64,000 nucleotides of DNA from the NCBI RefSeq assembly GCF_000092425.1, contig NC_014221.1, positions 556,001-620,000 on the forward strand. The letters run 5' to 3'. The translations under genes were made by a program, and so were the position numbers. This document shows, one piece after another, positions 1-64,000 of the stretch (positions within the stretch are counted from its first letter, which is position 1; every line of letters begins with the position of its first letter). The DNA comes from Truepera radiovictrix DSM 17093 (GTDB taxonomy: Bacteria > Deinococcota > Deinococci > Deinococcales > Trueperaceae). The notes under the pieces are model-generated. The model saw only the letters and a list, made by a program, of their open reading frames with translations, ran no database searches and was not told the origin of the DNA.

Positions 1-635
1 AGGTGCGCGACATAGACCCCGACGTGCTCCGCCGCCGTATCGGGCTGGTCACCCAAGAGGTGCAGCTCTTTCACGCCTCGGTGCGCGACAACCTGACGTT
101 TTTCGATCCGACCGTGCCGGACGAACGCATCACCGCCGTGCTGCACGACCTGGGTTTAGGGTCTTGGCTGGCGGGGTTGGAAAACGGTCTGGATACCCTC
201 CTCGCCGCAGGCGGTAGCGGCCTCTCAGCGGGGCAGGCGCAGCTGTTGGCGTTCGCGCGCGTCTTTCTCACAGATCCCGGTTTGGTCATCCTGGACGAGC
301 CCTCGTCGCGCCTCGACCCGGCGACCGAAGCGCTTTTAGAGCGCGCCGTGGACAGGTTGCTGGCGGGCCGAACGGCCATCATCATCGCCCACCGCCTAAA
401 GACCGTGCGCCGCGCCGACGACATCTTGGTGTTGGAGGGCGGCCGGGTGCTCGAGCACGGCCCGCGCGCGCGGTTGGCCCGCGACCCCCGTTCGCGCTTC
501 TATCGGCTGTTGCGCGCGGGTGGGGAGGGCTCAGGGGCGACGTTGCAGGCGTCCCTCACGGCGCGAGACGACCCGAACGAGCTAGACGACCCTTTCGGCG
601 CCGAGTTCGAGGGCGCGACCAAGGAGCTGGCATGA
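1..635 (+). CDS. ABC transporter ATP-binding protein, 3' part
   Basis: This is the C-terminal part of an ABC exporter subunit whose start lies left of the window; the frame is open from base 1. Visible motifs, in order, are the Q-loop region ([10 protein letters not shown]), a signature variant [13 protein letters not shown], Walker B with catalytic glutamate ([12 protein letters not shown]) and the H-loop (IIAHRL). The signature has A instead of the second G (LSAGQ for LSGGQ), which still fits the family. Its TGA overlaps the ATG of the next gene (ATGA), so the two subunits are probably translated together as a heterodimeric exporter in the inner membrane. The substrate cannot be told from the sequence. 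Confidence 0.9.
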
Positions 636-2455
636 GTACGCAGACCGCTTCACGAGCCCCGTCCCAGACGGCAGGGCATCCCTCATGGACCACCGCCCGC
701 TTGATGCGGCGGCTCCTGGGCTACCGCACGGGCTACTTCGGGCTCAACATCATTCTCTGGATCCTCATCCACCTGACGCCCGCGGCGTTTCCGGTGCTTA
801 TCCAGGGCCTTTTCGACGCGCTCGCCGGCGCATCCCCCTTCGGTCTAAACGCCTGGAGCTTTCTGGCGCTGCTGACCGCTCTAAACCTCGGGCGCATCGG
901 GCTCTTTTTCGCCGGCATCTGGACCTGGGCGACCTACTGGCACGAGCTGAGCTTGCTCTTACGCCGCAACCTCATCGACCACCTCGTGCGCGCACCGGGG
1001 TCGCGGGTCCTGCCCGACTCGCCCTCGGAGGCGGTGAGCCGCTTTCGCGACGACGTCGATGAGGTGACGCTCTACGTCGAAAGCTGGGTGGACTTCGGCG
1101 GGCTGGCCCTCTACGCCGTCGCCGCCGCCGCCCTGATGGCGAGCGTAAACCCGTCCATCACGCTCCTCGTCTTCGCTCCGCTCATCGGGATGGTGCTCCT
1201 CACGCGCGCCTTTACGGAGCGCATCCGCCACTACCGCCGCCGCAGCCGCGCGGCGACGGGGCGCGTCACCGACTTTATCGGCGAGACCTTCGCGGCGGTG
1301 CAGGCGGTCAAGATCGCGGGGGCCGAGGACCGAGTGGTGCGGCACTTCGAGGGGCTCAACCGCACGCGCCGCGCCGCGGCCCTTAAAGACGTCCTCTTGA
1401 CCGAGGTCTTGCGCGGCGTCAACGTCAACATGATGACGATCACTACCGGCATCATCTTGCTCGTCGCCGCTGGACCGATGCTGCGGGGGAGCTTTTCGGT
1501 CGGCGACTTCGCGCTCTTCGTGGCCTTCTTGCCGCGCCTGACGAACGTCATGGCCTTTATGGGCGACCTGCTGGCGCAGCACAAGCGCACGGGAGTGTCG
1601 TTCGAGCGGATGCAGTGGCTTTTGCAGGACGCGCCGCCCGAAAAGCTCGTGGCGCGCGACCCGCTCGATCTGCGGGGTGAGGTGCCAGAGGTGCCGCAGC
1701 CGCACCCCGAGCCGGGTGAGCAGCTGGCGAGGCTCGAGGTGCGGGGCCTCACCTGCCACCACCCCGGCACTGCAAACGGCGTGACGGACGTTACTTTCGC
1801 TCTGGAGCGCGGTTCGTTCACGGTTATCACCGGGCGCGTCGGCAGCGGCAAGACGACCCTGCTGCGCGCGCTCATGGGCCTCCTGCCCAAGGCGTCGGGG
1901 GAGATCCTCTGGAACGGCCAGCCGGTTCAGGACCCCGCGTCGTGGTTCGTGCCGCCCAGAAGCGCCTACACCGCGCAGGTGCCGCGCCTGTTCTCCGACA
2001 CCCTGCGCCACAACATCCTGATGGGGCGCACCGGCGACGGGAGCGCGCAAGTCCTGCAAGACGCGCTCGAGCTCGCGGTGATGACGCCGGACGTGCGGCG
2101 TTTGGAGCACGGCCTAGACACCCCGGTGGGCACGCGCGGCGTCAAGCTCTCGGGCGGGCAGGTGCAGCGCGCGTCGGCGGCGCGGATGTTTTTGCGCGGC
2201 GCGGAGCTGCTCGTCTTCGACGACCTCTCCTCGGCGCTCGACGTCGAGACCGAGCAGCGCCTCTGGGCGCAGCTCTTCGCCCGCCGAGCGACCTGCTTGG
2301 TCGTCTCGCACCGCCGCGCCGCCTTGGAGCGCGCCGACCACATCGTCGTCTTGGAGGGCGGGCGCGTCGCGGCACAGGGGACGCTAGCGGCGCTGCTCGA
2401 GGCGTCGCCGGAGATGCGGCGGCTCTGGGCGGAGGAGGGCGTGGGCGAGGGCTAA
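632..2455 (+). CDS. ABC exporter, fused permease and ATPase
   Basis: A 607-residue half-transporter. Residues about 25-330 are a membrane domain with several hydrophobic helices; residues about 365-600 are the nucleotide-binding domain with Walker [11 protein letters not shown], signature [13 protein letters not shown], Walker [14 protein letters not shown] and H-loop VVSHRRA. The residue after Walker B is D (FDDL) where most active ABC ATPases have E, so this may be the degenerate site of a heterodimer whose partner, the upstream gene with LDEP, keeps the canonical site. The start ATG overlaps the upstream stop by 4 nt. The exported compound is unknown. Confidence 0.92.
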
Positions 2456-2532
2456 GGTTGCCACTAGGGGTCGGAAGCCTCGCGTTCCTCGGTTACGGCC
2501 GGACGCTCACCGGGTCGCGCGGTGGGGATGGC

Positions 2533-4299
2533 TCAAGGCGGTGCGCCCGCCTCCGCTGCGCCGAAAGACCGTCTAAAGGCGTTTTGAAGCTGCACCTCGA
2601 CCCAACCGTGCACGCTGTTGACTAGCCAGACGCGGGAGGCGTCTAAGAGGTCGTGCTTAAACAGAGGGCGCTCGGTGATCTCACCCGCCTCGAGCAGCTC
2701 GGCGCGAAAAGTCCCGGCGAGCAGGCCGGCCTCGCGCGGCGGGGTGAGGCGCTCGCCACGGCGTTCGACGACGAGGTTGCCGATGGTGAACTCGGTGAGC
2801 TCGCCGCGCCCGTTCCACAAGAGCACGTCGAAGGCGTCCGGAAAGGCGCGGCGGTGACGTGCGTAGACCTCCCGGTGGGTGGTCTTGTGGTAGAGGAAGG
2901 GGTCGCGGGGGTCGATGGGGGTGCGGGCGAGGGCGACGGGTGGTCGTTCCGGCGGGGGCGCGTAGGGGGTGCTCTCGACCGCGACGCCGCTGTGCGAGAG
3001 GCGCGCCCGCACGCGCCGCCGCTCACCGCGAAAGGCCTCGGCGTGCGCCATGAGGGCGCGCTGCAGGGCACGCGCGTCGAACGCGACGCCGAAAAAGCGC
3101 GCCGAGGTCTCCATGCGCCGTAGGTGCCGCGCCAGCAGGGTGTAGCGCGCCCCGTCCCAGAGGAGGGTCTCGAGCAGCTCGACCTCGGGGCGCGGGCGGG
3201 TGATGGCGGCGGCTTTGGTTGCCAGCTCCTCGTACTCGGCCTCCGCCCGCGCGTCGTAGGTGACGCCGCTCCCGACGCCGTACTCGGCGCGCCCGTCGGG
3301 GGTAACGACGAGCGTGCGGATGGGGACGCTAAAGCGCATCTCGCCGTGGGGGGTGACGAAACCGATCGCGCCGCAGTAGACGCCGCGAGGGGTAGTTTCA
3401 AGGCGGCGCAGGAGCTGCATGGTGCTGACTTTGGGCGCGCCCGTGACCGACCCGCAGGGGAAGAGCGCCCGGAAGAGCGCCCACAGCGTCGGCCGCTCCG
3501 GGAGGTCGGCGGTAACCGTCGAGGTCAGGGTGTGAAACGTCGGGTAGGTCTCGAGGCTTAAAAGCGCTGGCACCCGCACCCCGCCGGGGCGCGCGAGCTT
3601 GCCGAGGTCGTTGCGCAAAAGGTCGACGATCATCACGTTTTCGGCGCGCTCTTTGGGGCTCGCCAGAAGCGCCCGCTGCTGCGCCTCGTCCTCCTCCAAC
3701 CAGCGCCCGCGCGCCGCAGTGCCCTTCATCGGCCGCGCCGTGACGCGCGTTCCGCGCACGCTAAAAAACAGCTCGGGGGAGAGCGAGAGGAGGTGCGCCT
3801 CGCCGAGCTCGAGGTAGCTCGCGTAGGGTGGTGCGTGCACCCGCCGGAGCGCTTCGTAGAGCGCGAAGAGGTTCTCGGAGGAAGGCTCGCGCACCCGCCC
3901 GCGCAGCCGCACCGTGTAGTTGGCCTGGTAGGTCACGCCGTCGGCGATCGCCCCTTGGATGGCGGCGACCGCGCGGGCGTACGCTTCGGGCGAGGTGTCG
4001 AGCGCCCAACCGCCCATTCGGCTCGGCGGGCGCGCTGTCAAGGGGGCGCTCCCCGTCGGCGCCTCGTAGAGGCCGAACCAGACGAGCGGCAGCGGGCCGG
4101 GGGGGTGCGTCCTGAGCGCCTCGTCGAAAGCGGGCGCCGCTTCGTAGGCCACGAACCCTGCCGCGTAGAGTCCCCCGCTCACGGCCCGCTGCACGGCCGC
4201 GAACGCCCCCGCGACCTCGCCGAGGCGGTCCGCACGGATGACCTCCAGGGGGCGCCCAAAGACCCGCCGCGGTCCAGGGGAGAAGTCGAACACCAGCAC
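2533..4299 (-). CDS. pabB: Aminodeoxychorismate synthase component I fused to ADC lyase
   Basis: A bifunctional folate-pathway enzyme of about 588 residues. The N-terminal two thirds is the chorismate-binding PabB domain (MKGTAARG, NVMIVDLLRNDLGKLA, FHTLTSTV, GSVTGAPK), which aminates chorismate to aminodeoxychorismate with a PabA partner not seen here. The C-terminal third is a PabC-like class IV aminotransferase-fold lyase (YHKTTHREVYARHRRAF, ELTEFTIGNLVVE) that releases p-aminobenzoate using PLP. I chose GTG at 4299: the protein then begins VLVFDFSPG, and TACGAT lies 6 nt upstream, fitting a leaderless promoter. An open frame extends to 4416 but would run deep into the divergent ltaE gene. 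PabB-PabC fusions are well known. Confidence 0.9.
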   Translation of the reverse strand: MLVFDFSPGPRRVFGRPLEVIRADRLGEVAGAFAAVQRAVSGGLYAAGFVAYEAAPAFDEALRTHPPGPLPLVWFGLYEAPTGSAPLTARPPSRMGGWALDTSPEAYARAVAAIQGAIADGVTYQANYTVRLRGRVREPSSENLFALYEALRRVHAPPYASYLELGEAHLLSLSPELFFSVRGTRVTARPMKGTAARGRWLEEDEAQQRALLASPKERAENVMIVDLLRNDLGKLARPGGVRVPALLSLETYPTFHTLTSTVTADLPERPTLWALFRALFPCGSVTGAPKVSTMQLLRRLETTPRGVYCGAIGFVTPHGEMRFSVPIRTLVVTPDGRAEYGVGSGVTYDARAEAEYEELATKAAAITRPRPEVELLETLLWDGARYTLLARHLRRMETSARFFGVAFDARALQRALMAHAEAFRGERRRVRARLSHSGVAVESTPYAPPPERPPVALARTPIDPRDPFLYHKTTHREVYARHRRAFPDAFDVLLWNGRGELTEFTIGNLVVERRGERLTPPREAGLLAGTFRAELLEAGEITERPLFKHDLLDASRVWLVNSVHGWVEVQLQNAFRRSFGAAEAGAPP

Positions 4300-4304
4300 G
4301 GGTG

Positions 4305-4311
4305 TATCGTA
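4305..4311. promoter_or_regulatory. Overlapping divergent -10 boxes of pabBC and ltaE
   Basis: On the plus strand TATCGT (4305-4310) is followed by 5 nt and then the ltaE ATG. On the minus strand TACGAT (4311-4306) is followed by 6 nt and then the pabBC GTG. The two hexamers share five base pairs on opposite strands within a 16-bp gap between start codons. Both fit the TANNNT plus 5-7 nt leaderless pattern seen elsewhere in the window. Promoter activity is inferred. Confidence 0.55.
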
Positions 4312-4315
4312 GCCT

Positions 4316-5389
4316 ATGCCGAGGCGACCGAATGACGCCCCCACTGACGCACGCCCTATCGACCGCCGCCCCATCGACCTACGCTCCGACACCGTCACCC
4401 GCCCGACCCCCGCCATGCGCCGCGCGATGGCCGAAGCGGAGGTCGGCGACGACGTCTACGGCGAAGACCCGACGGTCAACCGCCTGCAGGAGGTGCTCGC
4501 TGAGCGCGCGGGCTTCGAGGCAGGGCTCCTCATGCCCACGGGGACGATGAGCAACCAGGTGGCCATCGCCGTGCACACGCGCCGCGGCGAGGAGGTCATC
4601 GTGCCGGAGGGGGCGCACGTCTACGAGTACGAGTTGGGCAGCATGGCGGTCGTCAGCGGCGCGCTGCCGCGCACCATTCCGGCGCCCTTGGGCGTCCCCG
4701 AAGCGGCGGCGGTGCGCGCGGCGGTGCACCGCAGCGTCCACCAGGCGCCGACGGGGCTGATTGTCCTCGAGAACACCCACAACCGAGCCGGCGGGACGGT
4801 CGTGCCGCTCGGGCGCTGCGCCGAGATCGCCACTGTTGCCCGCGAGGAGGGGCTGCCGCTCCACCTCGACGGCGCGCGCGCCTTTAACGCGGCGGCGGCC
4901 CTCGGCGTCTCGCTCGCCGAGGTCTGCCGCGGTTTCGATTCGGCCTCGCTCTGCCTCTCCAAGGGGCTCGCCGCCCCCGTCGGGACGGTGCTGCTGGGTT
5001 CGACGGCTTTTATCCGCGAGGCGCACCGCTACCGCAAGCTCCTAGGCGGCGGGATGCGGCAGGCCGGTGTGGTCGCGGCGGCGGGGCTGGTCGCCCTAGA
5101 CGAGATGAGCGCGCGGCTCGCCGAGGACCACGCGCGCGCCCGCGCGCTCGCCGAGGGGCTCGTGCGCCTAGGCGTCTCGGTCGACCTCGCGGCGGTGCAG
5201 ACGAACATGGTCTACCTCACGGTGCCGGACGCGCCCGCCTTGGCGGCGCGCCTCGCGCGCAAAGGGGTGCTCTGCGGGGCGCTAGGGCCGCAGAGCGTCC
5301 GCATGGTCACGCACTACGAGATCGGCGATGACGACGTCGCGCGCACCCTCGAGGCGGTCGAGGCGTGCCTCGAGGAGGCGCGGGTGTGA
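4316..5389 (+). CDS. ltaE: Low-specificity L-threonine aldolase
   Basis: A 357-residue PLP enzyme that splits threonine or allo-threonine to glycine and acetaldehyde in the cytoplasm. The family opening is clear ([12 protein letters not shown]), as are [15 protein letters not shown], the PLP-phosphate region ([11 protein letters not shown]) and the Schiff-base lysine in [12 protein letters not shown] (about K216). About 20 extra residues precede the usual start; the only in-frame start nearby is ATG 4316, which has a TANNNT box 5 nt upstream. The stop overlaps the aroE start by 4 nt (GTGA), so the two are co-translated. Confidence 0.93.
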
Positions 5390-6216
5390 AGCGGGCCTTT
5401 TTGCTGGCGGGGTCGGCGAGCTACACGCTGAGCCCGGCGATGCACAACGCCGCCTTTCGGGCCCTCGGCGCCAGGGCGCACTACGAGGCGCTGGCGCTCG
5501 CGGCCGCCGAGCTGCCCGAGGCCGTGGCGCGTCTGCGCGACCCCGGGTGTCTCGGCGCCAACGTCACCATCCCTCACAAGCTGGCCGTTGTGCCCCTGCT
5601 CGACACCCTCAGCGAGGCGGCGCGGGCGACCGGGGCGGTCAACACCATCGTGAACCGCGGCGGCGCGCTCGAGGGCCACAACACCGACGCCGCGGGGTTT
5701 ATGCGGGCGCTCAAAGAGGACGGCGGCTACGACCCGGCGGGCCAGGAGGTCGTGCTGCTGGGCGCGGGCGGTTCGGCGCGGGCGGTGGCGTACGCCCTGT
5801 TGCGCTCGGGCGTGGCGCGCCTAGCCGTCTACAACCGCACGCTAGAGCGGGCGCACGCCTTGGCAAGGGCGCTTGGGCCCTACGGCGAGCTCGAGGTGCT
5901 CTCTCCAGCACAGCTGAAGGGGCGCGTGCGCAGCGCGGCGCTGCTCGTCAACACTACCTCCGTGGGGCTCTCTGGGGTGCAGGAGGGGGCGTCGCCGCTC
6001 CCGGAGGACGCGCTGCCCCGCGCCATGGTGTGCGACATCATCTACCGGCCGCCGCAGACGACGCTCCTTAAACGCGCCTCGGCGGCCGGGCTCGCGGTGC
6101 AAAACGGGTTGCCGATGCTCGTCTACCAGGGCGCCGAAGCGCTGACCCTGTGGACTGGTCTGCCAGCGCCCGTCGCGGTCATGCGGGCGGCGGCCGAGGC
6201 GGCGCTGGCCGCTTAG
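5386..6216 (+). CDS. aroE: Shikimate dehydrogenase
   Basis: A 276-residue NADP-dependent enzyme that reduces 3-dehydroshikimate to shikimate in the chorismate pathway. Diagnostic motifs are [16 protein letters not shown] with the catalytic lysine (about K65), HNTDAAGF with the catalytic aspartate (about D101) and the dinucleotide loop [12 protein letters not shown] start it at GTG 5386, which overlaps the ltaE stop; the open frame begins at 5365 but those codons lie inside ltaE. With pabBC on the other strand, it places two chorismate-related functions side by side. Confidence 0.94.
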
Positions 6217-6785
6217 TGGCGGCCGTTCGGCGCCCGTCGGGTATCGCTGGTGTGGTTGGTGCGACATCTGCCGGTTGGGTGTGAACTACCAATACCTCTT
6301 AGTGCAACACCCCTCGAGGGGTGTAGGTGTCATTGGGAGCGCTTGGCGACGTGTGCGCGCCGCCGGTCAGCTGGTGCTCGCTCAACTACCGCCGTGGTGC
6401 TTTCTGCTCGTCATGCACTCTTTCTGCATCATACTCATCTTGTGTGACCGCTCACCTTTGCGCCCTGCACCTTGGAAAGCGCCTCTATGCTCCACGCTTG
6501 TATGAGAGATGGGTGGCCGACCCAGGAAGTTCTCTACGCCCGTGCAGGTAAAGAAAAGTTTCGCCTCGCCTCATAAAACTCACATATGGCCTTAACAATT
6601 TTAATTGTAGCGCAGGATAAGTTTGCCTCCGCTGAGCGGGTGGCCTCCCCTCGAGCAACCCACGGTGCCCTTAAAGCCTGTGGTGCGCGCACCTTGACCG
6701 CGTAGGTCCTCAAAGGGTGCTTAGGCCTGACCGGGGCGGTTTCTGGTCACACTTCCTGAAGCTGAGCAGCGGAGAGGACAAACAC
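6217..6785. other. 570-bp non-coding gap with palindromes
   Basis: No convincing gene is seen. It holds a perfect 18-bp palindrome (6307-6324) and an AT-rich island around 6580-6610 with the inverted repeat ACAATT-TT-AATTGT (6595-6608). Short open frames here lack ribosome-binding sites and recognisable composition. It is probably the regulatory region of the downstream lipoprotein gene. Confidence 0.5.
6307..6324. repeat. Perfect 18-bp palindrome
   Basis: The sequence ACACCCCTCGAGGGGTGT reads the same on both strands with no loop. The lack of a loop and of a following T-run argues against a terminator and for a dimeric-protein binding site. No binder can be named. Confidence 0.5.
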
Positions 6786-7937
6786 TTGAAACGTACGGCG
6801 AACCCCAAGGTGGCGCGCAGTAGCTGGGCAGGCGTCCTGACCCTCATTAGTCTTCTTTTTTTAGCGGCCTGTAGCAGCGGTTTAGAGCGCGAGCTTCCAG
6901 TTGAGTTGGCGCCGACAAATAGCAGGAGCGAGTGGCACAGCCGACTTTTAGCCAGCATGGAAAGGACGGGTATCGCGCCCGAGCTCGACCCCGTGCGGAT
7001 GGCTGACTCCGGCGATCTCTACGTCTACGGCCGGAACATGAACCACTACCTAACGAGCCTGATCCTGGCGTACCGGACGACGGGGGACCGGCGTTTGGTG
7101 CAGCAGATCGACACGGTGATGAACCGGATGCAGGGGACGCTGCGCGACACCACCGGCGACGGCTTTCGCAACTGGCGCTATCTCAGGAGCGGTTCGGGTA
7201 GCTTTTACGGACGCGACACCCACGAGATGGACGAGATGATGACGCACTCAGTGGTGGCGGCGGCGGCCTACACGCTGCGGCAGGCGGGCTTTAACAGCAG
7301 CGCGGACTTCTGGACGAACTACCTGCGCAACGACTTCGAGGCCAAGTGGCGTCGGCGCAAGGGGGTGCGTTCGGGCTTTCCGTTTTTGACGCGCAACCTG
7401 ATGCACCCGTACGTGCAGTGGATCCGCTACCACCACTACATGGGGAAGCTGACGGGCGACAGCGGCTACACGGCCGAGGCGCGGCGGATGGCGCGGATCG
7501 TGGAGAACAACATGCGCAGCGTCAACACGCCGTCGGGGACGGGGTACGTGTGGGACCACCGGGTACAGCTCTCAGGGCGAGCGAGCAACGGTTGCCAGCC
7601 GATGGTGTACGTGCGGCTGACGACGCAGGGGCTAGCGGACCTGGCGACGCAGGGGGTGTTCAGCAACACCTTTATGCAGCGCGTGGCCAACGGTATGGCC
7701 CATGTCGGCCTCAAGAGCACCGACGGGCAGCTCGCGGGCAACATCTGCGGGAGCGGAACCTATAGCAACCGCAGCGCTGTACGAAACTTCCCCTACGCTC
7801 AGATCGCCTCGTGGGATCGCTCAGGCCGTCTGCGTACCGCGGCTGAACGCGTCTACAACGCTACCGAGCGTCATAACCTCTCCCAGCCTCGGCTGTACAA
7901 TCTCCCAGCAACGATGGTCTTTACCTTGGGTCGGTAA
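6786..7937 (+). CDS. Lipoprotein of unknown function, probably alpha-helical
   Basis: A roughly 383-residue exported lipoprotein. TTG 6786 is chosen because GGAGAGG (6771-6777) lies 8 nt upstream and the product then begins with a basic stretch, a hydrophobic helix and the lipobox LAAC. The mature part is rich in aromatic and helical segments (YGRNMNHYLTSLILAYR, TGDGFRNWRYL, THEMDEMMTHSVVAAAAY, HPYVQWIRYHHYMGK), a rhythm recalling (alpha/alpha) toroid carbohydrate-active enzymes such as alginate or uronate lyases. That comparison is by impression only; I recognise no family. An intrinsic terminator follows at 7971-7993. Confidence 0.75.
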   Translation: MKRTANPKVARSSWAGVLTLISLLFLAACSSGLERELPVELAPTNSRSEWHSRLLASMERTGIAPELDPVRMADSGDLYVYGRNMNHYLTSLILAYRTTGDRRLVQQIDTVMNRMQGTLRDTTGDGFRNWRYLRSGSGSFYGRDTHEMDEMMTHSVVAAAAYTLRQAGFNSSADFWTNYLRNDFEAKWRRRKGVRSGFPFLTRNLMHPYVQWIRYHHYMGKLTGDSGYTAEARRMARIVENNMRSVNTPSGTGYVWDHRVQLSGRASNGCQPMVYVRLTTQGLADLATQGVFSNTFMQRVANGMAHVGLKSTDGQLAGNICGSGTYSNRSAVRNFPYAQIASWDRSGRLRTAAERVYNATERHNLSQPRLYNLPATMVFTLGR

Positions 7938-7970
7938 GACGCCCCAGTCAACGCCACGAGAAAAGCTGAT

Positions 7971-7996
7971 GGGCCCCGCAAGGGGTCCTTTTCGTT
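7971..7996 (+). terminator. Intrinsic terminator
   Basis: A 7-bp stem GGGCCCC/GGGGTCC (one G-U pair) closes a GCAA tetraloop and is followed by TTTTCGTT. It sits 34 bp after the stop of the lipoprotein gene. Confidence 0.8.
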
Positions 7997-8290
7997 GCAC
8001 CTTCAGAAACAGGGCAGTCCGGCGTGGGCTGACGGTGCTTGAGGAGGAGCGCCCTGGAGGTCTTCGGGGCGATCTCACTCAAAAAATTTAGATTTGACTA
8101 GCGGGTAAACGTAAAAACCCAGAGCACCAGCACTGAGGCGGGGCTTGTAGGGTGCAGCAAGAGAAACCGGCATGGCGATCTGTTTGGGGCACCGGTTGGA
8201 GCCTCATGCACGTTCGGGATGTTTCGCATTTAAGCCGTACCGAACTTCGGTTCTAATTCGGCACAGCGGCTCCGAGGACCCGAGAGGTCC
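7997..8290. other. Non-coding gap between convergent genes
   Basis: No gene is seen in about 300 bp. A hairpin GAGGACC-CGAGA-GGTCCTC (8274-8292) abuts the stop codon of the minus-strand phosphoesterase gene and may aid its termination, although no clear T-run follows on that strand. Confidence 0.4.
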
Positions 8291-9160
8291 TCAAACCTTT
8301 TGGGCGGTCAGCGTAAACAACGTCAGTTCCGGCAAGCAGTTGAGCCTCACCGGCGCGACGCTGCACCCGAGCCCGCGCGTCACGTAGAGCCGGTTGCCCA
8401 CCTTGCCGTGCCCCCGCACCCAGTCGTCGGTGTAGACCTCTCCGTCGCGCAACCAGGTGAGCAGAGACCAACCGGGGCCGAGGGGGAGCCTGACTTGTCC
8501 CCCGTGGGTGTGCCCCGCGACGGCGAAGGGCGCTGCGCACGCCGGCACGTTCGCAAACGAGCTCGGATGATGCATCATGACGATGCGTGGCGCCCCCTCG
8601 GGAACCGCCGCGAGGGCTTTCTCGGGGTCGTCGTGCCCCGGGGTGTGGGTGCCGATACCCACCAGATAGAGCGCTTCACCCGCTTCATTTTCGAGGCGCA
8701 CCGCTTCGTTTTCGAGCACCTGCACGTCTATCTCCTCCAAAGCCGAGGTGAGGCGCCTAGCGAGCTCGAGGTCAGGTGTATCTTTCTCGGTCGGCATGGC
8801 GTAGTCGTGGTTGCCCAAAACGGCGTAGCAGGGTAGTCCAGCATCCGTAAGAGGGCACAGCAGTTCGGTGACGGGTTCGATGGCCCGCGCGGTGTCATGG
8901 ATGAAGTCGCCGGCAATGAGCACGAGTGCGGGGCGCTCCTCTAGGACGCGCTCGACAGCTCGGCCCACGGTCGAGCGGTTGTCGCCGAAAAGTCCCACCT
9001 GAAAGTCCGCAAGGAGTGCGACCGTTGCCCCCTCCCAACTCGCGGGAAGCCCCGGCACGTGCGCCTTGTGCCGCTCCGTGACGAGCATGCGGGGCTCGAT
9101 AAGGGCTTGGATGACGCCGATCACGAACAGTCCGACGACCAAAAACACCCAGGGTGTCAT
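8291..9160 (-). CDS. Membrane-anchored calcineurin-like metallophosphoesterase
   Basis: A 289-residue protein with an N-terminal hydrophobic anchor (TPWVFLVVGLFVIGVIQALI) followed by a metallophosphoesterase domain: ADFQVG in place of the usual DxH, IAGDFIHD, VLGNHDYA, MHHPSSF and GHTHGGQVRLP. The layout matches the YkuE/YaeI-type membrane-associated phosphohydrolases, which act on membrane lipids or other phosphoesters. The first metal-binding motif has Q where H is usual, which may change metal use. The substrate is not predictable. Confidence 0.88.
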   Translation of the reverse strand: MTPWVFLVVGLFVIGVIQALIEPRMLVTERHKAHVPGLPASWEGATVALLADFQVGLFGDNRSTVGRAVERVLEERPALVLIAGDFIHDTARAIEPVTELLCPLTDAGLPCYAVLGNHDYAMPTEKDTPDLELARRLTSALEEIDVQVLENEAVRLENEAGEALYLVGIGTHTPGHDDPEKALAAVPEGAPRIVMMHHPSSFANVPACAAPFAVAGHTHGGQVRLPLGPGWSLLTWLRDGEVYTDDWVRGHGKVGNRLYVTRGLGCSVAPVRLNCLPELTLFTLTAQKV

Positions 9161-9410
9161 AGCACCGCTCGCTTACGCTCTAGACTCATCATTCTCGGTC
9201 AACCCCCATAGGCGCTTTTTCGGCCGAAGCTCCTCTACCTTAATACGCCGCCGTCAGGGCTTTTCAAGAGGGGTGCGGTAGGTTAAGCTACCCATTAAGG
9301 TTTTCTTAAGCTTGGGTTGGTTAGATGAGATGCCATGCAGAACAGTCCTCGGTACGGCGCACGCTGCGGGGTGGGCTGATGGCAAAAGCTATAGGGTCTT
9401 AGGAGGAAAG

Positions 9411-11456
9411 ATGAAAAAGCGGCTTTGGTCCTTGCCCCTACTGTTGTTGGTAGGGCTCATGGGTTGCGGTGGTCCAGGGGGCCCTGATCCCAATGTTACC
9501 CCGCCACAGATCACCAGCTTTACCGCGAACCCTTCAGCTATCAGTGCCCCTGGTCAAGCCGTCACGCTGAGTTGGACGGTATCGGGTGCGGTGACGAGCC
9601 TCAATCTCTCTGCGGACAACGGTACGAGCCCCGGCGCCGTTAGCGGCAGCAGTACGGTTGTCTATCCGACCCAGAACACGACCTACACGCTCACCGCGAG
9701 CAACAGTGCCGGCTCCGCTTCCTCGTCGACCAATGTCACAATCGGGGGCAACGTCTCTCCGCCAGGTGGCGAAAACGGCTTACCTCCAACGGGTACCTTT
9801 GGCGTTTCACTCACGCAAAGCGACTTTCAAAACGACGCGGGTAGCAACATCTCGAGTCCAGATGACCCCCGCATCGTCCGCGTACAGCCCGGCGGCACCT
9901 TCTACGCACTCGTCTCCTATAGCGACCCCGGCGGGATTTCGGGCGTAAGCATCCGCATAGCCAACAGCAGCCCACCCGGCCTCGCCGCGCCCCTCGTTCA
10001 AGGCCAAGAGGTCGGTGGCTTTACGTTGGTCGGTGAGGTGGCCGGATGCGACCTCTCGGGTACGCAGACGTCCGTTAACTGCATCTACGAGATTCGCGTC
10101 GGCAACATTCAAAACATCGACCAGCTCCAGGGCTCAGGTAGCGAGTTCGCCTACGTCTTCCGCACGAACGTCACGGACAACGCAGGCAACACCTCTGATG
10201 AGGCCATTCGCGGCTACGTCATCGTAGGTAGCAACACCTCGAACCCGCCCTCGCAGCCTTCGCCCCCTTCACCTCCGTCTCCGCCTTCGCCTCCATCCCC
10301 GCCTTCACCCCCTTCGCCTCCATCTCCGCCTTCGCCGCCCTCACCCCCGTCTCCGCCTTCGCCCCCTTCGCCTCCGTCTCCGCCTTCACCCCCCTCACCT
10401 CCGCCTTCGCCCACGACCTACACGTTGACGGTCAACAAAACGGGTAACGGCAGCGGCACGGTCAAGAGCAACCCCAGTGGCATCGACTGCGGGAGTGACT
10501 GCACGGAGAACTACCAGAGCGGTACACAAGTGACCTTGACCGCCACGGCAGCAAACGGCTCGACCTTTGCGGGTTGGAGCGGTGCGTGTAGTGGTACGGG
10601 TACCTGTCAGGTCACGATGAGCCAGGCTAGAAACGTGACGGCAAAATTTGATGCAGCGTCGCCAACGCCGATGACTTACACACTGACCGTTAACAAGCCC
10701 CAAAACGGTACGGTAACCAGCACACCCCAAGGCATCAACTGCGGGGTTAACGGCAACGATTGTACAGAAGATTATACCAGCGGTACGAAAGTCACGCTGT
10801 CAGCCAACCCTGCTACAGGCTACAAGTTCGACTCTTGGGGCGGCGCTTGCAGTGGATCAACTTGTGAAGTCACGATGAATGCTGCGACAACCGTCTCTGC
10901 CACTTTCAGTGCGGTTCCTCAAGAGCTGAACGCCGAAGCTGGCCCGGCTCGTAGATCAGCTACCGTGGGTGAAACCGTTCAGTTAGACGGAAGTGCGTCG
11001 ACAGGGGCCACCACTTACCTGTGGACCATGGAGAAGCCAACGGGAAGCAACGCAACCATCAGCGGTGTAACACGCGTCAGGGCAAGCTTCGTACCGGATG
11101 TACCTGGTCAATACAAAGTCACTCTAACCGTAGGTAACGGCACCGACACTGACACGGATGAACAAGTTGTGGATGTTACCCTTCCCGCACCTGTAGCGGA
11201 TGCTGGCGACGATAGAGAGGTGAAGGTCAACCAGTCAACCCCGCTTGACGCGACAGATTCCAAAAACGCTGCGAGCTTTAAGTGGGAAGTGACTACAAAG
11301 GCGCCAGGTAGTAGCCCTCAAATTGCCGAGCCAACGAAAGCCAGTACGACCTTTACTGCTGATGTTGTGGGTGAGTACGTGGTGACTCTAACTGTCTTTG
11401 ACAGCGAAGGGAAACAGTCCGACAAAGACACAGTAAAAATTACCGTCATCCCGTAG
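9411..11456 (+). CDS. Repeat-rich surface lipoprotein (Pro-Ser linker, B-repeats, PKD-like)
   Basis: A 681-residue secreted lipoprotein. ATG 9411 has AGGAGG 10 nt upstream and gives a signal ending in the lipobox LMGC (C19). In order: an Ig-like domain (about 30-110), a second beta domain (about 125-275), a PPS tripeptide repeat linker (about 279-333), two copies of an InlB-B-like/bacterial repeat module each with four cysteines (starting TYTLTVNK, about 336-414 and 422-500), and two PKD-like domains (VGETVQLDGSASTGATTYLW; then a second to the end). Such architecture suggests a stalk and adhesin-like role on the cell surface. No catalytic domain is visible. Confidence 0.85.
   Translation: MKKRLWSLPLLLLVGLMGCGGPGGPDPNVTPPQITSFTANPSAISAPGQAVTLSWTVSGAVTSLNLSADNGTSPGAVSGSSTVVYPTQNTTYTLTASNSAGSASSSTNVTIGGNVSPPGGENGLPPTGTFGVSLTQSDFQNDAGSNISSPDDPRIVRVQPGGTFYALVSYSDPGGISGVSIRIANSSPPGLAAPLVQGQEVGGFTLVGEVAGCDLSGTQTSVNCIYEIRVGNIQNIDQLQGSGSEFAYVFRTNVTDNAGNTSDEAIRGYVIVGSNTSNPPSQPSPPSPPSPPSPPSPPSPPSPPSPPSPPSPPSPPSPPSPPSPPSPPSPPPSPTTYTLTVNKTGNGSGTVKSNPSGIDCGSDCTENYQSGTQVTLTATAANGSTFAGWSGACSGTGTCQVTMSQARNVTAKFDAASPTPMTYTLTVNKPQNGTVTSTPQGINCGVNGNDCTEDYTSGTKVTLSANPATGYKFDSWGGACSGSTCEVTMNAATTVSATFSAVPQELNAEAGPARRSATVGETVQLDGSASTGATTYLWTMEKPTGSNATISGVTRVRASFVPDVPGQYKVTLTVGNGTDTDTDEQVVDVTLPAPVADAGDDREVKVNQSTPLDATDSKNAASFKWEVTTKAPGSSPQIAEPTKASTTFTADVVGEYVVTLTVFDSEGKQSDKDTVKITVIP
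10246..10410 (+). repeat. Tandem 9-nt repeats encoding PPS
   Basis: About 14 copies of a degenerate CC-N-CC-N-TC-N unit encode Pro-Pro-Ser. The plus strand is almost all pyrimidine except at third positions. Such arrays expand and contract readily, so linker length may vary among strains. Confidence 0.85.
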
Positions 11457-11474
11457 CGTGTTAATACCTGCATC

Positions 11475-11508
11475 CTCGAGCCCCGTCACCGCGCGGGGCT
11501 CGAGCCCT
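11475..11508 (+). terminator. Terminator hairpin after the repeat lipoprotein
   Basis: A perfect 11-bp stem CTCGAGCCCCG/CGGGGCTCGAG with an 8-nt loop begins 18 bp after the stop, followed by CCCTTT. The T-run is short, so strength is uncertain. Confidence 0.65.
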
Positions 11509-11595
11509 TTGCCGCTTCCCAAGGCCTCGAGCCCGCGGCTGGTAGCGCGCCTTCGTACACTCGAGTAACCGTGCGGGGGCCTCTGCAGGGGCGCC

Positions 11596-11601
11596 TATAA
11601 T
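11596..11601 (+). promoter_or_regulatory. Consensus -10 box of a leaderless promoter (mutase)
   Basis: A perfect TATAAT ends 6 nt before the ATG at 11608. No Shine-Dalgarno sequence fits in the gap, so the transcript is predicted to start at or next to the start codon. No obvious -35 box is seen at 17 bp. Confidence 0.75.
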
Positions 11602-11607
11602 GGCCCC

Positions 11608-13140
11608 ATGACCGTCACCAAAGACACGACGGGGGGGGCCACGGAGGACAAGCTCGGCCGCCCCGGCGCCTATCCCTATACCCGCGGCATCTACCCGGAG
11701 ATGTACGCCAAGGGCCGCCTCTGGACGATGCGTCAGTACGCGGGCTTCGGCTCCGCCGAGGAGTCGAACGCGCGCTACCGCTACCTCTTGAGCCAGGGCA
11801 CCACGGGCCTGTCGGTCGCGTTCGATCTGCCCACGCAGCTCGGCCTCGACCCCGACCACCCGCTCGCGCGCGGTGAGGTCGGTAAGGTGGGCGTCTCGAT
11901 CGCCACTTTGGACGATATGCGGACGCTCTTTCGGGACATCCCCTTGGGCGAGGTCACCACCTCGATGACCATCAACGCCCCCGCGATGATGCTCCTAGCG
12001 CTCTATATCCTGGTGGCCGAGGAGCAGGGCGTGGCCAGCGAGCGCCTCGGCGGCACCGTGCAAAACGACATCTTAAAGGAGTACATCGCGCGCGGCACCT
12101 ATATCTACCCGCCGGAGCCCTCGATGCGGCTGATTACCGACACCTTCGCCTTTTGCGCTAAGAGGGTGCCGAGTTGGAACACCATCTCCATCTCGGGTTA
12201 CCACATCCGCGAGGCGGGCGCTACGGCGGCGCAGGAGATCGCCTTTACCCTCGCCAACGCCAAGGCGTACGTGCGCGCGGCGCTGGAGCGGGGTTTGGCG
12301 CTCGATACCTTCGCCCCACGCCTGTCGTTCTTTTTCGCCTGCCACAACGACATCTTCGAGGAAGTTGCCAAGTTCCGCGCGGCGCGGCGGCTCTGGGCGC
12401 GCGTGATGAAAGGCGAGTTCGGGGCGCAAAACCCCAAGTCGCAGATGCTCCGCTTTCACACCCAAACGGGGGGCAGCACGCTCACCGCGCAGCAGCCCGA
12501 AAACAACATCGTGCGCACCGCCTACCAGGCGCTCGCGGCGGTGCTGGGCGGGACGCAGTCGCTGCACACGAACGCGCTCGACGAGGCGCTCGGGCTGCCG
12601 ACTGACCGTTCGGCGCGCATCGCGCTGCGCACCCAGCAGATTCTCGCGTATGAGTCGGGGGTGACGCGTGAACCCGACCCCTTGGGGGGGAGCTTCTTGG
12701 TCGAGCGGCTGACCGACGAGCTCGAGGCCGAAGCCGAGGCGCTTATAGCGCGCGTTGAAGACCTAGGCGGTTCGGTGCGGGCGATCGAGGCGGGGTTTAT
12801 CCAGGAGGAGATCGAGGAGGCCGCCTTTCGCTTTCAGCGCGAGGTCGAGACCGGCGAGCGCGTCGTCGTGGGCGTCAACCGTTTCCGCTTGGAGCAGGAG
12901 GAGGGGGTGCCCATCCAGCAGCTCTCCGCCGAGACCGAGGGGCGGCGCGTCGAGGAGGTGCGCCGCTACCGCGAGGGGCGCGATGACGCGCGGCTCGAGG
13001 CGGCCCTGCGCGCGCTAGCGGGGGCCGCCGCGGGTGACGAGAACCTCTTTCCCTTCGTGCTCGACGCCTTTCGCGCCAAAGCGACGCTCGGCGAGGTGTG
13101 CGGCGTGCTCCGCCGGGTGTGGGGCGAGTATCGGGGTTAG
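11608..13140 (+). CDS. Methylmalonyl-CoA mutase, catalytic subunit
   Basis: A 510-residue TIM-barrel catalytic subunit of the coenzyme-B12 acyl-CoA mutase family, which interconverts methylmalonyl-CoA and succinyl-CoA. Strong family motifs include [61 protein letters not shown] and [14 protein letters not shown]. There is no C-terminal B12-binding domain, as in split two-subunit mutases, so a separate small subunit should exist elsewhere. RQYAGF and the HTQTGGS region favour methylmalonyl-CoA, but isobutyryl- or ethylmalonyl-type specificity cannot be excluded. Its chaperone gene meaB is in the window but 41 kb away. Its stop overlaps the convergent stop of the next gene by 2 nt. Confidence 0.93.
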
Positions 13141-14174
13141 GCGTTCGCGCTGGGCTCGGGGACCTGAGGCGCCGGATAGACCCGCACGGGGCGCCGCTCG
13201 CTGGCGCGCACGAGCTTGACGATGGTTTCGGTAGTGGCCTCTAGGTAGGAGCGGCCGTCGGGCAGGTAGCTCTGAAGGTCGAGGTAGCCCCCCGGCCCGG
13301 TGTGGTCCATGGGGCCCATCGGGATGAGCTCGATGATCCCCCGCGCTTTGGCGCTGTTCCACGGCGAGGGGATAAAGGGCCAGCGCCCCGGGAAGAAGAT
13401 GTTGCCGAGGCGTTGCACGTTGTCGCGCGTCCCGTAGAGGTGATAGAGCCGCTCCAGGCTCAGCAGGCCGGGGTCGGCGCTCATCACGCCGCCCAGCGAG
13501 ATGACCGACACGGGCGCCCCCGTGATTTTCTTGAGGTGCGGCGCGGCGCCGACGGCGATCTGACCACCCCCCGAGTAGCCGATGAGGATCACCGGCGTGT
13601 CGGTGCCGTGAGCGCCGGCGCGGTAGCCGTGCCGCCGAAGGCCCCCCAGGATCATCTGCGCCGAACCCTGGTTGTACATGGGGCCGTAGCGGCTGTCGGC
13701 GGAGACGGCGACCTGCCAGAGGTTGCGGAGGTTGATGAGAAACCCCGCCAACCCGGGGCCGCTCAGTTTGCGCCGCAGCGCCCAGCGCCAGAAGCGGGCG
13801 AAGACCCTCGAGCCGGTCAGCGGTTGCGCGGTGACCGAGTAGGGGAAGAGGTCGTCGACCAGCGCCACTTCCGGCAGCGCCCGTTTGAGCCGCGCCAAAA
13901 AGGCGATCTCGCGCTCGGCGAAAGCTTCGCCGGAGACGCTGTTGATCCCCGACAAGAAGACGACGTAGTGCGAGCGGGGGGCGCCGTCGGGCGTCGGGGG
14001 GAGGTCGGGAGCGTGCGCCGCGGCGTCGCTGACGTTGAGCCCCACCTCCGTTTCGTCCGCTTCGCGGCCGTACCACCCCGCCCACCAGCCGAGCGCCTCG
14101 AAGGGGGAGAGCACGCCGGCGAAGAGAAAGACCACCGCGGCGAGCGCCAGGAAAAGGAGCAGCTCGGGGATCAC
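13137..14174 (-). CDS. Membrane-anchored alpha/beta-hydrolase-like protein
   Basis: A 345-residue protein starting at GTG 14174, which overlaps the stop of the upstream membrane-protein gene (GTGA). The longer open frame to 14840 is rejected because it lies in another frame over that gene. An N-terminal hydrophobic helix ([18 protein letters not shown]) is followed by a hydrolase-like domain: [10 protein letters not shown], a nucleophile-elbow motif [11 protein letters not shown] and a late [11 protein letters not shown] that could hold the histidine. The two genes read as a small operon. The substrate is unknown; lipase-like activity is inferred from the elbow alone. Confidence 0.8.
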
Positions 14175-14872
14175 AGCCGCCTCTTGCGGCGCCGCGGCGC
14201 GCGAGCAGCCCGCGAGCGGGTGCTGTAGGGGTTTTGCGGCAGCTCGAAGAGCTCCCGAAGCTCGCGCTTGGAGGTCGCTAACGGCGCCCCCGCGATGCGC
14301 CGCCGCAAGAGGCGCGCCCCCGCGATGATGGGGCGACCGACGGTGCGCTGCACGACCTGCAGCAGCAGCCAGCCGAGGGCCGTGCACGCAAACGCCTGCG
14401 CGAGGGTGAGATCCAGCGCCCCCCGCACCGCCTCGAGGATGGCCAGCAGGCTCCACACCCCTAGCGACAACCCGATGGGGTTGCCGAAGTAGGGGGTGAG
14501 GACGAAAAACGAGAAGAGGTAGGGGGCGTAGCCCAAACCGACGGTGCGCAGGATCGTTTCGAAGGCCACGCTGCGCCCGAAGACCTGCGTACCGACGAGC
14601 CAGATGCTCGCGCTCAGGAAGAGAAACGAAAACCCGTAGAGGCTGGCTGACAGGAGGAGCGAAGCGACGAAGCGGCGGGGTTTGACCCGCGCGGCAAAGA
14701 GCACCACGCACTGCCCGAGCGCCTCGGAGAGCCCCGCGAGGAGCACGACGGTCAGCGCCACGCGCAGCCCATGGGGCGAGGTTTGAACGGCGACGAAGAT
14801 GCGTTCGTCCAAACTCAGGGCGCGCCCGACGGTGTCCCAAAAGGTGGGGGCGTCGGCTAGGGTGAGCCTCAC
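14171..14872 (-). CDS. Polytopic membrane protein of unknown function
   Basis: A 233-residue protein with about five hydrophobic helices and an Arg-rich C-terminus ([14 protein letters not shown]). The GTG start at 14872 has TAGAGT six nt upstream, matching the leaderless promoter pattern. It is co-transcribed with the downstream hydrolase-like gene through a 4-nt overlap, suggesting a joint role at the membrane. I do not recognise a family. Confidence 0.8.
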   Translation of the reverse strand: MRLTLADAPTFWDTVGRALSLDERIFVAVQTSPHGLRVALTVVLLAGLSEALGQCVVLFAARVKPRRFVASLLLSASLYGFSFLFLSASIWLVGTQVFGRSVAFETILRTVGLGYAPYLFSFFVLTPYFGNPIGLSLGVWSLLAILEAVRGALDLTLAQAFACTALGWLLLQVVQRTVGRPIIAGARLLRRRIAGAPLATSKRELRELFELPQNPYSTRSRAARAPRRRKRRL

Positions 14873-15112
14873 CCCTCTACTCTAAACCAACCGCCTCGTG
14901 CCTAGCCTGGTCGCTGCAGGTTGGGGGCGCTCGCAGCAACGCTCCGCGTGGTGAAGCTTCTTACACAGCTCTACGGGGCCTTTCTTTTACGCTGGTACGG
15001 CACGCCCAGGATGAGCGGGTGTGAGGGTGGGTGGCGCGCCCTTGGGGGGCGCTTGGCCCACCCCACCCGCAGCGAGGGGCGGTGAGAGCGGACGTAAGGG
15101 GGGTGTAGCGCG

Positions 15113-16222
15113 GTGGAGGTGCGGGTAGAGCGGAATGCGTGGGATGCGCACGGGGGCACGGTAAGGCTGTGCCTGTTGGGGGCGCCCAGGTTGCGCTGCG
15201 GCGCCGAGACGTGCGATCTCGACGCCTCTCGGCCCTCGTTGCTGCTCTTTTACCTCGCGCTGCAGCCTGGTTGGCTCCGCCGCGACGAGCTTGCCTTTTT
15301 TCTGCGCCCCGACGTCGACCGCGAGACGGGGTTGCAGTACCTGCGCAAGCTGCTAAGTAGCGCGCGCCGCCTGCCTTGGGCGGTGGGGCTCGACGTCGAG
15401 GCCGAACGGGTGCGGTGGCGCGTCGACACGGACGTCGCGCGCTTTTGGCGGGCGCACGGTGAGGGGCGCTGGTTCGAGGCGCTCGAGCTCTACCGCGGCC
15501 CGCTGCTGCAGGGGATCGAGACCCCCTTCTCCCCCGGTTTGGAGACCTGGTTGGAGAGCGAGCGCGAGGCGCTCGAACACGCTTGGGCGGGGGCGACCTT
15601 GCACTACGCCGCCGATCAGGAGGCCTCGGGGCACTACCGCGAGGCGGCGGCGGCGGCGCGCAGGCTCCTCGAGCGCGACCCCTTTAACGAGGACGCGCTC
15701 GGGAGCTTTGTGCGTAACGCCTACCTGATGGGGCAGCGCGAGGTGGCGTTAAGGGCGGCGCAAGCATTTGAGGAGCGCTTGACGCGCGAGTTCGGCCTCG
15801 CTTTGACGCCGACGCTCAGGACGCTCGTCGACGACGTCCGCGCGGGCCGACCCCTGCAGCAGCGGGCAGCGGCGCCGCGCTACGGGCGCCGCCGCAGCGA
15901 CCGCACCGGCGTGGAGCGCTCGAAGCAGGCGCTCCTCGGTGAGCTCGTGCAGCTGCTCGCGACGCCCGATTCGCGCCTTTTGTCGATCAGTAGCCCCGAG
16001 CGCGGGGGGGTCACGCTGCTCCTGGCCAAGCGGGTGCCGGACACGCAGGTGGCGCTGCTGGCGGTGCTCGACCTGGCGGCCAAGCTGCTCGCCGAGGGGC
16101 GCCGCGCGCGCGCGCTAGGGCTCCTGCTGATCGTCCTAGACCATCCGTCGTGCAGCGCTGCTCTGCGCGAGCAGGTGCAGGCGCTCTGGCCGGGGCTCGA
16201 GGCGCAGCTGCGACCCAACTAG
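15113..16222 (+). CDS. BTAD/SARP-type transcriptional activator, shortened
   Basis: A 369-residue regulator. Residues about 15-110 look like the winged-helix DNA-binding domain (VRLCLLGAPRLRCG), and residues 110-250 the helical bacterial transcriptional activation domain (FWRAHGEGRWFEALELYRGPLL, ERDPFNEDALGSFVRNAYLMGQ, FGLALTPTLRTLVDDV). AfsR-like relatives usually continue with an NB-ARC ATPase and TPRs. Here the trace LLSISSPERGGVTLLLAK resembles a decayed P-loop, and the last 60 residues (EGRRARALGLLLIVLDHPS) resemble the extreme C-terminus of such proteins. It looks like a large in-frame internal deletion. The GTG start is uncertain. Confidence 0.8.
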   Translation: MEVRVERNAWDAHGGTVRLCLLGAPRLRCGAETCDLDASRPSLLLFYLALQPGWLRRDELAFFLRPDVDRETGLQYLRKLLSSARRLPWAVGLDVEAERVRWRVDTDVARFWRAHGEGRWFEALELYRGPLLQGIETPFSPGLETWLESEREALEHAWAGATLHYAADQEASGHYREAAAAARRLLERDPFNEDALGSFVRNAYLMGQREVALRAAQAFEERLTREFGLALTPTLRTLVDDVRAGRPLQQRAAAPRYGRRRSDRTGVERSKQALLGELVQLLATPDSRLLSISSPERGGVTLLLAKRVPDTQVALLAVLDLAAKLLAEGRRARALGLLLIVLDHPSCSAALREQVQALWPGLEAQLRPN

Positions 16223-16339
16223 GCCATCCCGGTCGATAGCTCAACCCGAGCGGCTTGCGCAGCGCGAGGGCGCGCAAAGCGGGGGTGTCTTTCGGCCATC
16301 GTGAACAGGGTCGGCGCTGTTTGTTAACCCCAGAGTCAA

Positions 16340-16370
16340 CCCTCGGCGGGTGTTTCGCGCCGAGGGTTTT
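16340..16370 (+). terminator. Intrinsic terminator after the BTAD regulator
   Basis: A perfect 9-bp stem CCCTCGGCG/CGCCGAGGG with a 9-nt loop is followed by TTTTGCG. It is about 118 bp downstream of the stop codon. Confidence 0.8.
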
Positions 16371-16484
16371 GCGAGCTGGGCGCGTCAACGACAACGTTCC
16401 CCATCCGGAAAGCCGTTGTTGAGAGGGTCCTAGCGTGCCTTTAAGCGCGTGGGGGCGCGTCACGCCACCGTCACACCCACCCCC

Positions 16485-16490
16485 TAGGCT
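16485..16490 (+). promoter_or_regulatory. Leaderless -10 box of the 68-residue gene
   Basis: TAGGCT is followed by 6 nt and then ATG 16497, the arrangement seen before many clear genes in this window. It supports this small frame as a real gene. Confidence 0.55.
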
Positions 16491-16496
16491 AGAAGC

Positions 16497-16703
16497 ATGC
16501 CCCACGCCGACCCCCTCGCGAGCTTTCTCGTCCGCGTCGTGCACGGTCCCAACGAGCTGCGCATCACCGTCCAAAATCTGCAGACCAAAAAACTGTTCGA
16601 GCTCTCCTCCTGGCACGACCTCGTGTGGGTGCTGCAGCAGCCACCCCTCGACGCGCCCGCAGCAGACACACCCGCCGACGCACCCGCGCGGAAGCGGAGG
16701 TGA
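16497..16703 (+). CDS. Small conserved-looking protein, 68 residues
   Basis: The protein (SFLVRVVHGPNELRIT, then VQNLQTKKLFELSSWHDLV) resembles a widespread small family with a pattern of SFLxRVW, VQHxQSGxxxYF and L(E/D)L near the end; that likeness is from memory. The Pro/Ala-rich tail is probably disordered. Support for coding comes from the TAGGCT box 6 nt before the ATG and the preceding terminator, which isolates it as its own transcription unit. Function is unknown. Confidence 0.6.
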   Translation: MPHADPLASFLVRVVHGPNELRITVQNLQTKKLFELSSWHDLVWVLQQPPLDAPAADTPADAPARKRR

Positions 16704-17035
16704 CGCGGTGTCGGCGCTTCGGGCGGGCTCCGTGTTGGGCGGCCTCCGTGCGGGCGACGTTGGCGCCACCGGGGTCACGGGTGGCGCTCCGCCCCTGACG
16801 GCGTCACGGCGGCGTCACGCTGCGCTGCCACAATACCCGCAGATAGGGCCGGAACGGACACGTAAGGCCGGGGGTGTCGGTCGCCCGTCCTATCGTCTTC
16901 ACCGTAGCCCAACACCCGTGGTGCAACACCCGGGGCGAGCCTACCGGCGACTGATGGCGTAAGGTTCCCCTCAGGCACCTTCGCGCTGCTGGTTCCGGAC
17001 ACGTCTCGCACTCACTCCCGTTTAGGAGACCTCCT
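16704..17035. other. Non-coding gap before the glycan locus
   Basis: About 330 bp with no convincing gene. A short direct repeat CAACACCCG occurs twice near 16908-16933. AGGAG at about 17021-17026 is the ribosome-binding site of the next gene. No clear promoter is seen. Confidence 0.4.
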
Positions 17036-17899
17036 GTGAACGCTGCCTCCTCGAGCCGCCCCCAACGTCCCCGCGTTAGCGTCATCGTCCCCACGCTGAA
17101 CGAGGCCCAGAACTTGCCGCTCGTGCTCCCCCGCATCCCCGGTTGGGTCGATGAGATCATCGTGGTCGACGGTCGCTCGACCGACGACACGGTCGCCGTC
17201 GCCCAGGCGCTCGCGGCTTCGCTCAAACCGGCGCTGCGGGTGGTGCTAGAGTCCCGGCGCGGCAAAGGGGCGGCGCTCCGCGCGGGGTTCGCGGCCGCCA
17301 AGGGCGACATCCTCGTGATGATGGACGCCGACGGTTCGACCGAACCCGAGGAGATCGGCCTCTTCGTCCGCTACCTCATCGACGGGGCCGACTTCGTCAA
17401 AGGCTCGCGCTTTATGCAAGGGGCCGGCACCGCCGACATCTCGCCCCTGCGCTCGCTCGGCAACGGCGTCTTTACGCTCATGGTGAGGGCGCTTTTCGGG
17501 GGGCGCTTTACCGACCTCTGCTACGGTTTCGCCGCCTTCTGGGCCGACGTGGTGCCGCTGTTGGCGCTCGACGGCGACGGGTTCGAGATCGAGACGATGC
17601 TCAACATCCGGGCGCTGCGGGTCGGGTGCCGCATCGTCGAGCTGCCGAGCTTCGAGGCCGAACGCATCCACGGGGTGAGCAACCTGCGCACTTTTCCCGA
17701 CGGGTTTCGCGTGCTGCGTACGATTTTGCGGGAGCGCCTGAGGGGCAAACCGCTTCAGCGCTTGCGCACCGACCCCGCCGGAGCGACCTACCGCGGCCGC
17801 GGCGTGGTCCTCGAGGCTCATCCCGAAACGGCCGGGGCGAACGGCGAGCCGCGTCACCCGGTCGAGGCGCCCTTGGTGCGGGCCGCGAAGAGCTCGTAA
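17036..17899 (+). CDS. Family 2 glycosyltransferase (dolichol-phosphate-mannose-synthase-like)
   Basis: A 287-residue GT-A enzyme. VSVIVPTLNEAQNLP opens the Rossmann-like fold, EIIVVDGRSTDDT binds the nucleotide sugar, and MMDADGSTEP carries the DxD metal site. GSRFMQGAGTADI and LCYGFAAFWADVV fit the polyprenyl-phosphate sugar transferase branch. GTG 17036 is preceded by an AGGAG site. It is the first gene of the surface-glycan locus and probably acts at the cytoplasmic face of the membrane; donor and acceptor are unknown. Confidence 0.9.
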   Translation: MNAASSSRPQRPRVSVIVPTLNEAQNLPLVLPRIPGWVDEIIVVDGRSTDDTVAVAQALAASLKPALRVVLESRRGKGAALRAGFAAAKGDILVMMDADGSTEPEEIGLFVRYLIDGADFVKGSRFMQGAGTADISPLRSLGNGVFTLMVRALFGGRFTDLCYGFAAFWADVVPLLALDGDGFEIETMLNIRALRVGCRIVELPSFEAERIHGVSNLRTFPDGFRVLRTILRERLRGKPLQRLRTDPAGATYRGRGVVLEAHPETAGANGEPRHPVEAPLVRAAKSS

Positions 17900-17961
17900 A
17901 CCGCGGCTCGCGTACCGCTGCCCTCTTCCCTACGCGTCTTCATCCCTGGACGGTGCACAGC

Positions 17962-20310
17962 ATGCTCCCCCCCTACCCAAACCAGCCCACCGCCTCATCC
18001 TCTCAGCCCACCCTCTCGGTGGTGATCGCGGCCTTTACGGACGCGCGCTGGCCGCAGCTCCTGGCGGCCGTCGCCTCCGTCGCGGCGCAGCGCACGCCGG
18101 CGGAGCTCGTCGTCGTGGTCGACCATAACGACGCCCTGCTCGCCCGAGCGCGGGCCGCGTTGCCCGCGCACTACGCGGCGCACGCCACGCGAGAGGGCGC
18201 ACCTGGCGCGCTTGTCATCATCCCCAACACCCGAGCGCGCGGCCTTTCGGGGGCGCGCAACAGCGGCGTCGCCGCCGCAACGGGCGAGATCATCGCCTTT
18301 TTAGACGACGACGCGGTCGCCGAGCCCGATTGGCTCACGCACCTCACCGCGCCCTATGGCGACCCGCAGGTGCTCGGGGTCGGCGGCGCCGTCTTGCCCG
18401 CGTGGCCAGGCGCGGCGCCGAACTGGTTCCCCGAAGAGTTCGGGTGGGTCGTGGGCTGTTCGTACCGCGGTGGGCCGCGCGCGCGGGCGGAGGTGCGCAA
18501 CTTCATCGGCTGCAACATGTCGTTTCGCCGAAGCGCCCTGGCGGCGGTCGGCGAGTTTCGCGTCGGCCTCGGTCGCCTCGGCGCCCTGCCCGAGGGGGGT
18601 GAGGAGACCGAGCTCTGCATCCGCCTCCGGCAGCGCTTCCCAGAGGGGAGGCTGCTGCACGTGCCGGAAGCGCGCGTGGTTCACCGAATCGCGGCGCGGC
18701 GGCTCTCGCTCCGCTACTTCGCCGCGCGCTGCTACGCCGAAGGGGTGTCCAAAGCGCGCCTTACGGAGACCGTGGGCCGCACCGACGCGCTCGAGGCCGA
18801 GCGTGCCTACACCCGCACGGCGCTCCCCCGGGGGGTGCTGCGGGGCCTTGGCGCGGCCTTTGGTGGGGAGCTCGCGGGGTTCGCTCGGGCCGCCGCCATC
18901 GCGCTAGGACTCGGGCTCACGGCGCTCGGCTACTTCGTGGGGCTTGCTAAAGGCTATGGCCGCGCTCGAGGCACTCCCCGAGCGGCGCTCCCCGCCTCCG
19001 CTGCGGCGTTTGAACCGGTGCAGCTCGTCGACATCGACCTCAAGGGTGGCGTGCCCGACCTGCAACCCGCGCTCAGCGCGGCGGGGCGACCCTACCGGCG
19101 CGCGCTCGCCCTCGTGCGTTTTGCGGGGCGGCCTCTGGGTCTGGTGAAGCTCGAGCCCGGTCGCGCTGGCGTGAGCGCGCGGGCGTTCGGGGAGGCGATC
19201 GCCGCGCAGCTCGGCGTGCAAACCACGAGCGCGAAGCGCGTTTCGCAGGGCCTTCCCGGGTGCGCCGCAGGGGATAAGCGGTGGCCCTTTGTCAGCGTGG
19301 TGATCGCGACGCGCGAGCGCGCGCAGAGCCTCGAGCGCTGTCTGGCGTCGGTGGCCGAGCTCGAGTATCCCGACTTCGAGGTGATCGTGGTCGACAACAA
19401 CCCCGCTACCTCGGCGACGCGCGAGCTCGTGGCGGCCTTTTCGGCGCAGCGTCCGGCGCTTAGGCTACGCTACGTCCGCGAGGACTTCCCCGGCGGTGCG
19501 GCGGCGCACAACCGCGGGGTGCTCGCCGCGCGCGCCGAGATCATCGCCTTTACCGACGACGACGTGGTGGTCGACAAGGGGTGGCTGAGGGCGCTCGTCG
19601 CCGGCTTCGGGGCGGCCGAGCGGGTCGGTTGCGTCACCGGTATGATCCTCCCGGCGGAGCTGGAGACGGCGCCGCAGGGCTGGCTCGAGCAGTACGGCGG
19701 GTTCAACAAGGGTTTCGAGCTGCGCGCCTTTAACCTGACCGATAGGCGCCCGCCGAGTCCCCTCTACCCCTACGCCGCCGGGATCTTCGGTTCGGGGGCG
19801 AACATGGCCTTTACCCGCGAGGCGCTCTTTGCCTTCGGCGGTTTCGACCCCGCCCTGGGGCCAGGGAGCCAGGGGGTGGGCGGGGAGGACCTGGCCGCCT
19901 TTTTCGACGTCGTCACCCACGGTTACACGCTCGTCTATCAGCCGGCGGCACTTTTGTGGCACTACCACCGCCGCGACTACGAGGGGTTGCGGCGCCAGAT
20001 CTACGGCTACGGGGTCGGGTTCACCGCCTTTTTGACCAAAACGGTCGTCGAGCGCCCCGCGCGCGTCTTTGCGCTGTTGCCTTTGGGGTGGTGGGCGCTC
20101 ACCCACCTCCTAAGCCCCACCTCGCCCAAAAACGCCAACAAGCGCGCGGACTACCCGCCGGAGCTGAGTCGCCTCGAGCTCCGCGGTCTGCTCTACGGCC
20201 CCCTCGCCTACTTGCGTAGCCGCTGGCGTTTGCGCGGCGTCCGGGGGCGCGGGCGGCTCGTACGGGAGGCGCCACACCCGTCACTCCCTGCGGAGCGCCT
20301 CGCCGCATGA
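17962..20310 (+). CDS. Two-domain family 2 glycosyltransferase
   Basis: A 782-residue protein with two separate GT-A domains. The first (about 15-260) has LSVVIAAFTDARWPQ and AFLDDDAVAEPDW; the second (about 435-740) has VSVVIATRERAQSLERCL, VIVVDNNP and AFTDDDVVVDKGW. A hydrophobic segment (about 305-330) and a spacer lie between them. Both DDD metal sites are intact, so the protein may add two sugars in turn, as bifunctional polymerases do. ATG 17962 is used; an open frame to 17626 lies inside the upstream gene. Its stop overlaps the next start (ATGA). Confidence 0.9.
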   Translation: MLPPYPNQPTASSSQPTLSVVIAAFTDARWPQLLAAVASVAAQRTPAELVVVVDHNDALLARARAALPAHYAAHATREGAPGALVIIPNTRARGLSGARNSGVAAATGEIIAFLDDDAVAEPDWLTHLTAPYGDPQVLGVGGAVLPAWPGAAPNWFPEEFGWVVGCSYRGGPRARAEVRNFIGCNMSFRRSALAAVGEFRVGLGRLGALPEGGEETELCIRLRQRFPEGRLLHVPEARVVHRIAARRLSLRYFAARCYAEGVSKARLTETVGRTDALEAERAYTRTALPRGVLRGLGAAFGGELAGFARAAAIALGLGLTALGYFVGLAKGYGRARGTPRAALPASAAAFEPVQLVDIDLKGGVPDLQPALSAAGRPYRRALALVRFAGRPLGLVKLEPGRAGVSARAFGEAIAAQLGVQTTSAKRVSQGLPGCAAGDKRWPFVSVVIATRERAQSLERCLASVAELEYPDFEVIVVDNNPATSATRELVAAFSAQRPALRLRYVREDFPGGAAAHNRGVLAARAEIIAFTDDDVVVDKGWLRALVAGFGAAERVGCVTGMILPAELETAPQGWLEQYGGFNKGFELRAFNLTDRRPPSPLYPYAAGIFGSGANMAFTREALFAFGGFDPALGPGSQGVGGEDLAAFFDVVTHGYTLVYQPAALLWHYHRRDYEGLRRQIYGYGVGFTAFLTKTVVERPARVFALLPLGWWALTHLLSPTSPKNANKRADYPPELSRLELRGLLYGPLAYLRSRWRLRGVRGRGRLVREAPHPSLPAERLAA

Positions 20311-21143
20311 ACGTTCCCATCTTGCTCTACCATAGCGTCGCCGCCGAGGTCGCGCCCGCTTACGAGCCTTGGGCCGTGCTGCCAGAGCGCTTCGCCGAAC
20401 AGCTCGCCTACGTGCGCGCGCAGCGCTACACCCCGCTGACCGTGTCGCAGTGGCGGCGCCTGCTCGAAGAGCGCGCGCCGCTGCCGCCCAGACCGCTGCT
20501 GCTGACCTTCGACGACGGGCTGCGCGACTTTTACACGACGGCCTGGCCGCTGCTGCGCGCCCACGGTTTTGCGGCGACGCTCTACGTCACGGCCGGGTAC
20601 GTCGGTGGCGTGAGCCGTTGGCTCACCGCCGACGGGGAGGGGCAGCGCCCGATGATGGGTTGGTCAGAGCTCCTCGAGGTGAGCCGCAGCGGGATCGAGT
20701 GCGGCGCGCACAGCCTGACGCACCCCCAGCTCGACACGCTCAGCCGACGCGCGGCGCAGCGCGAGATCGGCGGCTCCAAGGCGCTGCTCGAAGCGCACCT
20801 CGGCTGTGCGGTGCGCAGCTTCGCCTACCCTCACGGCTACCACAGCCGAGCCGTCAAGCGCCTCGTCCAGGAAGCGGGATTTGGCTCGGCGTGTGCGGTC
20901 AAGCACGCGCTGAGCTCCCCCGAAGACGACCCCTTCGCTTTAGCCCGCATCGTCATCTACCGCGACACCGACCTCCTGACGTTCAAGCGGCTGCTCGCCG
21001 GCCACGAGCTGCGCCGCGCCCCCTTCCCCGAAAGTTGGAAGACCCGAGGGTGGCGCCTTGCAAGACGTTCGGCGCGCCTACTTAGAGGCGTTCGTGGCAC
21101 CCTCGCGAAGGGCCCTCACGCGCAAGGAGGGTGGTATGGTTAA
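20307..21143 (+). CDS. NodB-type polysaccharide deacetylase
   Basis: A 278-residue carbohydrate esterase family 4 protein. PILLYHSV opens the fold, LLTFDDGLRDFY holds the catalytic base and metal aspartate, and GAHSLTHPQL gives the HxxxH metal site; YPHGYHS is also typical. It would remove N-acetyl groups from glycan residues, either polymer or lipid-linked units. It overlaps the preceding glycosyltransferase by 4 nt and the next gene by 8 nt, so it belongs to a translationally coupled operon. No signal peptide is evident, which favours a cytoplasmic lipid-linked substrate. Confidence 0.9.
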   Translation: MNVPILLYHSVAAEVAPAYEPWAVLPERFAEQLAYVRAQRYTPLTVSQWRRLLEERAPLPPRPLLLTFDDGLRDFYTTAWPLLRAHGFAATLYVTAGYVGGVSRWLTADGEGQRPMMGWSELLEVSRSGIECGAHSLTHPQLDTLSRRAAQREIGGSKALLEAHLGCAVRSFAYPHGYHSRAVKRLVQEAGFGSACAVKHALSSPEDDPFALARIVIYRDTDLLTFKRLLAGHELRRAPFPESWKTRGWRLARRSARLLRGVRGTLAKGPHAQGGWYG

Positions 21144-22245
21144 CCCCACGGCGCTGCGCGTCTCCGAGCGCCCCACGCGGACGCGGCAGCTGTGCGTCGC
21201 GGGGCTCGCGGTGCAGGTGACGAGCCCCGCGCCCAGGGCGCTCTGGCTCGAGCTGCTGCAGCGCGATCCCGAGGCGTTACCCTCGCAGACACCCCTGTGG
21301 CTCGACGGCCTCTGTGCGCACAAGGGCTACCGCGACGCGAGCCGCTGCTACCGGTTTTCAGATGGGCAGCAGCTGGTGCTGCCGCTGGTGCAGCGTCAAA
21401 GCCTAGGGGCGTGGTCGCCTCAGGCCTCGCTGCCGTACGCGTGGGGGATGGGGGGGGTCGTCGCCGCGCAGGCGCTCGCTGCGCCGCACCTTCGAGCGGT
21501 GTTCGAAGACCTCAGGACGAGCCCGGCGCTGAGCACCAGCGTGCTGCCCAACCCGCGGCAGGGACCCTTGTGGGCGGCGGCCAAACCCGCGTACGTGCGG
21601 AGCCTGCCGCGCCGCGCCCACGTGCTCGACCTCGAGGGAGGGTTTGAGCGCGTGTGGCGCGAGCGCTTCTCGAAGACGACGCGCCGCATGGTGCGCAAAG
21701 CCGAAAGGCTCGGGGTCACGGTGACGTGTGACACCACGGGCCGCCTCGCTCCGGTGGTCTATCGGCTGCGCCGCGCCGCCGTCGCCCGCTGGGCGGCGCG
21801 GCAGCACGAACCCCGTTGGCTCGCGCATCTGCGCGCCGAGCTGCGCGACCCGCAGAGCAAACTCCAACACCTCGCGCGCGTGATGGGGAGCGCGCTGCGC
21901 ATCTGGGTGGCGTGGCGCTGCGGGGAGCCGATCGCCGCCTCGCTCGTCCTCGTGGGCAGCAACGCCGACGACATCCTGGCGGTGATGGACGCCTCGAAAG
22001 CCGCCGCTACCGGCGCCAATGATCTCCTGCTGCGGTTGTCTATCGAGGACGCGTGCAACGCGGGGTGCCGCTACTACCACCTGGGCGAGTCGGGGGCGTC
22101 GGTCGGCCTCGCGCGGTTTAAAGAGCGTTTTGGCGCCCACGCCTACCCTTACGAGGAGTTTTACGTGGAGCGTCTGCCGCTCAACCAGCTCGACCGTGGC
22201 CTAAGGGGCGCCGTAAAACGCGTGATTGGATTTCGGGATGTCTAA
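21136..22245 (+). CDS. FemAB/GNAT-like acyltransferase of the glycan locus
   Basis: A 369-residue protein of the acetyltransferase-6/FemAB-related type often found in exopolysaccharide clusters. Typical stretches are FSKTTRRMVRKAERLGV, WRCGEPIAASLVL and YYHLGESGASVGLARFKERFG. ATG 21136 follows AAGGAGG by 5 nt and overlaps the deacetylase stop. It may re-acylate an amino sugar freed by the upstream deacetylase, which would make a coherent deacetylation/acylation pair; this is inference from context. Confidence 0.82.
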   Translation: MVNPTALRVSERPTRTRQLCVAGLAVQVTSPAPRALWLELLQRDPEALPSQTPLWLDGLCAHKGYRDASRCYRFSDGQQLVLPLVQRQSLGAWSPQASLPYAWGMGGVVAAQALAAPHLRAVFEDLRTSPALSTSVLPNPRQGPLWAAAKPAYVRSLPRRAHVLDLEGGFERVWRERFSKTTRRMVRKAERLGVTVTCDTTGRLAPVVYRLRRAAVARWAARQHEPRWLAHLRAELRDPQSKLQHLARVMGSALRIWVAWRCGEPIAASLVLVGSNADDILAVMDASKAAATGANDLLLRLSIEDACNAGCRYYHLGESGASVGLARFKERFGAHAYPYEEFYVERLPLNQLDRGLRGAVKRVIGFRDV

Positions 22246-22367
22246 CGTTGCTCGGCGGTTACGCGGCTGGCGCCGCGCAAAAGGCGTAGGCGTCGTGGGG
22301 GGGGCGCTCGGCGCCGCTCGTCTAGAGGCGCGCTCTTGGGCGTGGCGCGGCCCGCGCTGGAGGCGCC

Positions 22368-23672
22368 GTGCAAGCGTCTAAGGTGCCCGTGGTAGCGAAG
22401 TTTTGTGCGCAGCTCAAGTCGCATCTGGTGCTAAACGGTTACGCGCTCGTCTTTAGCTCGGGCGCGACCTCGGCGCTAGGGGTGGTCTACTGGATTCTAG
22501 CCGCGCGCCTCTACCCGGAGGCGACCGTCGGCCTCAACTCCGCCGCGCTAGCGGCCATGTTTTTCCTCACCAACCTCTCGCAGCTCAACTTGGTCCACGC
22601 GCTTAACCGCTTCGTCCCGTCGGCGGGGCGGAGCACGGCCAAGCTCATCGCGACGGCTTACCTTGTCAGCGTCGCGCTCGCTCTGCTGACGAGTGGGGTG
22701 TTTCTGCTCGGCATCGACCTCTGGGCGCCGAGCTTGCGGGCGCTGCGCGCCGACCCCGCTTCGGCCGCCTGGTTCATGTTTGCCACCGCCAGCTGGTGCA
22801 TCTTTACGATCCAAGACGGGGTGCTCGCGGGGTTGCGGCAGGCCAAATGGGTGCCCCTGTCGACGACCTCCTACGCGCTGATCAAACTGGCCGTTATCGC
22901 CTTGGCCGCTACGCGCTTGCCTCGAGGGGGCATCTTCTTCTCCTGGACGGCGCCGGTGCTGCTCCTGGTGGTGCCCGTCAGCGCGCTTATCTTTCTGCGG
23001 TTGGTGCCGCGGCACGTCGCCGCTGCGGAAACGCGCGGCGACGGCCTGAGGGGGCGGAGCGTGGTGCGCTTTGTCGCCGGCGACTACCTCGCGTCGCTCG
23101 TCTGGATGGCGACGGTCAACTTGCTGCCGGTGCTGATCGTCGAGCGCGCGGGTGCGTCGGCGGGGGCGTACTTCTACCTGGCGTGGACGATCGCCTACAC
23201 GCTCTACTTCGTCAGCGTCAACATGTGTATGTCGCTGGTCACCGAAGGAGCGCGCGACGAAGCGCGGCTCAACCTCTACAGCTTTGAGACGCTGAAGCAG
23301 ACCCTGCGTCTGGTGGTGCCGATCGTCGCGGTGGTGGTCGTCGGCGCCCCCCAGATCCTGCAGCTCTACGGCAGCGCGTACGCTGCGGAGGGGGCGACGC
23401 TGTTGCGGCTCCTCTGCCTCTCGGCCGTTCCGTACGTCTTCGTCGCGGTCCGCATCAGCATGGCCCGCGTGCAGCGCAAGATCCTCACCATCTTCTGCGT
23501 CTACGGCGCGCTATGCGCCTTGGCGCTCGGTCTCACCCACGTGCTGCTCGACCGCTACGGCGTCGTCGGGGTCGGCTGGGCTTGGCTGGTTGCACAGACG
23601 CTGACGATGGGGGTGCTGCTCCTAACCGACTTGCGTAGGGCGTGGGGACCGCTGCTCGGGCGCGCCGCGTAA
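22368..23672 (+). CDS. Polysaccharide flippase-like membrane protein
   Basis: A 434-residue protein with about 12 hydrophobic helices resembling Wzx/MATE-type lipid-linked-oligosaccharide flippases (NGYALVFSSGATSALGVVYW near the start, QILQLYGSAYAAEG in the loop preceding the C-terminal helices). GTG 22368 is preceded by GGAGG. It would move a lipid-linked glycan unit across the membrane, following the transferases encoded just upstream. Confidence 0.85.
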   Translation: MQASKVPVVAKFCAQLKSHLVLNGYALVFSSGATSALGVVYWILAARLYPEATVGLNSAALAAMFFLTNLSQLNLVHALNRFVPSAGRSTAKLIATAYLVSVALALLTSGVFLLGIDLWAPSLRALRADPASAAWFMFATASWCIFTIQDGVLAGLRQAKWVPLSTTSYALIKLAVIALAATRLPRGGIFFSWTAPVLLLVVPVSALIFLRLVPRHVAAAETRGDGLRGRSVVRFVAGDYLASLVWMATVNLLPVLIVERAGASAGAYFYLAWTIAYTLYFVSVNMCMSLVTEGARDEARLNLYSFETLKQTLRLVVPIVAVVVVGAPQILQLYGSAYAAEGATLLRLLCLSAVPYVFVAVRISMARVQRKILTIFCVYGALCALALGLTHVLLDRYGVVGVGWAWLVAQTLTMGVLLLTDLRRAWGPLLGRAA

Positions 23673-23802
23673 AGCGTTCCGGTCGTCTGGGCGGGGGGTG
23701 CGGTTCGGGTGCCGGGAGTGAGGGCGCTGTGACGTTTTATCTAGCGTGCGGCGCGGCGACCTGGTGAAGTTGGTCAACGTGGCCGCGATGAGGTGAAGCT
23801 TT

Positions 23803-25656
23803 GTGAAGGTATCCAACCAGAGGCCTAAAGTCGGGGTGTTCGTGGGGCGCCGCGCTGCGCCAGCCGCTCGCGTCGGGCGCGGCGCCGGCGACCTCACCCG
23901 CTTTGTCGTAGCGCTGCTCCTCAGTTTGGGCTTCGGCGCTTGGCTGCTGTCGCTCGCGCGTCTTTCCCCCGCTGACATCGACGCTTTCGGGCTCGTCGGC
24001 GCGCTCCCCGTAACCTACTGGCTCGCGCTCGTGAGCACCCTCGCCGTCTTCGTAGCGTGCTTGGGCAAAACCGCCGCCGCGTACTACCTCGGTAGCGTCG
24101 TGCTCCTGATCGTCTACCTGCACGCGACGCCCGCGCTCGTCTACGACGGTCTGCGTTACCCGTGGGTCTACAAACACCTCGGGCTCGTCGAATACATCGG
24201 GGTGTACGGCGCGGTCGACCCGCTCATCGACGCCTATCACAACTGGCCCGGCTTCTTTGCGCTCTGGGCGCTGCTCACCGAGACCGCGCAGCTGCCGCTC
24301 GAGGCGTTAGCGGCGTGGGCGCAACCCTTTTACAACCTGCTCTACCTGCCCCCGCTGCTGCTGTTCTGTCGCGCCTTTAGCCAAGATGCCCGCGTGGTGT
24401 GGTTGGGGGTGTGGCTCTTCTACCTCACCAATTGGGTGGGGCAGGACTACTTCGCACCGCAAGCGCTCGCGTATGTTTTCTACCTCACCGTACTGGCCTT
24501 TTTGCTACACCTCTTTCCGCGGCGTGACAACCGCCTGACGAGAACCCTCGGTCCAGGGGCCGCGCGCCTCTTGCGGACGACCTACCGTCCCCCCGAGGAG
24601 CCCGAGCGTTACACCGGTCGGCGGGCGGTGCTAGCGTACACGCTCGCGCTGCTCGCCTTTGCCGCGATGGTCTACAGCCATCAGCTCACCCCGTTTGTCA
24701 CCATCGTCTGCGTGATCGCGCTCGCGGCGGCGGGCGTTGACCGTCTGCGCGTGACCGCGCTTCTTTTCATGGCGCTCACCGCGCTCTGGCTCACCTTTAT
24801 GGCGACGGGCTACTTAGGTGGGCACCTTACGGAGCTCCTCTCGGACCTCGGCGCGATCGGGCAGAACGTCGAGCGCAACGTCGGCGAGCGGCTTACCGGG
24901 GCGCCCCAACGCCAGCTCGTGCTCAGCGTGCAGCTCGGCTTGTCGGTGGCGCTGTGGCTGCTCGCGGGTGCGGGGCTCGTCAAGAGTTGGCGGCGAGGGC
25001 GCAGCGATCTGGCGCTCGCCGCCTTGGCGTTCGCGCCCTTTCCGCTCCTCGCGCTGCAGCCGTACGGCGGCGAGGCGCTGCTACGGCTCTACTTCTTCAC
25101 CCAACCGGCGATGTGCCTGCTCGCCGCGCGCGCTTTGCTCCCCGATGGCGCCCCCAGGGTCGGGGCGAGGCGTCGGGTCGCGCTCGGAGCGCTTTCCGGG
25201 GTGCTGTTGGGGGGGCTTGTCATCGCTTACTACGGCAACGAAGCGGTCAACTACGTCTCCGCGACCGAAGCCGAGGTGTTTCGCGCCCTCTACGACACCG
25301 TGCCGGAGGGTTCGCTCCTCATGGCGGTCTCGCCCAACTACCCGCTGCGCAACTCGGCCTTTTACTACCGCGTGGTGAACACCTCGCTCGTACAGCAGCT
25401 TCGTCCGGAGCCCTTTGAAGCGGTGTTCGTCGACGAGGGGGTCGTCGACGTCAGCGCGCTCGTGGCGTACATGCGCGAGTTCCCCCACGCCTACCTGGTG
25501 TTTTCGGACGTGCAGCGCCGCAACCTCGAGGTGTTGCGCCCCGTGCCCGCCGCCTCGGTCGCGGCGCTCGCGCGTGCGCTCGCGACCGACCCGGCGCTCG
25601 AGGTGTTCTACCGAGCGGGTGACGTGGTGATCTATACCCTGAGGAGGGCGCCGTGA
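23803..25656 (+). CDS. Large polytopic membrane protein, GT-C-like
   Basis: A 617-residue protein with at least ten hydrophobic helices and a C-terminal soluble domain of about 130 residues. An early loop with acidic residues (VGALPVTYW, IGVYGAVDPLIDAYHNWPG) recalls GT-C glycosyltransferases, which use polyprenyl-phosphate sugars outside the membrane, but no signature is decisive. GTG 23803 follows a GAGGTG site. Its TGA overlaps the GTG of the next gene, so it is translated with the transposase-fusion protein. It could alternatively be a glycan polymerase or ligase. Confidence 0.75.
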   Translation: MKVSNQRPKVGVFVGRRAAPAARVGRGAGDLTRFVVALLLSLGFGAWLLSLARLSPADIDAFGLVGALPVTYWLALVSTLAVFVACLGKTAAAYYLGSVVLLIVYLHATPALVYDGLRYPWVYKHLGLVEYIGVYGAVDPLIDAYHNWPGFFALWALLTETAQLPLEALAAWAQPFYNLLYLPPLLLFCRAFSQDARVVWLGVWLFYLTNWVGQDYFAPQALAYVFYLTVLAFLLHLFPRRDNRLTRTLGPGAARLLRTTYRPPEEPERYTGRRAVLAYTLALLAFAAMVYSHQLTPFVTIVCVIALAAAGVDRLRVTALLFMALTALWLTFMATGYLGGHLTELLSDLGAIGQNVERNVGERLTGAPQRQLVLSVQLGLSVALWLLAGAGLVKSWRRGRSDLALAALAFAPFPLLALQPYGGEALLRLYFFTQPAMCLLAARALLPDGAPRVGARRRVALGALSGVLLGGLVIAYYGNEAVNYVSATEAEVFRALYDTVPEGSLLMAVSPNYPLRNSAFYYRVVNTSLVQQLRPEPFEAVFVDEGVVDVSALVAYMREFPHAYLVFSDVQRRNLEVLRPVPAASVAALARALATDPALEVFYRAGDVVIYTLRRAP

Positions 25657-27161
25657 CGCCTCTGCACCAGCGGATCGAGCTGCCACTTGTCAACCTCATC
25701 CTGAGCGGCGCAGCGCTCGCGGTCCTCGCCGCCGAGGCGCCCGCGGCGCTGCGCGCGCCCGTCGTGCTCGCCTTTGTCTTGTTCGGCCTCGGGCTCTCAG
25801 CGCTGCAGTTTCTCAGCTTCGGGGAGCTCGTCGCCGACCTGAGTTTCGTGCTCGCGGCGGGGCTCGCGCTGGTGACGGCGCTGACGGCTGCTATGCTCTA
25901 CCTCGTGGCGTGGTCGCCGCAGACCGCCCTGCTGACGCTCGCGCTCCTCTGCATGGCGCTGGCGCTCACCCGCTTGGGGTGGCACCTCAAACCCCGCTGG
26001 CAGCGCCGCGGGCGCAGCGGCCAGGTCGCGAGCCGCCTCGAGGCGCCGCCCCGCCAGACGCTCCAGGGGGGCACGCCGCTCGGGGGGGGTGCCGGGCGCG
26101 TGGCTGAGCAGGGCGCGCTGCGGGACCTGCTCGAGGGGCATGTGCTCGCCGAGATGGTGTGCCTCGCGACCTTGGCGGTGCTGTGCGGGGCCAACAGCTA
26201 CACGCAGATCCACCAGTACGGCCTAGCGCAAGAGGCGTGGCTGCGGAGCTTTCTGACGCTGCCGTCGGGGGTGCCGTCCCCGGAGGCCTTCGCGCGGCTT
26301 TTCGCGGTGCTGCGCCCCGACGCGTGGCGGCGGCAGCTGCTGGCGTGGACGCGGGCGCTCGTGTCGAGCGCGCCCGAAGCGCCGGGTAGCGCGTCGGTGG
26401 CTGACAGGGACGCCCCCGCCCCCGAGGGGCTCGGTGCGGTGCGCGTTGCTTTGGGCCAGAACGGGCTCGTCCTGGCGCAGCGCCCGGGCGACGAACGCGC
26501 TCACGTCGCGGCGATCCAGGAGCTTGCGACCCTCATCGAGCTTGGGGGCGCCGTCGTGACGACGGGCGCGCACCAGGGGCGAGACGTCGCCTGGACGCTG
26601 CGCGAGCACCGCGCCCACTACGTGCTAGCGCTCCAGGAGCACCCCGGGCTGCTCGCGAGCGTCCGGGACGTTTTCGGTTACGCCGACAAGCTCACCTGGA
26701 AGCTCGAGCACAGCTACCTCGAAACCTCCAAGCGGGAGGGGGAGCGCGAAGCGCGCCGTGAGTGCTGGGTCGTGCCGCCCCCCGAGTGGCTCCCCGAGCG
26801 CGAAGCTTGGCGCGACCTCGCGAGCCTCGTCAAATTGCGTTTAAGCCACACCGTCGGCGACGACACCTTGACCCGAACCCGCTACTTTCTGAGCAGCCTG
26901 CCCCTCGAGGCCGAACGCGCCCTTCACGCCACGCGTTCGTGTGCGGAGGGGGGCTGTGGTTGGCACTGGGTTTTGGAGGTGCCTTTTGAGGAGGATCAGC
27001 GCCCGGCCCGTCGCCAGAGTGCGCAGGCGAGCTGGCGCGCCCTCCGGCAGCTCGTCGCGGAGCTTTTAAACCGTGATGAAACGCTCGGGGGCGGCGACCT
27101 TCGGGCCAAGCGCCTGCGCGCCGGGTGGGACCGTGCCTACCTCTTTAAGCTCCTCTGCTAG
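25653..27161 (+). CDS. Membrane protein fused to a catalytically dead ISAs1/H-repeat-type transposase domain
   Basis: A 502-residue protein without a close precedent known to me. Residues 11-110 form about four hydrophobic helices; 111-155 are a basic/Gly-rich linker; 156-502 match ISAs1-family (H-repeat) transposases along their whole length: LATLAVLCGANSYTQIHQYG, SGVPSPEAFARLFAVLRPD, NGLVLAQ, GAVVTTGAHQGRD, HYVLALQEHPGLL, TRYFLSSLPLEAERA, WHWVLEVPFEED and KRLRAGWDRAYLFKLL. The first catalytic aspartate motif (IDGK) is absent, and the second (TDAMGCQ in relatives) reads TGAHQG, so both Asp are lost; only a candidate Glu (E366) remains. The frame is intact and overlaps the upstream stop by 4 nt, so this is a domesticated domain, not IS debris. 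Confidence 0.85.
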   Translation: MTPLHQRIELPLVNLILSGAALAVLAAEAPAALRAPVVLAFVLFGLGLSALQFLSFGELVADLSFVLAAGLALVTALTAAMLYLVAWSPQTALLTLALLCMALALTRLGWHLKPRWQRRGRSGQVASRLEAPPRQTLQGGTPLGGGAGRVAEQGALRDLLEGHVLAEMVCLATLAVLCGANSYTQIHQYGLAQEAWLRSFLTLPSGVPSPEAFARLFAVLRPDAWRRQLLAWTRALVSSAPEAPGSASVADRDAPAPEGLGAVRVALGQNGLVLAQRPGDERAHVAAIQELATLIELGGAVVTTGAHQGRDVAWTLREHRAHYVLALQEHPGLLASVRDVFGYADKLTWKLEHSYLETSKREGEREARRECWVVPPPEWLPEREAWRDLASLVKLRLSHTVGDDTLTRTRYFLSSLPLEAERALHATRSCAEGGCGWHWVLEVPFEEDQRPARRQSAQASWRALRQLVAELLNRDETLGGGDLRAKRLRAGWDRAYLFKLLC

Positions 27162-27256
27162 CCGCCGGCCGTTGGTGTTCTCGACGAGGGTGCAACGGTG
27201 AGACGCCAGAAGAATCGGCCGAACGACACTTTTTCGGAGAGTTTTGGTGACTGGAG

Positions 27257-27460
27257 TTGACGACGTTTTTAACCACCCCGACGTTCTCTTGGCTCTCTAG
27301 CGTGGTGCTGTCGCTCGCGCTAGCGTTTTTCGTCGTCTTGGCCTACGCTGCGCTCAACCCGCGCGGCACCCTATACGAGAGGATGCGGCGGTTTGACCTC
27401 CTGGTCTTCGCCCTCTTTGCGCTCGTCATCAGCGCGCACCTCTGGCTGTTGGTCCGTTAA
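27257..27460 (+). CDS. Small two-helix membrane protein
   Basis: A 67-residue frame with two hydrophobic helices (SSVVLSLALAFFVVLAYAAL and LLVFALFALVISAHLWLLV) separated by a short basic loop (GTLYERMRRFD). The TTG start has GGAG immediately upstream, a weak site. It follows the transposase-fusion gene by 95 bp and may be the last gene of the glycan operon. No family is recognised. Confidence 0.5.
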   Translation: MTTFLTTPTFSWLSSVVLSLALAFFVVLAYAALNPRGTLYERMRRFDLLVFALFALVISAHLWLLVR

Positions 27461-27471
27461 GTGCCGCGGAG

Positions 27472-28851
27472 CTACCGATTGCTGCGTTGTGTTAGCAGCT
27501 CACGGTAGCTAAACGCGCCGACGTCGAGCTGACCGTCGTCGGGTAGCGGTTGGCCGGCGAGGTCGACCGCGAGCGCGCTGTGGAGCGGCCACCGCGCCCC
27601 CGACGCCCGCGCTGGGCTGTCGGACGTCGGCGTAAAGTCCCCCCGCTGAGGGTCGCGCAAGCGGGGGTCGGCGACGCGCGACGAGCGGTCGAGCGCGAAA
27701 CCGTGCAGCTCGAGGCGCGGCCTTGCGCCGCTGCTCCAGACGAGGTTGTGCGACTCGGCGAAGGGGGCGTCGGCGTAGATGGCCGTCCCCTCGACCCACA
27801 AGATGTTGTTGGTGAGCGTTAGGAGCGACGGGCTGCACGCCATGCAGACGACGCCGGAGCCGTAGCGGGGGGCCATGTAGACGGTGTTATTGAGCGCGCG
27901 CGTGTGGGGTGTGGGGCCAAAAGGCTCCCCGTGACCGCGAACGATCAGGAAGTCTCCTTCCCCGCGCTGCCGGTTGACGTAGAGGTTGTAAGCGAGGGTG
28001 TTGTGGCTGGCGACGCGGCCCTCTAAACTGCCGAGTTCGACGAACGCGGCGAGGTCGTAAGAGACGTTGTGGTGGATGAGGTTGTGGCTGCCGCCGAAGA
28101 TCTCGACCGAGGCGCCGTCCTGGCCGTAGTCGAACGAACAGAAAGCGGCGTTGCCGGCGAAGAGGTTGTGCGACACGACGTTGTGATCGCCGTTGAGCAG
28201 CACCCCGAAAGCCCCCGAATCGTCGTCGCCGCCGGGGGTGTTGACGGACAAGTAGGTGTTGTCGACGAGCTCGCTATGGGTAACGCGGTTGTGCGACGAG
28301 CCCTCATCGACGAAGACGCCCGCGGTCAGCGCCGACGCCCTGACGTGACGCAGGGTGACGTGCGAGGCGTCCGTGAGGCTAAACCCGACGCGCCAACCCG
28401 TCGGGCAGTCCGGGCGGCTGTCGGGTGGGGGGTGCGCGGCGGCAGAGACCTCGAGGTGCTCGACGACGAGGTGCTGCCCCGTGATCTCGACGATCGCGCC
28501 GTTTGCAGCCGGTCGCGTCAGCCGCGGCCGCGCGCCCTCGCCGTAGCTGCCGATGAGCACGGGCGCCGCTTCGGTGCCCCGCCAAGCGGCGCGCAGAGGC
28601 TCGTCGAAGGTGCAACCGCGTCTAAGCAGGAGCTGGTCGCCGGGGTGGAGCTGAGCCTGGGCCGCGCGCGCCAGCGTCCGCCAGGGCTGCGCTTGGCTGC
28701 GGCCGCTAAAGGCGTCGTTCCCTACGGCGCAGTCGACGTAAAAGGTTGCGGGCGTCTCGCGGGCGCCCCTTAAGGCCGGGTTGCGTGAGCACGCTAGGGC
28801 GCTGGCGAGCAGGACGAGCGCGGTGAAAAGCAGAGCGTGCCAGCGCCTCAT
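27472..28851 (-). CDS. Secreted right-handed beta-helix lipoprotein
   Basis: A roughly 459-residue exported protein with lipobox SALAC followed by a pectate-lyase-like beta-helix: YVDCAVGNDAFSGRSQAQPW, then many turns with HN or NN ladders (SSHNRVTHSELVDN, DHNVVSHNLFAGN, SHNLIHHNVSYD, ALNNTVYM, LTNNILWV). Such proteins are polysaccharide lyases, epimerases or glycan-binding proteins. ATG 28851 is preferred over TTG 28860 because TATACT lies 8 nt before it. Its place beside the glycan operon suggests it modifies or degrades that polymer. Confidence 0.85.
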   Translation of the reverse strand: MRRWHALLFTALVLLASALACSRNPALRGARETPATFYVDCAVGNDAFSGRSQAQPWRTLARAAQAQLHPGDQLLLRRGCTFDEPLRAAWRGTEAAPVLIGSYGEGARPRLTRPAANGAIVEITGQHLVVEHLEVSAAAHPPPDSRPDCPTGWRVGFSLTDASHVTLRHVRASALTAGVFVDEGSSHNRVTHSELVDNTYLSVNTPGGDDDSGAFGVLLNGDHNVVSHNLFAGNAAFCSFDYGQDGASVEIFGGSHNLIHHNVSYDLAAFVELGSLEGRVASHNTLAYNLYVNRQRGEGDFLIVRGHGEPFGPTPHTRALNNTVYMAPRYGSGVVCMACSPSLLTLTNNILWVEGTAIYADAPFAESHNLVWSSGARPRLELHGFALDRSSRVADPRLRDPQRGDFTPTSDSPARASGARWPLHSALAVDLAGQPLPDDGQLDVGAFSYRELLTQRSNR

Positions 28852-28935
28852 GGTAGGCAAGTATACGCCCGCGACGCGCGCGCAGCGGTCGCCGGTAAGC
28901 GTGTGGGCGTGGAGGCGTCGACGGAAGCCTCGGCG

Positions 28936-29658
28936 TCAGTCGGTCATCGCCTCGCGGCGCGCGCGCCGAGTGCCGAGGTCGCGTTGGAGCGAGTCGACGG
29001 TGTAAAACGCCGGGTAGACGAGCGACACCACGAGCACCAGGGTGCGCAGGGTGCTCGGCTCGAGAGCGAGGGCAACGAGGCAGAGCGCCGTCCAGAGGAC
29101 GCCGAGGCCGACGTGGAGCGACCGCCCCCACGTCATGCGGCTGACGTAGAGAAAGCGCACCGGGACGAAGACGAGGAGCGAGAGCGCAAAGACCAGCAGG
29201 GTGTTAAAGAGCGGTGGGGTGCCTAGCAGATAGAGGTAGAAGACCACGATGCTCCAGTACGACGGGAAACCGACGAAAAAGCCCTCGTCGGCGAGTTTGG
29301 CGGTGGTGCGGGAGAAGCCGAACGCGCTCGAAAACATTGCGAAGGCGACCGTCAGGGCAACGGGCGGGGCGAGCAGCTCCGCTCTAAGGAGGAGCAGCAT
29401 GGGCAGCACCACGTAGCTCGTAAAGTCGATGATGTTGTCCAGCGTGCTCCCGTCGATGGCAGCGGCGGTCTCTTTGACGCGGTAGCGGCGCGCCAAAGAG
29501 CCGTCGGTCGCGTCGATGACGATGGTGACAGCGAGGGCCGCGAGCGCCAACCGAAACGACCCCGCAAGGATCCACTGCGCGGCGAGCGCGACAAAGAGCA
29601 GCGTGGACGCGGTGTAGGCGTGAACCAGATAACCTTGCAAGTTGGCGCGACTCGGCAT
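28936..29658 (-). CDS. pcs: Phosphatidylcholine synthase-like CDP-alcohol phosphatidyltransferase
   Basis: About 240 residues with six to eight hydrophobic helices. The CDP-alcohol motif is present in the Pcs-style spacing (DATDGSLARRYRV, then DGSTLDNIIDFTSYV), and GFFVGFPSYWSIVVFYLYLL matches phosphatidylcholine synthases, which join choline directly to CDP-diacylglycerol. A related head group cannot be excluded. ATG 29658 is chosen over 29673 because TAGGCT lies 5 nt upstream of it, the leaderless pattern. Confidence 0.82.
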   Translation of the reverse strand: MPSRANLQGYLVHAYTASTLLFVALAAQWILAGSFRLALAALAVTIVIDATDGSLARRYRVKETAAAIDGSTLDNIIDFTSYVVLPMLLLLRAELLAPPVALTVAFAMFSSAFGFSRTTAKLADEGFFVGFPSYWSIVVFYLYLLGTPPLFNTLLVFALSLLVFVPVRFLYVSRMTWGRSLHVGLGVLWTALCLVALALEPSTLRTLVLVVSLVYPAFYTVDSLQRDLGTRRARREAMTD

Positions 29659-29714
29659 GCTGTAGCCTAGCACGTCGCGCCGCCGCTAAAGGCAGTCCCC
29701 TAAGCTACGACCTG

Positions 29715-29891
29715 CTACTTTTCGTCCCGGCGACCGCCGACGCGCTGCGAAGCCGCCATGATGCCGCTGCCCAACAAGATCACCACGCCAGCGACGATCC
29801 ACGGCCGCGGCACCCCCAGAAGGTCCGCCGCGAGCGCTAGCCCGGCGATGAGCACCGCGTAGCCGACGAGGTAGAGGACAAGTCCCGCCAC
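29715..29891 (-). CDS. 58-residue two-helix membrane protein
   Basis: A very short gene read directly from the sequence: GTG 29891 to TAG 29715. It encodes a hydrophobic helix (VAGLVLYLVGYAVLIAGLAL), a short loop (DLLGVPRPW), a second helix (IVAGVVILLGSGIMAA) and a charged tail (SQRVGGRRDEK). TAGGCT (29903-29898) lies 6 nt before the GTG, matching the leaderless promoters of proven genes nearby, and the gene is divergent from the phosphoesterase gene. Function is unknown. Confidence 0.65.
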   Translation of the reverse strand: MAGLVLYLVGYAVLIAGLALAADLLGVPRPWIVAGVVILLGSGIMAASQRVGGRRDEK

Positions 29892-29956
29892 GCGTTTAGC
29901 CTACCCCGCTCAGCCGCCTTTTGCCGAGCTTTGAGGCTGGTAAAATACGCTTTACC

Positions 29957-30826
29957 GTGCTCGCTATTATCGCCGACATCCACGCCAACGTGCACGCCTT
30001 GGAGGCGGTTCTAGCGGACATCTACCAGGTGGGCGCCAAACGGATCATCGTCAACGGCGACCTGGTCAACCGCGGCCCCAACAACGCCGCCGTGATGGAG
30101 CGGGTGATGAATGAACCCCGCCTCGAGGCCATCACGCTCGGCAACCACGACGACCTCATGCGCATGTGGAGCGCGCGCGACGCGTCGCTGCCCGCGCTCT
30201 GGTTCGAGGACCCCTTCTGGTACGGCATGGCGTGGCCCGCCAGGCAGCTCGAGGCGGCGGGGTGGATCGGCGCGCTCGCCAATTTGCCGATGACCTACAC
30301 CGTGGCGCCCCCGGGTCCCGACGGCGGCACCCTGCTGTTGTCGCACGGCTCCCCGCGCCACTACCGCGAGGGTTACGGGCCGTACCTCGCCGACGCGGCG
30401 TTTGCCGAGATCACCGCCGCATACCCCGCTGACATCTACATCGGTTCGCACACCCACCGCCCCGCAGAGCGCCGCTTGGGTCGGTACCTGATGCTCAACA
30501 CGGGCGCGGTCGGTACCCCCTTTAACGGCGACCCGCGCGCGCAATATCTGCTCATGCACCCCACCCCCGAAGGTTGGCGACACGAGTTTCGCGCCGTCCC
30601 TTACGACCAGCGCTCGGCACTGCGCGCCTTTAAGACCTCGGGCTACCTCGAGGAGGGGGGGCTAAGCGCGCACATCTTCTACGAGGAGCTGCGGCTCTCC
30701 CGGCCCCTATACATGGGGTTTTGGACCTGGACGGAGGAGGAGGCTCGGCCCAAGGACTGGCCCAGTTGGGAGGCGTTTCGGGCGCGTTACGCGGAGAAGT
30801 TCGTGCCTCAGAGCATCAGCCGGTAG
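29957..30826 (+). CDS. Cytoplasmic metallophosphoesterase
   Basis: About 289 residues of the calcineurin-like fold: AIIADIHANVHALEAVL, VNGDLVNRGPNN, TLGNHDDL, LLSHGSPRHY and IGSHTHRP give all metal-binding positions. It resembles the YfcE and diadenosine-tetraphosphatase-like branch without a membrane anchor. GTG 29957 is preferred over TTG 29921 because TACGCT ends 5 nt before it and the family normally begins at this point. Substrate unknown. Confidence 0.88.
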   Translation: MLAIIADIHANVHALEAVLADIYQVGAKRIIVNGDLVNRGPNNAAVMERVMNEPRLEAITLGNHDDLMRMWSARDASLPALWFEDPFWYGMAWPARQLEAAGWIGALANLPMTYTVAPPGPDGGTLLLSHGSPRHYREGYGPYLADAAFAEITAAYPADIYIGSHTHRPAERRLGRYLMLNTGAVGTPFNGDPRAQYLLMHPTPEGWRHEFRAVPYDQRSALRAFKTSGYLEEGGLSAHIFYEELRLSRPLYMGFWTWTEEEARPKDWPSWEAFRARYAEKFVPQSISR

Positions 30827-31220
30827 ACGCGCTCGCCCACCCCCTCGTCGGCCACGTTAGCGATCACGCCGTTTGGGTGAAAACCCATGTGCAGGTGCCG
30901 CGCCTGCGCGGCCTCCTCGTCGGTCTGCGAGGAGCTGAGGAGGGCGATGAACCCCTCGGAGGTGGGGTGCGCGGTGAACTTCGAGCAGCTGCCGCGAGAG
31001 CCCCCGATCCGCGGTGCGCTTCGTCGACAACGATGAATTCTAGAAAGGGCACCGTCGTCCAGAGCACGGTGTAGCGCGCCACACCGACGCGTCGTCCGGC
31101 ACCCTCGACGACGACGGCCTCGCGCGCCGCGACGCAGCAGCTCACGGAGGTCGCCCGGGCGGGCGAAGCGGACGTGATAGAGGGTCTCGTGGTAGGTCAG
31201 CCGTCACACCCTGCACGCCA
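30808..31220 (-). pseudogene. GNAT acetyltransferase pseudogene with frameshifts
   Basis: Reading the minus strand, three frames together give one GNAT domain: first YHVRFARPGDL, then EAVVVEGAGRRVGVARYTVLWTTVPFLEFIVVDEAHRG (split here: AVVVEGAGRRVGVARY and TTVPFLEFIVVDEAHRG), then ALLSSSQTDEEAAQARHLHMGF and a stop at 30808. At least two frameshifts separate them and no good start codon precedes the first. The 3' end overlaps the end of the phosphoesterase gene by 19 bp. The gene is broken unless sequencing errors are responsible. Confidence 0.75.
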
Positions 31221-31276
31221 TGCCAACCGCCACGCCTGAGCCTCGCTCAGGAAGGCACGGTGACGGCGCCTGGCTA

Positions 31277-31744
31277 TCAAACCCGCGCCTCGGCGGCCTC
31301 GGGACGGCCGAGGCTGACCGCAGCGGGGCGTGCGCTGCGCGCGACGCCGATGAGCAGGACGCTAATCAGCACAAACGCGACGAGCGCGAGAAAGGGGATG
31401 GTGATGAACCCCAACCAGTTGATGTACTCCTGGTTGCAGGGAACCCCGACGCGGCAGAGCGTCGGGGCGCTAAACCCGGGGACTTTTTGCTCGAGGTAGT
31501 GAAAGAGTGAAAACGCCCCGCCGATGACCGCGAGCGGCAGGGCGTAGGCGACGACCCTGCGGTCTTGCCGGTAGCTGGCGACGCCCAGGATGATCACGAG
31601 CGGGTACATCATGATGCGCTGGTACCAGCAGAGCGTGCAGGGGACGAAGAGGCGCACTTCGGAGAAGTAGAGGCTCCCTGCGGTCGCGACGATGGCGACG
31701 AGCCACGCCGCGTAAAGACCGAAGTCCCGAAAAAAACGCGTCAT
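31277..31744 (-). CDS. Disulfide bond formation protein DsbB/BdbC
   Basis: A 155-residue integral membrane quinone-linked oxidase with four hydrophobic helices. The first periplasmic pair is FVPCTLCWYQR (C36, C39) and the second CRVGVPC (C97, C103), the BdbC-like arrangement. It would reoxidise the thioredoxin-fold partner encoded just upstream on the same strand and pass electrons to quinone. About 110 bp separate the two genes. Confidence 0.92.
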   Translation of the reverse strand: MTRFFRDFGLYAAWLVAIVATAGSLYFSEVRLFVPCTLCWYQRIMMYPLVIILGVASYRQDRRVVAYALPLAVIGGAFSLFHYLEQKVPGFSAPTLCRVGVPCNQEYINWLGFITIPFLALVAFVLISVLLIGVARSARPAAVSLGRPEAAEARV

Positions 31745-31853
31745 GTGGAGGTTTCCTTAACCGTGGGGCGTGGCGTTAACGGCATCTCGGGCGGCTTTCT
31801 GGTCGCGGGGCGTCGCCAGCGACCGACGGCGTGCTTACCGTGACCTTCGTGAC

Positions 31854-32525
31854 CTAGTTGCTCTGGGCGTTTTGCACCGCGGCTTGGATCGCTTCGAAGC
31901 TAAAGCTGTCTAAAGCGACCCCGTCGACGAGCACCGTCGGGGTGCCGCGCACGCCGGCGCGGTTGCCGAGCTCGCGGTCGGCTCGGATGACCTCGGCGTA
32001 GCGCTCCTCTTCGGTGCACGCCCGTAGCTCGTCGGCGTCAAGGGCCGGCACGTTGTTGCGGGCGATGTCGGCGAGGCGTGCAGGGGTTGCCCACTCCTGG
32101 GTCTCGTTACCTTGGGAGCGGAAGACGTACGTCTTAAAGTCCCAGAAGGCGGCCTCGTTCTGGCGGTAGGCGCACTCGCTGGCAATAGCGGCGGTTGTAG
32201 AGTCGGGCCCCAAAAAGGGGTAGTGGATAAAGTACATCCGCGCCTGACCGGTCTCGATCAGCTCGCGTTCGACGCGCGGCAGGATGCTCTCGTCGAAGTA
32301 AGCGCACGCGGGGCACTTGAAGTCTTCAAAGACAGCGATCTCGACGGGCGCTGCGGGGTCGCCGAGCATCGGGCGTCCGTCGAAGCTGAGCTCGCCCGCT
32401 GCGGCGCCGGCTGCTCGCGGCGCGAGGCGCGCGTAGAGGACGATGCCGAGCACCACGAGGGCGAGCACGCCGAGGGTGACGAGGGTCAGGCGCTGTGCGG
32501 GTGCGGAGGTTCTGGGCTTAGCCAT
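31854..32525 (-). CDS. Membrane-anchored DsbA-like thiol oxidoreductase
   Basis: A 223-residue protein with an N-terminal anchor helix (LTLVTLGVLALVVLGIVLYA) and a thioredoxin fold with inserted helical domain. FEDFKCPACAYFDE holds the CPAC active site (C71, C74) and VRGTPTVLVDG the cis-proline loop. It oxidises cysteines of exported proteins and is paired with the DsbB gene. TATACT lies 9 nt before the ATG, so a leaderless or near-leaderless transcript is likely. Confidence 0.92.
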   Translation of the reverse strand: MAKPRTSAPAQRLTLVTLGVLALVVLGIVLYARLAPRAAGAAAGELSFDGRPMLGDPAAPVEIAVFEDFKCPACAYFDESILPRVERELIETGQARMYFIHYPFLGPDSTTAAIASECAYRQNEAAFWDFKTYVFRSQGNETQEWATPARLADIARNNVPALDADELRACTEEERYAEVIRADRELGNRAGVRGTPTVLVDGVALDSFSFEAIQAAVQNAQSN

Positions 32526-32599
32526 ACGGGGTCAAGTATACGCGGCAGCGCCCCGCGCTTGCGTGTGCTGGCCTTAAAGAGGGTGAGAGCCCCTAGCCT

Positions 32600-32824
32600 T
32601 TAGAGGGCGGTCTGCGTGTCTAAACTCGCGCGGTAGCCCTCCTCTTCGACGGCGCGGAGCAGCACCTGGACGTCGGCGGCACCCTCGACGCTGGCGCGCT
32701 GCGCCTCCAAATCGACCTCGGCGCGTTCGACGCCGGGGACGCGCTCGAGCGCCCCTTTAACGGCTTTGACGCAGTGCTCGCAGGTCATCCCCTCGATGTT
32801 GAGTTCGGTTTTGTAGGTTGCCAT
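32600..32824 (-). CDS. copZ: CopZ-like heavy-metal chaperone
   Basis: A 74-residue ferredoxin-like HMA domain with the metal site GMTCEHC. ATG 32824 is chosen: AAAGGAGAG lies 7 nt upstream and the domain begins right after; the frame opens at 32866 without support. It would shuttle Cu(I) in the cytoplasm. The copper-storage gene lies divergently about 270 bp away, so the two form a copper-handling pair. Confidence 0.9.
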   Translation of the reverse strand: MATYKTELNIEGMTCEHCVKAVKGALERVPGVERAEVDLEAQRASVEGAADVQVLLRAVEEEGYRASLDTQTAL

Positions 32825-33012
32825 AGCCTCTCCTTTGACGCCATCATATCCGGCGTCTAGGAGCACAACACGTACGAAGCGTTACGGGTGGTGTGTTACC
32901 GAGCGGACGCACCTCGCTGCGCCATCGTGAGCCCCGATACGGTTCCGTCGGTGCGTGCGGCGTTAGATGCAAGAGAAGACTGACGTCTGGGAGGTGCAGC
33001 CAGCTACAACGC

Positions 33013-33035
33013 TTGGCATGCGGTTTTGGCATGCG
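33013..33035 (+). promoter_or_regulatory. Direct repeat upstream of the copper-storage gene
   Basis: TTGGCATGCG occurs twice, at 33013-33022 and 33026-33035, one 13-bp period apart, 55 bp before the csp start and in the region shared with copZ. Each copy holds the palindrome GCATGC. It is a candidate operator for a copper-responsive regulator; no regulator gene is in the window. Confidence 0.4.
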
Positions 33036-33090
33036 ATTTGCCGTGAGCGCGAGTTGGCTGTAAGTACGAACCGACTGCTAGGGAGAAACG

Positions 33091-33480
33091 ATGCTGCAAG
33101 AGATGCTCAAAACCCATCCGAACGCGACCGCGACGGACGCGCAGGTGGCCTGCTTGGAGGCCTGTTTGCAGTGCGCCGCCACCTGCACCTCGTGCGCGGA
33201 CGCCTGTCTCGCCGAGGAGAGCGTCGCTCACTTAAGGGAGTGCATCCGCAGCGACCTCGACTGCGCGGACGTCTGCGCGGCGACCGCCCGCCTCGTGGCG
33301 CGCCAGACGCAGACGGACGCGGCGATCTTGCGCGCGCAGCTCGAGGCGTGCGCGGTGGCCTGCAAAGTCTGCGGCGACTCGTGCGCCGAGCACAAGGACA
33401 TGCACGAGCACTGCCGCATCTGCATGGAGGCGTGCCGGACCTGCGAAGCGCGCTGCCGGGAGCTGCTCCAGAGCCTCTAA
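33091..33480 (+). CDS. csp: Csp-type four-helix copper storage protein
   Basis: A 129-residue protein with 18 cysteines arranged mostly as CxxxC and CxxC along four predicted helices (VACLEACLQCAATCTSCADAC, read as VACLEACLQC and AATCTSCADAC; then CADVC, CAVACKVC and CRICMEACRTC). This is the cytosolic Csp3 style, with no signal peptide, in which a bundle core binds many Cu(I) ions. GGGAGAA precedes the ATG. The link with copZ across a short intergenic region supports the role. Confidence 0.9.
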   Translation: MLQEMLKTHPNATATDAQVACLEACLQCAATCTSCADACLAEESVAHLRECIRSDLDCADVCAATARLVARQTQTDAAILRAQLEACAVACKVCGDSCAEHKDMHEHCRICMEACRTCEARCRELLQSL

Positions 33481-33547
33481 GTCTCGTCTGGACGAGTTGC
33501 AGACCGGATACGCAGGTTGAGCCGGGGGGCGCCGCCCAAGGAGGGAT

Positions 33548-33907
33548 ATGGAAGCCTTCTTCGAGGTGTTTGCACACACCGCGGGTGTCGTGATCGAGCT
33601 TGCGGGTATCGCCGTGATCCTCCTTGGCGTCCTCGTGTCGACGGGGGCGTTTCTGCTGCAACTTGCGCGCGGCTCGAGGGGCGCTTACAACCGCTACCGC
33701 AGCAACCTCGGTCGCGGTATCCTTTTGGGGCTCGAGTTTCTAGTGGCCGCCGACATCATCGGTACGGTGGCCTTAGAGCCCTCTTTTGAAAACTTGGGTG
33801 TGCTAGCGGGGATCGTCCTCATCCGCACCTTTTTGAGTTTTTCGCTCGAGGCCGAGATCCTCGGGCGCTGGCCGTGGCAAGCGCAGCATGAAAAAGGGGA
33901 GGGTTAA
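33548..33907 (+). CDS. DUF1622-like membrane protein
   Basis: A 119-residue protein with three hydrophobic helices (VVIELAGIAVILLGVLVSTG, GILLGLEFLVAADIIGTVA and VLAGIVLIRTFLSFSLEAE). The pattern LGRGILLGLEFLVAADII and the RTFLSFSLExE end are typical of the uncharacterised DUF1622 family. GGAGG lies just upstream of ATG 33548. It follows csp in the same direction by 67 bp and may be co-transcribed, but a copper role is only suggested by position. Confidence 0.82.
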   Translation: MEAFFEVFAHTAGVVIELAGIAVILLGVLVSTGAFLLQLARGSRGAYNRYRSNLGRGILLGLEFLVAADIIGTVALEPSFENLGVLAGIVLIRTFLSFSLEAEILGRWPWQAQHEKGEG

Positions 33908-33915
33908 CCCTCCCC
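33891..33915 (-). terminator. Intrinsic terminator of the DUF3105 gene
   Basis: The 20-bp palindrome GGGGAGGGTTAACCCTCCCC (33896-33915) is followed on the minus strand by TTTTT. The hairpin has 8-bp arms around TTAA. It overlaps the stop codon of the plus-strand DUF1622 gene. Confidence 0.8.
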
Positions 33916-33945
33916 GGCACTGCTCCTCAAGGGGTCGTCTAAAGC

Positions 33946-34506
33946 CTAGTAGGGGTGATGGTCGACGCCCTCGTACGCCTCCATAAAGGCATTGATCTCG
34001 TCCGGGTCGATCTCGTCAAACGTCTGCAACCGCTGCCAAGCGGTCATGGCGTACTGCGTCTCGAGTTCCTCGCGCGGGGCGATCACCACGCGGCGGTAAC
34101 GGCGGGCGTCGTACGCGTTCTCAAGCGCCTCGACGTGCGCCCGGTTCTCTTCGGGCGTGCCCATGCGGTACCACAAGATGACCCCGGCGTCCTCCATGTT
34201 GTGCACCAAAAGCTCGTCGGGCTGCACCTCGGTGTAGGAGCCCCAGCCGGCGATGCTCGGATAGTGCGGCCCGGAGGTCGGCGGGTTCGAGTTGTACGCC
34301 GGGGTCGGCGCGCCGGGGCTGATGTGGGCGTTGCCGAGGCTTGCAAACCGTTCCCCCGGCAGCTGCGACTGCCGGTAGAGGTTGATCCCTGCGGGGACGA
34401 GCACCAGCAGCGCGAGCCCGAGGCCGATGAGGAGTCCCTTCCACGAGCGCTTTTGCTGATACTTGCTGACTTTGCCCTTGCGAACCGTTCTGCTCTTCGT
34501 AGCCAT
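33946..34506 (-). CDS. DUF3105-like exported protein
   Basis: About 186 residues: a basic N-terminus, one membrane helix (GLLIGLGLALLVLVPAGINL) and an extracytoplasmic domain with the DUF3105 features YNSNPPTSGPHYPSI, LLVHNMEDAGVILWY and a final HHPY-like end. ATG 34506 is used because TACATT lies 6 nt before it; the frame opens at 34617 with no support. Function is unknown; the family is common in actinobacteria and Deinococcota. Confidence 0.85.
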   Translation of the reverse strand: MATKSRTVRKGKVSKYQQKRSWKGLLIGLGLALLVLVPAGINLYRQSQLPGERFASLGNAHISPGAPTPAYNSNPPTSGPHYPSIAGWGSYTEVQPDELLVHNMEDAGVILWYRMGTPEENRAHVEALENAYDARRYRRVVIAPREELETQYAMTAWQRLQTFDEIDPDEINAFMEAYEGVDHHPY

Positions 34507-34768
34507 GGCTTCAATGTACCGTGCGTTGAGGTGGCGGCGCTGTCGGGTGCTTGACCCTGACCCCTGGCTCGAGGTCTTTAGGCGGTGACCCCAAGCAATG
34601 CCAAAAAATGGTTGCACCGGAAGATGCAGGTCTCACCCCGAAAGGGTGGCGGGAGAGCGCCTTCGGAAGGTGCGTGCTAGACAGCGCTGCGCCGATCTAC
34701 GCGCCTCGAGGTGTGTCGCACGCGCCGGGCGGGTTGCCCTGGGTCCTCCCGACCTCCTGGGTATAGTG

Positions 34769-34781
34769 ACCCCGAAGGGGT
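34769..34781 (+). promoter_or_regulatory. Hairpin covering the ribosome-binding site of the reductase gene
   Basis: Between TATAGT (34762-34767) and ATG 34788 lies ACCCC-GAA-GGGGT, whose 3' arm GGGGT is the most likely Shine-Dalgarno region. Pairing would hide the site, a possible thermosensor-like or weak-translation control. This is inferred from pairing only. Confidence 0.35.
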
Positions 34782-34787
34782 GAACGG

Positions 34788-35777
34788 ATGAACACGTTTC
34801 GCGCGTTTCGCGTAACCAAAGAGGGGGAGACGTTCCGCCGCGGCGTCCAGGAGCTGTCGCCGGAGACGCTGCCGGAGCATCCGGTGACGGTCGAGGTGCA
34901 CTACTCGTCGCTCAACTACAAAGACGCCCTGTCGGCGACCGGCAACCCGGGCGTCACGAAGCGTTACCCCCACACGCCCGGCATCGACGCGGCGGGGCGG
35001 GTGCTCTCCTCCGCGGACCCGCGGTTTCGTCCCGGCGACGAGGTGATCGTCACCTCGTACGACCTCGGGATGAACACACCGGGCGGGTTCGGGGAACGGA
35101 TCCGGGTGCCCGCCGAGTGGGTCGTCCCGCTGCCGTCAGGGCTCAGCGTCCGCGACGCGATGGTGCTGGGCACCGCCGGGCTGACCGCCGGGCTCTGCCT
35201 CGAGGCGCTCTTGGAGCGGGGGCTCAAGCCCGAAGACGGCCCGGTCGTGGTGACGGGCGCCTCGGGCGGCGTCGGCAGCGTGGCGGTCGCGCTCCTCGCT
35301 CACCTGGGCTTCGAGACGCTGGCGAGCACCGGCACCGAAGCGGCCCACGCGTGGCTGAAGGCGCTGGGGGCGGCGGCGATCCTCCCCCGCGAGGAGCTCG
35401 CCGAACCCTCCGAGCGGCCGCTGCTCAAGGGCCGCTTTGCGGGGGCCGTGGACACGGTCGGGGGGGAGACGCTCAGCAACGTCGTCAAGTCGCTGCGCCC
35501 CCGCGCCGCGGCCGCCGCGTGCGGCCTCGTGGGCGGCCCCGAGCTCTCGCTCACGGTCTTCCCCTTTATCCTGCGCGGGGTCAGCCTCTTGGGGATCGAT
35601 TCGGCCGAGTGCCCGATGCCGCTGCGCCGCCGCGTGTGGGAGAAGCTCGCTGGGCCGTGGAAGGTCGACCTCTCGAGCATTACCGACGAGATCACCCTGG
35701 AAGACCTAGACGCCAAGATCGACGCCATCTTGGCGGGGCGGACCCAAGGGCGGGTGCTCGTTCGGGTCGCGGCTTGA
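34788..35777 (+). CDS. acuI: AcuI/YhdH-type acrylyl-CoA reductase or quinone oxidoreductase
   Basis: A 329-residue medium-chain dehydrogenase. The YhdH/AcuI subgroup is marked by SSLNYKDALSATGNPGVTKRYPHTPGIDAAG, here seen as SSLNYKDALSATGNPGV and YPHTPGIDAAG, by the NADPH-binding VVVTGASGGVGSVAVALL and by RGVSLLGIDSAECPM. AcuI reduces acryloyl-CoA to propionyl-CoA, which would feed the methylmalonyl-CoA route also represented here; that link is inference. Confidence 0.88.
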   Translation: MNTFRAFRVTKEGETFRRGVQELSPETLPEHPVTVEVHYSSLNYKDALSATGNPGVTKRYPHTPGIDAAGRVLSSADPRFRPGDEVIVTSYDLGMNTPGGFGERIRVPAEWVVPLPSGLSVRDAMVLGTAGLTAGLCLEALLERGLKPEDGPVVVTGASGGVGSVAVALLAHLGFETLASTGTEAAHAWLKALGAAAILPREELAEPSERPLLKGRFAGAVDTVGGETLSNVVKSLRPRAAAAACGLVGGPELSLTVFPFILRGVSLLGIDSAECPMPLRRRVWEKLAGPWKVDLSSITDEITLEDLDAKIDAILAGRTQGRVLVRVAA

Positions 35778-35784
35778 GGGGCGC

Positions 35785-36342
35785 TCAAGGTTGGCTGAGC
35801 GGCAAGCGCTCTAGCGGCACGACGGGGTCGCCGACGACGAGGCTGCCCCCCGTGAGGGCGCGCGCGAGCAGCCCGCCGTGCCCCCGCACGGCGTTGTAGC
35901 CGCCCGGCCCGAGCGCCGCTTCCATCCGCGAGCAGGGGTGGCAGAGGCCGCTGCTCTCGAGCACGACCTCACCCACGCGAAACCGCCACCCCTGCAGCGC
36001 GATGAGGTTGACCCCCGAGACCACCAGGTTGCGCCGCAGCCGCTCCGGCAGCTCCGAGGCGTCGGGCAGCCCCGCGAGCGCGGCGATGACCGGCAGGTGC
36101 TCGGCTTGGATGAGGCTCACTTGGCGGCCGCTCGGGCGGGGCTGCGCGCGGGCGCTGCGGTGGTCGCCGACGAGCCCGACGCCCGCGACCGCCTCGGCTC
36201 GCGCGACGCGTTCGGCGGCGCCGCGCCGCTCCTTGCGCAACACGATCGCCTCGAGGCGTCCCCGTTGGGGGAGCGTCGCTAGAAGCGCCGGCACGGTGCT
36301 CGGGCGCTCGGCGGGGGCGGCGTCAGAGGGTCGGGGGCTCAT
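35785..36342 (-). CDS. MOSC-domain protein
   Basis: A 185-residue protein with the MOSC beta-barrel pattern: [33 protein letters not shown] and the conserved cysteine in [17 protein letters not shown] proteins bind molybdenum cofactor sulfur or related thiol groups. TACGCT lies 7 nt before the ATG on its strand. It ends 7 bp from the convergent reductase gene. Confidence 0.88.
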
Positions 36343-36349
36343 ATTCGGC

Positions 36350-36369
36350 AGCGTACCCTACGCTATGCT
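36350..36369. promoter_or_regulatory. Back-to-back leaderless promoters of MOSC and macrodomain genes
   Basis: Within a 33-bp gap between start codons, TACGCT on the minus strand (36355-36350) lies 7 nt before the MOSC ATG and TATGCT on the plus strand (36364-36369) lies 6 nt before the macrodomain ATG. The boxes do not overlap. Confidence 0.5.
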
Positions 36370-36375
36370 GCTCGC

Positions 36376-36969
36376 ATGTCGGACATCTCAGGCGAGGGGC
36401 GCTCAGGCGACCTACATCACCCTGACCTCGGGCATCACCCTGACCTCGGGGCGGACCGGTTGACGCTCATCCGGGGCGACATCACCGAGATGCGCGTCGA
36501 CGCGATCGTCAACGCCGCGAATAGCTCGCTCTTAGGCGGCGGGGGGGTCGACGGGGCGATTCACCGCGCGGCGGGCCCCGAGCTGTTAGCGGCGTGCCGC
36601 ACCCTCGGGGGGTGCCCTACCGGCGAGGCCAAGCTGACGCCGGGTTACAACCTGAGCGCGCGCTTTGTCATACACACCGTCGGCCCCGTCTGGCGGGGCG
36701 GCGCGCACCGTGAGGACGAGCTCTTGGCGCGCTGTTACCGGAGCTGCTTTGCGCTTGCGCGGGAGCACGCGCTGCGCTCGCTCGCCTTCCCATCGATCAG
36801 TACGGGCGCCTACGGCTTTCCCATCGAGCGGGCGGCGCCGATCGCGCTCCGCGAGATCCGCCAGGCGCTCGCGGCGAACGCGCCTTTACGGGTGACCGTC
36901 GTGCTCTTTGGCCAGCGCGACCTCGAGACCTACCAGGCCTGCCTCGAGGCGGCGGGGCGCCGCCGCTAG
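36376..36969 (+). CDS. Macrodomain protein (ADP-ribose hydrolase type)
   Basis: A 197-residue protein of the YmdB/MacroD type: [50 protein letters not shown] and [17 protein letters not shown] supply the ADP-ribose pocket. It would remove ADP-ribose or hydrolyse O-acetyl-ADP-ribose. About 25 residues precede the domain, including [12 protein letters not shown] encoded by an 18-nt tandem duplication (36415-36450). TATGCT six nt before the ATG supports this start and therefore the extension. Confidence 0.9.
36415..36450 (+). repeat. 18-nt perfect tandem duplication
   Basis: CATCACCCTGACCTCGGG occurs twice in direct succession inside the 5' end of the macrodomain gene, encoding HHPDLG twice. 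It keeps the reading frame and looks recent, as the two copies are identical. Confidence 0.9.
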
Positions 36970-37104
36970 GCGCGCTGCTCGACCGACGCGTTCGCTTTAA
37001 GCCGCGCGCCGCCGGCGAGCGTTGGGCTGCTACGTCACCCGTAAGTCGCCGCTGCCCGCGAGGCGCGCACACCGAGGTGCTAAAACAAAGAGCGTGGAGG
37101 ACCG

Positions 37105-39471
37105 ATGAACGTACACAAGTTTGCGCCTGAAGGGCGCCGCGCCGCACCCCTGCACGCGCTCCGGGGGGGTGCTCGGGGGCTCGCCGCCCTGCTGGCGCTC
37201 CTGTTACTCACCGCGTGCGGGACGCGCGAGGACGCTCCGACGGGGGCGCTGCGGCTCGACATCTTCGGGTTGCCCGCGGGGCAAGCTGCTGCGGTGCAGG
37301 TCGCTGGGCCGGGGGGCTTTGCGAGGACGCTGACCCAAAGCCAAACGATCACCAACCTGGCGCCGGGGAGCTATACGGTGAGCGCCCAGAGCGTCGCGGG
37401 CTACGCGCCGCAGGTCTCCGGTTCACCCGCTCAGGTGCGCGCGAACGCGACCGCGCAGGTCTCCGTGACGTATCGCGCCGCTCCCGGTCCTGGCCCGGGT
37501 CCAGCGCCGGGGCCCGGGGGCGACATCTCCGGTACGGTGAGCGTCGTCGGAACGGTGCCGGTCGGGGCGGGGGCAAGCGCGACGGCGCCCTTTGTGCCGG
37601 GGGAGGTCATCGTCAAGTTTCGCGAGGCGCTGACGGCGCAGGGGACGCTCCAGGCCGCCGGGCGTTCGCTCGCGCCCGTGCGCCCCGTCGGGGGGGAGGG
37701 GGCGCAGCTCTACCGGGTCGCAGCGGCGGAGCTCGGTACCGCGAGCGCCGCGCGCGAGGCGACGTTGGCCGCCGTCTCGGCACTGAGGGCCCGGGAGGAC
37801 GTGCTCTACGCGCACCCCAACTACCTGGTAGAGGCGTTCGCCGAACCCAACGACCCGCTCTACGCCGGTCAGTGGCACTACCGCGCGATCAACCTGCCCG
37901 AGGCGTGGGCGATCACCACGGGGGGGCCGGTGACCGTCGCCGTGCTCGACACGGGCGTCGCGACGGGGCACCCCGACCTCGCCAGCAAGCTGCTCCCCGG
38001 TTACAGCTTCGTGACGGTCGAGGGGCGCGGCGCCGACGCGACCGACCCCGGGGGGGGCTCGAGCTACCACGGCACGCACGTCGCGGGTACCGTGGCGGCA
38101 GCGACCGACAACGGCGTCGGCGTCGCCGGGGTGAGTTGGGGCGCGCGCCTGCTGCCGGTGCGGGTCCTCGGGCAGAGCGGCGGCAACCTCGCCGACGCCA
38201 TCGACGGCATCTACTGGAGCGTGGGTCTGCCGGTTCCCGACGTCCCCGACAACCCCAACCCCGCCCGCGTCCTTAACCTGAGCCTCGGCGGCCCCTTTCT
38301 CTGCAGCGAGGTGCCCGCCCTGCAAGAGGCGTTCGACCGCGCGGTCGCGACCGGCGCGACGGTCGTCGTGGCGGCGGGGAACGACAACACCGACGCGAGC
38401 GGGGTGACCCCGGCGAGCTGCGGCAACGTCATCACGGTCGGGGCGACGGACGCCCGCGGGGTGCGCGCGGGGTACTCGAACTTCGGCGCGCGCATCGACG
38501 TGATGGCGCCGGGGGGCGACCTCGGCCGCGACGACACCGGTGACGGCGAGCCCGACGGCGTCCTGAGCACGCTGCGCGATCCCGCAAGCGGCCAGGACAC
38601 CTACGGCTACCTCGACGGCACCTCGATGGCGGCGCCCCACGTCGCGGGGCTCGTCGCGTTGATGAAAACCCTCCGCCCGGGGCTGACGGGGCCGCAGGTG
38701 CGCGACCTCTTGGCCCGCACCGCGACGCCGATCTCCGGCTGCAGCGTCGGCTGCGGCGCTGGGCTTATCGATGCGGCGGCCGCGCTAAGGGCGCTCCAGG
38801 CGCCGGCTGCGCCCAACTTCGCGCTCGGCTTGAGCCCCGCGACGCTCTCCCTCACGGCGGGGGAGAGCGCCGACGTGGAGGTGAGCATCAGCCGTGCGAA
38901 CTTTGACGGCGAGGTCGCCCTGAGCGTCCAGGGGGTGCCGAGCGGCCTCAGCGCGACCTTCTCGCCGCAGAGCACGGCGGGCGGGAGCAGCACCCTGACG
39001 CTGAGCGCCGACGCCGAGCTCTCGGGCACCTTTGAGCTCACCGTGCAGGCCGTCGGCGGCGGGCTCACCCGCACGGCTACCTTGAGCGTCTTTGTCGAAC
39101 GCCCGGACGCCCCCCCCGTGACGCCGACACCGACCGTTGACGTGCAGGGCACCTACGTCTTCGCCTGCCCCGTCGTGGTCGCGGAGGCGGACGTCTGTGA
39201 CGTCGCCGCGCTGCCTTCGGTGCAGATCGCGGAGAGCGGGACGAGCGCCAGCTACACCATCCCCGATGTGCCGCCGGGGAGCTACTACGTGTTCGCGTGG
39301 AACGACCTTAACGGCAACGGTCAGCTCGACGTCGGTGAGCCGGTCGGTGTGCACGTGCAGGGGGACCAAGCGGTGACGGTCGTGCCCCCCGTCACGGGGG
39401 TCGACATCACCATGGTCCCCGCCGTCGGCACCCAGGCGGGTGGCGTGCGCCTGCGCCACGGCGCCGAGTGA
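37105..39471 (+). CDS. Secreted subtilisin-like serine protease (S8), lipoprotein
   Basis: A 788-residue exported enzyme. The signal ends with lipobox LLTAC (C38). Residues 45-130 are a carboxypeptidase-regulatory-like beta domain, a Pro-Gly linker follows, and 165-250 look like an inhibitor-type propeptide (PGEVIVKFREAL, REDVLYAHPNYLVEA). The protease domain carries VAVLDTGV (D282), HGTHVAGT (H322) and GTSMAAPHVAG (S507). A C-terminal Ig-like domain and a further beta domain (GSYYVFAWNDLNGNGQLD) complete it. All three catalytic residues are present. A ribosome-binding GGAGG precedes ATG 37105. Confidence 0.93.
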   Translation: MNVHKFAPEGRRAAPLHALRGGARGLAALLALLLLTACGTREDAPTGALRLDIFGLPAGQAAAVQVAGPGGFARTLTQSQTITNLAPGSYTVSAQSVAGYAPQVSGSPAQVRANATAQVSVTYRAAPGPGPGPAPGPGGDISGTVSVVGTVPVGAGASATAPFVPGEVIVKFREALTAQGTLQAAGRSLAPVRPVGGEGAQLYRVAAAELGTASAAREATLAAVSALRAREDVLYAHPNYLVEAFAEPNDPLYAGQWHYRAINLPEAWAITTGGPVTVAVLDTGVATGHPDLASKLLPGYSFVTVEGRGADATDPGGGSSYHGTHVAGTVAAATDNGVGVAGVSWGARLLPVRVLGQSGGNLADAIDGIYWSVGLPVPDVPDNPNPARVLNLSLGGPFLCSEVPALQEAFDRAVATGATVVVAAGNDNTDASGVTPASCGNVITVGATDARGVRAGYSNFGARIDVMAPGGDLGRDDTGDGEPDGVLSTLRDPASGQDTYGYLDGTSMAAPHVAGLVALMKTLRPGLTGPQVRDLLARTATPISGCSVGCGAGLIDAAAALRALQAPAAPNFALGLSPATLSLTAGESADVEVSISRANFDGEVALSVQGVPSGLSATFSPQSTAGGSSTLTLSADAELSGTFELTVQAVGGGLTRTATLSVFVERPDAPPVTPTPTVDVQGTYVFACPVVVAEADVCDVAALPSVQIAESGTSASYTIPDVPPGSYYVFAWNDLNGNGQLDVGEPVGVHVQGDQAVTVVPPVTGVDITMVPAVGTQAGGVRLRHGAE

Positions 39472-39600
39472 GCGGCTTTGTAAGCCCAGAAGAGGTTCCT
39501 TGGAGGCGCCTCTGCTAGCCTCCAGAAGACCCGTGAGGGCGGTTGACGCTTGCGGTACGCTTGGTCTAGGGCGCGCAAGCGCCCGAGAGAGGAGCATCTG

Positions 39601-40197
39601 ATGGCCTTTAATCTGCCCGATCTGCCTTACCCAACAGACGCGCTCGAGCCCCACATCGACGCCAAGACGATGGAGATCCACCACGACAAGCACCACGGCA
39701 CCTACACCACGAAGCTTAACGACGCGGTTCAAGGGACCGAGCTCGAGGGGCTCTCGATCGAGGAGATCCTCCGCAAGGGCGCTGAGAACCTGCCCGCGGC
39801 GGTGCGCAACAACGGCGGCGGCTACTACAACCACAACCTCTTCTGGGAGTGGCTGAGCCCGCAGGGGGGCGGCGAACCCACCGGCGAGCTTGCCGAGGCC
39901 ATCGCCCGCGACTTCGGCTCGTTCGCGGCCTTTAAGGAGAAGTTCAGCGAGGCGGCCGCCAACCGCTTCGGTTCGGGGTGGGCGTGGCTCGTCTCCGAAA
40001 ACGGCAAGCTCTCGATCACCAGCACCCCCAACCAGGACAACCCCATGATGGAGGGCAAGCACGCCATCCTGGGCCTCGACGTGTGGGAGCACGCGTACTA
40101 CCTCAAGTACCAAAACCGCCGCCCCGAGTACATCCAGGCGTTCTGGAACGTCGTCAACTGGCCCAAAGTGAGCGAGCTGTACGCGCAGACGAAGTAA
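39601..40197 (+). CDS. sodA: Superoxide dismutase, Mn/Fe family
   Basis: A 198-residue cytoplasmic enzyme converting superoxide to peroxide and oxygen. Metal ligands are visible in [12 protein letters not shown] (H27), NHNLFWEW, and [18 protein letters not shown] (Asp and His). [11 protein letters not shown] and the later DVWEHAYY favour manganese. ATG 39601 has GAGAGGAG upstream; an open frame from 39550 has no support. A strong terminator follows. Confidence 0.95.
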
Positions 40198-40236
40198 GCG
40201 CAGGGGTCTTCACCGCGTGCCCTCGTCGGGCACGGC

Positions 40237-40273
40237 GCACGCGCACGGAGGCGTCCCGTGCGCGTGCTTTTTT
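40237..40273 (+). terminator. Strong intrinsic terminator after sodA
   Basis: A perfect 11-bp stem GCACGCGCACG/CGTGCGCGTGC closes a 9-nt loop and runs directly into TTTTTT. It is 40 bp after the sodA stop. Confidence 0.92.
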
Positions 40274-40437
40274 GCTTAGAGCGCGTTCGCGTCGCGGCAC
40301 CTTCCAGCGCTTGACCGTTTCCTGACCCGAGGGGGGGCGGCAGGTGTTACGGTGCTCCCGTGCGCGAACCTCCGCGTCCGTCGCAACGGGCGCCGTGTCG
40401 CGCGGGGGGCACCCAGAACCTGTTTGGAGGAGGCCGT

Positions 40438-43035
40438 ATGAAAAGGCTAGCTGGAGCGTGGGTGGCCGCGCTGCTGGTACTCACCGCGTGTGGCGCGAGC
40501 GAGCTGCCGCTGCCGGCGGCGCCGCAAGCCGCCCCCAGGGTCATCGCGCAGTGGACGTTTGACGACGCCACGCTCGAGCCCGCGCTGGGGAGCGCTGCGG
40601 CGACGGCGGGGCCGGGGCTCATGGGCGAGAGCTTCGTGCAGGGGAGTCCGCCGAGCGGGAGCGCGTGGAGCTTCTCGGGGTGGAGCACAGAGGGTTTGGA
40701 CACGGCCAAGTGGGTCGAGTTTGCGCTCAGCACGCGAGGGGTGAGCGAGCTGACGCTGCGCTTCGACGAGCGCCGCTCTGGCACGGGGCCGAGCGCGTTC
40801 GAGGTGCGCTACAGCACCGACGGAGTGACGTTCACCGCGCTGCCCGAAGCGGTGACCCCGACGCGAACGCTGCCCGGCAACACGAGCTTTCGCACCCAGA
40901 GCTTCGACCTGAGCGGCGTCGAGGCGTTAAGCGACCGGGAACGGGTCGCGCTGCGCATCTACGGGTACGGCGCCTCGAGCGCGGCCGGAACCTGGCGCTT
41001 CGACAACGTGACCATCTCGGGGGTGGCCACGGGCGAGGGGGGCGGCACCGAACCCCAACCGGCGGCGTGCGACCTCCCGAGCACCCCCATCCACGCGGTG
41101 CAGTCGGGTGCGGCGACCGGTACGGTGACGGTCGAGGGGGTCGTCACGGCGGACTTCCGGGAGGGGCTAAGCGGCTTTTTCCTGCAAGACGTCGAGCAGA
41201 CGGCCTTCCCGGCCGCCTCCGACGGCGTGTTCGTCTTTACCCCGGCCGGCAGCGCTTTTCGGGACGCGGCGCTGGGGCCCGGCGACCTGCTGCGCATCAC
41301 CGCGCGCGTCGGCTCGTTTCAGGGGGCGACGCAGCTCACCGCCGTCTCGGAGCTCACGACCTGCTTGGTGGGCGTCGAGGTCGAACCCGTCACCCTGACG
41401 CTCCCCTTAGACCCCGACGCGCGCGCACCCTACGTCGGCATGCTCACCACGCTCCCGCAAGACCTCACCGTCACCGAGACCTTCGTGCTGGGCCGCTTCG
41501 GGATGCTGAGCGTCGCCGCGGGCGGGAGGCTCTTTCACCCGAACAACGGCAACGTGCCGGGGGCGCCCGCGGCGATCCGCGCGGACAACGTGCGCCGCCG
41601 CCTGATCATCGACGACGGCAGCGCCGTGCAGAACCCCGAGCTCATCCCCTTTTTGAGCCGCGACCTAGAGGACACCATCCGCGTCGGCGACACCATGCGG
41701 GGGGGCGTCACGGGGGTGATGAGCTTCGGGCGCCCGAGCACCTTCGCCGCGTCGGGCCCCGAGGACTACCGCCTGCACGTGCTGGACACCACCGCGCCCG
41801 AGTTCGTGCCGACCAACCCGCGCCCCGCGGCGCCGGCAGATGTCGGTGGCGACCTCAAGGTCGCGTCGTTTAACGTGCTCAACTACTTTACGACCTTCGG
41901 TTCGCGCGGCGCCGGTGACGCCGCCCAGTTCGCCCGTCAGCGCGCGAAGCTGTTCGCGGCGCTCCGCCGCATCGACGCCGACGTGGTGGGCCTCATCGAG
42001 ATCGAGAACAACGGCGACGGCGAGGGCTCGGCGATCCGCAACCTCGTCGACGGCCTCAACGCGGTGTACGGGAGCGAGGTCTACGCGGTCGTCCCCGACC
42101 CCGCCGACACCGGTACCGACGCCATCAAGCAGACGTTCATCTACAAACCCGCCGCGCTCGAGCTCGTGGCCGTGGCGAGCGACAGCGCGAGCGTCCACAA
42201 CCGCCCCCCCGTGGCTGCCACCTTCCGGCAGCGCGGGGCGCCGCACGGCCTCTTTACCGCCGTGGTGGCGCACCACAAGTCCAAACGCTGCAGCGAGGGC
42301 TTCGACGCCCGCCCCGGCGACACCGAGCAGGCTTTCGAGGGCTGCTTCAACCAGCTCCGCACGGAGCAGTCGCAGGCGCTCGCGGCGTTCGCCGCCGACC
42401 TCAAAGCGGCGCACGGCGACACCGACGTGCTCCTCATGGGCGACCTCAACGCCTACGCCCTGGAGGACCCCATCGCGGTGCTGACCGGTAGCGGCTTTGA
42501 AAACCTCACCTTGCGCCTTCAGGACGCGGCGCGCTACTCCTTCGTCTTCGACGGCGAGTCGGGGACGCTCGACTACGCGCTCGCCTCGCCGAGCCTCGCC
42601 GCGCAGGTCACCGGCGTCGACATCTGGCACATCAACCCCGACGAACCGCGCGCCTTGGAGTACGATTCGGCGCCGCGCTTCGGCGGTGAGGACCGCTTTA
42701 CGCCGACGCCCTACCGCTCGTCGGACCACGACCCGGTGATCATCGGGTTGTCGCTCACGGGCGAGCCGGCGCCCGAACCGACCCCGCAGGCGGCTTTGGC
42801 GGCGCTTAGAGCCCAGGTCGAGGCCCTCGGCCTCAACCGGGGTCAGCTGCGGGCGCTCGTGACCGACCTAGACAGCGCCGAGCGGCATCTCAACCGCGGT
42901 CAGACGCGTCAGGCCGAACGGTCGCTGAGGCGCTTCGAGGACGGCGTGCGCCGCCTTGTGCGGCGGGGTGCGCTCACGGAGGCGCAGGGACAACCGCTCC
43001 TAGACGCCTCGAGCGCGCTGCGCGCGCGGCTCTAG
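40438..43035 (+). CDS. ExeM/NucH-like extracellular nuclease, lipoprotein
   Basis: An 865-residue exported enzyme. ATG 40438 has GGAGGAG upstream and gives the lipobox LTAC. Domains in order: a beta-sandwich (about 30-200), an OB-like region typical of ExeM (TVTVEGVVTADFREGLSGFF), and an endonuclease/exonuclease/phosphatase domain (about 475-775) with KVASFNVLNYFTTFG, VGLIEIENNGDG, VVAHHKSK, MGDLNAYALEDP and YRSSDHDPVI. The end (about 785-865) resembles the FIMAH helical domain. It probably degrades extracellular DNA, for nutrients or biofilm turnover. Confidence 0.92.
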   Translation: MKRLAGAWVAALLVLTACGASELPLPAAPQAAPRVIAQWTFDDATLEPALGSAAATAGPGLMGESFVQGSPPSGSAWSFSGWSTEGLDTAKWVEFALSTRGVSELTLRFDERRSGTGPSAFEVRYSTDGVTFTALPEAVTPTRTLPGNTSFRTQSFDLSGVEALSDRERVALRIYGYGASSAAGTWRFDNVTISGVATGEGGGTEPQPAACDLPSTPIHAVQSGAATGTVTVEGVVTADFREGLSGFFLQDVEQTAFPAASDGVFVFTPAGSAFRDAALGPGDLLRITARVGSFQGATQLTAVSELTTCLVGVEVEPVTLTLPLDPDARAPYVGMLTTLPQDLTVTETFVLGRFGMLSVAAGGRLFHPNNGNVPGAPAAIRADNVRRRLIIDDGSAVQNPELIPFLSRDLEDTIRVGDTMRGGVTGVMSFGRPSTFAASGPEDYRLHVLDTTAPEFVPTNPRPAAPADVGGDLKVASFNVLNYFTTFGSRGAGDAAQFARQRAKLFAALRRIDADVVGLIEIENNGDGEGSAIRNLVDGLNAVYGSEVYAVVPDPADTGTDAIKQTFIYKPAALELVAVASDSASVHNRPPVAATFRQRGAPHGLFTAVVAHHKSKRCSEGFDARPGDTEQAFEGCFNQLRTEQSQALAAFAADLKAAHGDTDVLLMGDLNAYALEDPIAVLTGSGFENLTLRLQDAARYSFVFDGESGTLDYALASPSLAAQVTGVDIWHINPDEPRALEYDSAPRFGGEDRFTPTPYRSSDHDPVIIGLSLTGEPAPEPTPQAALAALRAQVEALGLNRGQLRALVTDLDSAERHLNRGQTRQAERSLRRFEDGVRRLVRRGALTEAQGQPLLDASSALRARL

Positions 43036-43388
43036 ACGGTAGGGGTTCGGTAGGGGAGTGGCTTGCGCGGCCACTCCCTTCCCCTATGTTGTAAGAAGCA
43101 GATCTACTTCGCCGGGCTTTTTGCCTTTGTCGCCAAACAAAAGGGCTTGCGTTTTTTTGTTACATAATTCCTCTACGTAGTAACGATGCAGGGGCAAATT
43201 CCGGACATGAAAGCAGCGCACCTTCGGCATGCTCGCTCCTTAACTGTCTTAATCGTTTGTTCATAGAAGGCCATAGAGCTTGACGTCTATTTTTTTTTTT
43301 TGAGCATATTAACCTCAGTCAACCACGATAAACCGCTCCAGCGGTTGACCGTTCCATCGTGATGGGCTGGGGCAACGGGGAGGCAGGA
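43036..43388. other. AT-rich gap with hairpin and promoter-like T-tract
   Basis: No gene is seen. GGGAGTGGC/GCCACTCCC (43052-43076) forms a hairpin just after the nuclease gene, a probable though T-poor terminator. From about 43085 the composition turns AT-rich and stays so to about 45640. A 12-T run lies at 43290-43301 near a promoter-like sequence. Confidence 0.5.
43280..43310 (+). promoter_or_regulatory. Promoter-like site with 12-T spacer tract
   Basis: TTGACG (43280-43285) and a weak -10-like CATATT (43305-43310) flank a spacer of 19 nt made mostly of T12. Loss of one or two T would give 17-18 nt, the optimum. Slippage in such tracts can switch promoters on and off; here this is only a hypothesis. 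Confidence 0.35.
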
Positions 43389-44651
43389 ATGCACCGTAGC
43401 CGATGGGTTCTTTCTGTGTCTGTTAATTTAATTTTGGTTGCTCTGGTTGGATGTAGTCAAAGCGTAAGTCCACTTCCGGGAGAAGAATTCGACCTTTTAC
43501 AGGATGCTCAGCCTGTTCCCCCTCTTATTGCTCAGCTCCAAAGCCTTGACCGCGCCTTGGAAAATGGTTTGAGTCTTCAAGGTGTCAGTAATTTACATAT
43601 GGCAACGCTTACGGTAGAAGACTTCTATGGCAACCCTTTCGTTCATGTAACCGTCACTTCACCCATTCCTATAGGTGAGCTCTGGGCATTTGCCGCTACA
43701 TTGAGTGGTAAAGAATGGCAAGGAGATTTAGAGGGGAGCCCTTGGAATATAGCCATTACGGGAGCAACGACGGCTTCCTACCCTCAATCCATGAACGGGG
43801 TGGGCTTGGAAACGCTTATAGATTTTAGAGATACCATTACAGCTATGGGGGGGCCGAGAAAGCTCAGAAGAGTAGTTGCGGCTATGTCGACCATCTTCTT
43901 GCTGCAAGATATCAATGGGGTGTACTGGAACCCCAACACGCGAGCTCCAGCGGAAAGTGAACTACTCTCTTTTCTCAGAAGTAACTACGATGAGATGGTA
44001 TCGGCTAACAACTCACCAGAGTTGCAAGAACAGCTAGCCGCCCTCTGGGCACCTTACCTAGAACCAACTTCACGAGCCAGTGCCGTTTTAAACTTAGATC
44101 TCCACCCTGACTTGGCTTCTGCCGATGGAAGTCTCAATCTGAAGCGGGCTGCTGAGTTATTGCGAGACAACAAAAACTTCACACCCCAGGTGAGAAGGAT
44201 CCCCAAGGTCGTTTGTGAGTATGTTCTCGGGTTTGCTGTGTGCTATGACCTTCTGCACGGTTACATTAACCCGCGGCATCAAGCACGTAGCGGGGCGTAC
44301 TCTCAACACCCATACTTCTTCGGGTGGAAAGACACGCATACCTTCAAAATGCCAAATTGCGCTCCAAAAGGGGGAGTTGTACAAGGCGCCCCTCTCGGAT
44401 GCGGTCCGGCGTCTTTTATAAGCCTGGTGTGGCGATTATGGGCAGATGGCGAAGTTTTCTATGATAAGAAATACAATGGTGAACCGTTTGGTAAGGATAA
44501 GTATGGATTCTTTTGGCCTTATCGGTCGAGCAAACGAGAATCAGATGACGTTGACTACAGCCCTGTAGATTCAATTGCCGTCAACATGACAATGAGGTCA
44601 AGCCACTACGAACGACCTGTTATTGCGAGCTACATGGGATCGTGCTTCATT

Positions 44652-45221
44652 ATTCCAAGCGTAAGGTTGAAACCACCGCCTTTAGGCGGTCAGATTTCAT
44701 CTGCTAGCCTTGGCGGATGGAGTATCGCTATGGCAGCCATACCGTCTTCAACATCGAGTACCACTTTGTGTGGGTCACGAAGTACCGCTACAAGGTGCTG
44801 AAAGGGGACATAGCCGAGCGTGTTAGGGAGTTGGTGCGGCAAACCTGCGAGGCGTTCGAGATACGGATTCTGAGCGGAGTGGTGAGTAGCGACCACGTGC
44901 ATATTCTGGTGAGTGCGCCGCCGACAATGGCGCCGAGTGAGATCATGCGGCGGATCAAAGGGCGAAGTGCGAGCAAGCTATTCGAGGAGTATCCGAAGCT
45001 AAAAGCACGTTATTGGGGGCGGCACTTTTGGGCTAGAGGGTACTTCTGTGCGACGGTGGGGCAAGTCACGGAAGAGATGATCAAGAGCTACCTGGAGCAT
45101 CACTTCGAGCCGACCCGAGAGGACAACTTCAGGACAGAGGACTGACGGGTCTATGACCCGTATCCCGACTTTCAGTCGCTCTTTCAAACCCTCCGACTTT
45201 AGTCGGTGGTTGTTTAGTGTT
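44652..45221 (+). mobile_element. IS200-type insertion element, tnpA only
   Basis: About 570 bp. Ends were placed by restoring the host reading frame and a C39-family motif (CFI then RGTMTTG). Left hairpin ACCGCC-TTTA-GGCGGT (44675-44690) and right hairpin CCGAC-TTTA-GTCGG (45193-45206) are the subterminal structures recognised by Y1 transposases. There is no target duplication, as expected for single-strand transposition. Exact ends may be off by a few bases. Confidence 0.8.
44717..45145 (+). CDS. tnpA: IS200/IS605-family Y1 transposase
   Basis: A 142-residue HUH transposase. YHFVWVTKYRYKVLKG opens the fold, SSDHVHILVSAPP carries the HUH motif (H60, H62), and EEMIKSYLEHH the catalytic tyrosine (Y125). 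All catalytic residues are present, so the element may be active. There is no tnpB beside it. Confidence 0.95.
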   Translation: MEYRYGSHTVFNIEYHFVWVTKYRYKVLKGDIAERVRELVRQTCEAFEIRILSGVVSSDHVHILVSAPPTMAPSEIMRRIKGRSASKLFEEYPKLKARYWGRHFWARGYFCATVGQVTEEMIKSYLEHHFEPTREDNFRTED

Positions 45222-45612
45222 AGAGGAACGATGACTACCGGAAAGAATTATGTAGACGGCGGCAATGCCTTTCTCAAAGATCAGGGTAAACAAGCGAGCA
45301 GCCGGGGTACGGGCAACCGTCTCCGAATGGGCCACAACTTTTCTAAATTTCGTTTCAATGTTTCGTCTGCGAGCGCAAAAGGCACCATTCTGCACCGAGA
45401 ACTGGGACTCTACAACAGACCTGTGATTGCAGAATATTGGCTGGACAAAGACGGGCTCACTAAGTCCGGACATTTCTCACCGGTGACCGAGTATCAAGTT
45501 TTGAAACACAAGAAGGGTGGTCCCTGGATCATCAAGATAAAAACTTTAGATACACCCAGCAAATGGTACGTAATTAGTGACCACAAACAAGCGGAGGTCG
45601 GGGTGTATTACA

Positions 45613-46065
45613 TTGAGCGCTACTAAATTTTTAGCGTTTGTGGCGTCGTTTTTGGTGCTAACGACCTTGACCGGCTGTTTTATGACCTTACCACCCTACA
45701 TCAGCCTCATGCTCCTTAATTCCGAAGATATGGCACAAGAGCCTAGCTGTCCTGGTGGTATCAAAGCGCGCCTGAAGATTGGCACCATCTTGGTGGAAAC
45801 GCCTGTTGTCGAACGAGGCAGGTATGGTGAAGGCGTCACGCTTCCCGATGACGTGCGCGTCGGTACGCCAGCAGAGCTGGAGGTGTGGTGCTACGACGAA
45901 GGTCAGCAGGGGGGAGGCTACATCCGTATCGCCAAACCCTTGCAGCCGAGTTCCGCGGCCGACCTGCTCATTTTTCCGGATCGTCCAGGTGTAGACCGCT
46001 CGCTGTGCGTTAGAGGTGTGGAGGAGGTTGACCCCGTACCCTGCGTTCGGACGCAGTTGTTGTAA
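45613..46065 (+). CDS. Small lipoprotein of unknown function
   Basis: About 150 residues beginning at TTG 45613, inside the last codons of the split peptidase gene. GGAGG lies about 14 nt upstream. A hydrophobic stretch and lipobox LTGC are followed by a soluble domain with four cysteines (SCPGGIK, VWCYDEG, LCVRG, PCVRT). GTG 45577 is an alternative start. The overlap with the peptidase gene suggests they were one operon before the insertion. Not recognised. Confidence 0.65.
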   Translation: MSATKFLAFVASFLVLTTLTGCFMTLPPYISLMLLNSEDMAQEPSCPGGIKARLKIGTILVETPVVERGRYGEGVTLPDDVRVGTPAELEVWCYDEGQQGGGYIRIAKPLQPSSAADLLIFPDRPGVDRSLCVRGVEEVDPVPCVRTQLL

Positions 46066-46108
46066 CCATCCGTATCTATCGTCTTGACCCAGAGAGAGAC
46101 TGGACAAC

Positions 46109-46774
46109 GTGACCCATCGCCTGCTGCTTCTAGCCGTGCTCACGCTCTTGTTAACCGCTTGCCCCGCCGCCCAACCTCCAGTCGACCCTGCACCCGACGA
46201 GCCCCCCATCACTGTGCCCGACACCTTCCCGGTCACTGAGGTCGCTGGAACGCTGCTCAACTGGACGAACGGGGAGGCCTTTGTGACGCTGACGGGTGGC
46301 TACTCCGAGACCTTCATAGGGGACCCGGAGTTCGATGGGGTAGAGCTTAGCGAACCCACTTACAGAGGCACGCTGGCCGCAGACGGTTCGTTTAGCGTCC
46401 CTTTAAGCCCGCCCGACGCCTATATCGAAGATCCCTTTCCATTCACCCTGATCTGTGAAAATGGCGAGAGCTACACTTTCGGCGTCTTATTGCTCGCAGT
46501 CGCCTCGAGCGTCCCGGGGCCCGCGCAGTCCGACGAGGTGTTCGGCATCTATACGCTTGGTCTCCCCGACAGCTTGCTACAAGACGCGGTATGGCTCTAC
46601 ACCGAGGAGGCGCTCGAGTTAGACACAGCGTGCGTCTTACCCGGCAGCCTCGCGCCCGCGGCGGTCGCGCTCAACCTCGTTTCTGGTTGGAATCAGGCCA
46701 TCTTGACGCTGGGGGAGACGGCAAGGCTCGAGTCCGGCGCGGTGCCCGGAACGTTCGTCTGGAGCGAACGCTAA
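46109..46774 (+). CDS. Lipoprotein of unknown function
   Basis: A 221-residue exported protein starting at GTG 46109 with lipobox LLTAC followed by a Pro-rich stretch. The rest looks beta-rich with two cysteines (LICENG, DTACVLPG) and no family I recognise. It lies 43 bp after the previous small lipoprotein in the same direction and has normal high GC, so it marks the return from the AT-richer patch. Confidence 0.75.
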   Translation: MTHRLLLLAVLTLLLTACPAAQPPVDPAPDEPPITVPDTFPVTEVAGTLLNWTNGEAFVTLTGGYSETFIGDPEFDGVELSEPTYRGTLAADGSFSVPLSPPDAYIEDPFPFTLICENGESYTFGVLLLAVASSVPGPAQSDEVFGIYTLGLPDSLLQDAVWLYTEEALELDTACVLPGSLAPAAVALNLVSGWNQAILTLGETARLESGAVPGTFVWSER

Positions 46775-47011
46775 ACCCGCTGTGGGCCAGAGGCCGCGCC
46801 ATGACCCCGGAGCAAAGGCTTAGGCCACGCGTAGACCTTCGAGGCGGATGGGTTCAAGATCTCGTGCGTGGCCTCTGGTGGGTGCGTCGCCGCCGTCTCG
46901 GGATACGTTTAGCGCGCATCTAGGAAGTGTCGCCCGGTCGGTACGGCGAACCGTGTGCTGTGCAGAGCGACCGAGCGAGATTTTTCGCGCCGGTTGTTTG
47001 CGCCCTCTTAT
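46775..47011. other. Non-coding gap, original upstream region of comEA
   Basis: No gene is seen. If the IS605-type element is removed, this stretch would lie directly before comEA and should hold its promoter region. Confidence 0.45.
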
Positions 47012-47026
47012 AGAAGTTGGGGGTAT

Positions 47027-47076
47027 GGGGGGCTGCAAAACCCACGTGCTTTAGCCGTGGGATGTAGCAGCCCCCC
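47027..47076. repeat. Nested left-end hairpin
   Basis: An outer stem GGGGGGCTGC/GCAGCCCCCC encloses the transposase-type hairpin of 47041-47061. The outer stem is missing at the right end. On the minus strand it could also end transcription of the xre gene, as TTTT follows the inner stem. Confidence 0.7.
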
Positions 47077-47093
47077 AACTAGCTCTGCAAGAG

Positions 47094-47318
47094 CTAGCTC
47101 TTCTGGCTGTTCGCAGTCGAGGGTTTTTCTCTGACGTAGAGTTCGAGGTTTAGAGCGTCAAGAAGTTGCTGCCAGCTTTCAGGAACCTCTCCAACGTGTT
47201 CGTTTAGCATTCGGCCTAGATACTGCCGCTGCAATCCTAGACTTCGCGCCACCTCGGCTTGGCTTTTCCCAAGCTCGTCAATTCGCCTTTTAACAGCTTG
47301 TCTAATGGAGTCAGTCAT
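47094..47318 (-). CDS. XRE-family HTH repressor inside the IS605-type element
   Basis: A 74-residue protein made almost wholly of a helix-turn-helix domain (GKSQAEVARSLGLQRQYLGR). TATACT lies 6 nt before the ATG, so the transcript is probably leaderless. It faces away from the four-gene transposase operon across a 129-bp region with repeated operator-like sequences, so it most likely represses that operon and itself. A small hairpin CTAGCTCT-GCA-AGAGCTAG covers its stop. Confidence 0.8.
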   Translation of the reverse strand: MTDSIRQAVKRRIDELGKSQAEVARSLGLQRQYLGRMLNEHVGEVPESWQQLLDALNLELYVREKPSTANSQKS

Positions 47319-47343
47319 GAAGACAGTATAGCAGCATCGTCAC

Positions 47344-47381
47344 CACAACATGTTGACAGCCGTCACCATATTGTGTATACT
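47344..47381 (+). promoter_or_regulatory. Near-consensus promoter with candidate operators
   Basis: TTGACA (47353-47358), a 17-nt spacer and TATACT (47376-47381) make the best sigma-70-type promoter in the window. CACAACATGTTG (44-55 of 473xx) overlaps the -35 box, and the related near-palindrome CACCATATTGTG (47364-47375) abuts the -10 box; both follow GT. They are candidate binding sites for the XRE repressor. Confidence 0.7.
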
Positions 47382-47389
47382 TAAAGCAT

Positions 47390-47424
47390 CTGAGCGGCAT
47401 AGCCGCCAAGCACACGCCGCTCAG
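47390..47424 (+). promoter_or_regulatory. Leader hairpin of the transposase operon
   Basis: A 9-bp inverted repeat CTGAGCGGC/GCCGCTCAG with a 17-nt loop lies between the promoter and the first ORF, at the expected 5' end of the transcript. It could stabilise the RNA or limit translation of impinging read-through transcripts, as in other IS elements. Confidence 0.5.
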
Positions 47425-47447
47425 AAATTCCGTTAAGGGGAATCAAG

Positions 47448-47603
47448 ATGAACGATAGCACGAACCTCCCAACCGAAGCCGAGCAAGCATCACTCCGCGA
47501 CTGGCGCACCTGGCAAGCCGAGCACCACGCTCGCCGCGAAGCCAAAGGCTACAACGAGCCGGTATCCGATGAAGAAGCTCTCGACATCCTGGGGTTGCTC
47601 TAA
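47448..47603 (+). CDS. Small ORF 1 of the IS605-type element, 51 residues
   Basis: ATG 47448 to TAA 47603, preceded by AAGGGGAA. The acidic, helical protein (QASLRDWRTWQAEHHARREA, then EPVSDEEALDILGLL) has no family I recognise. It is the first gene behind the strong promoter and its stop overlaps the next start (TAATG). Coding is supported by that arrangement and by its place within element boundaries. Confidence 0.65.
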   Translation: MNDSTNLPTEAEQASLRDWRTWQAEHHARREAKGYNEPVSDEEALDILGLL

Positions 47604-47809
47604 TGAGCAGCCCCATCAAACAGGCGGCCAATACCCTGCCGGGCTGCCATTGCACCCCACTTGAAGCCCTCCTCGAGAACTGCACTGAACAGCTTGTGCA
47701 GGAGTACAAGTTCCTCTCCGACAACGACCTTCGTATTGTCGAACTGGTGCGAGAGGCACTGAAACGGGGCGTAGAACTCGCCAACAGCCGGGTAGGGGAC
47801 TTTCTCTGA
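47603..47809 (+). CDS. Small ORF 2 of the IS605-type element, 68 residues
   Basis: A 68-residue mostly helical protein with two cysteines near the start (PGCHCTPLEALLENC) and a charged C-terminal half (LVREALKRGVELANSRVGDF). It overlaps the stop of ORF 1 and the start of tnpA (TGATG). I do not recognise it. It may assist or restrain transposition, or be cargo. Confidence 0.65.
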   Translation: MSSPIKQAANTLPGCHCTPLEALLENCTEQLVQEYKFLSDNDLRIVELVREALKRGVELANSRVGDFL

Positions 47810-48204
47810 TGCCCCGCGCCTACCAGCACAAGACCACCTCGGTATTCCTCTTGAACTACCATCTCGTGTGGATACCGAAGTACCGCAAGAAGCTGCTGGT
47901 AGGGCGCGTCAGTGACAGGCTCAGCGAACTGCTTAACGACAAGTGCGAACGGATGGGGTGGGAGGTCATCGCCTTAGAGGTGATGCCCGACCACCTCCAT
48001 CTCTTCATCGGCGCTGACCCCAGCACCTCGGTGGATTGCATCGTTCGTCATCTCAAGGGCTACACCTCCTTCAAGTTGCGGCAGGAGTTTCCACATCTGG
48101 CGCGGTTGCGTAGTCTGTGGACGCGCTCGTATTTCGTTTCGACCGCTGGTAACGTCAGCTCCCAGACGATTGAGCGGTATATTGCAGAGCAGAGGAAACG
48201 CTGA
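47809..48204 (+). CDS. tnpA: IS200/IS605-family Y1 transposase
   Basis: A 131-residue HUH transposase with [13 protein letters not shown] (H62, H64) and [10 protein letters not shown] (Y124). It cuts and joins single-stranded element ends at the subterminal hairpins. It differs strongly from the other tnpA in the window, so the two elements are unrelated by recent duplication. Start and stop overlap neighbours (TGATG on both sides). Confidence 0.95.
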
Positions 48205-49403
48205 TGCTGCTTCGCAAGGTCTACCGCTTCCAGATGCGCCCCACAAAGGCGCAGGAAGAACTGCTGTGCCAGATGGCTGGGGCGAAACGCTTCGTGTTCA
48301 ATTGGGCGCTGGCTAGGCGTCGTGACTTCTATGAGGCGAACAAGGAGGGCATCAGTGCCAAGCAGCTTTCAAGCGAGCTAACCGACCTGAAAAAGCAACC
48401 TGAAACCGGGTGGCTTAAGGGCGTTGACTCGCAGCTCCTTCAACAGGCGCTCAAGGACGTTGACCGCAGCTTCAAGAACTTCTTTGAGAAACGCTCGCGC
48501 TTTCCTCGGTTCAAGTCGCGCAAGCGAGAGATGCCGAGCTTCCGCATTCCGCAACGGGTCAAGGTTGAAGATGGCAAGGTCTACGTTCCTAAAATCGGCT
48601 GGGTACGCATCCGCCAGTCTCAAGACATTGACTGCAAAACCAAGTCGGCCACCTTCAAGCGCGACGCCACCGGCAAGTGGTATGTGACGCTGACGGCCGA
48701 GTTTGAAATGCCGGACGTGCCACTACCGCCCGCCAAGCCTGAGAACGTCGTAGGCATAGACCTCGGGCTCAAAGACTTCGCTGTCCTTTCCAGTGGTGAA
48801 CGGGAAGCGCCGCCCAAGCACTACCGCGCCGCCGAGAAGAAGCTGAAACGCGCACAAAGGGCGCTCTCTCGCAAGCAGAAGGGAAGCAAGAACCGTGATA
48901 GAGCCAGACAGCAGCTAGCTCGTATCCATCAGAAAGTCAGGAACAAACGTCAAGACTTTCTCCATAAGATGACCACCTCCCTAGTGAGGGGCTATGAGGG
49001 TATCTGTATCGAAGACCTATCGCTCAAAGGCATGGCGAGAACCAAGCTAGCCAAGAGCGTGTCTGATGCGGCCCTCGGAGAGTTCCGTAGGCAACTCGAG
49101 TACAAAACGGTGTGGCATCGAAAGCACCTGGCAGTCATAGACAGGTTTTTCCCAAGTTCCAAGCTGCACATGGAGTGCGGCGCTATCAACGACGCCCTGA
49201 CACTCGCTGATAGGGTTTGGACGTGTGCCTGTGGTGCGGTGATAGACCGCGACCTGAATGCGGCGCACAACATCAAAGTAGAAGGACTTAAACAGCTTGT
49301 CGCGGCGGGGCACGCCGAGACGCTAAACGCTTGTGGAGCGCAGGTAAGACCGACCCTAATCAGTCGGCACAGCGCTGTGAAGCAAGAATCCCACGTGCTT
49401 TAG
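48204..49403 (+). CDS. tnpB: TnpB RNA-guided nuclease of the IS605-type element
   Basis: A 399-residue TnpB. The RuvC triad is intact: GIDLGLKDF (D186), GICIEDLSL (E270) and DRDLNAAHN (D350). The zinc finger departs from the usual CxxC...CxxC: it reads SSKLHMECG and WTCACG, that is H322, C325, C341, C343 with one residue missing in the second pair. TnpB uses an omegaRNA from its own 3' end to cut DNA next to a TAM, aiding element retention. Activity with the altered finger is uncertain. Confidence 0.93.
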
Positions 49404-49438
49404 CCGTGGGAGTGTCAAAAGCTCGCGCTATGGGGGCA
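49190..49438 (+). ncRNA. Predicted TnpB guide RNA (omegaRNA)
   Basis: In characterised elements the omegaRNA spans the tnpB 3' end and right end and finishes with a guide taken from flanking DNA. Here the scaffold would run to 49418, ending with the CCCACG/CGTGGG hairpin, and the guide would begin at 49419 with the comEA promoter and start codon. The 5' limit is a guess. Confidence 0.5.
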
Positions 49439-49930
49439 CGGGCTGAAACGCTCCTGACGCTCGCTCTACTCGCCCTTTGTGCGGGGCTCGCGGGCGTCAA
49501 CCTCTATCCGCGCCTAACCGTGCAGAGCGTCGCGCTCGAGTTCGAGTACCCCGAGGTGACGGTCGCCGTGATGGGGGAGGTCGCGGCGCCCGGGGTCTAC
49601 ACCCTGCCGTGGGGGTCGCGCGCCGAGGATCTCATCGCGGCGGCGGGGGGGATGAGCGAGGCCGCCGAACCGGCGCTCGTCAACCTCGCCGACCCGCTCA
49701 CCGACGGCGAGATGCTCTTTGTGCCGAGCGCCCGCACGGATGGCGAGGCGCGCGTGAGCCTGAACACCGCTTCGGCGCGCGAGCTCGAGCTGCTGCTGCC
49801 GGGCGTCGGGCCGGTCTTGGCGGCGCGCATCGTCGCGGCGCGGCCCTTTACCCACATTGACGACCTCCTCGAGGTCTCCGGCATCGGTCCGGCGACCCTC
49901 GAGAAGCTCCGCCCCTATGTCAAACCTTGA
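49430..49930 (+). CDS. comEA: ComEA DNA-uptake protein
   Basis: A 166-residue protein with an N-terminal membrane anchor (LLTLALLALCAGLAGVNL), an SLBB-like domain (VMGEVAAPGVYTLPWGS) and a helix-hairpin-helix DNA-binding domain (SLNTASARELELLLPGVGPV, DLLEVSGIGPATLEKLRPYV). It binds incoming double-stranded DNA at the cell surface during transformation. The IS605-type element ends 11 bp before its ATG, leaving no room for a normal promoter, so transcription may now depend on read-through from the element. Confidence 0.93.
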   Translation: MGARAETLLTLALLALCAGLAGVNLYPRLTVQSVALEFEYPEVTVAVMGEVAAPGVYTLPWGSRAEDLIAAAGGMSEAAEPALVNLADPLTDGEMLFVPSARTDGEARVSLNTASARELELLLPGVGPVLAARIVAARPFTHIDDLLEVSGIGPATLEKLRPYVKP

Positions 49931-52320
49931 TGTCAAACCTCGAGGCGCCCCGTAAAGCGCCCGATGAGGCGCTGGGCCGCGACGGGTTGGACGGCTCGAG
50001 CCGCGTGCCCCTCGGCCGCGCCTCGCGGCGGCCCCCAACGCCCGCGGTGTACGCGGTGCACGACCCTCCCGAGCGCTCAGCCGTGCCTGAAGCTGCCCGG
50101 GTGCGCCGCCCCGCGCTCCTCTGGGCGGCGCCGGCAGCGCTCGCGCTGGTGTTGGGTATCGCGCTCGCGGGGTGGGGGGCGGCGTACCTACCGGACTACG
50201 CCACGCGCGCGGGGAGTGTGGCGCTGGCCCTGCTCTACGCCCTCGCCCTGCTGCTCGCGCGGCGGCCTTGGCTCCTGCTGTGCGCCCTCTTCGTCCCCGT
50301 CGGTTTCGAGCGTTACGCGCTGTGGGAGGCGCGCCCCCGCCCGCTCGAGCCGCTCTTGGGGGTAGAGCGGTCCTTTAGCGGCGAGAGCGACGGCGTCTAC
50401 CTGACCCTCGACGAACCCGCCGGGGCGCGCGTCGTCCTCTCGCCGCGGGGGGTCGTCGGGGTGGGGCGCGCCTCGCTCGTCGGCACCCTCCGCGAAGCGA
50501 GCGGCAAACGCAACCCCGGCGGGTTCGACTACCGCGGCTACCTGCAGCGCCGCGGGGTCGAGGCGCAGCTGCGCGTGGCCGAGGTCACGGCCTTTACCCC
50601 CACCGTGACCCTCAAGGGGCGCTTGCAGCGCGGGGTCGAGGCGGGCCTGGCGGGGGAGCGCGCCGCGCTCCTAAGCGCCATGACGCTCGGCGTGCGCGAC
50701 GACCTGGGCGAGCTCCGGATGAGCTTCGCGGCGGCGGGGCTCGCGCATGTGCTCGCCCTTTCGGGGCTGCACGTCGGCGTGCTCCTGGGGGCGGCGGGGC
50801 TCTTGCTGCGGCCCTTGGGGACGCTGCGCTACCCGCTCCTGCTCGCCCTTACCGCCGCTTTCGTGCTCCTCGTGGGCGCCTCACCGAGCGTGCTGCGCGC
50901 TGGCGTGATGGCGGGGGCGGTGCTGGTGTCGCTGTGGTTCGGGGCGGGGCGGCTCGAGCCCTGGCCCGCGCTCGCCCTCGCGGCGCTCGTTACCCTGCTG
51001 CTCAACCCCAGCTTCCTCTTCGACCTCTCTTTTCAGCTCTCCTACGGTTCGGTCATGGGCATCTTGCTCTTCGCCGGCCCCACGCTGCGCCGCCTTTTGG
51101 GGGCGCGCGCCGCGTCGCTCGCGTGGTGGCACCCCGGCACCCTGCTCGTCGGCGGCGCCGTGGTGAGCGCCTCGGCGCAGGCGTTGACGCTACCTTTCGT
51201 GGCGCACCACTTCAACCTCGTACCGCTCTTTGGCCCGCTGGTCAACGTCGTCGCGGTGCCGCTCGCGACGCTTTTGGTGCCGCTCGGCTTTTTGGCGGGG
51301 CTTGCTGGGCTCGTGTCGCTGCCGCTCGCGGAGGCGCTAGGCGCGCTCGCGAGCCCCCTGGCGGGGGCCATGATCGCCGTGTCGGCGCTCGCTGCGCCGT
51401 GGCCCCAGGTGACGTGGGGGGAACTCGAGCCCATCGGTTTTCTCTACTTCGGGGTGGGCGCCTTGGCGGCGGCGCTGGTGGCGCAGGGGCGGCTGCGCCC
51501 TTGGCGGGGGCTCTTGGTCGTCGCGGCGGCGATGATCGCCTCGAGCCTCACGCCCCCCTTTTACGGCCATGCGGAGCTCGTCTTTTTCGATGTGGGTCAG
51601 GGTGACAGCGCGCTCATTCGCCTGCCGGGGCGCGTGGAGATCCTCGTCGACGGCGGCGGCACGCCCTTTAGCGACTTCGACGTCGGCGCGCGCACGGTCG
51701 TACCGGCGCTGCGAGCGCTAGGCGTCGATGAGCTCGAGCTGGTCATCGCCACGCACGACGACGCCGACCACATCGAGGGGCTCGTGAGCGTGCTCGAAAG
51801 GGTGCCCGTGCAGCACCTGCTCGTCGCGCACCCGAGCGACAAGGCGGTCTTCCGGGAGCTCATAGCGACCGCCGAGCGGCGCGGCGTCCCCGTAACCGAG
51901 GTGCGGCGCGGTCAGCGCGTCCACGTGGGGGCAGCGCGGCTCGACATCCTCAACCCGCCCAAGCGCCCCTACGGGGAGTCGAACGCCGACTCGGTCGCCT
52001 TTGTGCTGAACGTCGCCGGCGCGCCCCAGGCGCTCTTTCTGGGCGACGCGCCCGCCGAGGTCGAGGCGGCCCTGGCGGTGCCCAGGGTGCCGGTGCTCAT
52101 GGCCGCGCACCACGGTTCGCGGTTTTCAACCTCCGAAGCGCTCCTTTTGGCCGCGCAACCGGAGGTCGCCGTGCTCTCGTACGGCCGCAACAACTACGGC
52201 CACCCCCACCCGGACGTGCTCGCGCGCCTAGAGGCGGCTGGGGCGCAGGTGCGGCACACCTACCTCGAGGGGGCAGTGCGGCTGCCGCTAAGCAAGCCGC
52301 TAGCGGGCGATGAGCCATGA
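49930..52320 (+). CDS. comEC: ComEC DNA-translocation channel
   Basis: A 796-residue membrane protein. After an Arg/Pro-rich N-terminus come three hydrophobic helices, a soluble OB-like domain (GVYLTLDEPAGARVVLSP), the competence-domain helices (GLAHVLALSGLHVGVLLGAA) and a C-terminal metallo-beta-lactamase domain (FFDVGQGDSALIRLPG, THDDADHIEGL, AAHHGSRFSTSEA). It carries single-stranded DNA into the cytoplasm. Its ATG overlaps the comEA stop (TGATG). Confidence 0.95.
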   Translation: MSNLEAPRKAPDEALGRDGLDGSSRVPLGRASRRPPTPAVYAVHDPPERSAVPEAARVRRPALLWAAPAALALVLGIALAGWGAAYLPDYATRAGSVALALLYALALLLARRPWLLLCALFVPVGFERYALWEARPRPLEPLLGVERSFSGESDGVYLTLDEPAGARVVLSPRGVVGVGRASLVGTLREASGKRNPGGFDYRGYLQRRGVEAQLRVAEVTAFTPTVTLKGRLQRGVEAGLAGERAALLSAMTLGVRDDLGELRMSFAAAGLAHVLALSGLHVGVLLGAAGLLLRPLGTLRYPLLLALTAAFVLLVGASPSVLRAGVMAGAVLVSLWFGAGRLEPWPALALAALVTLLLNPSFLFDLSFQLSYGSVMGILLFAGPTLRRLLGARAASLAWWHPGTLLVGGAVVSASAQALTLPFVAHHFNLVPLFGPLVNVVAVPLATLLVPLGFLAGLAGLVSLPLAEALGALASPLAGAMIAVSALAAPWPQVTWGELEPIGFLYFGVGALAAALVAQGRLRPWRGLLVVAAAMIASSLTPPFYGHAELVFFDVGQGDSALIRLPGRVEILVDGGGTPFSDFDVGARTVVPALRALGVDELELVIATHDDADHIEGLVSVLERVPVQHLLVAHPSDKAVFRELIATAERRGVPVTEVRRGQRVHVGAARLDILNPPKRPYGESNADSVAFVLNVAGAPQALFLGDAPAEVEAALAVPRVPVLMAAHHGSRFSTSEALLLAAQPEVAVLSYGRNNYGHPHPDVLARLEAAGAQVRHTYLEGAVRLPLSKPLAGDEP

Positions 52321-52427
52321 GGGTGAAGCGTTGACGCGTCGTTCACCGCTCATTGCCGCGATCTACTGCCTTCTACTTTCAGACGCTCTACCACAACCGC
52401 CGCGCACGGCATGTTAATTTATTCCTA

Positions 52428-53180
52428 ATGTTCACCCCCGTGCGCGTGCTTTCGAGTGGCGGTCCGGTGCGCGTCGAACTGGCGCGTTGGCGGGGCAAGC
52501 TCGTGGTCGTCAAACAGCTCCAGGGCGCCTCGCCGGTACTCGCCAACCGGTTGGGGCGCGAAGCGGCGGTCGTGACCCACCTCGAGCACGACCACATCGT
52601 GCCGCTTTTAGCCGTGCAGGACACCTCGCTCATCTACGCCTACTGCCCCGGCGTCACCTTGAGCGAAGCCCTGCGGGAGGGGCCCCTCAGTGTGGCCCTC
52701 AGCGTGCGCGTGACGACCGATGTGCTGTCGGCGCTCGAGTACGCCCACGCCAAACACGTCATCCACCTTGACGTCAAACCGTCGAACATCCTCATCAACG
52801 GCGAAAAGGCGATGCTGACCGATTTCGGCTTCGCCAAGGACTTGGCGCTCGCCGCGATCACCCAGCAGGGGATGTCGCTAGGCACCCCCAACTACATGGC
52901 GCCCGAGCAGTTCGCCGGCGAGCGCAGCGACCCGCGCAGCGACCTCTACGCCGTCGGGGCGGTGCTCTACCACCTGCTGACGGGGGCGCCCCCTTACGAG
53001 CGCGACCTCTTCCGCTTTCTCACCGGCGACCGCAGCGTCGTGCTCGCTCCCCTACCCGAGGAGGCCGCAGCGCTCCAAGGGGTCGTCACCAGAGCGCTCG
53101 AGTACGACCCCGACCGGCGCTTCGCGAGCGCCACCGAGATGCTCCGCGCGCTGCGCGCGGCGTTTCCGGGGCTAGCGTGA
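52428..53180 (+). CDS. Small soluble Ser/Thr protein kinase
   Basis: A 250-residue Hanks-type kinase domain with no membrane helix. VVVKQL holds the ATP lysine (K29), HLDVKPSNIL the catalytic loop (D115, K117), TDFGFAKD the metal site (D132) and GTPNYMAPEQF the activation segment end. The Gly-rich loop is poorly conserved, and the HRD arginine is Leu. TAATTT lies 7 nt before ATG 52428, so a leaderless start is likely. It overlaps holA by 4 nt, tying it to a replication gene. Confidence 0.9.
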   Translation: MFTPVRVLSSGGPVRVELARWRGKLVVVKQLQGASPVLANRLGREAAVVTHLEHDHIVPLLAVQDTSLIYAYCPGVTLSEALREGPLSVALSVRVTTDVLSALEYAHAKHVIHLDVKPSNILINGEKAMLTDFGFAKDLALAAITQQGMSLGTPNYMAPEQFAGERSDPRSDLYAVGAVLYHLLTGAPPYERDLFRFLTGDRSVVLAPLPEEAAALQGVVTRALEYDPDRRFASATEMLRALRAAFPGLA

Positions 53181-54115
53181 TCCTCGCGTTTAGCGGCGAT
53201 CCCTTTTTGGCCACGCGGGCCGCGCGGCGGGCGCTGCGGGCGCGCGGCTTTCGCGCCGAGGAGGTTACCGAACTCGGCGAGGGGCTCTCGGCCGACGGGG
53301 TGGCGCAGCTCGCCGCTCAGTCGGGGCTCTTCGGCCAGGTCGCGCTGCTGCTCGACTTCGACGCGGCCTTTAAGGGGCAGGCGGGGGTCAAGCCGCGCAA
53401 CGAGGTCCTCAAGGTGCTAGAGGGGATCCCACCTGACACCGTCGTGGTGGTGCTCGACCTCGCCGCGACCCCCGCCCGCCAGAAGACCTACGCCGCTTTG
53501 GGCCACCACGAGCACCTGCCGACGCCGCGCTTTAACGCCCTGACGCACTGGGTACGCGCCGAGCTGCAGGGCGCCGGCGTCCACTTCGACGACGAGGTGC
53601 CGGAGATGCTCACCGACCTTTTCGGCGAGGACCTGCCGAGCATCGCCGCCGAGATCCAGAAGCTCGCCGTGTTGGGCGAAAGGCTTTCAAGCGAGCGCGT
53701 CCGCGAGATCGTCAACCGCCCCGCCTCGCGCGACGCTTTCGACCTCATCGAGGCGGTCGCGAAAGGGGAGGCGGCGCGCGCGCTGTCGGTGATTCGCTCG
53801 CTCGTCGCGCAAGGGGAGGCGCCGCCCAGGGTCTTGGGGGCGCTCGTGTGGCAGTACAACCTCGTGGCGCGCACCGTCGCGCTCAAAGAGGGGCGCGCCC
53901 GCACCGACGCCGGGCTCGTCGCGCAGACCTTGAAGGTCAAACCTTTCGTGGCGCAAAAGGCCCTCGCGCTCGCCGCGCCCCTCGACGAAGCGCGCCTGGG
54001 GCGGCTTTTAAGCGCGCTCCTTAAGGCCGACGTGGCGATGAAAACCGGCAAGGACGAGCTGTGGGCGCTCGAGTCGCTGGCCCTAGAGCTCTCGAGCCTG
54101 GCGCGCGTGCGTTAA
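53177..54115 (+). CDS. holA: DNA polymerase III delta subunit
   Basis: A 312-residue clamp-loader subunit. The typical low-conservation pattern is present: ILAFSGDPFLATRAARR at the start, VVVVLDLAATPARQKTY, LTDLFGEDLPSIAAEIQKLA, RDAFDLIEAVAKGEAARAL and WQYNLVARTVAL. It opens the beta sliding clamp as part of the loader complex. The GTG start overlaps the kinase stop by 4 nt. Confidence 0.9.
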   Translation: MILAFSGDPFLATRAARRALRARGFRAEEVTELGEGLSADGVAQLAAQSGLFGQVALLLDFDAAFKGQAGVKPRNEVLKVLEGIPPDTVVVVLDLAATPARQKTYAALGHHEHLPTPRFNALTHWVRAELQGAGVHFDDEVPEMLTDLFGEDLPSIAAEIQKLAVLGERLSSERVREIVNRPASRDAFDLIEAVAKGEAARALSVIRSLVAQGEAPPRVLGALVWQYNLVARTVALKEGRARTDAGLVAQTLKVKPFVAQKALALAAPLDEARLGRLLSALLKADVAMKTGKDELWALESLALELSSLARVR

Positions 54116-54316
54116 GGCGCGGCGCGAGCTTCAGGTACGGCGAGCGCCGGCCGTGACCCTCCGACCTCGACGAGCCGTTTCGGTTGCGGCTAGAGCGTGC
54201 CCAACGCAAGGAGCGTTGTGAGCGCCGAATGGCTGGGCGCAAACGTTAGCGGCAGCCAGGCGCTTCCGAAAGGACACAGGGCGTAGGCCGCCGCGGATAA
54301 GGGGTATGCTCCGTAT
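54116..54316. other. Gap before meaB with leaderless promoter
   Basis: About 200 bp with no gene. A short hairpin CAACGC-AAGGA-GCGTTG (54202-54218) lacks a T-run. TATGCT (54305-54310) lies 6 nt before the GTG of meaB, the leaderless pattern. Confidence 0.5.
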
Positions 54317-55737
<1,421 letters not shown>

Positions 55738-55785
55738 GCGTTTCCATGCGTCTTCGGCCCTACGCGGCTGCAGCCCCGGCGCACG

Positions 55786-55845
55786 TATACTGGTCGGGTT
55801 AGGCAGCGCCCGCTTCCCGCGTCGGTCGCGCTGCCGCGTCGTTTT
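55786..55845 (+). promoter_or_regulatory. Promoter-like box and hairpin before hslO
   Basis: TATACT (55786-55791) is followed by GGCAGCGC/GCGCTGCC (55802-55835) and then GCGTCGTTTT. The hairpin plus T-run could be the coaD-operon terminator, or part of a structured hslO leader of about 125 nt. A second hairpin-prone stretch lies at 55869-55908. Confidence 0.4.
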
Positions 55846-55920
55846 AAACCGCTACATATCAGCAGGGTCTGCGTTGGCGCGGCGCGCCGCCAGCGCCCTG
55901 CCTGTTGCCGAAAGGACCCT

Positions 55921-56916
55921 ATGTCATACCTGCTGCGCGGCGTCGCCGCCGAGGGCGGTGTCCGCGTCGTCGCCGCCGACACGACCGCCCTCGTCGAAGA
56001 CGCCAGAACCCGCCACGACACCACGCCGACCGCGACCGCGGCGCTCGGCCGGACGCTCACCGGCGCCCTCTTGCTCTCGCACGTGCTCCTCAAAAACCCC
56101 CAAGACCGCGTGACGTTGCGTCTGCGCGGCGACGGCCCCCTGGGGGGGGTGATCGCCGACGCGGGGCTCGACGGCGCGGTGCGCGGTTACGTGAGCAACC
56201 CCAACGCGACGCTGCCGCCGCGGCCCGACGGCAAGCTCGACGTCGGCGGCGCGCTCGCTGGCCCGGAGGTGCGGGGCGACCTGCAGGTGATCCGCGCGCA
56301 CGCTCCCTACGGCGACCCCTACAGCAGCTCGGTCAATCTGGTGTCGGGGGAGATCGCCGAGGACATCGCGGTATTTTTAGCGCAGTCCGAGCAGATCAGC
56401 TCGGCGGTGCTCTTGGGGGTGTACCTAGAAGCCTCCGGCGTGGTGCGCTCGGGCGGCGTGATCCTGCAAGCGCTGCCGGGGGTCGACGAGGGGGCTTTGG
56501 CGCGCCTCGAGGCCAACGTCCGCGCCTTCGGCCAACTCACCGACGCCATGCGGCGCTCGAGCCTCTTGGAGCTTCTCGAGGAGCTCTGCGCGGGGCTGGA
56601 CTTTAAGCTGCTGACCCCCGACGCCCTGCCGCTGCGCTTTTCGTGCCGCTGCTCGGACGCCAAAGCCCTCGACGCGCTCGCCTACTTTACCCCCGAGGAG
56701 CGCGAGCGGATGATCGCAGAGGACGGCGGCGCCGAGGTCGTCTGTCACTGGTGCGGCGAGGCGCGTTGGCTCGGCCCCGAGGTGATCCGCACGATTTCGC
56801 GCGACGAGGTGCGCTGCCCCGCGTGCGGCACCCTGTGGTACCGCGAGGGGCAGGCGAAGATGGTCCGCGAGGGGGAGCGCTGCGCCTGCGGGCGCCCAGT
56901 GACGCTGCCTGCCTAG
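55921..56916 (+). CDS. hslO: Hsp33 redox-regulated chaperone with extra zinc ribbon
   Basis: A 331-residue holdase activated by oxidation. The core domain has HDTTPTATAALGRTLTGALL and the C-terminal switch has CRC...CHWC (C242, C244, C275, C278), the usual Hsp33 zinc site. After this, where most Hsp33 proteins end, about 40 residues add another four cysteines (C299, C302, C321, C323 in RCPACGTLWYREG and ERCACGRP), a probable second zinc ribbon. AAAGGA precedes ATG 55921. Confidence 0.92.
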   Translation: MSYLLRGVAAEGGVRVVAADTTALVEDARTRHDTTPTATAALGRTLTGALLLSHVLLKNPQDRVTLRLRGDGPLGGVIADAGLDGAVRGYVSNPNATLPPRPDGKLDVGGALAGPEVRGDLQVIRAHAPYGDPYSSSVNLVSGEIAEDIAVFLAQSEQISSAVLLGVYLEASGVVRSGGVILQALPGVDEGALARLEANVRAFGQLTDAMRRSSLLELLEELCAGLDFKLLTPDALPLRFSCRCSDAKALDALAYFTPEERERMIAEDGGAEVVCHWCGEARWLGPEVIRTISRDEVRCPACGTLWYREGQAKMVREGERCACGRPVTLPA

Positions 56917-56937
56917 TACCTGCTTTCTAAAACCCGT

Positions 56938-57354
56938 CTAGGGGGCGCTGCGCCTCGCGTCGGGTGGGGGGTGGCTCAGGATAGAGGCGATCACCGCATC
57001 GATCTCGGCTTCGGCCTCCGGATCGTCGCGGCGCCAGAGGTTGGGCATGTAGCTTCCGGGTTTGATCCCCTGGGGGTTGCGGAGCCAGCGGCGGAGGTCT
57101 GCTGGACTGTTTGGGAGCCTTCCGCCAGCGAGGTAGCGGCGGTTTCCGAGGCCGGTGAGGTCGGGGGCGTGCGTGCCCGACGCGACGCCGGCGAGGGTGT
57201 GGCAGTCGCCGCACCCTTTGGCCGTAAAGACCATGGCGCCGCGCTCAAGCAGCGCTGCGTCCTCTGGGCCGGGTGGGGTGGCGGCGGCGAGCAGCAGGAC
57301 GAGCGCGCCGCGGGCTAAACGGCGCGCTCTACAAGACAGGCTCAGATGGGGCAC
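56938..57354 (-). CDS. Exported c-type cytochrome
   Basis: A 138-residue protein with a signal sequence, one haem-binding site CGDCH in KGCGDCHTLAG and a likely methionine ligand in SYMPNLW. It is a small monohaem electron carrier outside the cytoplasmic membrane. It begins 9 bp after the alkaline phosphatase stop on the same strand, so the two are probably co-transcribed. Confidence 0.88.
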   Translation of the reverse strand: MPHLSLSCRARRLARGALVLLLAAATPPGPEDAALLERGAMVFTAKGCGDCHTLAGVASGTHAPDLTGLGNRRYLAGGRLPNSPADLRRWLRNPQGIKPGSYMPNLWRRDDPEAEAEIDAVIASILSHPPPDARRSAP

Positions 57355-57363
57355 CGGGGCGGA

Positions 57364-58860
57364 TTAAGCGACCGGGGTGTCAGGTAGGCTCGTGGTTTCG
57401 AGGATACCGAGCGCCTCCTCCTCGGTCATCGTCGGGTTCTCGTGCTCCACGCCGAGCGCTTCGGTCATCCAGGTGAAAAGGTGCACGTTGTCGACGAGCC
57501 CGATCTGCGCGGGGCGGCTGTTGGCCCCGTAGACGGCGACGGGCACCGGTCCGGCGGTGTGGTGGCTCGAGTTCCAGAAGAGGTTGATCCCCTGGTCGTG
57601 GTTGGCGAGCAGGTACGCGAGCACATTGGCCGCTCCCGAGGAGAAGGTGGGGGCGCGGATCTCGTCCTCGTCGCCGGCGGCGACCGCCGCGAGGCGACGG
57701 GCGTCACCCTCGGTCAGGCGCAGGTCCAGGTACTCCCGCGCCGCCTCGGCGATCTCGCCCGCCTCCGGCGCTTCGCCGAGCTGGGAGAACAGGTACTCAA
57801 AAGAGGCTCTATGCTTGGCGATGTTGTCAAACTGTACCGAGCTGTCGCGGTAGCCGCTGCCCGCGCCGTAGACCGCCCCGCCCCCCGTGCCGTGGTCGCT
57901 CGCCAAGATAAGCAGCGTGTCGGGGTGGCGGTCGATAAACGAGAGCACGACCTCCAGGGCGTCGTCGGCCGCCAGCGTGTCCCACAAGGTAGCGGCGGCG
58001 TCGGTGGCGTGGTTGGAGTGGTCGATGCGCCCCGCTTCGATCTGCAGCACGAACCCGTTTCCGTACCCCGAAAGAACCCGCAGCGCTTGACGCGTCATGT
58101 CGGCGAGGCTCGGGGTGTCGACGCCTTGGTGCACGCGGTCGATCTCGTAGGGGAGGTGACCGTTCGCAAAGATGCCGAGCAGCTTCGAGCCGCTACTCGC
58201 GGCGAGCGCCTCCTTGTTTTCGACGACGTCGTAGCCGCGGTTGCGAAACTCGGCGAAAAGCGGACGGCCGTCCTCGCGCAGGTCGGCCCGGAAAAAGCGG
58301 GTGCCGCCCCCCAAGATGACGTCGAGGCCGAAGTCGTAATAGAGGTCGGCGATGTCTTGCTCGGCGCCGCGGCCGGGGACGCTCACCACGAACCCGGCCG
58401 GGGTCGCGTGCGTCGCGGTGGTGGTGGTGGCGACGCCGGTGGCTTTGCCCGCCGCCTTGGCGAGCGCCATGATGGTGGTGAGTTCGCGGCCGTCGGGGAA
58501 CATGCTCAGCGAGCCGTTGACCACCTTGCGGCCGGTGCTCCACGCTGAGGAGGCCGCCGCCGAGTCGGTGACGATGCTCGTGAGGCTGCTACTGAGCATG
58601 CTGCCGGCGGCGCCCAGTGCGAAGAGGCGCTCGAGCGCGAGCGTGCGCTGCTGGTGCCGCGCGGCGTACGCCCGCGCCGCCCCGTAGTCCTCCCAGGTAA
58701 AGCCGTCGTAGCAGAAAAAGACGAGGTTGCGCGCGCGAAAGTCCGTGTCGGGGCGAATCACCTGAGCGCGAGCGGCCCCGGGGTAGAGGGCGCGCAGCTT
58801 CGACAAGCCGATACCGGCGGCGACGGCGAGCGAGCCCTTGAGGAAGCTTCTCCGGTTCAT
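57364..58860 (-). CDS. phoA: Alkaline phosphatase, Tat-exported
   Basis: A 498-residue exported enzyme with a twin-arginine signal (NRRSFLKGSLAVAAG). The alkaline phosphatase core is intact: nucleophile region VTDSAAASSAWSTGRK, HATPAGFV, EAGRIDHSNHA, ILASDHGTGG and HHTAGPVPVAVYG. It releases phosphate from organic esters outside the cell. AAGGAGG precedes the ATG. Together with the secreted nuclease it could serve phosphate scavenging. Confidence 0.93.
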   Translation of the reverse strand: MNRRSFLKGSLAVAAGIGLSKLRALYPGAARAQVIRPDTDFRARNLVFFCYDGFTWEDYGAARAYAARHQQRTLALERLFALGAAGSMLSSSLTSIVTDSAAASSAWSTGRKVVNGSLSMFPDGRELTTIMALAKAAGKATGVATTTTATHATPAGFVVSVPGRGAEQDIADLYYDFGLDVILGGGTRFFRADLREDGRPLFAEFRNRGYDVVENKEALAASSGSKLLGIFANGHLPYEIDRVHQGVDTPSLADMTRQALRVLSGYGNGFVLQIEAGRIDHSNHATDAAATLWDTLAADDALEVVLSFIDRHPDTLLILASDHGTGGGAVYGAGSGYRDSSVQFDNIAKHRASFEYLFSQLGEAPEAGEIAEAAREYLDLRLTEGDARRLAAVAAGDEDEIRAPTFSSGAANVLAYLLANHDQGINLFWNSSHHTAGPVPVAVYGANSRPAQIGLVDNVHLFTWMTEALGVEHENPTMTEEEALGILETTSLPDTPVA

Positions 58861-59007
58861 GCCGACCTCCTTCTTCAGCGTCCCGCCGCAGGGTAGCGGA
58901 TGGGTGTCAGCAGAGTTTCAGGGGCGCGGGCGCCCTTTAGAGCTTGGAGGCGCAGCGCTGTGCGAGCTGGTGCAACGCGGCTCCTCCAGCCGGTGTTAGA
59001 GTGCGCT

Positions 59008-59919
59008 GTGGCCATCTCGTGGGGCATGCTTGTCAACCTCTTTATCCTAGCCACGCTGTGGGGCAGCGCTTTCCCGGGGATCAAGCTGGGGCTCACCGGT
59101 CTCTCGGCGGGCAACCTTACGCTGCTGCGCTTTACGGTCGCGTCGCTCTGCTTCGCCCTCTTTTTGCTCGTAACGCGCAAGCGGCTGCTCCCCGACCGGC
59201 GCGACCTCCCTTACTTTTTCCTGGTGGGCTTTTTGGGCATTACGGTCTACCACCTAGCGCTCAACTACGGCCAGCGCTTCGTGAGCGCCGGGGCGGCGAG
59301 CCTGATCATCGCCACCGCCCCCGCTATTACCGCCGTGGTGGCGTTTTTCCTCCTCAACGACCGCCTCTCTTTACTCGGGTGGTCCGGTATCCTGCTCTCG
59401 TTTACCGGCGTGGCGCTTATCGTGCTCGGCGATGGCGGCGCGCTCTCCCTAAACCCCTTCGCCCTGCTCATCCTGCTCTCGGCGCTCGTCACGGCGTTTT
59501 ACACGGTGCTGCAAAAGCCGCTCTTGCGGCGCTACGAGGCCGTCGAGGTGACCGCCTTTTCGACCTGGGCGGGGACGCTGCCGCTCCTCGTCTTCGCCCC
59601 CGGCCTCGTCGCCGACGCTGCTGATGCGGGGCGCACGGCCCTTTTGGCGGCGGTCTACATCGGGGTGTTTCCGGCGGCGGTGGCCTACGCGCAGTTTTCC
59701 TACGCCATCTCGCGGCTCCCGGTGACGCTCGCGACGTCGTTTCTCTACGCGGTGCCGGTCTTTAGCCTCCTGTTCGCGTGGCTGCTACTCGGCGAGGTGC
59801 CCTCGGCGCTCATGCTCGTCGGCGGGGCGGTGGCGCTCTCGGGCATCGTGGTCGTGGGGTACGCGAAGGGGCGCGCGGCGCGGCGAGCGCACGCCGTCGC
59901 CGAGCCCGAGGGGGTGTAG
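59008..59919 (+). CDS. EamA/DMT-family transporter
   Basis: A 303-residue protein with ten hydrophobic helices in two EamA repeats (LWGSAFPGIKLGLTGLSAGN at the start of the first; GVFPAAVAYAQFSYAIS and LLGEVPSALMLVGGAVALSG in the second). GTG 59008 is chosen because TAGAGT lies 5 nt before it; the frame opens at 58900 without support. It moves an unknown metabolite across the membrane. Confidence 0.9.
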   Translation: MAISWGMLVNLFILATLWGSAFPGIKLGLTGLSAGNLTLLRFTVASLCFALFLLVTRKRLLPDRRDLPYFFLVGFLGITVYHLALNYGQRFVSAGAASLIIATAPAITAVVAFFLLNDRLSLLGWSGILLSFTGVALIVLGDGGALSLNPFALLILLSALVTAFYTVLQKPLLRRYEAVEVTAFSTWAGTLPLLVFAPGLVADAADAGRTALLAAVYIGVFPAAVAYAQFSYAISRLPVTLATSFLYAVPVFSLLFAWLLLGEVPSALMLVGGAVALSGIVVVGYAKGRAARRAHAVAEPEGV

Positions 59920-59989
59920 GTCCCTGCAGCTCGAGGCGTGTGGCGCGTAGACCATGCACCACGCGCACAAAAGCTGCCCGGGTCAGCGA

Positions 59990-60664
59990 TCAAAAGGGCG
60001 TGTAGGCGACCGGCCGCGGCGTCCAGAGCGGTTCTCCGTAGGCGGCGCCGATAAACGTCCCCCAGTAGGCGGCGCGCCCACGGCGGGTGCGGTAGATGTC
60101 GGGGGTGACGGTTTCAGAGGCCGCTTCGCCGGTGAATTGACTTGTGTAGCAGCGCACCGCCGCCTCCCACACGTCGATGTAGTCGCTCGTATCGACCACC
60201 AACGTCGCCTCGAAAGGGCCGTTACCCATGTAGAAAAAGAGCCCCTGAGGTTTAAACGGTTCGCCCGAAAGGGGGCTGTTCTTGAGCCCCGCGAGGTGCA
60301 CGGCGGCTGGGACGATGCGCGCCGCCGCGACGTGGTCGGGGTGGCGGTCGTTTTCGTGCGGGGCGACCACCACGCGGGGCCGCAGTTCGCGCAGCACGCG
60401 GGCAAGGTGCAGACGGCGGTCTTCGGAGTCGAGGATCCTCGAGTCGGGCCAGCCGAGGTTGCGCCGCACGCTCAAGCCGAGGATCCTCGAGGCGGCCTCG
60501 GCCTCTTTGGCGCGCTCTTCGGGCGTGCCTTTGGTCGCCGCTTCACCGCGCGTCAAGTCGATGATACCCGTGCTGCGCCCCTCGGCGTGCGCCCGCGCGA
60601 GGGTGCCGCCGAGCCCGAGTTCGGCGTCGTCGGGGTGTGGGCTGACGACGAGAAAATCAAGCAC
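59990..60664 (-). CDS. bshB1: PIG-L/BshB1-type N-acetylglucosaminyl deacetylase
   Basis: A 224-residue zinc deacetylase. FLVVSPHPDDAELGLGG and ENDRHPDHVAAARI give the metal and catalytic residues; IDLTRGEAATKGTPEERAKE and the C-terminal part match BshB1, which deacetylates GlcNAc-malate in bacillithiol synthesis. Bacillithiol occurs in Deinococcota and Firmicutes, in line with the proposed host group. The GTG start overlaps the plsY stop by 8 nt. Confidence 0.88.
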   Translation of the reverse strand: MLDFLVVSPHPDDAELGLGGTLARAHAEGRSTGIIDLTRGEAATKGTPEERAKEAEAASRILGLSVRRNLGWPDSRILDSEDRRLHLARVLRELRPRVVVAPHENDRHPDHVAAARIVPAAVHLAGLKNSPLSGEPFKPQGLFFYMGNGPFEATLVVDTSDYIDVWEAAVRCYTSQFTGEAASETVTPDIYRTRRGRAAYWGTFIGAAYGEPLWTPRPVAYTPF

Positions 60665-61289
60665 CCGAAACCTCTTTCTGGCTCCCGCTGGCGTGCTCGG
60701 TTTTGACCCCCAGGCGCCGTTCGGTCCCCTCGGCGAGGCGCCGGATGTTCTCGCGGTGCTTAAAGATCACCAAGCCGGCGAGCGTCACGACGAGAAACAG
60801 CTGCGGCGCGCTAAAGGGTCCCATGATCAGGAAAAAGATCGCGCTAAACATGGCGACCAGCGACCCGAGCGAGACGAAGCGGCCCAGGGCGATGGTGAAA
60901 AGCCCGACGGCGAGCGCCGCTAGGGTCGTCAGGGGGACGAGCGCGAGCCCGACACCGATGCTGGTGGCGACCCCCTTGCCGCCGCGGAAGCCCAAAAAGA
61001 CGTTGAAGTTGTTTCCCAGCACGGTCGCCACCCCCGTTAGCACCAGGCCCCACGCGCCGAGGCCCAGGGCGCTCGCGATCAGCACGGCCAAGAGCGCTTT
61101 GAGCGGGTCGGCCAGGACGACCAAGATGGCCGGCCAAAGGCCGACGGCGCGCAGCACGTTCGTCGCGCCGATGTTGCCCGAGCCGACTTTCTGGATGTCT
61201 ACGCCGTGCGCGCGCGCCACGAAGTACCCCGTGGGGAAGCTGCCGATCAGGTACCCTACGGTGACGCAGAGCAGGGTCACAGGGATCAC
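60657..61289 (-). CDS. plsY: Acyl-phosphate glycerol-3-phosphate acyltransferase
   Basis: A 210-residue membrane enzyme making lysophosphatidic acid. Motifs: YLIGSFPTGYFVA, GSGNIGATNVLRAVG and GFRGGKGVATSIGV (the three PlsY motifs), with five to seven hydrophobic helices. A GTG start with GAGGAG upstream is used. It is co-transcribed with bshB1. Confidence 0.95.
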   Translation of the reverse strand: MIPVTLLCVTVGYLIGSFPTGYFVARAHGVDIQKVGSGNIGATNVLRAVGLWPAILVVLADPLKALLAVLIASALGLGAWGLVLTGVATVLGNNFNVFLGFRGGKGVATSIGVGLALVPLTTLAALAVGLFTIALGRFVSLGSLVAMFSAIFFLIMGPFSAPQLFLVVTLAGLVIFKHRENIRRLAEGTERRLGVKTEHASGSQKEVSGA

Positions 61290-61534
61290 CGCGGGCTCCT
61301 CACAGGCGGGGCGGCGGGGCCGCTAGGGGCGTAGCGCGTCGTACCATACACCGATTGTACACGCGGCGCGAGGGGGGAGGCGGTGCCCCCGCCAGTGTCG
61401 CGGTCTCTAGGCGGCTCGGTGCGGGTATGGGTGCGGGTGTGAGGGGTGCCGCGCGCCGCACCACAAGGCGCACCACGAGACGCCACAAGACGCCACAAGA
61501 CGGGGTGCTACACGCGTGCGGGGTAGGCTAAACC

Positions 61535-63088
61535 ATGTCTCAGGAGACGCTCCTGCTCTTTGTACTCGCCGTGTTCGGCCTCTACAGCGTGCGCTGGACC
61601 CAGCGGCTCGCCCCATTGGGGAGCGAGCTGCCGCTCAAAACGCTCCTGGCGACGCTGCTCTGCGCGCTGTTGGGGGCGCTTAATCTCACCGGAGCACCCG
61701 CGCCCCTAGCGGTGCGCGCTCTGGTGCTCGTCCTCGGCGCCCTTTACATCTTGGCTCCGCTGATCCTGATGGGGCTCTCGAGGGCGCACCGCTACGACCT
61801 CGCAGCGCGCCTCGCCGACCTGCTCTACTGGACGCCCGCGGGGCGAAGCGGGATAAAGCGGCTGATCGCTCAGGTCGCGCTGCACCACGACGACCCCGAG
61901 GCCGCCCTGGCGCTCCTCCCCGAAGGCGCTGGCGACATCTTGCGGCTGCAGGTCTTCGCCCTGCAAGGGCGTTGGCATGAGGTGCTGGCGTCTCCGGTCG
62001 AAGGTGGGGGCGACAACGCCTTTTTGGGGTTGGCGGCGCGCGTGCAGGCGCACCTAGGGCTCCACGACGAAGCGGCTGCCGAGGAGGAGCTGGCGCGCAT
62101 GGTGGCGCGCTGGGAGGCGCAGGGCCAGGGGCCTTTGGGCTACCGCAGCATCACGCTGAGCCGGGCGCGCCTCGCGGCCTACCGCGGCGACCTCGCGGGC
62201 GCGCAGCGCGAGCTGCAAAACCCGCTCCCCGGCGTGCCCCCCTACCGCGTGCTCGAGATCCTCGCGCACGCCGCCGAGCGCGCCCACAACCCCGAAGCGG
62301 CCGGTCGGCTCTACGCGCAGGCGCACGCGTACGCGCCGCCGCGCGCGCGCGCGCGCCTGGGGGCGGCCGCGCACCGCTACGGGGTCGACCTCCCCGATAC
62401 GCCGCGCCGCCAAGGGGCGACGACGACGGTGATGCTCACCGGGTTTCTGCTCGCGCTCTACGTCGTGCAGCTCTGGGTCGACAACCGCTACGGCGCCCGC
62501 AGTTGGGCCTTGACCGCGGGATTTTTGACCCTCCCCGACGCGCGCGTGCCGGGGGCGAGCGCCCTGTGGCGCTACCTTTCTTACGCCTTCGTCCACGGCG
62601 GCGTGGTGCACATCGCGCTTAACGCGTGGGTGCTTCTAGACATCGGGCGGCTCTACGAATCGCGCCGCCCGTGGGGGAGCCTGCTCGCGGCCTTCGTCTT
62701 CGGCAGCGTGATGGGGGCTTACTTGACGTTCGTCTCGCAAGGTGGCGCGCCGCCGGGGGTGATCGGCGCCTCCGGCGGGGTGCTGGGGGTCGCCGGGGCG
62801 CTTTTGGCCGACACCTGGCGTGGGCGCAGCGCCCGCGACCGGCTGCTCACGCGCTCGTTGGTGCAGTGGAGCGTGCTCATCGTGCTCTTTTCGCTCCTCT
62901 TGCCCGGCGTGTCGCTGTGGGGGCACATCGGCGGTCTCGTGGGGGGACTGCTCTGGGGGTTTATGCGCCAGGGGCTGCCGCAGACGCCGCAGCTCGACCG
63001 CTACGCCGGTGTGCTCAGCGTCGCCGCCCTCGCCTACGCGCTCTTCGGCGCGCTGTCGTGGCTCGCGCGCTTTGCACCGCAGCTGTAG
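61535..63088 (+). CDS. Rhomboid-family intramembrane protease with TPR-like domain
   Basis: A 517-residue membrane protein. Two N-terminal helices are followed by a soluble helical repeat region (about 85-290) with TPR-like pairs, then six helices of a rhomboid: YAFVHGGVVHIALNAWVLLD, VIGASGGVLGVAGAL with the catalytic serine (GASG) and WGHIGGLVGGLLWG with the histidine. The Ser-His pair is intact. TAGGCT lies 5 nt before the ATG. The TPR part may deliver substrates. Confidence 0.92.
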   Translation: MSQETLLLFVLAVFGLYSVRWTQRLAPLGSELPLKTLLATLLCALLGALNLTGAPAPLAVRALVLVLGALYILAPLILMGLSRAHRYDLAARLADLLYWTPAGRSGIKRLIAQVALHHDDPEAALALLPEGAGDILRLQVFALQGRWHEVLASPVEGGGDNAFLGLAARVQAHLGLHDEAAAEEELARMVARWEAQGQGPLGYRSITLSRARLAAYRGDLAGAQRELQNPLPGVPPYRVLEILAHAAERAHNPEAAGRLYAQAHAYAPPRARARLGAAAHRYGVDLPDTPRRQGATTTVMLTGFLLALYVVQLWVDNRYGARSWALTAGFLTLPDARVPGASALWRYLSYAFVHGGVVHIALNAWVLLDIGRLYESRRPWGSLLAAFVFGSVMGAYLTFVSQGGAPPGVIGASGGVLGVAGALLADTWRGRSARDRLLTRSLVQWSVLIVLFSLLLPGVSLWGHIGGLVGGLLWGFMRQGLPQTPQLDRYAGVLSVAALAYALFGALSWLARFAPQL

Positions 63089-63193
63089 GCGCGCTCGTGA
63101 GGCGCTGCTCGGCCTCTGCTGGGCTCGAGTCCGCAGCGCGCGCGACGTTCGCTCCGGCGCGCCCGGCCGCGCCCCTAGATGCTACACTCACGC

Positions 63194-63877
63194 ATGACGC
63201 CTCGCCCCTCTAGAGGACTATCGCGCTATTTTCGCGAACCGGTCAACAGCTTGACGCACCTAGCCGGCGCGCTCTTCAGCCTCGCCGGCCTCGTCGTGCT
63301 GGTCGTGCTCGCCGCGGGGGAGCCCTGGCGGACGGTGAGCTTCGCCGTTTACGGCACCACCTTGGTGCTCCTCTACACCGCCTCGACGCTGCTTCACAGC
63401 CTTCACGTGGGCGCGCGCGCGCAGCGCCGACTGCGGCTTTTCGACCACGCGGCCATCTTTTTGCTTATCGCCGGCTCCTACACGCCGATCACGCTGGTGA
63501 CGCTGCAGCAAGGCAGCGCCGCGTGGGGGTGGACGCTCTTTGCGCTGGTGTGGGGGGTGGCGGTGCTCGGGGTGGTCTTTAAACTCGTGTGGCTCGAGGC
63601 GCCCCGCTGGCTCTCGACGGGACTCTACTTGCTGATGGGTTGGCTGGCGCTCCTCGCGATCGTCCCCATTACCCGGGCGCTGCCGCCAGGCGGGCTCTTT
63701 TGGTTGCTGTTGGGCGGGGCGTTCTACTCCGTGGGGGCGGTGATCTACGGCCTCAAGCGCCCGGACTGGCTGCCGGGGGTGTTCGGGTACCACGAGCTGT
63801 GGCACCTTTTCGTGCTGGCGGGGAGCGTCAGCCACTTTCTGATGATGCTCCTTTACGTGTTGCCGGTGACCGCCTAG
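63194..63877 (+). CDS. PAQR/hemolysin III-family membrane protein
   Basis: A 227-residue protein with seven hydrophobic helices. EPVNSLTHLAGALFSLAG, STLLHSL, LFDHAAIFLLIAGSYTPITL and YHELWHLFVLAGSVSHFLMM carry the conserved His and Asp residues of the family, which may bind zinc and act as ceramidase-like hydrolases. ATG 63194 is favoured over ATG 63179 by TACACT 5 nt upstream. Confidence 0.93.
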   Translation: MTPRPSRGLSRYFREPVNSLTHLAGALFSLAGLVVLVVLAAGEPWRTVSFAVYGTTLVLLYTASTLLHSLHVGARAQRRLRLFDHAAIFLLIAGSYTPITLVTLQQGSAAWGWTLFALVWGVAVLGVVFKLVWLEAPRWLSTGLYLLMGWLALLAIVPITRALPPGGLFWLLLGGAFYSVGAVIYGLKRPDWLPGVFGYHELWHLFVLAGSVSHFLMMLLYVLPVTA

Positions 63878-63882
63878 CGGAC

Positions 63883-64000
63883 GTGAGCACGCCCCCGCCG
63901 CGCACCTCACCCTGGGTGCTCGCGATGACCTGGCGCGATTTGCTCTTTATGCACTGGCCGCTCGCGCCCGCGCACCTCGAGCCGCTCCTGCCCCCCGGTG
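63883..64000 (+). CDS. DUF2071/YqjF-like protein, 5' part
   Basis: The frame begins at GTG 63883, 5 bp after the previous stop, and runs off the window. The visible 39 residues include MTWRDLLFMHWPLAPAHLEP and LLPPG, the characteristic opening of DUF2071 proteins. It is probably co-transcribed with the PAQR gene. Function of the family is unknown. Confidence 0.75.
   Translation, partial: MSTPPPRTSPWVLAMTWRDLLFMHWPLAPAHLEPLLPPG

Follow-up and report, generated by a model that had tools for sequence, protein, structure and literature searches.

Truepera radiovictrix is a bacterium tolerant of heat and radiation, and its genome (a single contig of 3,260,398 bases) holds, as a single copy, a gene in which a membrane domain is joined to a transposase-derived one. 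The gene lies on the forward strand of the 64,000-nucleotide stretch that was analysed here (the window, to which coordinates refer), and its position, its parts and its two partner genes are listed in Table 1. The frame is uninterrupted over all 502 codons, and its GTG start overlaps the stop of the upstream gene by 4 nt; both an intact frame and a start overlapping the preceding gene had been claimed in an earlier note on this DNA, and both claims are borne out. The genes on the 5' side code for a double family-2 glycosyltransferase, a polysaccharide deacetylase, a protein of FemAB/GNAT type, a flippase-like protein with many helices, and the 617-aa membrane protein; it is reasonable, though unproven, to see a glycan operon in this cluster. 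The 617-aa protein has no family match in Pfam or NCBIfam, and is GT-C-like as judged by its layout only. The FemAB/GNAT-type protein (21058-22245) has a weak match, far under the cut-off, to the XrtA/PEP-CTERM-associated FemAB family. Further along the window, two small ORFs resembling IS200/IS605-type TnpA genes (44717-45145 and 47809-48204) are found in a low-GC patch, and the first of them runs into the end of a lipoprotein-like ORF (43359-44801), which it may interrupt.

Table 1. The fused gene, its parts and its partner genes (positions in the window).
Feature	Position	Strand	Basis or remark
617-aa many-helix membrane protein, partner gene in conserved trio	23803..25656	+	homologues elsewhere
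Fused gene, 502 codons	25653..27161	+	open frame
Residues 1-118, four-helix membrane domain	25653..26006	+	profile match, helix spacing
FGLG (residues 44-47) in place of the CPG of relatives	25782..25793	+	otherwise invariant Pro lost
Residues 119-162, linker, 83% GC	26007..26138	+	terminal repeat not recognisable
Residues 163-233, ISAs1 N-terminal helical domain (PF13808), well preserved	26139..26351	+	Pfam, identity
Residues 234-345, first half of catalytic core, eroded	26352..26687	+	alignments
TTGAHQG within the core, second Asp replaced by Gly	26559-26579	+	alignments
Residues 346-425, beta-rich insertion domain, preserved	26688..26927	+	identity by region; Tn5-like fold in model
Residues 426-450, catalytic Glu region	26928..27002	+	alignments
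SCAEGGC replacing HWGIEN	26937-26957	+	alignments
Residues 451-502, C-terminal region, preserved up to natural end	27003..27158	+	identity by region
67-aa two-helix membrane protein, third gene of conserved trio	27257..27460	+	position as in relatives

A profile search for an ISAs1 match, which the earlier note had proposed, returned the NCBIfam model of ISAs1 transposases (NF033564) over residues 169-472 with 166 bits, the cut-off being 70, and Pfam DDE_Tnp_1_assoc (PF13808) matched residues 163-233 with 58.6 bits. The transposase part (residues 163-502) extends to the natural C-terminus, but the first ~26 residues (the PDPR region) are unrecognisable, so that the fold falls somewhat short of the full length ascribed to it before. 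The N-terminal domain of such transposases is usually held to contain the DNA-binding part. The nearest relative, in another Trueperaceae genome (G017), is a standalone 376-aa transposase with 49% identity and perfect 20-bp inverted repeats.

In every alignment TTDAMG has become TTGAHQG (residues 303-309) and HWGIEN has become SCAEGGC (429-435), with Gly in place of both the second Asp and the catalytic Glu. The DGK motif was lost through a small in-frame deletion, and its Asp pairs with D251 in one alignment and with D253 in another, while two further alignments place a gap there (a mixed alignment covering the entire fusion was left out of the analysis, its middle being misaligned). The earlier claim that both Asp motifs are gone holds for the second Asp and for DGK as a motif, but perhaps not for the DGK Asp itself, which may survive as D251 or D253; in either case there is no complete DDE triad, the state of the first Asp depending on the alignment. 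Among 56 strongly conserved ISAs1 columns the fusion has lost 32, and each of 17 independent ISAs1 relatives loses 0-6. As the sequence reads, it can no longer transpose: the DDE triad has two of its residues replaced, and terminal repeats are unrecognisable.

The membrane part had been described as four hydrophobic helices, which we locate at about residues 8-26, 37-55, 59-77 and 91-109. Against a profile of 32 standalone four-helix relatives, residues 1-109 score 50 bits (best of 1000 local shuffles, 11.4); an earlier profile, made from three relatives only, had given a weak match (P = 0.016). The score equals that of the lowest-scoring standalone family member, and the spacing of the helices is the same as in these; the invariant Pro is replaced by Leu and a near-invariant Ser by Gly, with the Gly of the motif kept. 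By profile and helix spacing, residues 1-109 can be assigned to a family of small four-helix membrane proteins.

The fusion also starts where such proteins are encoded at other loci. Behind their homologue of the 617-aa gene, G001 (of the same genus), G018 and G002 have a standalone four-helix gene of 114-124 aa, and then a small two-helix gene. Homologues of the 617-aa protein (29-39% identity) are found in three related genomes and, in a collection of one genome per species, at 80 loci of other bacteria, 46 of which were inspected for the next gene; in at least 31 of these 46 the standalone four-helix gene stands directly behind, the same 4-base overlap being usual among relatives, and the two-helix gene comes after it in 15 of the 31 (16 counting L034). 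The three genes form a membrane trio (a 617-aa many-helix protein, a four-helix protein of 113-163 aa with a CPG motif, and a two-helix protein of ~60-87 aa), which is widespread and apparently unnamed, with members in Chloroflexota, Actinomycetota and Trueperaceae (window 23803-27460; loci L021, L022, L023 and L031-L110).

Since the four-helix domain stands alone behind the 617-aa gene elsewhere, and the rest of the protein matches ISAs1, the fusion goes back to an ISAs1 insertion, and it is close to certain that this took place at the 3' end of the four-helix gene, ahead of the two-helix gene. The ends of the element would then have been lost and the frames joined, and translation of the chimera would begin at the ancestral start, which overlaps the stop of the gene before it. 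Neither end is recognisable today: the 18-nt end of the G017 element finds at best 10/18 matches on each side, which is chance level and agrees with the earlier observation that no IS ends flank the gene, and junction alignments around the fusion are within the range of shuffles. The linker (residues 119-162) probably stems from the left end of the element, now eroded. In the G017 element the codon that corresponds to His163 lies 114 bases from the left end, and the same distance here leads to residue 125, near the usual end of the standalone four-helix relatives, although this is coordinate arithmetic and not proof.

The earlier note had suggested looking for the fusion beside the same glycan genes in other genomes, and in this respect the result was negative: a second fusion was seen neither among 111 genomes of the phylum nor at the 80 loci with 617-aa homologues, none of which has an ISAs1 match nearby. 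A scan of contigs with the whole fused protein gave no relative, and in the 61 and 111 related genomes searched the relatives begin to align no earlier than about residue 161-163; no orthologue at this locus turned up in other species, and a single genome is known to carry the fusion. It had also been argued that, if the two parts were separate in related genomes, the fusion would be a recent accident. Half of this holds: the membrane gene is standalone there and ISAs1 is separate with its ends, and therefore the fusion is specific to the T. radiovictrix lineage, though old by its composition. A recent accidental fusion is disfavoured by the host-gene-like composition and the lost IS ends. Searches of the open literature, mostly at the level of lists and abstracts, gave no report of a domesticated ISAs1 protein, and one on H-repeat/Rhs gave no match; a link of the fusion to Rhs or H-repeats would be conjecture.

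A fusion in one genome only, in which both halves are without residues that their families never or almost never lose, could be a slowly decaying relic, i.e., an accidental fusion with a functionless passenger tail, open because stops are rare at high GC. We regard such a relic as a serious alternative, though a less likely one than retention. The fused frame has 0 stops in 502 codons (4-9 in the other five frames), so that stops and frameshifts, the signs of a pseudogene, are absent from it, although the high GC helps the open frame. Neutral simulations from the G017 element ended without a stop in 0-6% of runs at the observed loss and in 0.3-11% at lower loss, and when started from the window's own codons the frame stayed open in 0.5-20% of runs; under the strong GC mutation bias, the upper values (6% from G017, 20% at the mildest settings) are what the relic can claim. 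The composition speaks against it: the GC of the fusion by codon position is 0.746/0.513/0.855, that of the window genes 0.702/0.505/0.859 and that between genes about 0.61, and the third-position value exceeds both the intergenic one and that of intact ISAs1 relatives (GC3 0.27-0.63).

A second ISAs1 relic is present in the same genome (G000:C1:3183202-3184162; L145:1703-2663), frameshifted and with a GC of 0.57/0.41/0.61, and keeps the catalytic motifs TADA and HWTIEN. Its pattern of decay is opposite to that of the fusion, in which all indels are in frame and the losses are concentrated in the catalytic core, and these points also weigh against a relic. Regarding the losses, the identity to G017 in the N-terminal domain, insertion and C-terminal region is 0.61, 0.47 and 0.63 (0.62, 0.51 and 0.62 between intact elements), and it is lower in the core (0.37 vs. 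0.65 intact) and the Glu region (0.44 vs. 0.92 intact). Columns agreed by two intact elements were lost in 40/116 cases outside the core and 49/91 inside (Fisher p = 0.007, with region borders drawn by hand), where intact controls show no such contrast (p = 1.0 and 0.49); the loss of 30-34% outside the core, together with the 32 lost conserved columns and the missing Pro and Ser of the membrane domain, points to some relaxation throughout the protein. A motif-based test gave p = 4e-4 to 8e-7, for motifs picked after the alignment was seen and with an alignment-dependent DGK row, so that we rely on the comparison by region instead; a runs test found no significant clustering of losses among the 56 conserved columns (p = 0.30). 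The simulations and the core-concentrated losses make uniform neutral decay less likely.

In the codon model, omega was 0.16 on the fusion branch, a value that partly reflects time as an active element, and 0.048 in the background. The dN/dS check proposed before gave a divided answer: at non-motif columns omega was 0.13 and omega = 1 was rejected (2dlnL 13.3), a rough estimate as synonymous sites are saturated and lineages differ in composition, but at motif columns omega = 1 was not rejected on the fusion branch. The earlier idea of domestication is partly supported, by a dead ISAs1 domain in frame with a membrane domain in an apparent glycan operon and by signs of long-kept coding, and is weakened by the single genome.

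The AlphaFold2 model of the fusion, built from 18 sequences, has a mean pLDDT of 75 and a pTM of 0.49, with confidence above 90 over most of the N-terminal domain, a likewise confident beta insertion, and low confidence around the first strand of the core and in the Glu loop; a poor earlier model (5 sequences, pLDDT 53) gave only meaningless structural matches. A Foldseek search with the 18-sequence model gave no match under E 0.001 in the PDB and viral sets. When the candidates were re-aligned, the top five solved structures were all the Tn5 transposase or its inhibitor (Z 8.1-6.3; next 4.0), the best being the inhibitor 1b7e (Z 8.1, rmsd 3.8 over 153 residues), and the part aligned with it is the RNase H-like core, not a DNA-binding domain. 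On these re-aligned rows the predicted fold of the transposase part would agree with the sequence in being that of a DDE transposase.

Taken together, we find it somewhat more probable that the fusion has been kept as a protein than that it has not, and the reading we prefer, with a probability of roughly 0.52, is an old fusion that is still made as protein and has kept its non-catalytic parts, with a tail that acts as a binding or scaffold domain and not as an enzyme. The four helices would hold the protein in the inner membrane and the transposase tail would be cytoplasmic, because an Arg-rich stretch comes after helix 4. A weaker step is that selection may have kept the N-terminal helical domain, the beta insertion and the C-terminus; if these non-catalytic parts are kept, the tail would therefore be a binding or scaffold domain on a membrane subunit, and this subunit would work beside the neighbouring 617-aa protein.

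A membrane-tethered DNA-binding protein, i.e., a regulator of the glycan genes or a dominant-negative blocker of ISAs1 in the manner of the Tn5 inhibitor, seems unlikely to us. The N-terminal domain is indeed as close to G017 (61%) as intact elements are to each other, and among solved structures the Tn5 inhibitor matches the model best, though via the RNase H-like core; however, the locus has lost the terminal repeats to which a domain of this kind would attach, the insertion site already explains the membrane part and an acquired tether is not needed, and a binding site, a target and a partner would all have to be postulated. We give just as little weight to a dead transposase exapted as the cytoplasmic domain of a polysaccharide-machine subunit, binding DNA or the ISAs1 enzyme for gene control or IS defence, and DNA binding or regulation by the fusion is speculation, as is the coupling of membrane state to gene expression that the earlier note had in mind.

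If the preferred reading of a fusion kept as protein is right, the locus represents a bacterial intermediate that is rarely seen, in which an insertion sequence is turned into a new domain of the adjoining gene, its core lost and the rest kept, with the second ISAs1 relic, decaying ordinarily in the same genome, as a built-in control. The locus also reveals the unnamed and widespread membrane-gene trio, here within a glycan cluster.

Compared with known systems, the fusion shares with ISAs1 transposases (NF033564) the profile match over 169-472, the N-terminal associated domain, the length and the natural C-terminus, and differs from them in the replaced second Asp and Glu, the DGK deleted around a possibly surviving Asp, the absence of terminal repeats, the membrane domain and the single copy. 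The Tn5 transposase inhibitor (1b7e) is likewise a non-transposing form of an RNase H-like transposase, but it is soluble, without N-terminal residues and with the active site retained, whereas the fusion has no active site left and begins with a membrane protein. As in the domesticated prokaryotic mobile-element proteins of PMC8987985, part of an immobilised element appears here as host coding sequence; the examples in the portion of that source drawn on here either retain a nuclease or integrase function or come from phages, unlike the fusion, which has lost catalysis and is known from one genome. With the four-helix proteins behind the 617-aa family the fusion has in common its position, overlapping start, four helices and 50-bit profile score, and it departs from them in the loss of CPG and the conserved Ser and in its 380-residue transposase-derived tail (119-502), most relatives ending near residue 113-163.
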